Below, in pieces: positions 1-64,000 of a stretch of 64,000 bases of DNA. The notes under the pieces were generated by a model. The model saw nothing but the letters and a program-made list of their open reading frames with translations. It searched no databases and was not told where the DNA came from. The position numbers and the translations under genes were made by a program. Source of the stretch: Nymphaea colorata. Its lineage: Eukaryota > Streptophyta > Magnoliopsida > Nymphaeales > Nymphaeaceae. Position 1 is the stretch's first letter. Every line of letters starts with the position of its first letter. The stretch is taken from positions 14,860,354 to 14,924,353 of the forward strand of contig NC_045139.1 in the NCBI RefSeq assembly GCF_008831285.2, given 5' to 3'.

Positions 1-2954
1 TTATCTTACTGAGAATGCATGGAAAGGCTTAGAAAAATGAAGATACAGCAATGTAAAAATTGACATTGACTAGAAATCTACTGCTTCATATTTTGAATAA
101 AATATTTGAAATGAATCAGTAAAAGAATATATATATATATCAAATATTCAAAGCACCTTAAATATCATTGTGGTTCCTAACATTTCCATGAACAGATTTC
201 TTTCATTTCAGGCTAATTTTAGCAAATTTTATTTTTGGGACCAGGTAACCAGAACAACAAGGTTCAATGAGATTGACCATAACTATATAAGAAATGATCA
301 CTTGCATATTATATGCTCTGAATCACAAGCTTCAGAGGATCAAGGAAAAATAAATCAAACATATGCTTCAAAAGGAAGCACCTGATGACACATCCAAACT
401 TTACAGAAGAAAATGCATATTACATGCATTAACAGAAACAATAAAGAAGATACATCTGCCTTTAACTAATTATGTGAATTAACACTAACGACCACACTAA
501 CGACATCCAACCAGATACTATATTAAGATAAAATGATAATTGACTAATTTAGAAAATGACTGCAAAACCCTAACTTGACAGCAACTCATGAAATGCAATA
601 TCTTGCCAAAGGAAGATAAAATAGAATAAAAAGAAAGGCAGAGAGGTTAAAAAAAAAACAAATGAAAAATGAGAGGGAAAGGTGAGAAGAGAGAAAATAT
701 GGAGATAACGGAAAAAGGATGGAGGAGGGGGTCTTCAACTCAGCCTTTCTTGCATGGAAAAAAAAAACAAGACTTTTGTACCACAAAGCCTAACCATGCT
801 AGTTAGGCATGCCTAGGCACATTACGTGAGGGCCCAGCCATAGCAATTATTTTGGCCACCCATAACCACAAAGCTTAGTGATGCAAGACACACAATAGGT
901 TCGGGTCAAGACCACATCCGCACTTTCCAATATAACTTCATAGAGGTTGTCACTGTGGCCGACCAAGAGCAACAATAATCAAAAGGCATGCCAGGATCTT
1001 ATCAGGGATGTTGCCTCCATCTTGTGGATTACAGCAGCAGCAGAACCCATATCACTTGCACCAATGAATGCAGACCACGTTTGCTACAAAAATAAGGCAC
1101 GCTGCATGGATCTCACAACTACCTCCGCACAAGTACAAAATTGCACGCAGGTCAATCGATCGTATGTCAACCATGCGACTTTCCATTTCTGTTGGCAGAA
1201 GACTGACGCAACGGCCATGCTAAAGGTGCAGCCGTGCAGCCTTCCAAATCCACCGCTCCTCATCTTGTGCTACCTAACTTATGTGGGTGTTACATTTTTC
1301 ACCTCCGATTTGAATTTCAAACAGATTATATAAACTCCAAAAACTTGCATCCTTATCTTTGTTTTAGCAATTGATAAAGCACTAGAGTCTGCTTCTATCT
1401 TTCCTGCTCCGGGTGGTCCCTGCTCTTCTTTTCCATCTCAATTTCGACAGATGGTAGCCAATCCAGCCACCGCCTGACCAGTCCTTGTGTGGCAATTCAG
1501 CCAAAGGCAGAAACTCTCCCTCACGAGTAGAGACCATGCACAGAAGCATGAGATCATGGGCATCTGCCTATCCTCTCCCCTGCCTCTGTGTTGTCTAGAA
1601 ATAGGTTGATTCGAGCCACCATCAACCTTAGCGCCATCGACCCTTATCACCCCAACCAAGCAGATTTATGTTGTGTTGCATGCCACCACTGGTATCTTAT
1701 TCCAACCAACGTGAGCATCTCCAACCTAGCACACACGTACATGGAGATGGAAAATGAATTCTTAAATGTTTAGATATCTCTCTCTCCCAGACAAGATACA
1801 TGATGTTAGACAGATTTCTCTTCCACATTGTTTTCGGAGAGTGTTGTCTAGCAGCAACCTACCAAACCTGCCCTACCAATTAGATTGGTTTCCCCTTGCG
1901 CTATTTGCAAACTGTACCAGCCTGCTTATTTAGTTTTCCCTCTAGTTGTCGCACTAACCTAGATCACCACGTATTTTCACCTTCACAAAAATACCCAGTG
2001 GCTCAAGTATTGCCATCGGCAAGGACAACTTTAGTTGAGTGCCACTGAAGTTGCACTTAGCCAATCCTAGCTGCTGATTGCATCTTACATTGGCATATGC
2101 CACTAAACCACAACAAGCCACATGCCTATCACGCACCCACAGGACCTGCATAAGCCATAGCCTCCCTTTCATCCTATTTGGCAGTCATAGTGCTACCCAC
2201 CGTAGCACGCTAGAGTGCAGTGGGTCACCATGACCCGCCTACGCTAGGCCACTTGACCCTGTCAAGATCTAAGGCCTCCATTGCAAGGACTGCCGTTGTA
2301 GCTACTTTAGCCTGTGGATCCCAAGCTAAGATACCAGTTGTCTCTGCAAAGTTACAGACCAAATCATGGGAGGCATCTCCTTTTAGTCCGTCAATTAGAG
2401 AGTCAGAGACAAACATCGCTGTGTCTGCAGCAGCCCGCCTAGTCTGAGCCTGAGCCTCATTGCTTTGTAGGCCTTTGGCCTAGTCCCTCCCCTTTCTCTA
2501 ATACTCACTCCACTTCCTATGGTTTGGTTGTGCATTTCTTCTATTACTTGCACACACATTCCACTTGCACAACATTGAGCATCCACTTAGGCCGAAAGTC
2601 ACTCTTGTAAGTGAGACCTTAGTCAGTCGGGCTATCTTGTACAAGTTATTCTTAATACGGAGTTTGTGTAGATGAGCGACATTGTATTTATTCACATGTG
2701 AGTCCAAGTATAACCTATAGTTCTTAGCCGGTGGGTTAAATTAAACCTCATTACTTAGGCAGACAAAGTTAGCCTGAAGAACCTTAGCATGAGCCAAGAT
2801 GAGTTTTTACTACATAAGCAGGATAAAAAAAAACAAAAATTAAGTAGGATCAAAGAAAAGAAATTAGGAGAGACAGATTAATAAAGCAAATGGTTGCTCA
2901 AACATGACCCATACAGGTGGCAGTATTTAATCAATCAGGCAGGACAAGATGCAC
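1..2954 (-). other. Intron of the UTP10 gene, no exon recognised
   Basis: The exon ending at 2955 is followed by a donor GTGCATC, and I found no further UTP10 coding segment down to position 1. The next intron therefore exceeds 2.9 kb. From about 780 to 2760 the sequence is visibly richer in GC than its flanks and reads like an inserted repeat. The rest is AT-rich with nothing I recognise. Confidence 0.5.
780..2760. repeat. Possible inserted repeat of unknown class
   Basis: This block of about 2 kb differs in composition from the AT-rich intron on both sides. It holds several short open frames on both strands that resemble no family I know. No terminal repeat, transposase or reverse transcriptase motif was seen, so the limits are approximate and the class unknown. 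Confidence 0.3.
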
Positions 2955-5900
2955 CTGTCTTTAGAATGTTGCAGCATCTTAAGGTTATATCCTGCAAAGC
3001 TTTGATAAAGACAGCAGGATCGATCAGTCCACATAACCCATCCACAGTCAGAGCTGATTGAACAACAGTAAGATCATCATCATGAAGCCTACGTAGTAAT
3101 GATTCTCGAACATTTACTGTAATCTGAAAATGAAAAAAAACAATGAGAACACCAGAACACGATCATGTGGCAACATTTTGCAAGAATTCACCATTTTTTT
3201 GAAAAAAGCACAAGAAAAAGAAAATGTGTACAATCAAGTTATGAAAAGAAAAGGTGTAGCAAAATTAGATTTATACACTGCAATTACAAAGTACTTAAAA
3301 ATAGGCTTAAAAGTTAAAACTTAAAACCATGCAACCACTGATGGAAAAGATCAAGTTTCTCATCCATATTCTATAGACTATAAATAATGTGTTTCTGTTT
3401 TCATGATCTTTCATCTCCCACTTTAGCAACCCTTTTAGAGATCAAAATTGACCTTCCACAGTTTCTAACTTTCTATTGAACACTTTTATATTGTATGCCC
3501 GAAAGCACATATTTTAATTAGATCACAGTAACCAATCTCAATTGTATTTGATTGTGTGCAAATAAGGATCGGCATCCAATCAAACAACACTGCAGCATAA
3601 GTCAAAAATACAAGCTTGAGCCACCCACCAGAAAGATGAATATTGACATTTAGGAGGAAGAACTGATTTGCAGCAGGCTTTCAATTCCAACTGAAGCATT
3701 GGTTTAACATGGGTGATCAACAGGGTTCTGACACACACTCTATCTCATCCACAGTACCCAAAATTATTTCTGAAAAATTACCTTCTTACTGATGCATTTC
3801 TCTTTCTCAGCTTTAGCTAAATCTGACAAAGCAGCTCGACGAACCTCAGCCTGCATCCATATTTCAAAAGAAATAAGATAAAATAAAAGAGATATAAAGG
3901 AACAGATAACGTCTTATACACGTACAGATAGGAGAAAGAGAATGATACAACTATGGGAGCTGCAGTTCAATACCAATAAAAAGGCACATACAGAAATCTT
4001 TTTTGAAGAAAAATCATAAACTTATGTATCAAAATATTAAGGATATACCCTTGGATGTTCAAGTGTGAACCACAGCTTCAAATTAGATACCTCCACGGGC
4101 AACTTTGGCCCCAGATCAAACATCAAGCCTGCACTCTCAAAAGCAGCATCACCACACTTTGTGTTTGGGTTCTGGCAAACAAACAACATTTAAATCAATT
4201 TGATGAAAAGAGGATACCTGCACAGCTAACAAAGGACTAGTATGAGTCTCAATATATTTGCTGTTTTGGACCCCTGCCCCCTTCACAAGCATTCATAGGC
4301 AAGTACAGCATATGTAGATAGAAACACGTATAGTTCCTAAGCAACAGTAACTTGCCATTTTGAGTGTGACCACAACATGAGCAGCTATTGTCCTAACATT
4401 GATATATCAATTTCTCGAATTATTTTTATAAGCAACATTTTTTTATTACAAAGATACAAACAATGATTTGCTATTGATTAAAAAGTTAAAAACTAAAAAG
4501 GACTTCGTGTCCTCATGCCTACTTCCAGAAAGAGAAAAAGGAACGTGCTGAACATGCATTGCCAGGGTTGCAATATGCTCAGCCAGTGTTTCAAGCTCAG
4601 CCAAATTTAGAGGCCAAACAAATGGCACCAGTGATCCCTTAATGTGTCCTTGTGACATAACATGTATATACAGATGATTAATGGTGAACCGCTACTTAAT
4701 TTGTACAAAACTATAAATCAATTTACAAGTTCAAAAGATGACAGTGAATCTAGTTTAAATAATTTTGTTGGTCACCTTCATTAACCAATTGAAAACAGTT
4801 TCTAAGGCAGAATATAACCAATCTTTGTTCAGCATGAGATATTCATTATGATATACTAGAGTTGATTCCACCGTTCTCTTTTGCACTACTAGCTTGAACA
4901 TTAAGTCGTCAAGTATTGACTATTGAGGTAAACAAAAATACAGACACAGGAAACATATCTAAATGAAATACCTATTCCAACAAGAACATACACTTAATAC
5001 AAGCCCAGAATTTGGAAACTCAAGCTCATGAAACATAGATCCATATATAGCTGAATGACTAGATCCAGAAATGGGTAACTAAAGACAAGCTATGCCACAT
5101 AGGTACGAATACGAAGCATATTCAAAAACTTGGGTGCCATATAACTTCAATATAACCACTGCATACTGTCAGTGCTTTTTTTCTGTATCTTGATTTTTAC
5201 TTGTTTAGCCGGTCATGACTTATGAGAAATTTAGACTTTCAGATGGAAGTTTTATTTAAAAGTTAATTGAAAATCAAGATACAGAAATTTCTCATTAAAT
5301 TCCCTCATTTATACAGTCTTTACATACTGCGGCTTAAGGTTCGGTGGCTCTCTCTCCCCCTCTCTTTCCCTCCCCCCTCTTTTATTACGCTCCTTTTTTG
5401 TTAATCTTCATTATTACAGTTAGTAAATATACAGTTAACCTTCATTATTACAGCATCTTAATTCCTACAACACTAAATATACAGTTAACCTTTATTAAAT
5501 AGTATGCATAGCCACGGTAACAGTAAGAAAAAAAAAACTTTAAATTTTGGACAAAAAAACTTAATCAACTTTGAATGGGTCTTCAAATGGATGGGTATGG
5601 CCCTGGGTACACTGATTGTACCCAATACGGTTTTGACCCTACCCAACAGCATACCAATACCCGTACCAATACCATACCGGGTCAGTGTCGGGTACTGCCC
5701 GTTTGAGCAATACCCGTGTGACATAGGAGACAAGTCTTTAGCATTCCAAACTTTCATGGTTTAGAACCCACTCCATCTGTATAGTACAAACATGAATGTG
5801 AATATGTCCAAACATCATGTATACCTGTGTGTGCCACTAATTGAAAAGGCTTACCTTAACAAACTCATGCACTGCATTAGCCAATTCCTTCGGATACTGC

Positions 5901-8900
5901 TTATCTAAAGCAAGCAATATTTTAACGGCCCAAACCCCTGAGAAGCATTTAGATCAAGAGATATTAGTTGCAGAGAAAGGGTGCAGAAGTTGTATTGGAA
6001 ATATGAGATTACTAAAATCTAGGGGCCCCCAAGAACCAATATCCAATAACAATGTTTGAGGCGGGTAGAATCATAGAGACATTATGGTTCTTAATCAATG
6101 GAACCAATCTTATTAGAAGTGCGCAGTATGCCAAAGGTGTGAAGCCCTTTTGCCTCTAAGACCTAATGTGAGATAATAAGAGCTTGAATGCGTCATACAT
6201 GCCTTTGGAGATGCACCGGCAAGAAGCCACACCTCAGGGGTAAGGCACATTGCCACATCCTTCTCCTTACAATGATCTAATGAGGGATCAAGGACCCTAC
6301 TTCGGCCCCAGTCATACCACTTTTTAATTATTTACACATGGTATATTGCTTGGGCAGGTTGATACCATCATTTTGGGGATTAAAAGTATAAGTTCCAACT
6401 TGCATCTGAGAGCTTCAGAAACCGTGAAGTAGCAAACTTTTTTCTTGGTGAATGGAGAAAAATGTCAGAAACATCAGCTGCAAGCACAACAGAAGGGTTC
6501 AATAACCACAAGGGCACCGAACTTTTCCAACGAATATGTGTGTGTGTGTCTGTGTGTGTGTGTGTGTGTGTTCATTTCAGTAAGGCAGGTACCACATGTA
6601 TACCTCTCTCTTTCTCTCTCTCCCCATATATGTGTGTGTACCTGAATAACCAGTAAATTTGCTTTTCAATGAGAATATTTTGACCCAGTTGTACAAACAT
6701 TGATCTTGGTTTGGAGGTACTATATGTTAATGTGCCCCAATTACAACTTAACACAAATTACAAGTGCGAGCAAATTGGCATCTAAGAGGCATGTAGGTGA
6801 GGTGTCAGTGCTTTGGCAGATTTCCATTCCTACATTTCCCATTCATTGTCTGTTGGGCATGTATTAATAGAAAGTATTCTGCACAATGTGAAGATTCAGA
6901 CAAATAAGCTGAAGCCTGAAAAGCACGTGTCAGGAAAGAATTTCTGATAAATACAAGCAGAAAAATGTCTCATTATCTTACACATGCAACATATGCTTTC
7001 AGCTTCCCCCCACAATGTCTACCTATTGTCCACATCATGATCTTCCCTTCTGATCATAGAATGTACAGAAATTTATGTACCTGATTCAGGTAGTGAATCT
7101 GAGGCTGTTATTTTCCTTGAACCCTTGGCACAAATAGCTAGTAACTTGGAAACAAGAGCGATGATAAAATTTGTCATGGGAATTCTTTCGATTAGTCCAA
7201 TCAATGCGAGATGACAAGAATCATCAGAAGAACTGAAAGAAGAAAAAGCCCCATTTTCAATCCAAAAATTGTCAATAGCAGAGAAATTTGTCTAAAGCAG
7301 GAAAAAATTACCAGTAATGGACTAAGGATTCCATGTAAAAACATAGAAACTTGTCGATGTTATACTCCTTCAACAAATTACTTAGAACTGCTGGAACTTC
7401 CCTTCAAAATATAAAAGAGTGATGACATCAAAGATCATTCAAAATTGAGAAAGAAAGTTGGAAGTCAATTAAAATGGAAAGAAAAAAAATGAAATAAGAA
7501 TTCACTAGTAGGACTCAAAAAAGTGAGACAATATTCCTTCATTAAGATTATGCAATTAATATGTAGTCACGGCATCACAAGTTAGGAGCTCCTGTAAGGA
7601 GATAAAATTAAAGTAAAATAGAGATAGTATCCTTGATTGACCAAAGAGAATGTCAAGTTAGGTTGAGGAGAAAGGGTGAGCAGATTTCTCTGTGGGACTG
7701 GCTACGGTTTCAGAACCTCACCCCTTTGGGGGAGGGATCCATGGCATCAGAACCGCCAAGGGCTCATCGGCCTAATGCTCTCAAACCGGAGACGTCACCT
7801 TGCTGGGAACAGGTCGCTATGGAGGAGGAATGGCCAACAACATCAGAGGGCATGCGTACCCAGCAGAAACCAAAGCTTAAAATGGAGGAAAGGAATCGTT
7901 CGAGGCTCCTATAGGTTTTCCATATACGAATGTTTCTGACGATGACCCAAAGGGTGTGATGGAAGCAGAAGAAAGCCACAGACCAACTTAAGAAAACCAG
8001 GCAAACACCAAAGCCATAGTTGTTTTAATTGACACCAAGTTGTCGCATGATAGCCTTCACAAATTTTTGTTCAAAGTCACTATGTATAATGCTTTATCCA
8101 ATCTGGAAGTGGATGGTTCATGGGCTAGGATATTGGTTTTGTGGGACCCTACTGAACTTAGGTTGCAGGACAGTAAAGTTTCATTGGGATGGAAGCATAT
8201 TGGTCTGTCTGTGTTGAATGGTGGAGGGGATTTTGAGATGTTCGGCACCTACCTTCGCCCCAAGTTCAGGCGCAAGAAACACTAGTTTTAGGAGATATCT
8301 GTGGCTTTACAGAATGCAACCAAGCCTTTTGCTTGTACAGGTAACTTCAATTCCATTTTATGTGCTGAAGAGAAGACAGGGACGTCCTGCTCTGGGTTCC
8401 TACAAAGCTTTCACATGGTTTATTGAATCTAACAGCCTCTGAGAGATGGTAAACATGGACTGTATTTCTGGACTAATAACCGACTTGGTGTTGAGAACGT
8501 GATGAGTAGGATCGAGTCACAACTGGGTATTAACCAGCGAATTTTGGTGTTTTGATCAGGGAGATGCTGAACTGAGAATAGACAGTTTGGCGCTCGCTTT
8601 TGAAGATTGCTATCTCATCACAATTAATACTGACATGGCAACTAAGGAATGGTTGATGTTAATGGGGGATGGGATCCCCTACAGGAAGACGACTCTCTGT
8701 AATGGTAATGGTCCCTGTCTGTGAACTCGTTTTTTGCATTGTGGCCTACCTTTTGCCATTACCTAAGAGAATGTCAGTCCAGCCCTATATGCTTTGAACA
8801 TGAAGCTAACAGAGAAAAATATGATAAACGGACAATGTTATAAACATTAGAAAGGGAATAACACTGCAAACATTTTCACGCAATAATCCAGCCTTCTTCA

Positions 8901-11900
8901 TTTGCATCTAGATACAATGATTAAGATTGGGCAAACATAGACCAACCCACCCATGGCATAACCACCCACAAGCATAATGATTTGCTCACTTGCTCAAAGC
9001 AATTTACCAGCAAGCAAAATCAAAAAGCAGCCACCTGATCACAGACCATGACATGTCAAGCATGTACAATTGAATCATAGAAATTCTTTCAACGAACTTT
9101 GTTGTAAGGGAGATGATGAATACTAATAAACAACATTACACGGCAGCAACCCTGAAAAAAAAAATATGCTAATGGATAGACAATCAGAAGAGTGGAAAAG
9201 AATAATATGTTAAACATGCAAATGGATAAACAAGCATAAGAGCAGAAAAAAAAATAAGATGCTAAATCCACCAAAAATATCATAAAGGAGAAAAACTATA
9301 CAGGCTTGAGCCTAGAAACTTCTGACAAACTTCAAATTTTAGAGACGGTGACAATCACCAACATTAACCTACAGCAGTGACAGTCACAAACCAAACTTGT
9401 TAGGAGGGAGGGGGGACTGAACAGTACAGACACCTGATTTCTTTTAGAACTTTCACGCATCTCCAAGGCAGCATTTTGACAGATTGCGACTGCATAAAGT
9501 AAATAAAACACAAAATCAACCCACTACCATAGTGTCAAATATATAGATGATGACTACCAATAAATAGAACACCATCAAAAACTATAACATGGAGTTTTGT
9601 CTTAGAATGCTGTGATTCCATTCCAAGAAAAACACTGCAGGCCAACAGATAAGATGCAATGCACTACATCACATGCATAGAGAATTTACATTGTAGACAA
9701 AGTAATGCAGAAATTTTTAATTCTCAGCGACTTAACTGCTAGATCACAATAAGATTAACATGATCAATAGGGCACCGACCCATTGAATTTTATATATTTA
9801 TCCCTCTTCACACAGATATGGATGCCGACACAAGGACACAGCAGTTATAAAACCTTCATGGGGCTAACATGCATGAATAGAAAGAATATCCATGTATTAT
9901 AGCCTTAAATCCTATGCCAGTAGCACGTTCGAAAGATGTCCAAAAAGAGAGGTCTGATACAATGAAGCAAAGTTCCCCCTTAAGATATGTCATGCCCAAC
10001 CCTAAACATGTTTCTGATATATTAGGAGATTTACAGCTGCCACCATGACATACGTTACTTGTTTGCCAGCATCATAATGATAGATATAAAATATAAATTA
10101 ATAAAAGAATTTTAGTAAATGAATAAATTTTCTTTCATCTATGAAAGGATCACCGGTAGCATACAAACAAATTCATATTTGGGCTCCTAAATTATTCTCT
10201 GTCAGAACGTGTTTGCCCTTTGAAACATGAATAAAACTTGTAGCTCTTAAGTTTTAAAAATGAACAAATAAAATAGTATGTATAAATAAAGTAAAACCCA
10301 CCACCTTTTAACATTCAAAATATGTATAAAAAAACATGAATTTGTACTAAAGCAACTAATTAAACTGCTAATACTTGAATAATTTAAACTTAATTCACAA
10401 AGTATGGAAAATGAGTTTTTGATTCTGAACCTTTACCAACAGAACTAGTTTCTCACATGCAGGTAACGTTTCTTGAAATTTGGGGATGAACCCTATCAAA
10501 CATGTTGAAAGATTAGCCTCTCTTAGTGAAGATTACATCCAAGCAAACAAAGACAAAGGATGTAACTATGGACGGAAACAATTTTTTAACTTGGGTGGAA
10601 CAAAATGGGAACTAGGTCATCCAAACTGATTTCTATCGGATTTGACATAATAGGGTCAGACCAAGATTTTGAACATGATGGAATTTCTTAAAATCGAAAC
10701 CAGACTTACATGCAAATGAATTTGAATTTAATACAATCATGACGCATAGCTGCATATGACAACCAACATCCAATTATTAGTTTGGACCTGTTTTAATGTT
10801 GAATGGCAACCTATGGGTCATAAACTAAGGTTGGTAAAAACGAAGAAAATTAAAGTTAAAGTAGTTCAACCAAAATTGCTTCCAAGTCACAAAGCAACTG
10901 AGGAATTGAGTTTGGATCACACAAAATAAACAAATTTAAATGCTTACCTGAACAATATTTATAATGCCCATAAGGGACATGTGAAGCCAGGACAAGTCAC
11001 CTTGTTCTCCAGCTTCTTGATGTGCCAGCTTTGCAAGTGAAATAATCAAATCTTGAACAAGACCCGGTGCTAAGGCTGCTCGACTTGATATCACACCCAC
11101 CATCATCATTGCACCAGCCTACAAAAGAATAGAGCCACCGATTTTTCTAAGCTAACATACCACAGGTATCATGTGTCCATTCAGTACTAGATAAACACGT
11201 AAAAGCATCTACTACTATCCACCATAAACACAGAAGTAACTCTTGGGTTTTTATTGGAGAAGTTTTTCTCAGGAATCACATAAAAAAAATTATGGAATTA
11301 TGAGTTTTGTACTAATTTTTGTAAAAAAAGATATATTGGGAAAGCTTCAAAAAAAAAAACATATGTTTAAAATACAGTAAAATTACTTTGGAAAAATAAA
11401 TATGAGATAAAGTTTTTTTCCTATATTTTTGGTGTTTCTTTCGCATTCCTATTTAGATGATACTTGCATAAATACCAAAATATGTGAAAAAGAACTCATA
11501 AACATATGTGTGAGATTTGATTACACCTGCTCAAGCATGTGTCTGCCTGTAGTTGACTCCATGAAGGAATTAACCTTCCAATTATCAATTCCAGTCGAAG
11601 AGATTTCATTTGCACTTGCTCGGTCAACTCTTAACCACAAAACCCAAAAAAAGGAGTGCATAAAATTCTATTTAAACCATCATTCAGTCCATGAGAGAGT
11701 CAATGAAGTGTTTGTTGCTAACACCTATACACTCCAGACACCTAGCTATTTCCAACACAACCTCATTGCAGGTGAACAACTCATGCATTTGCCAACATGA
11801 CAATAAAATGCATTAGGACTTTCTAAAGCACACTATCAAGTTATCAACAACAATTGATCCGGGAATTTGAAATGTGCAAGCTATCAAATTCATCAAACCA

Positions 11901-13284
11901 ATGATATTCACCAAAAAAAAAACAAACAGAATCACATAGCCCACCTTGTAATCAGCGCTGCGGATTGATGAATTCAGTGATGCAAATACAAGAGGAAGAA
12001 CCCTTTTTACCATATTGTTATCTAGTGAAAGCATGCTACCAACAATCTCAACTATAAGAGCCATACAAAAGCAAACAACAGTCTGTGAATGCAAAAACTT
12101 CTTCTCCGGCATCACCTGAAACATAAGAACAAATATTATGCTGACAATATGATCGATAAATATGAGAAACACTATCATATTTGCCTATGAACAAGAACTA
12201 ACTTACATAACTGCACACAGCTTCTAAAACCCCAACATCACGAAGACATTGTTGAACAATTGTCTTTCTTGGCATTGGAGCACCAGAACTCTTAACACCC
12301 TCCAGAAAGCTCCAAACCTTATTTTTGCTGCACCAGGAGAAGCTGACAAGCAATTAGCTTTGTGAAATATATGAAAAAAGGAAAAAAAAATACAAGATTT
12401 ATTGGTAAATTGAAACATGAATGTGCGGCAACATCTTCCACATAACATTGAAATAAGGAGACAGAAGAGACCATATTACCTCAAATCCAATATTTGCACT
12501 ATGCAAACGAATACATGTGTATCATGGTAAGGCAATATACACATAACCAGTTCATCAACATTGTAAATATGAACCCTGAGTCATTAAAATAACATCAGGT
12601 GTTAGATGTAGACCAGAAAAAAACAAAAAAATAAGTACTGCAATGCAACAAAAAAACCTAACAAATTAACCTAACAAATTTAACATACTTGCATCGTCGG
12701 ATCAAATATTCAAGTGTTTTCTGGGCAGAGGGAAGTTGCAGATATCCTGATAGCAACCGCAGATATGAAGAAATTGAGGAATTAATTTTGTTGTTTTCCT
12801 CAACAGTCATAACTTCTCTATCCATGTCCAAGCTTTTCTGGCTAAAGAGAGTATTTTTATAACATCTGAAGCGCTCATCGGTCTCTATGAGAATATTCAA
12901 GCCTGTGTGTTCAAGTGATGGATAAAAAGAAAAGAGAGAGAGAGAATTGAGGTAAACAGCAGAACTATCATAATTCACAAACATCAAAAGGAGGAGGTCA
13001 TCTGTTACTAAAGATGACAAAGACAGACTACCACAGACAAACAATTGAATAATATTGAACACTTCTAGCACAATCGCCCAAAAAATTTGTGAAACCAATC
13101 AGCCATTCAAAAACATAGAAGTACCTGAAATTGCTATAGAGAATATGGTTTCAAGGTCAATATCTGCAGCTTCTTTTGGATCAAATAGGATGGAAGGACG
13201 AGTTATAGGACGCTTTGGTGCTGAAGAATCCCCTTGCACTAGTAACCTTATTGTCTTCAACTGAGACTCCAAAGTTGTAGCCAT
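2955..13284 (-). CDS. UTP10: UTP10/HEATR1-like HEAT-repeat nucleolar protein, N-terminal part (3' exons beyond left edge)
   Basis: Exons read by eye, with GT-AG ends and agreeing phases: 13125-13284, 12689-12902, 12480-12575, 12207-12327, 11945-12115, 10948-11118, 9434-9489, 7081-7232, 5855-5937, 4049-4171, 3782-3850 and 2955-3123, giving about 528 residues. The start MATTLESQLKTIRLL, then KRPITRPSILFDPKEAAD, SSISSYLRLLSGYLQ, LPYHDTHVFV, SGAPMPRKTIVQQC and RESLLRRLHDDDLTVVQSAL match the N-terminus of plant U3 snoRNP protein 10 (HEATR1 homologue) as I know it. The family is about 2,100 residues long, made of HEAT/ARM repeats, and acts in the nucleolus in the small-subunit processome (pre-rRNA transcription and 18S processing). 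The remaining three quarters must lie left of position 1. A stretch of about 29 residues expected between exons 9434-9489 and 7081-7232 was not found. A strong pyrimidine tract and CAG at 13324-13325 suggest a 5'UTR intron. Confidence 0.9.
5580..5735. repeat. Relic carrying GGTACGGGTA-type repeats
   Basis: The segment is packed with variants of GGGTATTGG, ACGGGTA and the complement TACCCGTACC. The same motif family is dense at both sides of the hAT transposase (about 14,980-15,110 and 18,290-18,430). I infer a terminal fragment or non-autonomous relative of that element lying in a UTP10 intron. It has no coding capacity. Confidence 0.4.
6536..6570. repeat. (TG)n microsatellite
   Basis: A TG run with one interruption, in an intron of the UTP10 gene. 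Short CT-rich and TG-rich tracts follow at about 6605-6640. Confidence 0.9.
7640..8720 (+). mobile_element. Broken L1-type LINE fragment (endonuclease region)
   Basis: On the plus strand, antisense to UTP10, a frame with several stops reads LSHDSLHKFLFKVTMYNALS, later GNFNSILCAEEKTG and WTNNRLGVENVMSRIES. The GNFN...EEKTG stretch corresponds to the GDFN motif of the AP-like endonuclease domain of plant L1-clade LINEs, and NNRLG..VMSRI to the usual segment after it. In-frame stops at 8283 and beyond show it is dead. No reverse transcriptase part was seen, so it is 3'-lacking or rearranged. It lies in the intron between UTP10 exons 9434-9489 and 7081-7232. Confidence 0.72.
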
Positions 13285-13323
13285 GATGCCTCAAAATGTT
13301 TAAAGTTGAATAAATAAAGGTAA
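13285..13323 (-). other. Inferred UTP10 5'UTR exon piece before the start codon
   Basis: Reading the minus strand toward the ATG, a pyrimidine-rich tract from about 13,355 ends in CAG at 13324-13325. It leaves 39 bases before the ATG. This looks like a genuine 3' splice site, so the transcript start is probably well upstream (to the right). Confidence 0.5.
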
Positions 13324-14254
13324 CTGAGGAGAGGGAGGAACAGGAAGAAGGCAGTAGCACAAACTTCAGGGTGGTTCACCAGAACCTGGTTTCTGAACAC
13401 AATTTATTCACACATATGTCAAAGTATAGATAAAATCAGGCAACCACAAAATACAAACACATCAACAGACAAAATCCATGGCAAAAAACTAGAAGCTTTC
13501 AGGACAATGATTTGGAGCAAGTGAAGATTAGGAGCCTCAACTGCATGAAGTAAAAAAAATCGGAACTAGAAGACAAGTTTCCAGCTGATCTTTCATCAAC
13601 AAAAAATGTTTTCCATTGAAAAAGGAGGCCCAAGATCCCTGTACCCATGTTAAAAGTGTTCTCTTTTAAGTCTGACTATCAGCCTAACACCTCATCTTCA
13701 ACCGAATGCCACGTCATATGAGTGCAGGTATGGGTATGGCAGTGCATGTGCATGTGCAAGCACACGCCATTTTTGAAAATTATGAGTACAAGGACGCAGC
13801 AGAGTGTCATGCAAATATAGACATTATATATGTAATAAGCCACAAACTTTCTCAAAGTTAAAGAAAAAGGGGTGGAAAATATAGAATTTAGGTGGAAGGG
13901 AAACAAAAAAAGGTAAAAAACAAAATGAAAGCAAAAATTAAATTTGAAAAGATAAATTTTAAGTTTTAAAATACAGCCATACCCACGTACCTGTGTCGTT
14001 GTGCGTGCGTACCTGCACAGGTAGTTGAGGATATCAAACGTACCGACCACTTCCAGATGAGCCATTTATTTTCCCACACAAAATGCATCTAAAGTGTTTT
14101 TTTAATTTTAAATTGATAGATGTGCATGTAGACATTCTATTCAGTAAAAAAAATCCACTAGATTACTTTTACATTGTTTTCCTAAAGAAGTGAAAATCAA
14201 ATGTTTGTGCCACACAAAAGTTTGACGATAATAAACAATCAATCTATATTTATG

Positions 14255-14405
14255 TTTCTTAGTAAATAAGCATAAAGAAAATAAGCATAGAAACGCTAAC
14301 AAACTAAGATTGGACAAACCATCACAAACTATTTTTTTGTCAGATCTAACCTGGAGCCTAACTACAAGGGTGTGAACCAACAAAGCCTCACGCTTCACGT
14401 TTTCA
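14255..14405 (+). repeat. Dispersed repeat, left copy flanking the hAT element
   Basis: The stretch containing AACAAACTAAGATTGGACAA and later CTAACTACAAGGGTGTGAAC recurs, diverged but in the same orientation, at about 19,105-19,235. No coding capacity was recognised. Confidence 0.6.
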
Positions 14406-14861
14406 TATCTTCCTTCCATCTTTCAAGTTTAGTGTTGTCACTGTCATGTTCCTAATTTGTAAGGATCGACAACATCTCTAGATGAATGAAGCACTGATTT
14501 TTGTTCTCTGACTGTTTACAAAGAAATTCCTGATTTACTGACGACCAAGATATTTATTTGCATCTTATAAAGCAGCAGGGGTGGCTGTAAACAAACTACG
14601 AGGCAAACTTCAATAGGCGCACAAAATTCTAAACTAGATTCACAAACAAGCGCCATCAAGTTCCCTCACTGGATGAAAAAAATATGGTAGACTAGTCTCA
14701 ACCAATGTTGTAAAAGTTGTATCGTAACGTGTATCAGTCAGGCAGACCTATACGTTGTATCGTAACGTATCATAAATTAATTTTTTAATTTATAAAAATT
14801 TATAAAAATAGAGAAAATCGGTAAAATCAGGAAAAGCAAAAAAGAAATTGAAAAAAACATG

Positions 14862-14864
<3 letters not shown>

Positions 14865-14916
<52 letters not shown>
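14865..14916. repeat. (TA)n microsatellite
   Basis: A 52-base uninterrupted TA run next to the left side of the hAT element. Confidence 0.95.
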
Positions 14917-14918
<2 letters not shown>

Positions 14919-15374
14919 AATAACGTCTTGGAGTTTTAAATGGCGAGGTTCTTCTCAAGTATAATACGGCCTCTGTAACACGGGTATGGCTCCAAAGGAG
15001 GAGTACCCGTCCGATAACGGTACGACACCGGTACGGGTACGGCAATTTGAGGCGTTGACCGTACTGGGTACGGTCAACGCACCGGAGGACGTATCCGTCC
15101 ATTTTTGGACACGGTCAAAGTTGACCGAGTCCAAATATGTTCATTTTTTTATTTTAACGATTATTTGATTTTATCTTTTAAAACTATTTTAACGTTAAAA
15201 AACCTTAAGTTCGAAACCCTTTTTCGTTTGAAGTTTTCTCCTATCTGGATCTCCGGCGACGACAGCGGCAGGGAAGGAAGTGTCCTCTCCAACGACGACA
15301 GCAGCGAAACAAAGGCGACATCAACGGCAGAACGACAGGGCGACGATAGCGGCGACGGCAGCGGCGACGGCAAC

Positions 15375-15590
15375 AGCAACTGTGAGGGTATTTTTCTTTC
15401 TTTTTTTTTCATTATCCACCCCTGCCTTCGCCGCCGGCGATGACCGGCAACGACAATCGTCAATCTTGAGATGACAGTCGAGTTATTGCCGGCAGCGGAC
15501 CATACCGGTGACGGTAGCAGCGACTGTGAGGGTATTTTTCAATTTTTTTTTCATTTTACACCTTTGCCTTTGCCGCCGGCTCTTGAGACT
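15375..15590 (+). repeat. Two copies of a ~65-bp unit in the hAT leader
   Basis: The unit beginning AGC(A/G)ACTGTGAGGGTATTTT and ending in GCCGCCGGC occurs at about 15,375-15,440 and 15,519-15,585, a period of about 144 bases. Each copy includes a T-rich run. Confidence 0.7.
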
Positions 15591-15898
15591 GTTTTTTGTG
15601 TTCCGTTTGCGTCTGTTTTTTGTGTTCTATTTTCCAAGTGTTTCGTCGGACATATGCATCGACTGTTAGAAATATGCATCTCTGTTTGTGTTTGTGTTCC
15701 CTTTATTTGACCTCTTAATCAGAAAACGACGGCGACGGCAGGGCACATTTTATCGTTTCGTAATCATCTCTGCGTCTTCCCTAGTTATTGTTGTGATATA
15801 TCATTTCGCGAGAGGATTCGTCTATTTGGAATGATCCCCGTTTCTATTGGTTCTGTGTTGCAGCTCTTTTGCTAGGTGCTTTTCAAACATAAGTTGTA

Positions 15899-18140
15899 AT
15901 GGCTGATAAAAGAAAAGAAATGATGCCTACAGGAAGTGGAAATGTAGAAAGCAGCAGTGGTAATGTTAATACCGCTACAGTAGAGAAGGATAATCCATCT
16001 CAGCCTCTTTGGCGCTATGTGAAGAAACTATCAAAAGGACGAGGTGGTGGTGGGAATGTAATGTTTTCTTGCAAATTTTGTGATATGATGTTCATGGGCT
16101 CTTATACACGTTGCAAGGCACATTTTTTGCATATTTCTGGCGTTGGAATTAGACCATGCCCAAAAATTACCAACGAGGAGATTAAGATATTCAAAAAAGA
16201 ACAAGATGCAGCTGAGACGAAGAAATCTTCATCCAGATCAAGTGTGTCTGTTCCTCTGTATGCTACTGAAGGAGATGAAGATCCTTCAAAGAATAGAAAA
16301 ACATTAGCACAAGCATTCAATAATATGGGAAGGGCAGAGATGGATAGAATGATCGGAAGGATATTTTTTGCAAGTTCACTTCCTTTTAATGTAGCCAGAA
16401 GTCCTTATTGGAAAGATGTTGTTACAGGTTTGACTAATTCCAGTTTGAGTGGTTATGTACCCCCGAGTTCAGAGAAGTTAAGAACAGCAATTCTTGCAGA
16501 AAAGAAGGCAAACATTGAAAAATTATTAGAGAAGAAGAAATTTTCATGGATACAATATGGAGTATCCATTGTTTCTGACAGGTGGACTGATATACAAAGG
16601 CGGCCACTAATAAATTTTATTGCTTATTCGTTTGATGGACCAATCTTCTTGAAATGTGTTGATGCATCTGGAAAGTATAAAGATGTTGAGTATTTAAAAG
16701 GGCTATTTATAGAAGTCATCAAAGTGGGTGAAGATAATGTTGTGCAACTTATTACTGATAATGCTCCAGTTTGCCAACGAGTATGAATGAATTTGGCAAG
16801 TGATCCCAAGTATAGTCACATATTCTGGACTCCTTGTGTGGCACCCAGTATAAAATCTAGCACTTAAAGTATTTGCAACCCATCAAAAGATGATCCAAAT
16901 GCTGGTTTCTTGTGTTCATGGATTGAGGAGCTTCAGCATGATGTCAGAAACATCAGAAATTTTGTTGTAAACCACAACAATGCTCTTGCTATATTTAATA
17001 GGCATTCTGATTTGAAATTGTTGAAGGTAGCAGAGACTCGTTTGCATCCATTATCGTAATGATAAAAAGAATAAAGCAGGTGAAACATGCATTAACACTT
17101 ATGGTGACTGACAATGATTGGGAGTTTTATCAGAATGATGACATCGTGAAGGCTCAAGAAATTAAAAAATGCATTTTAGAAGATGAATGGTGGGATAAAG
17201 TTACATATTTTCTGCAGTTTACAGAGCCTATTTGGCAGATGCTGAGAGAAGTTGATAAAGAAGGGCCCATGCTTCATAAAGTTTATGATATGTGGGATAA
17301 CATGATTGAAAAAATTCAAAACATCATTTTTAGACATGAGAAGAAGCATGTTGCACTTAATGATTCTGAGTTTTTCGATCATGTGCATAGAATTTTAGTA
17401 AGAAGATGGAACAAAAGCAATAACCCTTTGCATTGTATGGCACACTCTTTAAATCCCAAATATTATGGACAAACATGGTTGGCAGGAGGTACTGGTCGTG
17501 TTCCTCCTAATCGAGATCCAGAAATATCAAAAAATAGGGAGATATGTTTGGGAAGACTGTATTATGATTTTTCATCGATAAAGATAATAAATAATGAGTT
17601 TGCGAGCTTCTCTGGTGGAAGAAATGATTCAATACAAGCTGCAATGGCAAGAGATGAAGAAGATCCTGTTAATTGGTGGTTGTGTTTTGGAGCATCGACA
17701 CCAAATCTCCAACAACTTGCGCTAAAGTTATTATCTCAACCTGCAACCTCTTCATGTTGTGAAAGAAATTGGAGCACTTGTTCTCAAATTCACATCAAGA
17801 GAAATAAGCTAACTAGTAAGCGAGCAGAAGATTTAGTTTATGTCCACTCCAACATACGTTTACTTTCACGTACTTCAAATGATTACAGGTATTTCTTTCT
17901 TTTTGTATCTTTGATATGTATGCATGATTTAGTTTATATCCACTCCAACCTCTTCATGTTGTAAAAGAAATTGTTGCAACTTGCAGTTCAGGATCATCCA
18001 AGTATTGGGATGTTAATCCAGAGGACATTGATCTGGAACTTGAAGGAGAACATGATTTGCATGCTTTTAACATGGACCTTACAGAACCTGTTGCTCCTTC
18101 TAATCTTCATGATGCGACTGAGGAGAATCAAGAAAGCTGA
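15899..18140 (+). pseudogene. hAT-like transposase (BED zinc finger, DUF659, hAT C-terminal domain), disrupted
   Basis: The first part (15899-16786, 295 residues) starts MADKRKEMM. A BED-type finger follows with CKFCDMMF and a downstream H-x4-H (near residues 60-85), then the DUF659 region with SIVSDRWTDIQRRPLINF and VVQLITDNA. A TGA at 16784 interrupts it. Homologous sequence continues (MNLASDPKYSHIFW), loses and regains frame around 16,850-16,880, and shifts again near 17,040 into the second part (17059-17888). That part ends with the hAT dimerisation signature SQPATSSCCERNWS and KRAEDLVYVHSNIRLL. A 98-base intron (17889-17986) links it to a last exon ending at the TGA 18138-18140. Stop plus frameshifts mean no full transposase, although most residues remain readable, so decay looks recent. 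Confidence 0.88.
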
Positions 18141-18258
18141 CATGTTTGTATAATTGTATGTTAATTACTTCCATATTGTGTTTTGGACCATGATTTTATT
18201 TTGTTTGAAATTTTTTGATATATATGTGTGAATATGTTATTTTGTTTGAAATTTTTTG

Positions 18259-18284
18259 ATATATATATATATATATATATATAT
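18259..18284. repeat. (AT)n microsatellite
   Basis: A short AT run just after a partly duplicated TTTTGTTTGAAATTTTTTGA segment (about 18,199 and 18,240). Confidence 0.9.
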
Positions 18285-18532
18285 GTCCATGTGTGTACGG
18301 CCGTATCCTCGTACCCAATTTTTTTGAAAATGGTCCGTACCTGTACCCGCACCTGTACCTATGTGACATAGAATACGGTGAGCTTGAAAAACGTGTACGG
18401 GTATTGTCACAAAAAACGTGTACGGGTATTATATGGCGAGAAATTTCTCGGGTATAATATGACAAAGTCGTATATCTCAAGAATAAAAAGGGAAAATCTT
18501 AGCAAATTTTTAAAAAATTTAAAGCATTTAAA

Positions 18533-18534
<2 letters not shown>

Positions 18535-18575
<41 letters not shown>
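18535..18575. repeat. (AT)n microsatellite
   Basis: A 41-base AT run on the right side of the hAT region. It is followed to about 18,790 by AT-rich DNA with irregular TTATATGTAT-like repeats. Confidence 0.95.
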
Positions 18576-18579
<4 letters not shown>

Positions 18580-19104
18580 CTCTTATGTACAGTCTATGGT
18601 ACCTGTTACATAATACTGTGTGAACCTATTATATGTATATACTGAGCCTCTTATATAATATGTAGCATTGTGATACCTGTTATATGTATACACCAGTATA
18701 GTAATGTACTTATATGTATTGTTACTGTTGTGCACTTATATGTATACTATTATGTATTGTTAATCTTTATTTATTATATTATGTCTTTCTTTAAGTACAA
18801 ATGGATTAAAGCCTTCTTGCAGATTTACATACCTTTTTCTAGAGATTAGATTAAGTTTTTTTTTTGTTTCTTATATTACATTACATTTAACGAGTAATGT
18901 TAAACTTCTTCTATTGATTTTGCATATTCAATGAAGTCAACAATTATTTTTTGATTGTTTAAGTTGGTTATGATTGTTAAATTACTACTCTCCACATTTC
19001 AAATATTAGTAATAGTTAATCAAAATAATTTGACATATCAACATAACTAAAAAAAATGGTTGCCGTCTTTGCCTAGGCCCACCTAGGGGCTAGGCACCTT
19101 GACA

Positions 19105-19240
19105 ACAAGTAAATAAACAAAAACAAACGCTTGCAAACTAAGATTGGACAAAGCCACCATGAACTATCTTTTCTATTAGGTCTAACATAGAGCCCAACTA
19201 CAAGGGTGTAGACCAACAGATCCTCATACCACATGCATGT
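19105..19240 (+). repeat. Dispersed repeat, right copy flanking the hAT element
   Basis: This is a diverged copy of 14,255-14,405 in the same orientation: CAAACTAAGATTGGACAA, then CCAACTACAAGGGTGTAGAC. The two copies bracket the hAT region about 4.85 kb apart. Confidence 0.6.
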
Positions 19241-21820
19241 GTTTGTACATGTAGATAGAGACGCATGGAGGAGAAGCAACTATTAGAAAGCATGAATGCC
19301 AACCAAGATGCTTAACAGGAGCTTAAGCTTACTACTACAAAGTACAAACCCCATTTATTTACAACAAATGATTTTGAATTACAATGCATAGACGAACCAC
19401 CATCCTTAGAATTTTAACTCATGAATTGGACTTGGATCAGTCGATGACCAGGATGCTGGGTGAGCGAGTTGACTCAACGACTCGGCCAGGTCAGGTCATA
19501 AAATCTTTCTAGTGTATTTTTACTAAATAAAAGTTGAACATGTCTTCAAAAATAACAAGTAATGTAACATGGTTTATGAACATCAAACACCAACTAGTGA
19601 ATTATAATTACAACTTATAGATGACACAACTATGAAGTAACTACAACGATTACACATTAGGTTACAGCAACTCAAACACAGAACTCTGGTCAATTCTATA
19701 ATTCTATGCATTCTTTGTAGAAAAACCTTAATCCAAGATTTCAAATGTATCAAGGTACAAGGTGGACTATATTCTGCAACTCTATCTGTCTATCGAATCT
19801 ATAAGGACTAACAAATTCGGGTGAGAAATAGTACACAATTAGGACTGCTAGACATGCTTACTATTTGCAGTGGTAAGTTGAAAAATTATGTGTCACATGA
19901 GCAACTGTCGCTTCACAGGACAACTTGGACCCAACCTTCCTGAGCCCAGGACAACTGTCAGGGACTTAAGGGCAAGAGAGAGAGAGAGGCATCTAGTGAG
20001 CCCTTGATGGAATATCGAAAAGGCACAAAGAACATTTGGAATTGCCGGAGACCTCATCGCCAACGAAATGTTTTTGTAGGTGACAAAAGAGAGAGGGGGG
20101 GAGAGAGAGAGAGAGAGTTACCGGACAACGATGATGGTACATAGACTGCGGCACCGACGAATGGATGGCGTCGACGCTGGTGGATGGTCACCATTGGTGA
20201 CTGCCCTCAGTAAAACCCTTGGGGGGCGTTTGATGGATTGGAAACTTGGAGTGGGAAAGAAATTTCTGGAAATAAGTTTTCTAGAATAAAGGAATGGGAA
20301 AGATCTTTCCCATTCTCATTTTACTGTGTGTGTGATGACTAAGAAACAAATTTCCTTCAAACTTGTTTCTTAGTTTGTTGAGATTTGAAAAGCCTTGGAA
20401 GTGACCTTACGTTACCCATGCACAGACGACCTTACGTTGCTTGAACACACACACAACACCACCAAAGAGTAACAAAAAATGAACTAATTTGGCTTTCCTC
20501 ATGTGTTTTGGCCAACTCCTGAAATGAAAATGCCAACCTAGACTTTCTTGTTCTTACACGGAACATACAAAAAGAATCTTCCTAAAAGGGTGTTCTTATG
20601 GTCCACCGTTTGACAGTTTGACAAATGATTGGTGGGTGCAACATAATTCTCTGTTCCAAAACAGAGTGCTCTGTTTCACAAGATTACTATAGACAAGTTC
20701 CTAGGGTTCCTAAGTCTGATGCTGCCTCTTGGTAGTTGGTATACATGTCAGTTGCCGACATATGGAAGGCTGCTCCACTAAAATAGTTTAATTGTCTGCC
20801 CAAAGAGAAAATATGAGGTTTCTAGAGATGGCCTCTACCATGGACAATATGGTAAAAGAGAAATCAATCCTCACATGATATGATAGAAAATACTTTAATC
20901 AAGGAAATAAATCACCACAGGAAGCAGATGTTGATTGAAAATAAAAGAAAAAAATAATCATGCATACGTTACAGGTCATATACTTGCAGTAACAAGAGGC
21001 AACCAATGACAAAGATCAACAGTGGATGTCCATAATCTGTTTCTCATGGTATCAACAATTTGACATCAACAATACCTTCAGACAGAATCAGCTAGTAACG
21101 AAAGGCGCCTAAATTTTTAACTAACAGGAATAGTGCCTTCAGTAGATAAGAAAATCTTTCATATGCCAGGGAACTTGAACATTTAGCCTCTTGAAGTCCT
21201 AAACATTACACCATATAAATGTACACAGTTATGATTTCAAATATTTGAAAAGAGCCTTTCTACATGCTATAGAAAGTGGCCAACACCATAAAATCAATTA
21301 TGGGCTCTTAAAAACCTAGTAGAAAACAGAAAAAATAAAAAATAGCTGTCAATGTAACATAACGCACTAAAGAAATCACTCATTAAGCATAAACAATCAC
21401 TATAAACGAAACTACTTCAACCAACCCTGCAAAGAGACAACGTACAGTAAAAACATATGAAGTGGTTAGAGCTCTGACGCGCAGAGAAGCAAAACTGATC
21501 TAGAAGGAGATACGCAGGGAAGCAAAGAAAATAAGATTGAACAAGCATACGAAACAGGGAATGTGATAAACATATTCACAAAGCACCAAGCGTGAGAAAA
21601 TAAAAAACGGATCCCGTTTTTTTCTCTTTACGAGATAGACATCCATACATACCTACATCGTTTAAGACGAAGGTGAGTAGAGAAACCCATACAACAAAGG
21701 AGAAATCGTATAGAGGACAAATAAGACAGTAAATGGCGCAAATAAGACGATAAAAGGGGCCGGAAAAGAGTGACGAAGAAGAAAAAATAGATGACGAACA
21801 AGAAAGAGGGCGCAGATACA
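19241..21820. other. Intergenic or leader-intron DNA, no gene recognised
   Basis: AT-rich sequence with a GA run at about 20,095-20,117, a perfect 24-base palindrome at 20,292-20,315 and a 12-base inverted repeat at 20,338-20,374. The open frames here are short and resemble nothing I know. If the UTP10 transcript starts near 23.1 kb, this is its leader intron. Confidence 0.5.
20292..20374. repeat. Palindrome and hairpin cluster (possible MITE remnant)
   Basis: 20,292-20,315 is a perfect palindrome with half-site GAATGGGAAAGA. It is followed by the inverted pair ACTAAGAAACAA (20,338-20,349) and TTGTTTCTTAGT (20,363-20,374). A GGGGCGTTTGATGGATTGG motif at about 20,223 resembles the ends of small plant hAT-type elements, but no matching right end was found. 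Confidence 0.55.
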
Positions 21821-22949
21821 TATGACAATAAATAGGGTCAGAAGAAAGAGGACGAAGAGTCCGCTGCCTCCGCAGGGGATCCTTACTGAAATGGCGGAGG
21901 GAAAGTGAGAGGGACGGAAAAAACGAGACGGAAAGAGAGAGTGAGGCTTTTACCTTTCACCAGAGGATGCCGCGATGCTGGGGAAGCTGCTGCTGCGACT
22001 TTGCAAGAGGACGGAAAGAGAGGGACGCGCGACAAGAAAGCCCTCACTGCGGAAGACGGAAGAGATGGCGTCCCCTCCTTCCCCCTCTTTCTTCCTCTCG
22101 CACGAGACGAGACTCTGGTGGGCGGAAAAGGGTTTTCTCTTGGAAAGAACCGGTTTACGTGATGAAACCGGGTCGATAATCCGGTTCGTCTGGAAGCAAC
22201 GAAAGATAACATTGTGAATCAAAATCCGTCCGATTCGGAAGATCCCAATCCGATACGGAAATACAGGCGAGTCCGACGATTCTTGGGTGATTCCCTCGTG
22301 AATCGGTTCTATACAGGTTGAGTCCTGACTCGTGACCCAGCATATGGCCGATCCGAGCCAGCTCGGGCGATTCCCGAGTTGACTCGCAGAGTTTGTCAAC
22401 CATGAGGATAGATAAAGTTGAAGGCGTGTGGGGTAAACGGGAAGAAACTCCTAATCATCTCAAGCGATGCATACTTGCAGATGGCGAAACCATTCGAATT
22501 CTCAATGGTGGAGGCGCTTGCAGCAGAAAGACTTGACAGACTACACTTTTATTTTCATCTCTTTTTGGAGAATATGCTCCTCCATGCAAATCTGTTCATT
22601 TCTATATAGTCGAGAAACAGAATACTTGATCAGAGTCCCTTTGGCTTTTAAGGGGCAATTAAGATTGATCTTATGTGAAACCATGTCAAAACAAAGAAGG
22701 CCACTCTTCGAAAAAGCAGCAAGGTCCAAATAACCGAAGCGAAAAAGAAAAAGATGGAGTAACCAACAGTAAGGCAGATGTAGATACAAAAGCCCAGGGA
22801 ATAAGGGCGAGAACTAATGCAGGATCGCCGCAAAACCGTCGCCCAAGGAACGCTACATGTGAAGGATAATAATGGAAATGACAAGATCAAAGACAACCAC
22901 GGAAGAGTGTATGCAAAAAATATAATGTCAATCGCACCCTAATTGCGCG

Positions 22950-23200
22950 AGAAACGCAAAAAAGAAACGGAAGCGAAGATTAAACGGCAAAAAGAGAAAG
23001 AGGAGAAGGAATACTGGACCTTTCCAATCACTGGCCAGAGTCCAGCAGCCGCCGACGAGAAATTGGCCGTTGTCCTGCCCAGAGACCGCACCAGGAATCT
23101 TCCCTCCCCGGAGAAACCCTAGGACGGAGGTAACACGGAGCAAAAGCGAGGGAGCGTTGGTGCCAAAACCCCTCGCACCCTCCCGCCGCGTATTAAAAAT
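22950..23200 (-). promoter_or_regulatory. Candidate distal promoter/5' leader of UTP10 with a telo-box
   Basis: Read on the minus strand, a GC-rich segment follows an AT-rich TTTTTAATACGC stretch at about 23,190 and contains CTAGGGTTT. Its complement, the telo-box AAACCCTA, is at 23,114-23,121. Telo-boxes near transcription starts are typical of plant ribosome-biogenesis genes. Together with the splice acceptor just before the UTP10 ATG, this suggests the first non-coding exon lies here. The link across almost 10 kb is inference; another gene's leader is possible. Confidence 0.35.
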
Positions 23201-26200
23201 TTAAATTACGGACGAAACCATTCGGGTTCGGCCGCAGACGTAATCAAACCGATACGAACGTGATCTTCCAGAGAGAGGACCGGCTCCATTCGGGTTTAAG
23301 AACTCCATACCTAGAACCGGTTGCCCGGGCTGCCAAACCTAGCAATTACGGGCAAAATCGAGATTTATGATGAGTTGCTTGACCCGACCCGGTCACGACA
23401 TGAGTTGTGCACTTGTCCTGCTGCTTGTCATGAAACTTATGTGGATCCTCCTTACATGAGTTTGAAATCTGGATCATAGGCCGTCACAGATACGGGATCA
23501 TTTGCTCGTTCTCCTTCGGCAATGCATGCGGCTTCATTAAACTCCTGCGCAGCAGCAGAGCAGCTCGCTCCAGTATTTTCCTCCTTTTACTAACTCCTTC
23601 CTTCGCTGAAATTCTTCTAAATTTCTAAAATGAACTTTCCATCTTGACTGAAGCATGTCCTAGATCTACATTTTCCTGATCAAGTTGGGACAACTTATCC
23701 ATTAATAGCCTTTTCAGTGTAAAAAAAAATGTGAAAAAGTTTGCAAAAACTTCCACGCCTTTAGAGTTTGTTTGACAATTTGAACATTATGTGAGTCTTG
23801 CATTATCTACCCTAAAAATTGGAGTAGGTTCAGTTGATAGGGAGCATGTCATTTCCCAATGTATTGAATGCGACTCTATGATGAAGTTATGTGGTCGTTT
23901 CTCCAGGGTAGGTGTACGTCGATAAACAGGGGGGAAAATGCTGTAAATTTGCTTGAACGTTACCATGTATAGATTGCCCTTTTAGAATCAAAAAAATAAC
24001 TCGGCATGTGACTCACTATCAATCGTTCATAAAGTTGACTGACATGCTTAGAATGTCCATGGATCGGATTTGCAGATGTACTATTAAATGTTCACGTATT
24101 AAAATTAAAAAAAAATTAATGTCTGATCCAAAATCGATTTCCTAGTATAAATATGACCTTTGGATTTACATTGAATCTAAATTCCAAACCGAATTTGGCC
24201 AGCTGAATTTCAAAACGTAAGGGCATTGGATATGGAATATTTATTTAAAATTAAATTCAACTGAATCCAAATATATATATGTTGGGATCTAAATTCAATC
24301 GGATGTCGTTTTTAAAATTTAAATTCTGTCTGATTTCATAATCAGATATTAACTTTTTTCATATGCCATTTTTTTAAAATGGTTCGATCCGATATCTGGT
24401 CCAAATAAGATACATTAACACCCTTACTGTGTCCTACCACGTTTTCAGCTGTAGTGATGTTCTGGAATGTTCACAATTTTAAGTGTAGGTCACATAAAAT
24501 CACAATATTAATTGGTAGCTCTAGATCTTCTTCCAGCGGAAAAATGGAATGGAAGGAGGTGACTTTAAAAGAAGAGTATCTTTCTGAGTTTTAAATGTTA
24601 AGCGCGCAATCATTTTAGAACTTACTTAGTAGATCTTGAACTGGTGAGGCCGGTCTGAGCTCTAAAAGACACTAGCCATCAGATTCGGCCCTGATGAGGA
24701 GAGTTCAATTGTACTAGACAACACGTGATCACTACAAATTAATCGAACTTAGCAAAATTATTCTTACCTTTTGAATATTAATACTACACCCCACATGTGT
24801 TTTCACATGCAGTGATTCGCCGGATTCATAGGTAACGACATCACTCACTTCTTCAAGCATTTGACTCGAAATTCGATCGAGGCCACCTGATACGAAAATT
24901 TCTTGGTATAAACTTTTATTAATAACAGAAGATCTATGTCTAGAACAAGTAAATTTCAGTTCCTAATAAACTGCGGGGTTGCTGATCAGGTGGGTGGTTT
25001 TGAAAAAGAGCTAAGACGTTTGGAGAGGCCCAAGTGCCATGACTCCAAATTTCTACCATCTTCAATCTTCTCATAGAGCAACATTGTTGGATGTACTTAC
25101 AAACACAAGCTTTCTGATTAATCAACGATCAATTATTCTCAAGTGTTGGTAAAGCGAGAAAATTATGGATGAAAGGCACTGATATTATAATAAATATTAG
25201 ATTTGAGGGCACCAATATGTAACAAACTACTGTAAATAAAATAAAAAAAATGCAGGTTTGTGTGCGTAACTGTTTACAAGTGATGGAGGAAACTGTTTCC
25301 CTTATTTGGTAGGCAAATTAAAGATGATCTCACAAACGAAGTCCTTCGTGCTGAAGCTGGGTGGACGACAGATCAAGCCATCAAACACGGGTGAAATTCA
25401 CCAGCATGAAGCTTGTTTCTCCTTTTGCTTTGTACACCATAGATGAAGGTGATTTCACCAAGGTGTCTGTGGGATAGATTCATATTTCCGAACTATCAAA
25501 CACCCTTAAAGCGTTGGGGAGTAATCAACTCCGGAATCAGTTGTCAAAATCAATGGGCATCTAAACCGTTCTATATAAGAAGATTCGATTAATTTTTGTT
25601 GAATAGCTATCATGCTTGTTAGGAATCAAAGTTTTCAATCAAATTCAGGAATAATTTTTGTTTCGTCTTTTTTCTTTTTCATGCCAAAGTGAATAATTGA
25701 CTCACTCCACAATCCATATTAGCAAACAAGGGCATATAACCAAATCAAGGTCTGGATGTGCCATCTATACCAACCAAACTGCTTTAATTTTTGAAGCTAA
25801 TCAACAGTTCAATGTGTCTCATTTTAGGTGGTGCAACCATAGACGTGATCCTGAATTTAAGATACTAAAAAAATGGGAGCATCTCCTTGGAGTTAGACAA
25901 GACCAACGTGCATCACATCCATGTTGGTGGTTAAAACACCAAATATTTCATGATCTTTGCCACACTCCACATGCACTAAAACATAAAATAATGGATCGTC
26001 AAAGTTCCTGTCCTTGGAACATGGAAACTAAGCGCCACAAATATGAGGTGATAAACCACTGCCCAACTGGTTCCCCTTCCTGGATTAGCTGGGAATACCA
26101 CTTTGATTTTGCCATGTCCAGTAACTTCTGAGATCCAGATTTCCTAATGGGAGGACAAATAAAATTCTCAGGAAAACATTAATATATAGCAAACAGAAAG

Positions 26201-26730
26201 AATAGCAAGAAATTTCTAATTCCATAGAAAATATAAAACTGAATGGCATCTGTTTTGGTTGTTTCATCATTGTTATAACATTGCCATGAAAATACGACAT
26301 TTTCAAAATAATTATCTTTCAATGTTTCACTTTTTTGGCATTATATTGGCATTAAAAATCAAGTTAACAATGTGATTAACTTGGCCTGATCCATCATCGA
26401 CAAACCACTAAGAGATATTAATGGATCTTTGAGTCACATCCTTTTTGCCGCTTTCTTGGGTCCATAAGCACACCAAAAATTTATAGGCGATTGTCCCATC
26501 CCTATATCTCCTCATTTACGTGGAAACCTCCGCATATAATGAGGAAGACCATGTTCTCGATCGCTTCCCTTACCTTTTATTTTAATCAGAGATCCACATG
26601 CTCCTTCGGAAAGAAACAATGAAAATAACTATAAAAAAAATGCTATTTATGATCTTTTGAACTTGGAGATATACTAATAATATTTTGTCGTCCACCAGCA
26701 CAGATCAAGGCTTCCTGTCCCCTTCACGCT
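23201..26730. other. Intergenic DNA, no gene recognised
   Basis: AT-rich DNA. About 24,120-24,420 holds degenerate repeats built on GATCCGATATC-like and AATTCAA words, similar in style to those in the DUF642 intron. An open frame of 144 codons at 25,697-26,131 on the plus strand resembles no family I know. Confidence 0.5.
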
Positions 26731-26732
26731 TC

Positions 26733-26739
26733 TATAAAA
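26733..26739 (+). promoter_or_regulatory. TATA box of the DUF642 gene
   Basis: TATAAAA lies 59 bases before the ATG at 26,798. That spacing fits a transcription start near 26,765 and a 5'UTR of about 30-35 bases. Confidence 0.65.
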
Positions 26740-26797
26740 GCAACCCACGGCCAAGAGCTTCTTGCATCTCATCGTTCAAAACTTACCTGGTTAAAGA

Positions 26798-29031
26798 ATG
26801 GCCACATTGAAGGCTTTGGTTGTGCTCCTCTGTGTTCTCGCTCCTTACTTTGCATCCGCCTCCATTGATGGTAAGTGACATTCCATAACAATTTGTTATT
26901 GTTGTATGAATATGCTTTAAATTAGATCGATTTAAAAACATATAACATAATTTTTGAAACAGATTCACGAAACAACAATAAAATTGTTACCTGATGTTTT
27001 ACTCATGCAGGTCTTTTACCGAATGGCGACTTTGAGGAAAGACCAAAGTCGTCGCTGATGCGGGGGACTGAGGTGATGGGGCACGACTCGATCCCGCATT
27101 GGGAAACAGGTGGGTTCGTAGAGTACATAACCTCGGGGCAGAGACAGGGGGACATGCTGCTGCTGGTGCCGGAAGGCGGGCATGCGGTTCGGCTAGGAAA
27201 CAATGCCTACATAAAGCATAAGATGGGTGCCGTCAAGGGCCAGTCCTACTCCATCACGTTGACCGCATCCCGGACCTGCGCCCAGGCCGAGCAACTGTAT
27301 GTCTCCGTGCCGCCTGGCCACGGCATCCTTCCCATCCAGACCGTCTACAGCAGCAACGGCTGGGACTCTTACGCCTGGGCGTTCGTCGCACCCAGCGACG
27401 AGATCGAGGTCATCATCCACAACCCGGACTCTGAGGACGACAAGGCCTGCGGGCCTATCATAGATCGAGTCGCCATGAAGCAACTGGCCCCTCCAAGGGC
27501 TCGTAGAGGTATTTGCTTCAATAATTCCATTCACTTGGGCCACTTTGGTTGGGTTCTATACATTTCTCTATACAACTTCATAGCTAGGTCACAAGTTAGC
27601 CTAGTTTTTATTTATTTGAAATGTATTGCTCATTAACGAGATGTCGGTTGCTACTGCTAGTATGGCAAGTTATGATGATCAGCACAAAAACCTACAAAAA
27701 CGATAAATGAAACTGTGGGATTCAATGGGTTGGTTTCGGATTGGATATCCAACTTAAACGTTTCGAAAAAGTTGGAGTTGGCATTCAATTAAAAAACTGG
27801 ATCTGACTCAGATTTAATGAAACGACATCAGGTCGGATATCGCTTTAAACAAATATCTGGTTGGCTTTGGATTGAATTTCAGATAAATTTTAAAACCCGA
27901 ATTCCAAACATATCATAATGCGGTTTCCATTCACTTGTACGTTTGAAAATTGGATGTGGTTGATGTAAAAATAAAAATTTGGATTCAGATGTGAATTCAA
28001 AAAATAGATTTGAATATGGTATGCTTTTTTTCTTTGATTCATATTTAAATTCAAATATGCAAACATCCTATAAATCGGATACACTAAAGGAATACATATA
28101 TATATATATAAACATCACAGCTAACTAAGCCTGGCCATGTGATGTGGACGGTCTCGAGAATCTAGTACATATTAGGTCATGATCAAAAAAATTTTTTATA
28201 GATTAAAAATTGTAAATTCAGGTCCTTCAAATCTCGTGCCAGACAATTGTGACTGTCTCTACCATGTGACACAGTAAATGAGTTCTTTGGAACTCTATAT
28301 CGAATGAGATTCTGGAATAACTGGCTCTTTGTCTAATGGAATTTGTTAACCATGAGTACTTTAGAACTTGGATCCAGGTCCATAAGGATTGGATCCACTG
28401 AAGTGAAGGTGGTACAGATCATAGTGTTGGAAACGGATTTGTGCTTATAGCGTCTGGATTAGATCTTGTTAACGCGAGTATGATCAATGTGCCAGGCAAC
28501 TTGCTCAAGAACGGAGGTTTCGAAGAGGGTCCCTACTACTTCTCCAACTCTTCAGAGGGGGTGCTGATTCCGCCCATGGCCGACGATGACCACTCGGCGG
28601 TGCCGGGCTGGGCAGTCAAGTCCCTCAAGTCCATAAGGTACATTGACTCGGACCATTACACCGTGCCGGAAGGCCGGCGAGCTGTGGAGCTGCTGGCCGG
28701 AAAAGAGGGCGTGCTGGTGCAGCAAGCCAAGACAGTGCCGGGCAGCTTGTATGTTCTGAGTTTCATGGTGGGAGACGCAAACAACGAGTGCAAGGGCTCC
28801 ATGGTCGTGGAGGCATATGCAGGCTCGGCTTCCACGAAGGTGCCCTATGAGTCATCTGGGCGAGGTGGGTCCAAGCGAGCCATGCTCAAGTTCGTGGCCA
28901 AGTCTCGTTTGACCAATGTGGTCTTCTTTAGCTCATTTTATAGCACTAGGAGCAGCGACATGAGCACATTGTGCGGGCCGGTGCTCGACGAGGTCAAGCT
29001 AATCAGGGTGAGGCGAAAGCCGAGGGCGTGA
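26798..29031 (+). CDS. DUF642 cell-wall protein (BIIDXI-like)
   Basis: Three exons, 26798-26870, 27011-27508 and 28496-29031, join in agreeing phase to give 368 residues, the usual length of the plant DUF642 family. Residues 1-22 (MATLKALVVLLCVLAPYFAS) form a clear secretion signal. The first galactose-binding-like domain begins LLPNGDFEE and ends near CGPIIDRVAMKQL. The second begins NLLKNGGFEEGP, contains AVPGWAVKSLKSIRYIDSDH and VPEGRRAVELLAGKEG, and ends CGPVLDEVKLI. These are the diagnostic family motifs and include the paired cysteines (RTC...KAC and NEC...TLC). Known members are extracellular and bind or influence pectin methylesterases in the wall. The exons are GC-rich against AT-rich introns. 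The acceptor before exon 3 has a weak pyrimidine tract but fits frame and homology. Confidence 0.93.
27509..28495 (+). other. Second intron of the DUF642 gene with degenerate repeats
   Basis: It starts GTATTTGC and ends CCAG. About 27,700-28,080 carries words such as GGATATCCAA and CGGATATC, resembling the repeat-like stretch at 24,120-24,420. No coding segment was found in it. Confidence 0.6.
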
Positions 29032-30320
29032 CGTGCGTTTGTTTGATGAGTCTGCCAATTATGTGGAGAACTCCAAGTATAACTTGTATGGTATTTTTTC
29101 CCTCAGCAATAATTCTGAGCACTGCGATAACCTTCACTGATGCATGGACGATACCGACGTCCACACTAATGTGTCGATAAAAAAACTTACGGTGAACATC
29201 GTTAATGCTTTGCCAAAAAAAACATGGTTGGATTCAAAAATTTTTTTATGAGATTAAAATTAAAGTTTCTAAATTTTAATTAGGATCGAAATATCATTTT
29301 TTAATTTTTTTTTTATATAAAACAAGTTAAATTTTCTAAAATTTACATGTAAATTTAAAAAAAAAAATTGAAGTCGAACTAGGGTCCAACCATGCTAAAT
29401 TCCTTGTGGCAACCTTTATGGGTGTTTCTAAAAATTGTTTAGTTTGATAATTTGTTTAGTATTTAAAACATCACCTGCACATTCAGTCTTACTATTCTCA
29501 GTTTGGCTTAGAGCACCAAAATAATAACATTTCTCAAATCTAGGCAATGGAGAACTCTTCAATATTACGGACCTATAATGATAAAATGCAGAGATTCTCT
29601 GATCGGAGAGGCTTTTGCATGGAATGCATCAGGAGGTCAGGCAGAGCAATCCACAGAATACTTTTTCCTTGCCTTACCTGTTGATAAGACAAAAGCAAAA
29701 TGATTAAATAGAGTTTAATATGATAAATCTTATTATTATAAAGTAAATTTTTGTCTCTCCGTGTGTGCGCATGCATGTATCCATGCAGGTGCTATAGCTG
29801 CGCTTTTCCTTTTAGCTACGTTAAGGGGAACCTATTAATCAAAGGCGGTATATATATTGGCTGGCCTCCAGTTTCTCATTAGTGGATTTGAGAGGGTTCT
29901 GGAGATCACCTAATTTATTTATTAAATGTTATTTACTACGGCTTTGCAAAATTATCAAAAAATAATTATTTTTTTATGGCGAAAAGATGGTCAGTTGTAC
30001 CATTTGCAATAAAAACTGCTAATCAGCATGTATTCAGCCACATGGACATGGACTACAAAAATTAAGTAAAAATATATTATCTCATGATTGTTTCATTAAT
30101 ATATTTCAAGCAATAAAATTTTATAAAAAATTTATTCTTGTCTAAATTATGAAATTTTTATGTCCTTTGGTGCCCTGATCCAATCTGCGAGTTATGACAC
30201 GTCCCTTTTACGTGCGCAGGCTGCATTGCGCTGTCTTTGCTCATTTAAATCATAGCAAAATCAGGTTTTCAGAAAATCTAGCTTGCCAGAAACCTAGTTT
30301 TAAGCAGAAATTAAGCATCT
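29032..30320. other. Intergenic DNA between DUF642 and D27, nothing recognised
   Basis: AT-rich sequence holding the 3' flanks of two genes that point toward each other. No further open frame or RNA gene was recognised. Confidence 0.6.
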
Positions 30321-30329
30321 AAAAATCCA

Positions 30330-30432
30330 AGAGGGCGTTTGGTATCAAGAACACGGCGTTCTTTGGAAGGCAGTGTTCCTTGAATATGCTGCGATCCAAA
30401 GAAGGCGGCATTCCAGTTACCAAATGCCCTCT
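30330..30432. mobile_element. Small hAT-type MITE in the D27 3' flank
   Basis: Imperfect terminal inverted repeats: AGAGGGCGTTTGGTA at the left and, read in reverse complement, AGAGGGCATTTGGTA at the right, about 103 bases in all. The flanks AAAATCCA (30,322-30,329) and AAAGCCCA (30,433-30,440) match at 6 of 8 bases, as expected for an aged 8-base target duplication. There is no coding capacity. GGGCGTTTGG-type ends are common in plant hAT miniature elements. Confidence 0.65.
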
Positions 30433-30482
30433 AAAGCCCAAGTGTTATGTCTAACATTGAAATCTAAGTTTGCCATATATAA

Positions 30483-31141
30483 TCATGATTTTGGCCTATT
30501 ATTAGCTAAATATTTCTTTTTTTTAAAAAAAAAAAGAAGAAAGAAAGTAATTTTAGAGCGGTAATGAGTACAGAGGCCTTCGTAGCATGGCTGTTTAAGA
30601 GCTGGGTCGTCTTCAGCTTCTGGTGGCTTCTGCCCAAAAATCAACTCACAGCTCATATCATCGAAATCTGCAACCCCAACAAAGTCTAGTTAGAAACCAA
30701 ATTGATATTGGATGATTAATATAATAAAATAATAATATTTATATATGTTGCAAACCTGGAACCATGCTGACTGGCATCCCAAGGGATTCGTTTATGAATT
30801 TCTGAGTCGGCATCTTGCACATGTTAATGCACATACCCACACAATTTGTACTCTCCAAAAACCTGAAATTTGAGACGAAATAGTAATCTCAGGTACCAGG
30901 ATCCGGTTAGCTGTTATTCCAGATGAGAATCGGATGCTGAACTGGGTTCAGAGAAACGAAACCATCTGATTGGATCAAAGCTGTTAACTAATAATAGGAC
31001 CTAAAATCGTTAGTATATCAGCTTGGCGGACGGAGTTGAGTTGATGAGACAAATCTGTTGGCATGTAAACAGCCCGGTGATCCGTTATGGATCTGTAATT
31101 TTGCATCTTCTACTTGTACCGAGTCCGATCCGAAACAGATA

Positions 31142-31172
<31 letters not shown>

Positions 31173-33004
31173 GGCTTGACTTACCTGCATTTCTTGATGT
31201 GCACTGTGCTTCTTTCTTTCCTCCCGCCAAACTCTGACTCCTTCACCTTGCGTCCGATCGTTTCATTTGTAAACAATAATCAGTGAAAGGAGAAAAACCA
31301 ATCATAGTGATATGGTTGAATTTCTTGGGGTTTCTGATAGGTTAAGATGTCGACCATGTAGGTCCATACTGGAGTCCAAATCTTAGGCAACAAGTGTGGA
31401 TCCAGGTTTGGATTTTGAAGTATTTCTGGATCCTTAGTGATAAATATTTACGGGATGACAATCTGTTGAACTTTTATTTTGAAGCGAAGCTGTACTGAAT
31501 GCAGTTGGACCAACGAAATGGTTTACCTCACATGGACCCACGAGCCACGGGAAGAAGATTGTGGTGAAGATTGCAAAGCATTCTCTCGTGAGCCTGTGTT
31601 GGGGCATCAATATCTTAGCCTGCACAGTTTGGATCCACAGGGTTCATCTTTACCAGAAAATAACCAACCAGTCTAAAATTTTTTATCATTTCTATATATG
31701 GATGAGTAGCATACTTACATTTATCAAATATAATGTATATGTACCCATGCGATACAAACCAACTAAGATATGGTTTGAAGGCGAGAACTACCGTTATGGA
31801 TCCAAATCTTGTGTTGCTGAATTTGGATTCATACAGATGCATGCTGATGCGGGTCTGGCCCATGTACAGTTGAAAAGATTCTGAAACGAAGAATGGGACA
31901 TACCAGCGAGAGAATAGGTTTTGGAAATGCTCTGTGCAATGCTTGGATCACCAATTCCCGCTGCTCTTTGGGGCTGAATCTGTGCGCTACTGACGAGGCC
32001 GATTCCACCAAACTCTCATATCCCTCTTTGCTGTTTACCATCCCTGCAAATTAATCCTCTCAACTCTTAGGTGGTAAGCTGCGCTGTGTTTTGAAAATCA
32101 GCTCCATTAATAGGATTCGTCGCATATACGATTTATATGTTTTTATTTTTTCACATATTTATAAATTTGTTTATTTTTATATATTTACTTAGAAGCTGTA
32201 TATAATGATATATTTTTGCCGAGTAATAACTGCTAACGGCTAATTCACTGGATTGAGAGCTGCAGTCTTGAATATGAAATTGTTCTTTTTTTTTATTGAT
32301 AAAAAATAAAGATAAAGGATCATCATAACAATTACCATATTTTCCCTTCTCATTTTGCATCCAGATGCAAGGGAAACACTTTATGTTTTCTTTTTTTTTT
32401 TTCTTGGTTGAAACACTGTGAATCTCCTATAACTATGAATTTAATGAACTGTTACCCAACAAAAGGAATATCATGAAACATCATTCTTCGGTTGTTATTT
32501 GTAGTTTAGTCGTTTAAACAAGGCTTGCTATAATCTGGTCTACAAATATTTTGTCTAATTATTTAATAATTTAATTACTTGTGAATAAAGCTCACGGAAA
32601 TTTTGCAAAGAATTGAGACCATAAAAAAAACTTTAGACCTTGAGCAGGAAAGAGGGTGGCTTTGCCTCTTGCAGAAATACTTCTTTCAACTCGAAGGATT
32701 TTCATTTCGGACAAACTCCGGAGAAATATGTAGCAAGTCTTGGGTCATGTATCCATTATCTGCTGCCAATTAGAGAGAGAGAGAGAGAGGAAGAGGGAGT
32801 GAGAGTGAGACCAGTAGTAGCCTGAATGCTCTTGGAGAGATGCCGAATCGCCATGCGGTCAAACCAGTTGTCAGTACGATCCGTCTCAGTTTTGGTGGCG
32901 ACGACCTTTCTGGGCCTCCACATAAGCCCAGCCACCACGGTCAGCCTCCCCGGTGAGCTCGACGATGCTGGGGGACAGCCTGCTAAGCACAAAGAAACCG
33001 CCAT
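30483..33004 (-). CDS. D27: DWARF27-type carotenoid isomerase (DUF4033)
   Basis: Six exons on the minus strand, 32812-33004, 31904-32043, 31527-31619, 31185-31246, 30756-30862 and 30483-30667, join in phase to 259 residues. After a serine/arginine-rich transit-peptide-like start come [85 protein letters not shown] and DPALKQPC. These are the hallmark motifs of D27 itself rather than the D27-like branches. Known D27 proteins are plastid iron-containing enzymes that convert all-trans- to 9-cis-beta-carotene, the first committed strigolactone step. The start at 33,004 was chosen because it precedes a plausible transit peptide; the frame stays open upstream to an ATG at 33,229. The last residues run through a poly-T/poly-A tract to a TGA at 30,483-30,485, so the exact C-terminus is uncertain. 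Confidence 0.88.
31142..31168. repeat. (AT)n microsatellite in a D27 intron
   Basis: A 27-base AT run in the fourth intron, about 16 bases downstream (in gene direction) of exon 31185-31246. Confidence 0.95.
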
Positions 33005-33295
33005 GTTGCAGTTCACCTTGCAGTCAAGAAGCAAGGGTGCGGCCGGAATTCCGAATCTCCGGTGAGATAGCACAATCTCCGTCGTCGGCCCTGGCGAGAT
33101 GTATTGATTTCTTCTGGCGGGGTAACCTCGTTTGGTTTTAAATGGGATGTTGAGTCGCGCGAGTAGTGACAAGCTGTGGAAGAAAGAATATTTCAATTTG
33201 GAGAAGAAAGGAATCAAGGATCTTGTCATTGATGAAAATGACGAAAATGCCCATTCGGGTGGGCATAAAGTTAAATATTTTTATAACATTATTTG

Positions 33296-38600
<5,305 letters not shown>

Positions 38601-38638
38601 AGTAGACGGTTCGGTCGAGCCTTTACCCAACCCGCTAA

Positions 38639-38646
38639 TATAAATA
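38639..38646 (+). promoter_or_regulatory. TATA box of the H2A.Z gene
   Basis: TATAAATA is followed by a pyrimidine-rich leader with a (TCT)n run. The start codon is about 560 bases downstream, which leaves room for a leader intron. Confidence 0.55.
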
Positions 38647-38784
38647 TGCGACCCCCCGATTCCCGCTTTCCCTCGCTCTCTCCTCTCTCGAGCGAAATCC
38701 AAAGGGCTGCGTTCTCCTATCTTCAGAGATCCATACGGTAATCCCTTTGAACCCCTCTCTTCTATCTATCCTTCTTATTCTGCG

Positions 38785-38815
38785 TCTTCTTCTTCTTCTT
38801 CTTCTTCTTCTTCTC
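38785..38815 (+). repeat. (TCT)n tract in the H2A.Z 5' leader region
   Basis: About ten TCT units downstream of the TATA box. Pyrimidine-rich leaders are common in highly expressed plant genes. Confidence 0.9.
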
Positions 38816-39021
38816 TTGTCTGAGATATCATCGTTTCCTCTCTCCGTGGTAATCGTTTGTTCTCTGTTTGGGAGATTTGAGCATTTGTCTTCTGAATTTT
38901 TGGGGTTTTCTGGGTTTTTTCTGTTTGCTCCTCGGTTGGGCATTTCACCGTCGTGCGCTGTGCTGGTTGCTTCATTTGAAGGCAAACAAAAGGTTTTCCT
39001 TTTCCGTTTTAGATGGTCGAG

Positions 39022-39035
39022 TTAGGGTTAGGGTT
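39022..39035 (+). promoter_or_regulatory. Telo-box-like element upstream of H2A.Z
   Basis: TTAGGGTTAGGGTT lies about 170 bases before the H2A.Z ATG. It contains the reverse of the AAACCCTA telo-box, known in promoters and leaders of plant cell-cycle and translation genes. It may sit in a leader intron. Confidence 0.5.
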
Positions 39036-39202
39036 TCTTGCTTTTAAGAGAACTTTGCTACCGATCTTCGGGTCAGGACTTAGTAGGCAGGACCTTGATC
39101 TTTCTATACCTCACCTTCTCTCTCTGAGTGCGTGCGCGTGGTCAAATTTTGGCTTCGTGGCCGTAGTTGACTCTTTTGTTTATTTGAAGGTCCGGAGCAA
39201 AT

Positions 39203-42200
39203 ATGTCGGGAAAAGGAGCCAAAGGGCTTTTGATGGGCAAGAATTCCGCTGCGAACAAAGATAAGGAAAAGAAGAAGCCCGTTTCTCGTTCGTCTCGTGC
39301 AGGATTGCAGGTTAAATGTCTTTCTTCACTTTGTTGTTGTTGTTTTTTTTTCTCGTTTCTGCATTTTTGTGATCCTGGTGGCTTAAGACTGTTTGCCTCT
39401 TTTTCTCGTCGGTGGACATTATGCGGAGTTGATAGTTTTGTTGGAGAGCTTCGTTTTTGATCGAGTCGTTGGATTTGAAACGATTTGGGCGGGTTGCATG
39501 TGCTGCTTGTGTTGAATTTTGTAGTTGTGGGTCTTGTTGAGTTGAATTTTGTGCTTATGGTTCAGTTTGGTCAACATGTTTGAGCGAAGCACCATTTTGT
39601 GTTTAAGCTCTTCCATGGTTATGATTTTCTAACTTCTAGGGGGCTCTGCTAATGGTTCAAACCTCAGTGTCGCCTCTCCTTCAGCTGACACCAGGCCATC
39701 CTTGCCCTATGAAGGTTCTTTCGGTTCAGAGGGCCTGCACCTGAGGGTACGACAGATTAAACCAGGGCGGCCGGATCTCCAATCGAAAGAGCGGTTTCTC
39801 TGCTATCTAAAAAACTTGATTCATTATATTTATATGGTGTTTAGTTACCCACGGGTTCTATATAGTTATCACGTGTTCGGATCTTGGTTGCATTTGGACT
39901 GACCGTTAAAGGGGCTGTAGTATCCAATCCGTATGAACATGGTAGGTTGGTGGGATATCTGACCCGGATCCAGTCCTTCGTCGAACCTGCTTTTGTTATT
40001 TATACTATCTTTCATATTTGTATAGTTTAAAAACCTCGTTTACTCGATGGGACCTCCTGGGTCTGATGGATCTCTCTCCGTAGATGGAAAAACATGCGCG
40101 GTTTGATTGAGGTTAGCTAATGGACTTAGACAATACGGGACCCACCCGAACCCAGTGAAGCTATGTGTAAGCTTATGCGAATAGTGAAACTAGAACATGT
40201 CCCAGTAAAGCCTGTTTAAGAAAGTTTGATTGGTTGAACGATGAACTTCAAATGTCGGTTGAGTATTGAAGCTTTAGCTTATGTCCAGATGTATCATGTA
40301 TCTTGCTCCTTTTTCTTCTCTTTAAACTTTAAAGACTATGGAGGTATTGGATGTTGTTTGCTTATGACACTACCTCTTTGATTTGCATTTAGTTTGTGCT
40401 GCACTCAACATTTTTTTTTGGTCCTTTGTATGCAGTGAATGATCTTTACCTTTTAAAGGTTTTCTTTTTTGGAATTTGTATTTTTCCTAATATCTAACAC
40501 TTCCTAGCAGGGAAGGCAATACCCAATGATGTATAGATTGAGTTTAGTGCAGAATGTGCGGATTCTGATGACCTTTTAATAGAAATAAATGTAGTCTGCT
40601 GTCCATGGGTTAGAGGCGAAATCTCGTAAGCTATATCTCACGTTGTGTTTGTTTCACCATGGATTTGAGATCTGCGGTATCACTAGGATCTTAGATCTGA
40701 GGATTTAAGGTCAGACCTCCCCAAAATTCGACCTTAAATTTAAATCCATGGTTTTTAACATATAACGTGAGTATAAATAAGGTCCTCGTTACTGAGATCC
40801 ATCTTTCAAAGCTTCCAAACAACACCTTTTAATGCAGCCTGAGATCTAATCAAAAGCAACCTCAAGGTAGTACTGTTGTGTAAATCAGGAAACAGATTAC
40901 TCTGTAATTTAGTGGCACATAGGTGAAACTTTAAGCAAGCGCTGAAAAATAATGGCAGTGGTTATGTTGGATGTTTACCTCACCATTAATTATATATGTT
41001 GGATGTCTGTCCTGATGATTAGTTACTTGTTAGATTAACTAGTAATCCTAGAATGTTATCCATTATTTGTCAAACAATGCCCTTTCTTTCAGAAGGTTAG
41101 TCTTATTCTGGAGAGCTATATACACTCTCTCTCTTGTATGTTTGATGTTTGAACTGTTGCCAATTTGCTGGTGCTTAAAAACTAGTGCTGAGTCCACCCT
41201 TGCCTATTCATTAGCTTCTTCATGAAGAAAGGGCAAAGGTAAAGGTCTTTTTGTTTTGAGAGTAAATTTAATGTAACTAAAGTCAGTTGTTTGAAGTTTG
41301 ACACAATGTCACAAATCTCGTGATATTTTCCAAAATCTCGTGATATTTACACAAAAATCAAATAAAACAAAACAAACAAGAAAAATCATGGGAGTTTGAA
41401 AATCTCGGGAATTTATTGTGATTTTTCTGAGATTTTAATATTTTTATTTTGAATTTTTAAGGTTTTTTTATGAGTTGTATTGTTTAATTTTTTTTTAAAA
41501 TTGTGGATTTTTCTTGATAAGGACGACTTTGCGAAAAAATATCCAAAAAAACCTCACCGATATTTTTCCGAAAACAATATTTGTGACAATGGTTTGACCT
41601 GTTGTCAATCTGGTGGTGCTTAAAATATTGAGTTCTGAGTCCATCTTTGACAACACATTTACTTTTCCACGAAAAAAGAGAGTCAAAGGTCCTGTTTATT
41701 TTGAGAGTAAATATGAATGTAACTCGAGTCAGTTATGACTCGCATTCTATGAGAATCTAGAATGTACTTTTGTTTTCACAACATTTGGTTCATCCGTTTC
41801 TGTTGTAGAATTTTCAATTCTTTCTCTTTGGCTGCTAGTCAGTGCCATAGGCAAGCGTGTCATATTTTTAATATATGTTTAAGCAGGTTTGTTATGAGGG
41901 CTGGAAATCTTTTATCTTATCTACAAAGGAAATAGATAATGTTGCATATTAGGAGGTAGGTTAACTATGCTCTTTTAGGTTCAACGAAGTGTCCGAGGAA
42001 TATTTTTGTATGTCTTTACCTTGAGTCCTTCTGGAGATGCTTTCTGATACTATATATTTGGTTGCTTGTATTATTAATTTTAATGGAATGATATTTTTCA
42101 TGATTTACTGGTATTTAGAAAGGAAAAATTGTAAGCATGTGATGGAAAATTTTAAACTAAATATGATGAGATACTTATGGTTTCGAAATGCTTATTTGTC

Positions 42201-43621
42201 CATTTATTCAGTGGTCTCAGTAGTAAATAGCATGATGACTGTTGTTGGAAGTTTAATACTTGGAAGGGGCTTTAGTTGGTGTCTTCTGGAATTGCCCAGA
42301 AGATTTTCTTGAAACAACTTTTTTTGTACAAGCCTCATGGTAGGAGAAAGTAAGTTGGATGATACATGGAGAAGTTAGTCGTGCTTAAAGATGGGGAAAT
42401 CCAGTTTTTCTTAAATGCAGTTGTCCAACCGAGCTACACTTCATGTCTGGAGATGGCAATTTGTCAGGTTGTGAAAATTAAACGGTAGTGATAGTTGGAA
42501 TTCCTATTGTCCTGAAAGAGCAATTGACTAATGAAAAATTGCTTAACAAATTATTGTAAATTGCATCTAAACGTGATGTTAAAGAGGGTGAAATGCTAAG
42601 GGGGACTGCCTGGTTGTGAAAGTGAATGGTGCTTATTACGCTAGTAATCATTGGTATTTGTATTCCCTGGAAGAGCAATTGACTAATACAAAATTGCTTG
42701 ACAAATTACTTTAAATTGCGTCTAAACTGTGAGGTTAAACAGCTAAAAAGAGTGAAAGGCTAAGGGACTGCTTCCCCAAAGGATTGGTTTCGCGCACCTG
42801 GCTTTGGATGTCAGGAAAGCAATTACTGTTTACTATGATACTAGCCTGAAGGTTTTATGCTGGTGGAGTGCAACCAGTCTCATGTCCCATGAACAGTTTC
42901 TTGGTGTAAGAAACAAATAGAAAAGAAAAAAGAGAGACTGCCTTGCAAGGAACGTTCTTAAACCCAGGAACTATTCTTCAAAGGGTAAGGAGGATGTTGG
43001 AGCCCCTGCTATGATTTAGGCATGGCATTGCTTAGTACATCCAGCTAGGGCGTTTCAATATTTCGAGTGACCTTTGCCCGCCCTTGTATAGTTGTATATC
43101 CACTTCGTAAGTTCTGCTGGGGTTCCTCATTGTGGGAAAAGAAAATTTACTTGGAGCTAGGATCTCTGTTAAAGTAATGGTTCATGTTGCACAAAGCTGA
43201 TTATAGAAACTGAATATGTGCATGTTTTAGATTAACTCCTTGAGGTTCGTGAGTTAATTTGATTTATGATGATGCATGGGTGGGCTTTTCTCAATTTTCA
43301 ACTGATTTCCTTTATTGTAAACAGTTTCCAGTTGGACGCATACACCGGTTGCTGAAGTCCCGTATTGCTGCAAATGGAAGAGTTGGTGCTACAGCCGCTG
43401 TGTATTCAGCAGCTATTTTGGAGTATCTAACTGCTGAGGTGCTGGAGTTGGCAGGCAATGCTAGCAAAGATCTGAAAGTGAAGCGGATAACTCCTAGGCA
43501 TCTTCAGCTTGCTATCCGAGGAGATGAAGAGCTTGATACCTTGATAAAGGGCACCATTGCTGGAGGTGGTGTGATCCCCCATATTCATAAGTCACTGATT
43601 AACAAGTCCTCCAAAGATTGA
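39203..43621 (+). CDS. H2A.Z: Histone H2A.Z variant
   Basis: Exon 1 (39203-39310, 36 codons) reads [20 protein letters not shown]...RSSRAGLQ. Exon 2 (43325-43621) resumes [20 protein letters not shown] and ends INKSSKD, for 134 residues in total, the usual length of plant H2A.Z. Diagnostic features are the extended acidic-patch stretch [20 protein letters not shown], the docking region and the short C-terminus without the SQEF phosphorylation motif of H2A.X. The protein replaces H2A in nucleosomes (deposited by the SWR1 complex) and marks gene 5' ends and responsive genes. The single coding intron is 4,014 bases and carries several small repeats. The exon sequence appears intact, with no broken residues. 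Confidence 0.97.
40634..40776. mobile_element. Probable MITE in the H2A.Z intron
   Basis: The left end (about 40,634-40,675) and the reverse complement of the right end (about 40,737-40,776) both read CTCACGTT, then a T-rich spacer, then ACCATGGATTT. This makes imperfect inverted repeats of about 35-40 bases enclosing about 60 bases. The target duplication is unclear and no protein is encoded. Confidence 0.6.
41158..41735 (+). repeat. Duplicated ~135-bp segment, copies 445 bp apart
   Basis: Copy 1 at about 41,160-41,300 and copy 2 at about 41,605-41,735 share CAAT..GCTGGTGCTTAAAA, CTGAGTCCA, AGTCAAAGGT-like and TTTTGAGAGTAAAT. The intervening DNA includes AATCTCGTGATAT repeats, possibly a small insertion that split a tandem duplication. 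Confidence 0.6.
42500..42775 (+). repeat. Tandem duplication, period ~155 bp
   Basis: GAGCAATTGACTAAT is followed by AAATTGCTT(A/G)ACAAATTA and AAATTGC(A/G)TCTAAAC at 42,518 and again at 42,673. The copies are diverged, so the duplication is old. Confidence 0.75.
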
Positions 43622-46408
43622 GTTCTCTTGATGTGCCTGGTTAGAGTAAAAATGTCTAATTGTTTCTGTTACCTTTTCCCTGGCCTTCTAGCACAAATAT
43701 ACCCGAGCCTCCAACGTCCCCCTTCTCTGTCTGCTAATGAAGACTTAGTGAGACTTGTGTTTGTTCTGTTGCATCTCTGTTATTTGACGGCACATTTCTC
43801 AGGAGATCGTGATATATGATTTCTCATGTAGTTTAGTTGCCCTTCTGATGTGTCTGTGTAGCTTAACCGTTGACAGCGAATTCCGTTGAATGCTTGTTTG
43901 GGCATGAATTCATGCCCTTGAATGTACTGGGAAATGACACGATTCATACGTGAGATACTGCACTTGAGGACTGTCAATATACGTTCGCCCTAAATTCCTA
44001 ACGTTTCGAAAACCGCGCTCACTGTACGTTCCGGTTTTTTTTTTTGGGTTTTAATTTCCGCTGGTCAACATTCACTTTCACATGGATGGCACCTGACGGC
44101 AGATTTCCTCGGTTAAGGTTTTTATGGTCTTTCTATCCTGCTTAGTACGTGATATTTTTGCCGAAAGTTTCTTATGGCGGAGTCGTCCGTCTTTTTAGCC
44201 CAACGCTGGATCATGCATGTTGGATATTGAAGTTCCTGCTAATTGCAGTAAGCGCTTCTGTTTGCATTTTACAGAAGCTGGCGGTGATGGTGTTTGTGGT
44301 TCTCATTTATCATTTTTTGGCTATAATCGGGAGTTAGTTACAGTCTTACAGAAATAGCACTGTTGTGGCCGGTTTTTGAATTGAATCTGTCAGCAGAAGG
44401 GCTCAGAAGATTCAGCTGAATTGAATCGGAATCGTTTGTGAAGTGGGTTTTGTAAGCATATATATATAATATATATATATATATAAAGCCTGCAGGTAAT
44501 TGTAGATATCTTCTTCCTAGAAGGAAAAACAATTTCATTAATTATGAAGTGGATATATTTATAGCTTTTTCACTACAAAGACGTCTTGGACAAGCTAGTC
44601 AAAATTATCAAGTGATTAAGCTCTCTAAGATAGACGTTTCAAAATTGTTGGTTTAATTGTTTATAAATTAGTAAAAAAATTTAATTGCTTATAAGTTTGT
44701 GAATGGTATTTCGGCAAAAAAGGGTCACACATGTTGAATGCAATGCGACGTCATTCAAGGACAACAATTTGCATCGATTATTTTGGTTCCTCCTCCGCCA
44801 TGTGCCTTTCTTTAATGTTCACCCGAGGTTGGAGAAGCAGATCATTAAGGAGTCACCCATAATTTAATTTCGGAAGCACCTGCTACCAATTAAATAATTA
44901 AAATGAATAACTCAACCTTGTCGTACAAAAAACAAGTATATTTTACAATATCTCGATTTACAGAACTAACTGCACTAACGCAATATTGAAAATCTTTGAA
45001 ACAACAACAAAAAAAAAATTCATGTTTCTTCTGTATAACTAATTGTTTTTAAATTATTCGGGATGTTCATCTTAGAATTGCTATAGATCTAAGATATGCG
45101 AAATAATTTTTTCTTGATGCCTACCTAGGTTTACTAATATGAAGAATATGTCTATATATATATATATATAAGATGATGATCTTTCATACTCTTCAAGTCC
45201 AAGCTGATCAAAAGATGGGGAGACTTTGTTTACTAGAAGTGAGGAAAGCTAGAGGCGCAGTAGACAATGGAGGAGGTCACACCCAGGAATTAGAGAAGCT
45301 TAACCCTGATTCGTGCAGGTTTGTTACTAATATATGTTCTAAAATGTAGTTTTATCTACTACTTTGGGCTGTCTGATTATTTTGACTATTTCAGGTGGCT
45401 TTTACATATCCACTCATACGTGCAGTGCAGATGCGTCTTGTAGAAAAGCTAGAGGCGTCTTTGAAGGCCTGCCGGGAAAGGCTTGTCGGAGGTAAAATCG
45501 GCATTTTGCCTCCTCCAAACTGCCGATTTCGGCACGTCCCGATGGATTGAAAACAGCATTTCATAAAACTTGATTTTCTGTCTGAAAACACCGTTTTCAT
45601 ATGTGACGGGAAAAACTATCCCCTCCACGCAAGTTTTCAGAACCCATTAAAAAAATAATTTTTATAAAACCAGGTTTTATAAAAATTATTTTTTCAAGGC
45701 GTCATCCAAACATAAAAGATTGCCTACGAGATCTGAAGGCACATGAAAATACAATGTCTAAAATGTATTTTATGAAAACTGACCTAGAGACGATTTTTTA
45801 ATAATTTTTGTTTGATTTACATATGTTTTTCGTCGCATGCAATTACATTTAAAATTAGTGCTTAAAAGCACCAGACTTAGGTCTAAATTGTACACATATA
45901 AAAGGTCCACGGATCCTGCCATCAAACTTTGCACGTTGGCTTTTTCAAATCCCACCCGCCATAACAAAATATCTAAGTTTGTATGTAGACAAACACATGA
46001 AAAAGACGCAAAAAAAACAAATTGTCTAAGAGAATAAAAATCATTTCATAATTTTCATAAAATATAATCACGAAATCACATCCACGCGTCGGATTTTTGA
46101 ATTTTTCATGATTTCTTATGTAATGGATATTTTGAACTCCTCTAAGAGGTCGACTTTCGGGACGTGCGCTGGAATGCAAATATTCTAAAAAGTTTTATCA
46201 GTTCCGTGCATGAATCTATCAATCTCATGAAATTTTGGGGCGCTTTTGAAAAAAGGAAACACCCCTTGTTTGTAACGTCAACCTGCTATTCACATCTCTG
46301 TGCGCGCGAACTTGCTGTGTCCCTCTGAAGCGGCGACCAAAGAAGACTAAGGGGGCGCAGGGGAAGAAGAAGCGGGAGGAGGGGAAGGAGAAGGGCGAAG
46401 CCAGGACG
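43622..46408. other. Intergenic DNA between H2A.Z and PKP1
   Basis: It includes the H2A.Z 3' flank, AT runs at 44,458-44,485 and 45,153-45,171, and a perfect 22-base inverted repeat at 45,650-45,694. No further gene could be supported. Confidence 0.6.
45650..45694. repeat. Perfect 22-bp inverted repeat with a 1-base loop
   Basis: The arms 45,650-45,671 and 45,673-45,694 are exact reverse complements, with inner ends AAAACC and GGTTTT. AT-rich cruciform-prone structures like this are often relics of fold-back elements. No protein is encoded. Confidence 0.85.
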
Positions 46409-48828
46409 ATGGCGCAAACAATCCACGCTCTCATACCGTCCTCTTCCACATGTCTCCACCGTCGCTCCACCGCCGCCACCATTACTTCCATCCCTAAATC
46501 GAAGTCATTCGTAGTCCTTTCCCAATCCCCTTGCTTCTCCCGTGGCCGCCCCTCTCGGAGCTCTATCTCGGCCGTCTACGAGTTGGATAGCTCCCCGGCG
46601 GCAGTCTCCAACGGGCGGGGACCAGCGGTGGCGGTGGATACGTCGTCTGCCGTCATCGAGATAGACGCCGTGAGCGAGGCGGAGCTGAAGGAGAATGGGT
46701 TCCGGTGCACTCGTCGGACTAAGCTCGTCTGCACCGTTGGGCCTGCGACGAACGGGTTTTCACAGATAGAGGCGCTGGCCATGGGTGGGATGAACGTCGC
46801 ACGCATTAATATGTGCCACGGCACCCGGGAGTGGCACAGAGATGTGATTCGGAAGGTGAGGAAGCTCAACGACGAGAAAGGATACGCAGTCGCCATCATG
46901 ATGGACACAGAGGGAAGTGAGATCCACATGGGCGATCTCGGCGGTTCCTCGTCTGCTAAGGCGGAGGTTGGAGACTCTCTTTCTCTTCTTCTGTGATTCC
47001 GATTCCCTGCTTCTATTTCATCGTGTTGTTCTTTCTTTGGCTGTTATTATTCTTTTCCTTTTTCTTCTTTTTCTTCCTGCTACTGATCTTTTTGTGCTTT
47101 AGTGTACTTCAATCACATTATCAGGTTTCACTTTCCGGAAATCTTCTGAATTAAAATTCTTGGTGCTTTAATTTTGTTACTTGGTGATTTAGTTTCTTCA
47201 TGTTTTATTTCGTAAAATTATGGTAAGATATAAAAGATACAAAGCAGAAAAACTGTTTATCATACTAATGTTGTAATAAAAGTATGTCATAATATCATAA
47301 TTTAAAGAAACAAAGAAGATGATGGGCACGACTGGTAAGTTACAACAAAAAATATATAGGTTTTGAGCAATAGTCGATGAATTGAAACGTGGAATGAAGA
47401 GATGCTAATATATGATAGATTTACATGGCTGTGAAGAGTCATGACCCACCAGAGTCTACGTCAAGAACTAGGAATGAAATTGTCATGTCAAATCATTAAG
47501 CATATTAGCATCATGGCCATGCCGACGGCCATGAGATCAGACACATTTTACATTAGCATTACCTGGATGGCATTGCTTAGATGGATAGATGAACCTCTCG
47601 GTAATACAAGAGGTCGAAATGAACCTTAGAATAAGAAGCAGCATTGGCTACAAGTAGCTCGCATCTGACACAAAATGTCATGTAAGTTTTTCATTTATGT
47701 TAGACCACATATTTAACAAGGTGAAATGCATGGTGTACCTTGACCTTCACTAACATAAAATTCCTTGTGGGATGGATAATATAAGTTTCAGTTTCCTCAA
47801 ATGTATATGCTATACTTTTATACTGCTGCAGAATACATTTATCACTCGACTTTGTGGCTGAATGCCATGACAATATGGGGTTGGAATCACAGAAAATGTA
47901 TTTCCTTTCTTTTTGCCTATTTTGGTTTTAATGTCTGAATACCTAAATGGTTTTGTAGGATGGTGAAATTTGGACTTTCAGTGTCCGAGCTTTTACATTA
48001 CCTCTTCCAGCACGCACCATTAGTGTTAACTATGATGGCTTTGCTGAAGGTCTGATTCTTCATTCTCATTCTTAGTGAAGACATATTAACTTCTTTATCT
48101 CCCCTTGAGCAATTTGCTATATTCGTCTTTCATGTAGATGTGAAGGTGGGAGATGAGCTTCTTGTGGATGGAGGAATGGTGCGGTTTGATGTGATTGAGA
48201 AGATTGGTCCAGATGTGATATGTCGTTGCACAGATCCTGGTCTGCTGCTACCTCGTGCTAATCTGACATTAAGGAGGGACGGTAGCCTTGTTCGTGAAAA
48301 GAATGCAATGCTTCCAACTATTTCTTCCAAGGTTTTACTTGTTTGATGCCTCATCTTGTTGTCCTATTCTGAAATGTCCAAATTTCTGTGCAAATAACAT
48401 TAATCTTCTGAAAGAATCCAATGCCACATAGTTGTTGAAATGGGACCCGTACGATAGTATAATTTCATTCTTCATTCAGCTTAGTTTTAGGATTGATTTT
48501 TCTATTGCTCCCCTTTTCTCTCCTTAGGGGTCTTCTGGTTGTGACCTAAGGTTTTGCTTTTCTCCAGTTTCCTTTTTTAGAAAAAATGTTGTCACTAATT
48601 TGATTACTATGAAGTGTTGCAAAATTTTTTTGCATTGTCAAGTTTTTGCTAAAAGAGTTATTTTTTGCTTAAAGAAAGACACATGAATTTGGCCAGCAAT
48701 GAATGGTGTCCTTGGGAGTTCGCTGCTAAATTGTTTTAATTTGATCAAAGGTCAAGAAATTTTCAGGAAAGACTGGTAAAGGAAAAGTATATTTACCACA
48801 CTGATAGGCATATATATAAATTTAAAAC

Positions 48829-48873
<45 letters not shown>

Positions 48874-50852
48874 TTTATAGATCTTTAATATGAAGTCAGT
48901 GATTCTCTGCCCCTGCAGGATTGGCTTGATATTGATTTTGGTATTGCTGAGGGTGTAGACTTCATTGCGATCTCGTTTGTCAAGTCAGCTGAAGTAATAC
49001 ATCATCTGAAGAGCTATATTTCTGCTCGAACTCGTGGCAGGTGCAGAAAAGATGCCTTTTCTGTTATCAGTTTCAATAAAAGCCTTTTTGACATCAGTTG
49101 TTAACCATATCTTTCATCTCTTTATTGGGATGGAGGATGGCTTATTTTAATGAAAGAAATTTGTTTAAATAAATAATTTGCATTTATAAAGATCATGTTG
49201 ACCATTTACTACAGCTGCTAAATTGTGATGAATTCTACAGTGATATTGCAGTAATTGCAAAAATTGAAAGTATTGACTCATTGAACAATCTCAAAGAGAT
49301 CATTCGTGCATCTGACGGGGCCATGGTTGCTAGAGGTGATCTTGGTGCGCAAATTCCATTGGAAGAAGTGCCTTCAGCACAACAGGAGATAGTAAGATTA
49401 TGTAGGCAGCTCAACAGGCCTGTGATTGTTGCATCACAACTTCTTGAGTCCATGATTGAGTACCCTACACCCACAAGGGCTGAAGTTGCAGATGTTTCTG
49501 AAGCAGTGAGACAGCGAGCAGATGCTCTCATGCTCTCATGCTCTCAGGAGAGTCAGCTATGGGCCAATATCCTGAGAAAGCTCTAGCTGTGTTGAAAAGT
49601 GTGAGTCTTCGAATGGAGAGGTGGTGGAGAGAGGACAAACGCCATGAAGCGTCAAATCTTTCTGATATTTCATCTTCCTTTAGTGATCAGATCTCAGAGA
49701 CAATCTGCAATTCTGCTGCTAGAATGGGTGAGCATTTTGATTTTAATTCTGTCACCCTTGACATAACCTGGTTCCTTTCTTTGTCTGTTCAGGCTGTTGT
49801 TGTCAGTTTTGAGGGGTGAACCCTCTAGGCTCCAAATGTCGTACTACTTGCTTTACTTTGAATTATGACAACTTGGCTGTGGATATTATATTTTTGTTTC
49901 TCTGCATGTATCTGAGATGTTTCTACAAGGTGGTGTGATATGCACTTGTATGTCCATGTCCCATTTTGGATGCTGGCTACCCTCCTTAATCTCAATCTAA
50001 GCATAAAACTTTGTTTTCCATTAAGTTGGATGTTGTTAATTTGAATTAGTAAATGATTATTTCAACTAGGTGGAGTGTTTGTCAATTCATGTATATCACA
50101 TGCCTTTGCATTCTACTACGTATATTTAGCCACATCCCAGTTTTAACACAGTCTGATGCAAATGCTTTATAAATTTACGGATACTAGTTTCCCCATTGTT
50201 GGGAAGCGGACACAAGCACTGAGTACATGATTTCAACAATTTAACATTACTTTCTTGCTCTCCACTCTTTTAAGTTCCTGTGGAGTGCAAGGTAGAACTA
50301 AAGATGATCCAGATATTCTCTGCAAGGGAACTATTGTTACGATAAATATTTATTTGACTCGAATATTTTGAATGTTTCTGGTACTAAAATCTGGAAATCA
50401 GCTATATCTTTTTAGTAGCTAAAAATTGCATATTGGCAAAAACACTTGAATTTGTATTTGTTTTTGTTGGCTCTCTTTTATATGTGCAAGAACTAGGCAT
50501 AATAAAATTTGGGTTGGTAAATAATGGTGGTGGTGTTTGATGATATGCAGCAAACAGCCTGGAAGTGGATGCCATTTTTGTGTATACAAGAACAGGTGGT
50601 ATGGCTTCTCTTTTGTCACGATGCCGCCCTGATTGCCCCATTTTTGCCTTCACAACAACAACCTCTGTGCGTCGTCGACTAAATCTGCAATGGGGACTGA
50701 TACCCTTTAGGCTAAGTTTCTCTGATGACATGGAGAGCAATCTCAACAGGACATTCTCATTATTGAAAGCCAGGGGAATGATACAATCAGGAGACCTAGT
50801 AATTGCCGTCTCTGATATGTTGCAGTCTATTCAGGTGATCAATGTACCTTAA
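46409..50852 (+). CDS. PKP1: Plastid pyruvate kinase alpha subunit, frameshifted in exon 5
   Basis: Six exons: 46409-46966, 47959-48049, 48138-48331, 48919-49040, 49241-49727 and 50551-50852. Residues 1-60 are rich in Ser, Thr and Arg, as in a plastid transit peptide. The catalytic barrel shows [53 protein letters not shown] and [20 protein letters not shown]. The C-terminal domain ends [13 protein letters not shown], like the known plastid alpha subunit. The enzyme makes pyruvate and ATP from phosphoenolpyruvate for plastid fatty-acid synthesis, in complex with beta subunits. All splice phases agree only if 8 bases in exon 5 are discounted: TGCTCTCA occurs three times at 49,524-49,547, where the conserved protein requires two copies. 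Read literally, the frame ends at a TAG at 49,584-49,586 after about 436 residues instead of 581. The rest is intact, so this is either a recent null allele or a sequence error. Confidence 0.93.
48832..48869. repeat. (AT)n microsatellite in a PKP1 intron
   Basis: A 38-base AT run in the third intron, about 50 bases before exon 48919-49040. Confidence 0.95.
49524..49547 (+). repeat. Triplicated 8-bp unit TGCTCTCA in PKP1 exon 5
   Basis: Three exact tandem copies. Two copies encode the conserved [10 protein letters not shown] stretch, and the third shifts the frame. Copy-number slippage of a short unit is the natural explanation. Confidence 0.95.
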
Positions 50853-53377
50853 TCATGCTTGATTCTTCTTCTTCTTTTTACCCCACAATTAGAGAGAAAC
50901 TTTAGTGAGTTGAATTATTTTTCTTCACATCCTTTTGTACTTGGGTAAGGAATATGTTTATCTCATCTTTGAGTTCTGAGGATGATATCCCATGATTCAT
51001 GCACATTACATCATTTTTTCCAAGATATCACTTCTTTTGCCAGTACCTCATTACTGTTATATAAATGAGCTTCATTGTGATTGCTTTGATTTGTCTCCAA
51101 GACATCACATAATAAAGATCCATACTTCATGATTGTTTGCCCAAATGATTATCCTGCAACAGTATCATGATTGAAAGGAAGACACTTAGTGGTGCATTTG
51201 TGTTTGCTACGAAATCGAGTTTCAGAAGGCATTCTGTCTTCTCACTAATCTGCTTCATATGGGTTTTATATTTTCTAGCTGGTTTTTCTTAATGTTTGAC
51301 TAAATAGTCTTTTACATGATCAGCTGAAGAATTTTATTGCTGAGGTTCTGAAACTCACTCTTCCTCGTAGGGATAAGTTTTTCAATCTTAGTTCTGCTTC
51401 TACTCGTAGGGACTCTTTCAAATGTGTTAATAACAGACTCTTACCATTGTCAGACTTCCATTAGAGCTGCTATTTTCATTTTGCTTTAGTGGTTTTTTCG
51501 GACTGAAGAATGTTTAAATCAACCAGCATGTTTGCCATTGTCAACATCAGGAGAAGTTTGATATAGTTTGTCTAACTGATTTGCTGTTGAAATTCCTGCT
51601 TAGATTATTCTTTCCCCGATTTAAGGCGTATGGTCAAATAGGCCAATGTGTTGCCAATTCCTAACATCCAAGGGAAAATATGAAGATATAATATCCGGTG
51701 TCCTACTTTTGAATATTCGCTTGTTCACTATGAAAATCCGTTTAGATACACCAAACAATTGAAAGATCCAACCGGCTTGCTTTAACCGATGGTGCTCAAT
51801 ACCTTGAATTCTTCATGAAGTGAAAAATTAGGTAGTTGGTACGAACATCATAAGGTTTGCATGGTTAATGGATTCTATCCATGTTTAATCTAATGGTTGA
51901 GGTATCCACACAGTTAGACTGAAAAAAGAAACAGGGGGGAAGGGTCACTCTAATTTGTATCGATGTTGCAGCCTTACTCGTTGAAACTCTTTTGCCTTCT
52001 CTTTGTCTCTGTATGCATGTAATATTTCTCACAGAGGTAAACATTAAACGATAAAAAGTGCAGCCAAATATTGTGAGAAATTGGAAGATTGATGTTTTTC
52101 TGCTGAAATGGTTTTTCACACTCAAAAGCACAGCATTTGAGAAGAAAAAGGTTAAAAAGGGGAACAAAAATGTGCTGCACCATGAGAATTAGCATGATCT
52201 CGCTCTTTGTTTTGCTGCAATTTTTTTCTTTAAAGAAAGCAATATTTGTTCTTACGTTGGGGGGCGGCTTCTGTTCGATGCTTCAGCTTAGCAAGCTGCA
52301 TCTGTTCTATATGTTGTGCTCATTTAAATTGCATCCTAAGGCGCTTTCTCTGTCGTATGTAATATGAAAATGAATTCTTGTTCTGGATAATAAGCTTGAA
52401 CAGGCTTAGTCAGGGCCATGCCATCAACTGATTGGCCTAGGTTTGGACTTGTGTCCTGTGGCATCCATGACTGGCCTATGGACCTAGGAACGGGTCGAGC
52501 TGGGGCTAAGTATGTGCATATGTTTATACTGTGCATGTCCTTGAGGGCATGCCATCAACTGCAGGTCCTTTTTTGAGCCGGACTGGTGGCCTCCATGGTT
52601 GGTCTATGAGAAAGCGTCTGTATGCACAGAAACACATTTAGCTGCGGTGACCAGTCAGTCCACGGGCCAGTCTGCCGCAGTGCGGGTGTCCGGCGACCCT
52701 TGTTTGAGGCTGATGGTATAGGAGCAAAGCCCATTCTTAAGCTTAAATTGGTAGTGACTGGCTAACAGAGCAAAGATGAGCACCGTCCAGACCGGAACCT
52801 GGTGTTATCGGTCTTGATCCAGCCAGCTGGTAGACAGGTTGTATTGAACAAGTTGGTATTCGGTACAGATTGGTGCAACTCTAGCACAGAAGAGATAGAT
52901 ATAGATAGGGCTGGAAGACCATCTGAACAAGCTGGGCAAGGCATGTTTGGGTGCAGTTCATTAATTTATTAAGGAAGTTCAGATTTGGCTCATGTTCATC
53001 ATGAGGCGAGGCCTAGAGTTTCTATAACGAGCATAACTTGTTTTGAGCCTGTCCTATGAAATCGTTTGATCCGTGCGAGAAGCCAAGCTTTGAGCTCGAC
53101 TCAAACACGAGCTTGAGGTCGTATTGTGATTCAACAAACATGAAATCGTAAATTCAAAATTTATTTTTGAATATTTTAGTTCGTTTGGTTAATGCGTCCT
53201 GAAAGTGGCATAAATTTGATAAATGAAAGCGTATACACTAGTGGCCAGTATGTGGGCGAGCGAGCACACAATTCAGGCGAGGTTGGCATGAGTTGGAGAT
53301 ATTCAAGCTACTAATTCCGGTGCAACAGCTAGTTAACTTAAGCAGATTTGGGAAAAAAGCAGTGTGTGTGTGTGAAC

Positions 53378-53384
<7 letters not shown>
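50853..53384. other. PKP1 3' flank and intergenic DNA
   Basis: An AATAAA at 51,111-51,116, about 260 bases after the PKP1 stop, is a possible polyadenylation signal. About 52,390-52,900 is GC-richer, with repeated phrases (GGGC/GAGGGCATGCCATCAACTG at about 52,415 and 52,540), and looks like a degenerate repeat. No gene was recognised. Confidence 0.5.

Positions 53385-53421
<37 letters not shown>
53385..53421. repeat. (AT)n microsatellite
   Basis: A 37-base AT run following a (TG)n tract at about 53,361-53,374. Confidence 0.9.
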
Positions 53422-53423
<2 letters not shown>

Positions 53424-54225
53424 AGAAAGTTGGTAAATATCAAAAGATAAAAACCAGATCTAATTAAAGTTAATCCTTTTTTTTTTGCAAGCTAACCTTA
53501 TAGATATGATCTTAAGAGTGATTGGTGAGAAACATATTATAATTTAGTCTTTTTTTTACTTTAATTATGTTTTTTAATAATAAAAAATGTATGGCTTTTT
53601 TAATGTTAAAATTGTGATGGTAAAAGGTCCAAAAACATGATTTACATTAAATTAGTATTTATAAACACATTAGGAAATTCATATTTTGATTAAAACATAT
53701 TTTGACACAAATTTAAGAGCTCTGAGCCTCTGATTTTTATTCCTTACCAAGTGGTCTGGTTTTTTCTAATTGCTCTATGAAACTAAAACATAATTTTATT
53801 GAAACTAAATGTTTACTTTTTACTAATGTTGAAAATATTGCATCTAAAATAGACCCTTCTTCTCATTTGGTTGTCAGGATATAGTTACACATGAACATTA
53901 CACATCCATTAGATTTCAAATATTTAATTATGTCAGCTATATCAACTAGCCCTCAATCAACTGAAGGAAAATGTATTTTGTTGAAATTACTTCAACAAGA
54001 AAGAAGGAAGCAATAAAAATGTAAGGAAAGATACTTTATTGTTGGGCCATTTCAGCCACACGTCTTTAATTCGATGTCTCAAAGTTATAAATGTGTGCGT
54101 GTGTATTCATGTGTGCGTGCAAATTTAGCTTCCGAAAAACAGCCTGCAGGTGGATATCCACCTTGATTTTATTTACTCCGATGGATCAAAGAATCAATGC
54201 ACTAAAAAGAAATACAATATATGAA

Positions 54226-54375
54226 TGTGTGCGTGCACATTTTGTATTTTGAATTTGTTATCTGAATTTGATAGATTCATGCATAAGTTTTTTTTTGTGT
54301 GCGTGTGTTTATGTGTGCGTGCACATTTTTGTATTTTGAACTTGTTATCTGAATTTGATAGATTCATGCAAAGTT

Positions 54376-54422
<47 letters not shown>
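54226..54422 (+). repeat. 86-bp tandem duplication followed by (TG)n-(GA)n
   Basis: TGTGTGCGTGCAC at 54,226 and 54,312 starts two near-identical units containing TTGTTATCTGAATTTGATAG and TTCATGCA. A TG run and then a GA run (to 54,422) follow directly. A shorter related TGTGTGCGTG stretch lies at about 54,091. Confidence 0.85.
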
Positions 54423-54425
<3 letters not shown>

Positions 54426-57400
54426 AGGGAGCCATTCTTCATTTTTTAAATGTCATTGTGTCTCCCACCCACACAACAAACTGAAACAAGATCAGGATGG
54501 GCTTTCATGCAGTGGAACCGACTATTCATAATCTGATCCAGATCTGGGAACCCTAAAGATTAGGTGAAGTTGGTGGCAGCCAGGGGTTGATCCATACCCC
54601 AATATCTTTTAGATATTTGTTCCCAAATTTATAACTCTCCGTAGCCCTTGGAGACAAGCAACTCCTCTTTCAATGCATGGGTTCAACTCTCGTAGCCTCA
54701 TCTCTCTATGCATCTCCCAAAATATTCAAACTCAAAACACTCCCCTAGACATGTATGGGTCTGATATTCTATAACAATTCAGAGGACACTCATCATCTAA
54801 AACCAAGATACCTTGTGATCCATGCCCATACCATGACTCCTCTCCTAGCTCATTCACATGTTTCAGCTGCAAGTTTCCATGTTCTTTACTAATTAGTTGT
54901 GAACACCAATGCAAAGATTAAATTCTAAGGTTTGAATTTGCATCTTCTCCCATCATGCTAAGCTATAGTTTTTTGAGAAGCTTGCCTTCGCTTTTCTCTC
55001 GTTTGCTGCTTCAGAGGGTAGACCATTATCAATTAAACTTCTAAAACTTTACCAAACTTCTTTCAAGAAAGGATCTCTTTTATCACGATGGTTTGTAATT
55101 ATTTTTAATGTACAGAATCCTAGATATTAGCACCTTGCAGTTGCTTTATCACTGCCAACTCTAGGGTGGGATCGTTTCCCTACTAGTTGTGGGGTTCTTT
55201 TCAGGTTGACTAGGTGGCTGTTCTTGAGACATTGCATGTCAACCAAAATTGGGTAGCCATCTATCCAGTGATTGTAACTATATAAGAGACAAACAAGGCA
55301 GGGAATCACCAAACAATTTTAATGCCATTTGACCAGTAAAAACTATTACCCTCTTTGAACTTGCTATATATTTTTCTTTTTGAGTCATCATTCAGTTGAA
55401 ATATTAAGAGCCTGCTATGTAAGTTGCATGGCTATATAAGATATGGGTACAATCCAGTAGAGTAGGCCATGCTTGAGGTCTCATCTAATCCTTCTCCTCT
55501 CTCTCTCTCTGTCTCTCTGTGTGTGTGTGTGTGGGTGTGTAGTTGAGGGATAGCTAGCCTGGTGGGTAGAAGACGACAAAGATGAGCTCATTGATCCTTT
55601 TCTTTAAGTGAGAGGAATTCCCCACATGGCGGTGATAATGGGGACTATCAATAGAAAGGCAAACCTTCTTTTTCTTTTCCTGGTCAAGACTTGTTCAAGG
55701 AGGCAGTGAATAATAAGTGGAGCAGACGCCATGGCCTTTCACCAGCCGGCCCACAGACAAAAGCCCACTAATCTTTTGAGCCTATTCCTTGCAGTAGGTT
55801 ATGGCCCCTTGTCCATATCTCTTGTACAACTTGTCTTTGGAGTTATTGATGCTCTCTCGATCAATCATAGCACCATCTTTATCCCAATGGTGAAGCACAT
55901 GAGAGAGAGAGAGAAAGGGAGATTCTTTTACAAGCATGTCAGAAATAACTAGAATGAAGAAGGTATTGGACCCTCAAGGGGATATGGAAAATGCCGCTTC
56001 CCTCGTCCAGAACACACTCGAGATCATTTCAACCTTTTGCTTTAGGGAAGGACGTGAAGAACAGAGAGTTGACATGTGTGATTGGAAGATACCCCATTGC
56101 TTTTGTGTGATAAAGCGATATATTGAAGACTGGTGCTTTCAAGATCATGTGTGGAAAGATAATTGTGCGTCTTAGTTGGCCAACTGCACAGATATACACA
56201 CCCAAGACTGAAAATCTGGGAATTTCGTATCCCTATCATCCCGTTTTCAAACTCCATCTGGGTAGACTGTCAAGTTAAGATATACGAAAGTGATACTTCT
56301 GATTGCACTTATTCACCTTATTCCATGCATGAAGTATGCATCCATTGTCCGGTATGGGCAGACTCATTTGATATATATCTATCAATATTGGTATTGGCCA
56401 AAACGAGCCAGGTTGGCTCCTCGTCAGAAACTTTCTTTTTCGAAAACCATTTTTAGGATTTTTAATCGGGTGAGCAGGAGGAGTAATTCATCCTACCATC
56501 TAGAAGAGAATCTAAGCTCCCACTCAACTTTTTGTCCTCTTACAGTGCAAGACCTGTTTGGTGCCTCAAGGTGCGCCCTTGCTGTGCTTCACATGCATTG
56601 CTTAATGCCCTGAAGGTTCGAAACTGGAGCTAGCTGCCTACCAGTCTACGCCCCGACAGTTGCACCAACTCCCTCGGGAACCGAGTCATGTTACAAGTCA
56701 TTATATTTATTGCACAAGAGAAACAACATGGTGAATTTAACAATAGGCTGTATAGAATCAAAATGTGGACCGTCCTATATCTGGGCTGGTGGATCTGTTA
56801 GGCATGGCTCCATGTATAGGCCCCAAAGCCTAGTATAGATATGGACATGATTTTTTGGTGTTTCTCATAGTCATTTCTAGCACCATTCTATAAATGAAAC
56901 CTTTATCACAAAAAAATCAACTGGGCCCTAAGTAAATTTGTGCCTAATATGTTGCTAATGAGGAACCTACGTGCATTGGGGTGTAAATAAGCATGTCCCC
57001 TACTATGGTCTTAACATATTTGCAATATTTGACACATAGTTGAAACATAGAATCGAAAGTCAATGAGATTTATATGAGAAACATAGTTTGAGGAGGTCTT
57101 GGCATGCCCATTTGAACTGACTTCAATGCCCTTTAGGCAATCTATCAAGCCAAGTGAAGCCCTTATGGTTTTGAATCTTTTGATGATAACGATGCATCAA
57201 TACATTAGTGGCTCATGTCCTCTAGAACTTGGCCTCTATAATTGAGCAATATTTTGCATGCCATCATCCTTTTGGTTTTTCACATGGACCATTTCAACAT
57301 AAATGAAATGAAATGAAGAGGTGTAACCAACTCTTTAATAGAGCGACTGGGACTTAGAACATTAAATCAAGTATGAAACTCCATAGCTTATTTATGTGGT

Positions 57401-58489
57401 TGAGAATTTCTAATCATATTAATGAATCTTATCTTTTGCCTTGGATTGGATTTTCTTCACCATTAAATGGGCCCCTTAGTTCAACCATTTTCCTGTTATC
57501 GCCAAAAAGTCCGAGCGGGATCCAGAGATTGAAAACAAACCGGTGAACAGTTTGGTCATGGTTACTCAAAAATGGACTCAATTTTTTGGAAGGTAACTAC
57601 CCAATTTCACTAATTGCATTTAATAGTGACAATGAATTGCCATCTAAAATTTTAATTAAGAGCTTATTTTTAAATTGAAAATGGCACAATATACTTCCCT
57701 CTCTCTTTAAAATTACACTAGAAAAAAGAATTTTTCAATTTGGAAACACATACCTGGTGAATGAATGGTTCATGAAAAATCTTCAAGGAAACTGAAAAAT
57801 TCAAAGCAACCAAAAAAAAAAAAAAACTTTCTTTGACAACATATGGCAGCATGCATTTATCATCTACTTCCCCTCCTTTTCTTCTTGAAAACAACAGAAC
57901 ATAACAACTTACAAAGTAAATTCTTGAGTACCGACCTGTTGACCTTCTTTCATGTATCTTAATTCGCCCCTCTAACTAGGCCTATGGAGTTCATGTTGAC
58001 TGCGAGTCACCTTCTTGCAGAGCGTGAATTTTATTTAAGGCCGATTTAATGTCCTTTATTCCTGTCACATGGACCAGGAATTTAAATATATAAATCGGGC
58101 CCATCTAAAAAAAACATTAAAATGCAAAGAACAAGTCCAGTGGTTTTCTCTTTTAAATTTGTGATGATTTTGAATTATTTATTTGTTTACTATTAAAAAT
58201 TGGAATATTTACTTTTCGTTTCTTAGGACAATTAACTTAAATTTATTTTTTGTTCCCCATGTTCGAAATTATTTTCGAACTTCTGATGTCGAACAGCACC
58301 ACGAGTTCACTTGGTTCACGTGTTCTTGCAGCAGAGGAATTTTATTTATAAAAAGGGATATGCTTTCAAGATGCGTGTCTGTAGTAGGAAGATTTCGTGC
58401 CGACCAACCACCGTACCCATGCTCAGTGTCCTCTCCTCTCAAATTCGATTTTTTTTTAATGATAAAATGAAATTGGCAGCTTTTTACTG

Positions 58490-58490
<1 letters not shown>
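54423..58490. other. Intergenic DNA, no gene recognised
   Basis: It contains a CT/GT-rich tract at 55,494-55,540 and several open frames under 110 codons with no motif I recognise. No RNA gene was supported. Confidence 0.5.
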
Positions 58491-58525
<35 letters not shown>

Positions 58526-58733
58526 AGAGAGAGAATGATGATTCTCATTGTCCATAGCCATCCAACTCACTCGTAAAACTGGTCGATCTAGTACTGAAAA
58601 GATAGATGACGAAGATTTTCACAACTTAATATCAGTTCACACATTTTTTTCATTATTTTTCTTTTAATTGTTCATTTTAATAGATCATATGACTCTCATG
58701 AATGAGTTGGGTTTGAACAGCTAAAACCAATAT

Positions 58734-58770
<37 letters not shown>

Positions 58771-58858
58771 GGGCTTCTTCATCTGATTTGGTATGAGAAC
58801 TGTCTTGTCTTTTCACAGCATATGGCCGATGAAGTTCAAGATGGTTGGAGGATTTCAA

Positions 58859-58891
<33 letters not shown>
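58491..58891. repeat. Cluster of three (TA)n microsatellites
   Basis: TA runs at 58,491-58,522, 58,738-58,765 and 58,863-58,891 lie within 400 bases, separated by unrelated AT-rich sequence. Confidence 0.9.
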
Positions 58892-58897
<6 letters not shown>

Positions 58898-61800
58898 AAA
58901 TAAAAGCAGGGCATGGTGAATTGATAATGCATTTCATGGCTTTAGTTAAACATTTTTCTAGTGATCCAAGTTTGTGCTGCTTAAGCGTTGTACTTTTTCG
59001 TAAGAAACGTGCTTTCTCTTTTACCTTTTTCTTTTCAGCTTTCTTTTTTATCTTGGAAGCTTGGGATAAACATGGAGAACCAAACGAGTTAAAGCTAATA
59101 ATTGTCTTCAAGGGAACATTTGGGATGCCTTTATCCTATACATTATTCAACATTAATGTCTTCCTTTTTCCCCGCTTTCTCTTATTCAATGCTGCTCCTT
59201 AAGCATGGAATAATTTGGGGCCTCGATTTCACACCTTTACGATAAGAATGGTTTAAAGTCGTTTTTAGTAGCGTCTAAAGTCTCTACCCGTTTGAATCAA
59301 CGAGTCGACCAAGACATTGCGAGTTCCACTTTTCTTTTCTCGCGTCTCTAGAAACCTTGGGAAATTTCCAGCCAAAGCCCTCAATTTTGTCACACTTTTT
59401 CTTTTCATTTTGAATCATTATATATATATATATATATATAAATCTATATTTAAAGTGTCGCACGCTCTACTATTTATAATCTAAATAATAAAACTAACAA
59501 ACGGATTCTTTCCAGCTCTTTCTCTCTAACCAGCCAAATGAAAAATGAAATAATATTTGAGAAAAGGTGGGGGGGTACGTGTGGGCTCCATCCTCACATG
59601 GTCTTGTTCCGCACGGTCGCTTGAATTTCGAAAATCAGCAGTCCTGATATTTTCACGTGGGACCCACAGTCCAGGCGGGTCCCACATGGTTGATATCCAA
59701 AATGAAGTCGCTGGGACAACACGTTTCCTATATTTGTTACTCTTGATTTTTTTTTTTTAATTATTTTTTTTACATACTATTTACTTACTTCTAAAAATAA
59801 GTATAATAATAACTTTTTGCAAATTCACCTGAAATTCGCAGAATTGGGATCCTGGCTGTTTCTTTCCTGACAAGAGGAAGAAAATGACTGATTTATATAT
59901 GAAACAAATGGTTGATGTAAACCATACACTGTGAAAAGGAACGGCCGGGTTTTCAACCATATCCAATTTCATTTTTTTTGGAAATAAATATAACAAATCA
60001 TTTTTCGTTGTAAAGCATCCAAGATCATAGTCTTGTATATTTAAATCTCTGGTTTGCTTAGAAATTCAGATCTTGTCCAAATAAATGAAAGGCCAGTGTA
60101 ATTCTTTTTCAATTTTAGATTGTTTTTTTTTTTTTTATATTTTATTTTTGGGCATTTCACGTCTTAATATCACTGTAGTCTTGTCAAATCAATCAAGTTC
60201 ACATCATCCCTGATGCTTTGATTATATATACCTCTAGAAACGACGTTTGAGTTACCAAGATTTTCTATGCGAAATCTCGAATCAAACACAGGGATACAAT
60301 TATAATTATATAATCGATTCTGATCCGGTCTTCTTTCGGCGGTGCGCCAACTTGGATCTCATTTCAACTTGCTGATCCAAATCCAAACAATTTACAACAG
60401 TAAATACATATTTGTCTTAAACAACATTTACTTACGCGACATTTGGTAGCAAAACAAGGGAATCGGATGTGCAGTTGGATGCGCTTGTCTAGGGGCCTGC
60501 ACCTTGGAACTTATTTCGGTTTCTTATGCACTTAGCAGATCCAAATCCAAATAAATTGAAACCCAAAATATCTTTGTAGAAAAAAAGGAAGTGTACTTGT
60601 TTAGGTGATATTTGGTAGCCAACAAGAGAATCAGATGCAGTCAGTGTGCATGACCTCAACAGGGTATTGTAGATTTGGAAGTATTGGAAAATCATCTTTT
60701 CTTTTTAGAAAAAAAAAAAAAAAAAGAAAAAAGGAAAGGGGGGTTTGTCTGTCTGAGCAACCTTAACCAACCACACCAATGTCTCTCATGAAATGGATTT
60801 TGGTAGGTTTTTTGGAACCAAAATTGGGACATAGAACATGGCATTTGGCCCCACTTTGAATTGACAACTTACCTTTTAACATTTAGTCAGGATTCCTTTT
60901 TCTTTGTTCCCTTTCTTTATTAAAGTGGGGACTTCATTTTCAATCAATTAATTCACCCAACCAACCAGTACTATATTGAAAATGAGAGATTCAAAGTTAT
61001 CCTCATCTTTTTACATTTTTTTTTTTTAAACCTTTTGCTTGCCTTGGTTTTACGACTGTGAATCCTCCAATATTCAAGTACTGTAACAATTTGCTCTTGT
61101 ATCAAATTATTGAGTAATATGTACATGTATGTATCCATGTGGATCAAAAGACAGGAAAAACACGAAGCAACAACATCATAAATGGAGTGGTGATTAAGCT
61201 TACTTGATTAAGATCGGACCAAGCATATTTTAATCCTAGAAGAGTTCACAGCTATGCTCAACTTGGTTAAGATCTGATCAAGCCTAGTTTGTTACTTTGG
61301 AGATGGGTTTTGCCTCACAAGTAAGCTCGGCTTCGAAGTGGGCTTGAACCCAGATCTAGCTGAGCCTGTTTTCAGTTGGTGCCTTCTCTCAGAACTTTAC
61401 ACTGTTGGGTAGGACCATATGAATGAGAGGCTATCCATTCCAAGAGCGTGTTCATTCTTATCCACCAAAAAAAAAAAAAAAAAAAAGTCCGGATGAGCGG
61501 AAATGGATCTGCATCCAGGACCCACTTCACAATGTGGATGAGATATTGACACGCCGACAAAGGGTTGAGTGGGAGTTGTGGCTCTCTGTCAATTGTGCTC
61601 CGTCCCATGGAGTTGGATCTGAATATAAGAAACAATGGTGGTCCTTATTCACGATGAATTGGATATCCTGTCCTGTGGGTCTGATCCAGATCCAACATAT
61701 TGGTAGAATTACGGTAATACAAGGGTTTTTTTTTTTAAAAAAAAAAGTTTGTGGGAAAATGTTGATAAATTATGTCATTTCTGATCTCAGATCCAAATTC

Positions 61801-63980
61801 TTCTATTACATTTCAACCTGGATTGATCTGAGATCTGGTAAGATCACCTGCTCAGGGAACACAATGAGAAAGCCTTTTGTTTCGGCATGGGGGCATTGTC
61901 CCACCGAAAAGGCGCTTTCTTGTGTCAAGCGAATAATAATAGAGGCCAACCTGGCTTTGCATATAGATAGATACAAGCTCCTTTATATTCAATTGGCTTT
62001 AAGATGATTACAAAAAACCACCTTTTTTTTATGGTGTTCATGTTATACATATATATATATATATATATAATTAATCTAAAAATTTTAATATCAATTTTAT
62101 AAAATTGTGACAATTTGAGTTTTCTTTTCATGATCACGCTGCAGATTATCACTGTCACGAGCCGACTCTTTAAATAACATATCTTTCTACTGGCTTGGCC
62201 TGACACAATCGGCCGGCAACAATGGCAACAATCACATCCATATGTATAATTTAGTTGAAACACGAAAGGGTATGATTTAAAAAAAAAAACAAAGCAGATT
62301 ATATATCTTTGCGAAATGAAAAAAAAAAATAGTTGTTACCAAATGTCATGTCAATATCATGATAAAGTATGTGAAATGGACCGAGGTTGAACGGACGTCC
62401 ATTAGCATGAAATGGACATACTGATGTGGTCTGAAACCCACCGGCGTTTTCCCAGTCTCTTATTTTTGGGAGGTTGATATTACAGGAAGATCATAAAGTA
62501 TTGGGGGAAGGGAAGGTGCTGCAGAAAAGCGATACAGAGGCCACAAATGGGGAAGGAGTTTGGTCGGCTTGTTGATAAGGCAATCAATGCCAGAAATGTC
62601 ATTCTACTGCTCGTCAACATCTCAAGAATTTGCTGACATTAAGCCCATTACATCTCATCAATTATATATAATATGATCATAGTTAGATTATTGGGTGGCT
62701 CTAATAAATTTAGAAATCCTGACCATCTTCAAGTCTAAGGGCACCTCTTGATAGATTACTTGAGGTCAGCAATCTTCGTGGCAATGACTATAGATCTGTA
62801 TACTGTAGCGCCAGATGAAACATTTTCCATAGAATTTAATATGATTCAAACCTTATTATATTTCAAATTTTGTAATAAAATCTTACGACGGGGGATTCTT
62901 ACCACAAATTGGCTGCACATCACTTGAAAAAATAATAAAGAGCTTTTCTTCATTACATAATTACCTGATAGACCACTTTTTTTTTCCTAGGCAAGCTTTG
63001 GGGCAGATTCGAATTAGGGACCACTAAGAATGTAGAGTCGCGAAAGTACCAATTCCAGTAAGATTTTACTCCTCCGATTTAGCAAGAAATAAAACTCATT
63101 GATCGTGACTGACTCGGTGAAATAGTTATTGGTTCCGTAAATAAGGGCACCAAGCAAAAATGGTCCACGCTCCAATTTTAGCAGCGCTTCATTTCCTCCT
63201 CTGTTGATCTTATTTGGGTTGTGCGTGTTAAATCAAAGCGCACATTACTTGCGATGTAAATGGGTCTGTTTCGCTTTTGTGTTAACATTTGGAGGCTTAG
63301 ATGTGACATCTTATTATGATAATTTTTAGTCAGGTGAATTCTTTTCCTTGCCCTCTTAAAGTTGAAGGTTGTTTCGGGACCTCAGTGGTTTTACAGTATA
63401 CCCTTTCAACTTGAGTATCGGTATGCTACCATTTGCATGCAGGTAACACTCACGAGAATTGAATTAACAACCAGGCTCCTATGCTATGTGCACGTTATCA
63501 TGAAAAGTTTATTCATGTATTGAAAATTTTGATAAATCATAAAGGAGTTGGCTAAATGATTGAGGACCAACAAGAACCAAAAATTGTATGGGAGTAGGTA
63601 GGGAACTGCCAAAGCACATGTCAGAGCTTGGTGTAGGAGTTGGCTTAGGTTACATAGAGTAGTTAGCCAATGAGAATAGGAAACATATCCTAAATCAGAC
63701 ATAGAAAGTAGAGAAACAAATTCACGTTCGAATTTGGATATGATGCCTGAGCTGGTGAGATGCCCATACATGAATTTCATGTCTTGAAACGAAAGAGGGC
63801 TGGATAGATGAGAGGCTAACCTAGAACTCTCTTCCCTTCTTCAAGATTTCTCCCCGTGGGTGGTTTTGCTTAATTGACACTATGCGATCTGAAATCTTTT
63901 TTCCAAAGAGTGGTGAAGGGGCATCGTGCCAAGAACCAAATCCTCTCAACGAAGGAAAGTGGTTTAGAGTACGGGGATCA
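58892..63980. other. Right-end intergenic DNA, no gene recognised
   Basis: AT-rich DNA with poly-T and poly-A runs, a G-box next to an inverted repeat (59,654-59,685), and a diverged tandem duplication (60,350-60,645). A block at about 61,480-61,860 has repeated ATCTGAGATC and GGATCTG words, as in small non-autonomous elements. A minus-strand frame of 98 codons (63,484-63,780) resembles nothing I can name. Confidence 0.5.
60350..60645 (+). repeat. Diverged tandem duplication, period ~165 bp
   Basis: GATCCAAATCCAAA occurs at 60,374 and 60,538. ATTTGGTAGC...CAAG(G/A)GAATC(G/A)GATG occurs at 60,441 and 60,610. The copies differ by many substitutions and small indels. Confidence 0.65.
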
Positions 63981-64000
63981 AGAAATGACTTAGCAAATCA

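Follow-up and report, generated by a model that had tools for sequence, protein, structure and literature searches.

Plastid pyruvate kinase is described as a heteromer whose alpha and beta subunits must act together (PMC13409958). According to the same source, loss of the beta1 subunit in Arabidopsis leads to sharply lower plastid pyruvate kinase activity, and a rice mutant with low expression of the alpha gene has floury grain and an aleurone that contains fewer oil bodies (PMC13409958; rice paper PMC6181219).

Here we describe a gene of this kind in Nymphaea colorata, contained in the 64-kb window (the whole stretch of DNA that was analysed). It resembles PKP1 of Arabidopsis and OsPK2/PKpalpha1 of rice in that barrel and C-terminal domains are encoded, together with a long N-terminal extension. 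Unlike these plastid alpha genes, however, its product is cut after 421 native residues. Among the open-access papers listed, no publication on this locus was found.

A triplicated unit in exon 5

The exons of the window gene were defined against a second such gene, located on the minus strand at C1:22286632-22292951, which carries an open frame of 579 aa and shares the same six-exon plan. On the plus strand of the window, exon 1 (46409-46966) is an open frame holding about 100 residues N-terminal to the barrel domain, a putative transit-peptide-like segment ahead of PF00224, which starts at residue 102. It is followed by exons 2 (47959-48049), 3 (48138-48331) and 4 (48919-49040), all plus-strand and with AG/GT borders, by exon 5 (49241-49727, plus), and by exon 6 (50551-50852, plus), which is intact through the original stop and shares the coding of the PK_C domain with the last part of exon 5. 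All five introns are GT...AG, the exon-1 donor being GTTGGA in the window copy and GTATGA in the C1 copy. Apart from the repeat described below, the six exons are open and no second disabling coding change is present, in agreement with the initial annotation, which had taken the gene to be otherwise intact.

At 487 nt, exon 5 is longer than its C1 counterpart (479 nt) and contains one extra unit of a perfect 8-base tandem, TGCTCTCA x3, at 49523-49546 on the plus strand. The 8-bp triplication had been recognized before, and its three perfect units are indeed present, although the coordinates then assigned to it (49524..49547) are one base too high. Tandem Repeats Finder reports the array at 49522-49546, with period 8, 3.1 copies and 100% matches. 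Counting units of 7-12 bases other than those that are themselves runs of 1-3-base repeats, it is the sole perfect array of at least three copies in the window, and no comparable array appeared in 60 order-1 Markov simulations of this stretch; a chance origin was rejected on these two grounds. One occurrence of the exact 24-mer was found in the 407.8-Mb assembly (407,766,735 bases in 783 contigs). Moreover, a DNA search of the assembly with the 401 bases around the repeat matched at the window locus and on C1 only, by which a haplotig or a further locus with the same exon was discarded.

The array falls in a conserved stretch. Solved pyruvate kinases align through it, the 15-residue segment of the C1 protein lying opposite DAVMLSGETAAGQYP in 2e28. 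Among the 6912 codings of DALMLSG, 48 contain a perfect 2x8-base tandem, and the coding in the window copy is one of these. The C1 copy carries one perfect unit followed by one diverged unit across the corresponding conserved ALMLSGESA residues.

In the shifted frame a TAG stop is reached at 49584-49586 (plus strand), exactly where the initial annotation had placed it, 141 nt upstream of the exon 5/6 junction. The product comprises 436 aa, 421 of them native and 15 shifted, whereas 581 aa are expected without one unit; 160 native C-terminal residues are lost, close to the quarter of the protein first estimated. PF00224 (barrel) matches the shifted product with 279.7 bits (cut-off 30) over profile positions 2-316 of 328, while in the C1 copy the match covers 2-327 of 328, so that the window product is without the last barrel positions. 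The Pfam profile search found no PF02887 (PK_C) in the 436-aa shifted product, although this domain scores 91.9 bits in the downstream window piece read separately and 92 bits in the C1 copy. The gene belongs to the pyruvate kinase family, and its shifted product is not a complete member. Transcripts carrying a stop at such a distance before the last exon junction are usually degraded by nonsense-mediated decay.

The window also contains a gene resembling hAT transposases, divided into two long open pieces (15893-17961; DUF659 and hAT dimerisation domain), a gene for a DUF642 protein in two open stretches (26995-29028) and, upstream of the kinase, a histone H2A gene exon (43253-43618), presumably of the H2A.Z kind.

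The second copy and the origin of the pair

The extra unit had been considered striking on the premise of a single PKP1 gene in the species. This premise fails, since the assembly holds a second gene, intact in sequence, on another large contig: the search of the genome for a further PKP1 copy, initially proposed as a check, was run and led to the C1 gene. The window and C1 proteins are identical at 349/412 positions (84.7%) before the repeat and at 146/160 (91.2%) after it.

When the whole genome was searched with PF00224, 29 matches were obtained, each exon being counted separately; they lie at C1:22.29, C2 (window), C3:24.16, C9, C1:35.18, C12, C13, C1:13.19, C11, C1:1.55, C6 and C462. Among these loci, of which the others are known as pieces, the C1:22.29 copy is the closest relative of the window copy. 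The C3 gene is a more distant one, its pieces being 41-66% identical to the C1 protein; the corresponding figures are 28-76% for the C12 and C13 pieces (76% over 21 residues only) and 27-41% for those of C1:35.18 and C9. We provisionally take the window gene to be of the alpha (PKP1) type, and the beta and cytosolic names are assumed in the same manner.

Two of the remaining loci deserve a separate mention. At C6:22733927-22734043, a partial copy resembling exon 1 of the PKP1-related C3 gene occurs in two pieces in different frames, and looks like a broken duplicate. The 22,069-base contig C462 harbors a fragmented pyruvate kinase (L025:300-2100) in which a conserved piece contains one in-frame TAG that can be read as glutamine in the ciliate code (TYDQYDIVEFG), and this contig may be a contaminant of ciliate-like origin. 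The remaining recoded codons lie in stretches with no kinase match, and the frame changes could be short introns.

The published N. colorata assembly amounts to 409 Mb and 804 scaffolds, of which 770 were assigned to 14 pseudo-chromosomes; its paralogues are reported to show a KS peak of about 0.9, obtained with codeml and hence by a method different from the Nei-Gojobori dS used here (PMC7015852). The dS between window and C1 copies (0.901 before the repeat and 1.045 after it) is close to this duplication peak, and from these values the pair is most likely a product of the Nymphaealean whole-genome duplication. The gene neighbourhood may point the other way, though the range is short: when the 1649 reading frames of the window were compared with 149,901 bases around the C1 copy, the kinase region matched, together with one 23-residue match at window positions 20284-20406, and no common neighbours were found, which counts against such an origin.

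Age of the disabling change and competing explanations

Before the repeat, dN/dS between the two copies is 0.092 for the whole part and 0.051 when the N-terminal 95 alignment columns are set aside (mature part); after the repeat it is 0.044. Both copies would seem, from these ratios, to have been held under strong purifying selection since the duplication. A three-way comparison using the C3 gene as outgroup covered 469 sites, 319 of them before the repeat and 150 after it, and 41 of the 469 differ; 18 of these differences could be polarised, the other 23 being different in all three sequences. The polarised amino-acid changes number 9 in the window copy (8 before and 1 after the repeat) and 9 in the C1 copy (7 and 2). 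Taking C13, C12, C1:35.18 and C9 as outgroups, the window copy shows 4, 6, 3 and 2 changes, respectively, against 9, 8, 6 and 5 in the C1 copy. Expressed as age, the 95% limit on extra changes amounts to 2.6-3.1% of the post-duplication branch, and the lack of any other disabling change to 1.8-3.6% of it under assumed rates, both being crude bounds. What is found is a single disabling change in an otherwise constrained gene, as in a recent null allele; if real, the null would be young, with an origin in roughly the final 3% of the period that followed the duplication.

A recent null, a slippage polymorphism and an assembly error all remain candidate readings. We consider it probable that slippage recently turned the window gene, one of two old duplicate alpha-like genes for plastid pyruvate kinase, into a null, whether fixed or still segregating. 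An error of assembly or polishing, by which the plant would have two units and an intact gene, would equally leave the rest of the gene undecayed, with a dN/dS of 0.044 even past the break. Still, the 24-base array, with its perfect extra 8-base unit, is far shorter than a read, and the errors left over in such long-read assemblies are mostly 1-base indels. The N. colorata assembly is described as built with Canu from PacBio RSII reads and polished by Arrow and Pilon, a procedure that leaves room for such an error, but long reads at about 120-fold coverage (49.8 Gb for 409 Mb) and polishing with short reads are reported as well (PMC7015852). On balance an error is rather unlikely, and the case resembles an ordinary loss of a spare gene that took place very recently.

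It is very improbable that a working enzyme is still made through alternative splicing or frameshifting past the extra unit. On paper, 104 frame-keeping GT...AG pairs of at least 60 nt span the repeat within exon 5, but even the shortest cuts out 68 nt around the conserved ALMLSGESA stretch, and skipping of the 487-nt exon 5 breaks the frame with exon 6; a rescue of this sort, whether through skipping of the exon or through a cryptic intron, was rejected on exon lengths and on this minimal loss of 68 nt of conserved region. Finally, that the gene is an old pseudogene is hardly tenable at all, since against its premature stop stand the lack of a second disabling coding change, the low dN/dS on both sides and the lack of any excess of polarised amino-acid changes, so that this candidate was rejected, the crude age bounds and the undecayed coding sequence being clearly against it.

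A probable recent loss of one of two old duplicates

Returning to a recent slippage null, and starting from what is directly observed (repeat, frame, stop, a second copy intact in sequence, rates), the following succession of events can be proposed. Two alpha-like plastid pyruvate kinase copies would first have arisen by an old duplication, which was most likely the Nymphaealean whole-genome duplication. Codon choice would then have left the conserved ALMLSG stretch of the window copy with a perfect 2x8-base tandem. The two-unit state would be the earlier one, on which replication slippage, as the simplest account, would have added the third unit. The frame would then shift after 421 native residues and meet a stop 15 residues on, with loss of the barrel end and of the whole C-terminal domain, and the window transcript should undergo nonsense-mediated decay. 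A null this young would be tolerated because the C1 copy is intact in sequence. The initial interpretation is retained as regards a frameshift that is the only defect of the gene and, if real, very recent; the idea of a single PKP1 gene is abandoned. More tentatively, it is possible that one slippage event has only now disabled a duplicate that had been under strong constraint ever since an ancient whole-genome duplication. The loss would then be caught as it happens, perhaps with the allele still segregating among water-lily individuals, and the dosage need that had kept both copies would have lapsed very recently.

The argument from seed-oil synthesis, which the enzyme feeds, is weakened, though not removed. 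The C1 copy is intact in sequence, and the seeds of Nymphaeales are described as storing their reserves mainly in the perisperm, high in starch and carbohydrate (PMC12619087). Alpha and beta subunits depend on each other (PMC13409958). With the C1 copy in place, a null in the window copy may have little effect. If the extra unit is present in the plant, the locus documents how a long-retained duplicate begins to be lost, with a date for this first step and simple slippage as its cause; in the case of an assembly error, the gene model at this locus needs correction. Either way, the plant would be expected to retain an alpha-type plastid pyruvate kinase from the C1 copy.

The extra unit, if real, also shows that the conserved ALMLSG stretch can become a slippage site through codon choice. 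The gain of a perfect whole unit in a short tandem is the same as in known frameshifts caused by slippage of short tandem repeats in coding DNA, from which the present case differs in locus only. Likewise, the finding of one copy intact and the other disabled is shared with fractionation after whole-genome duplication. In contrast to usual fractionation, however, the loss in the window, if real, would have come very late, after long retention under strong constraint.
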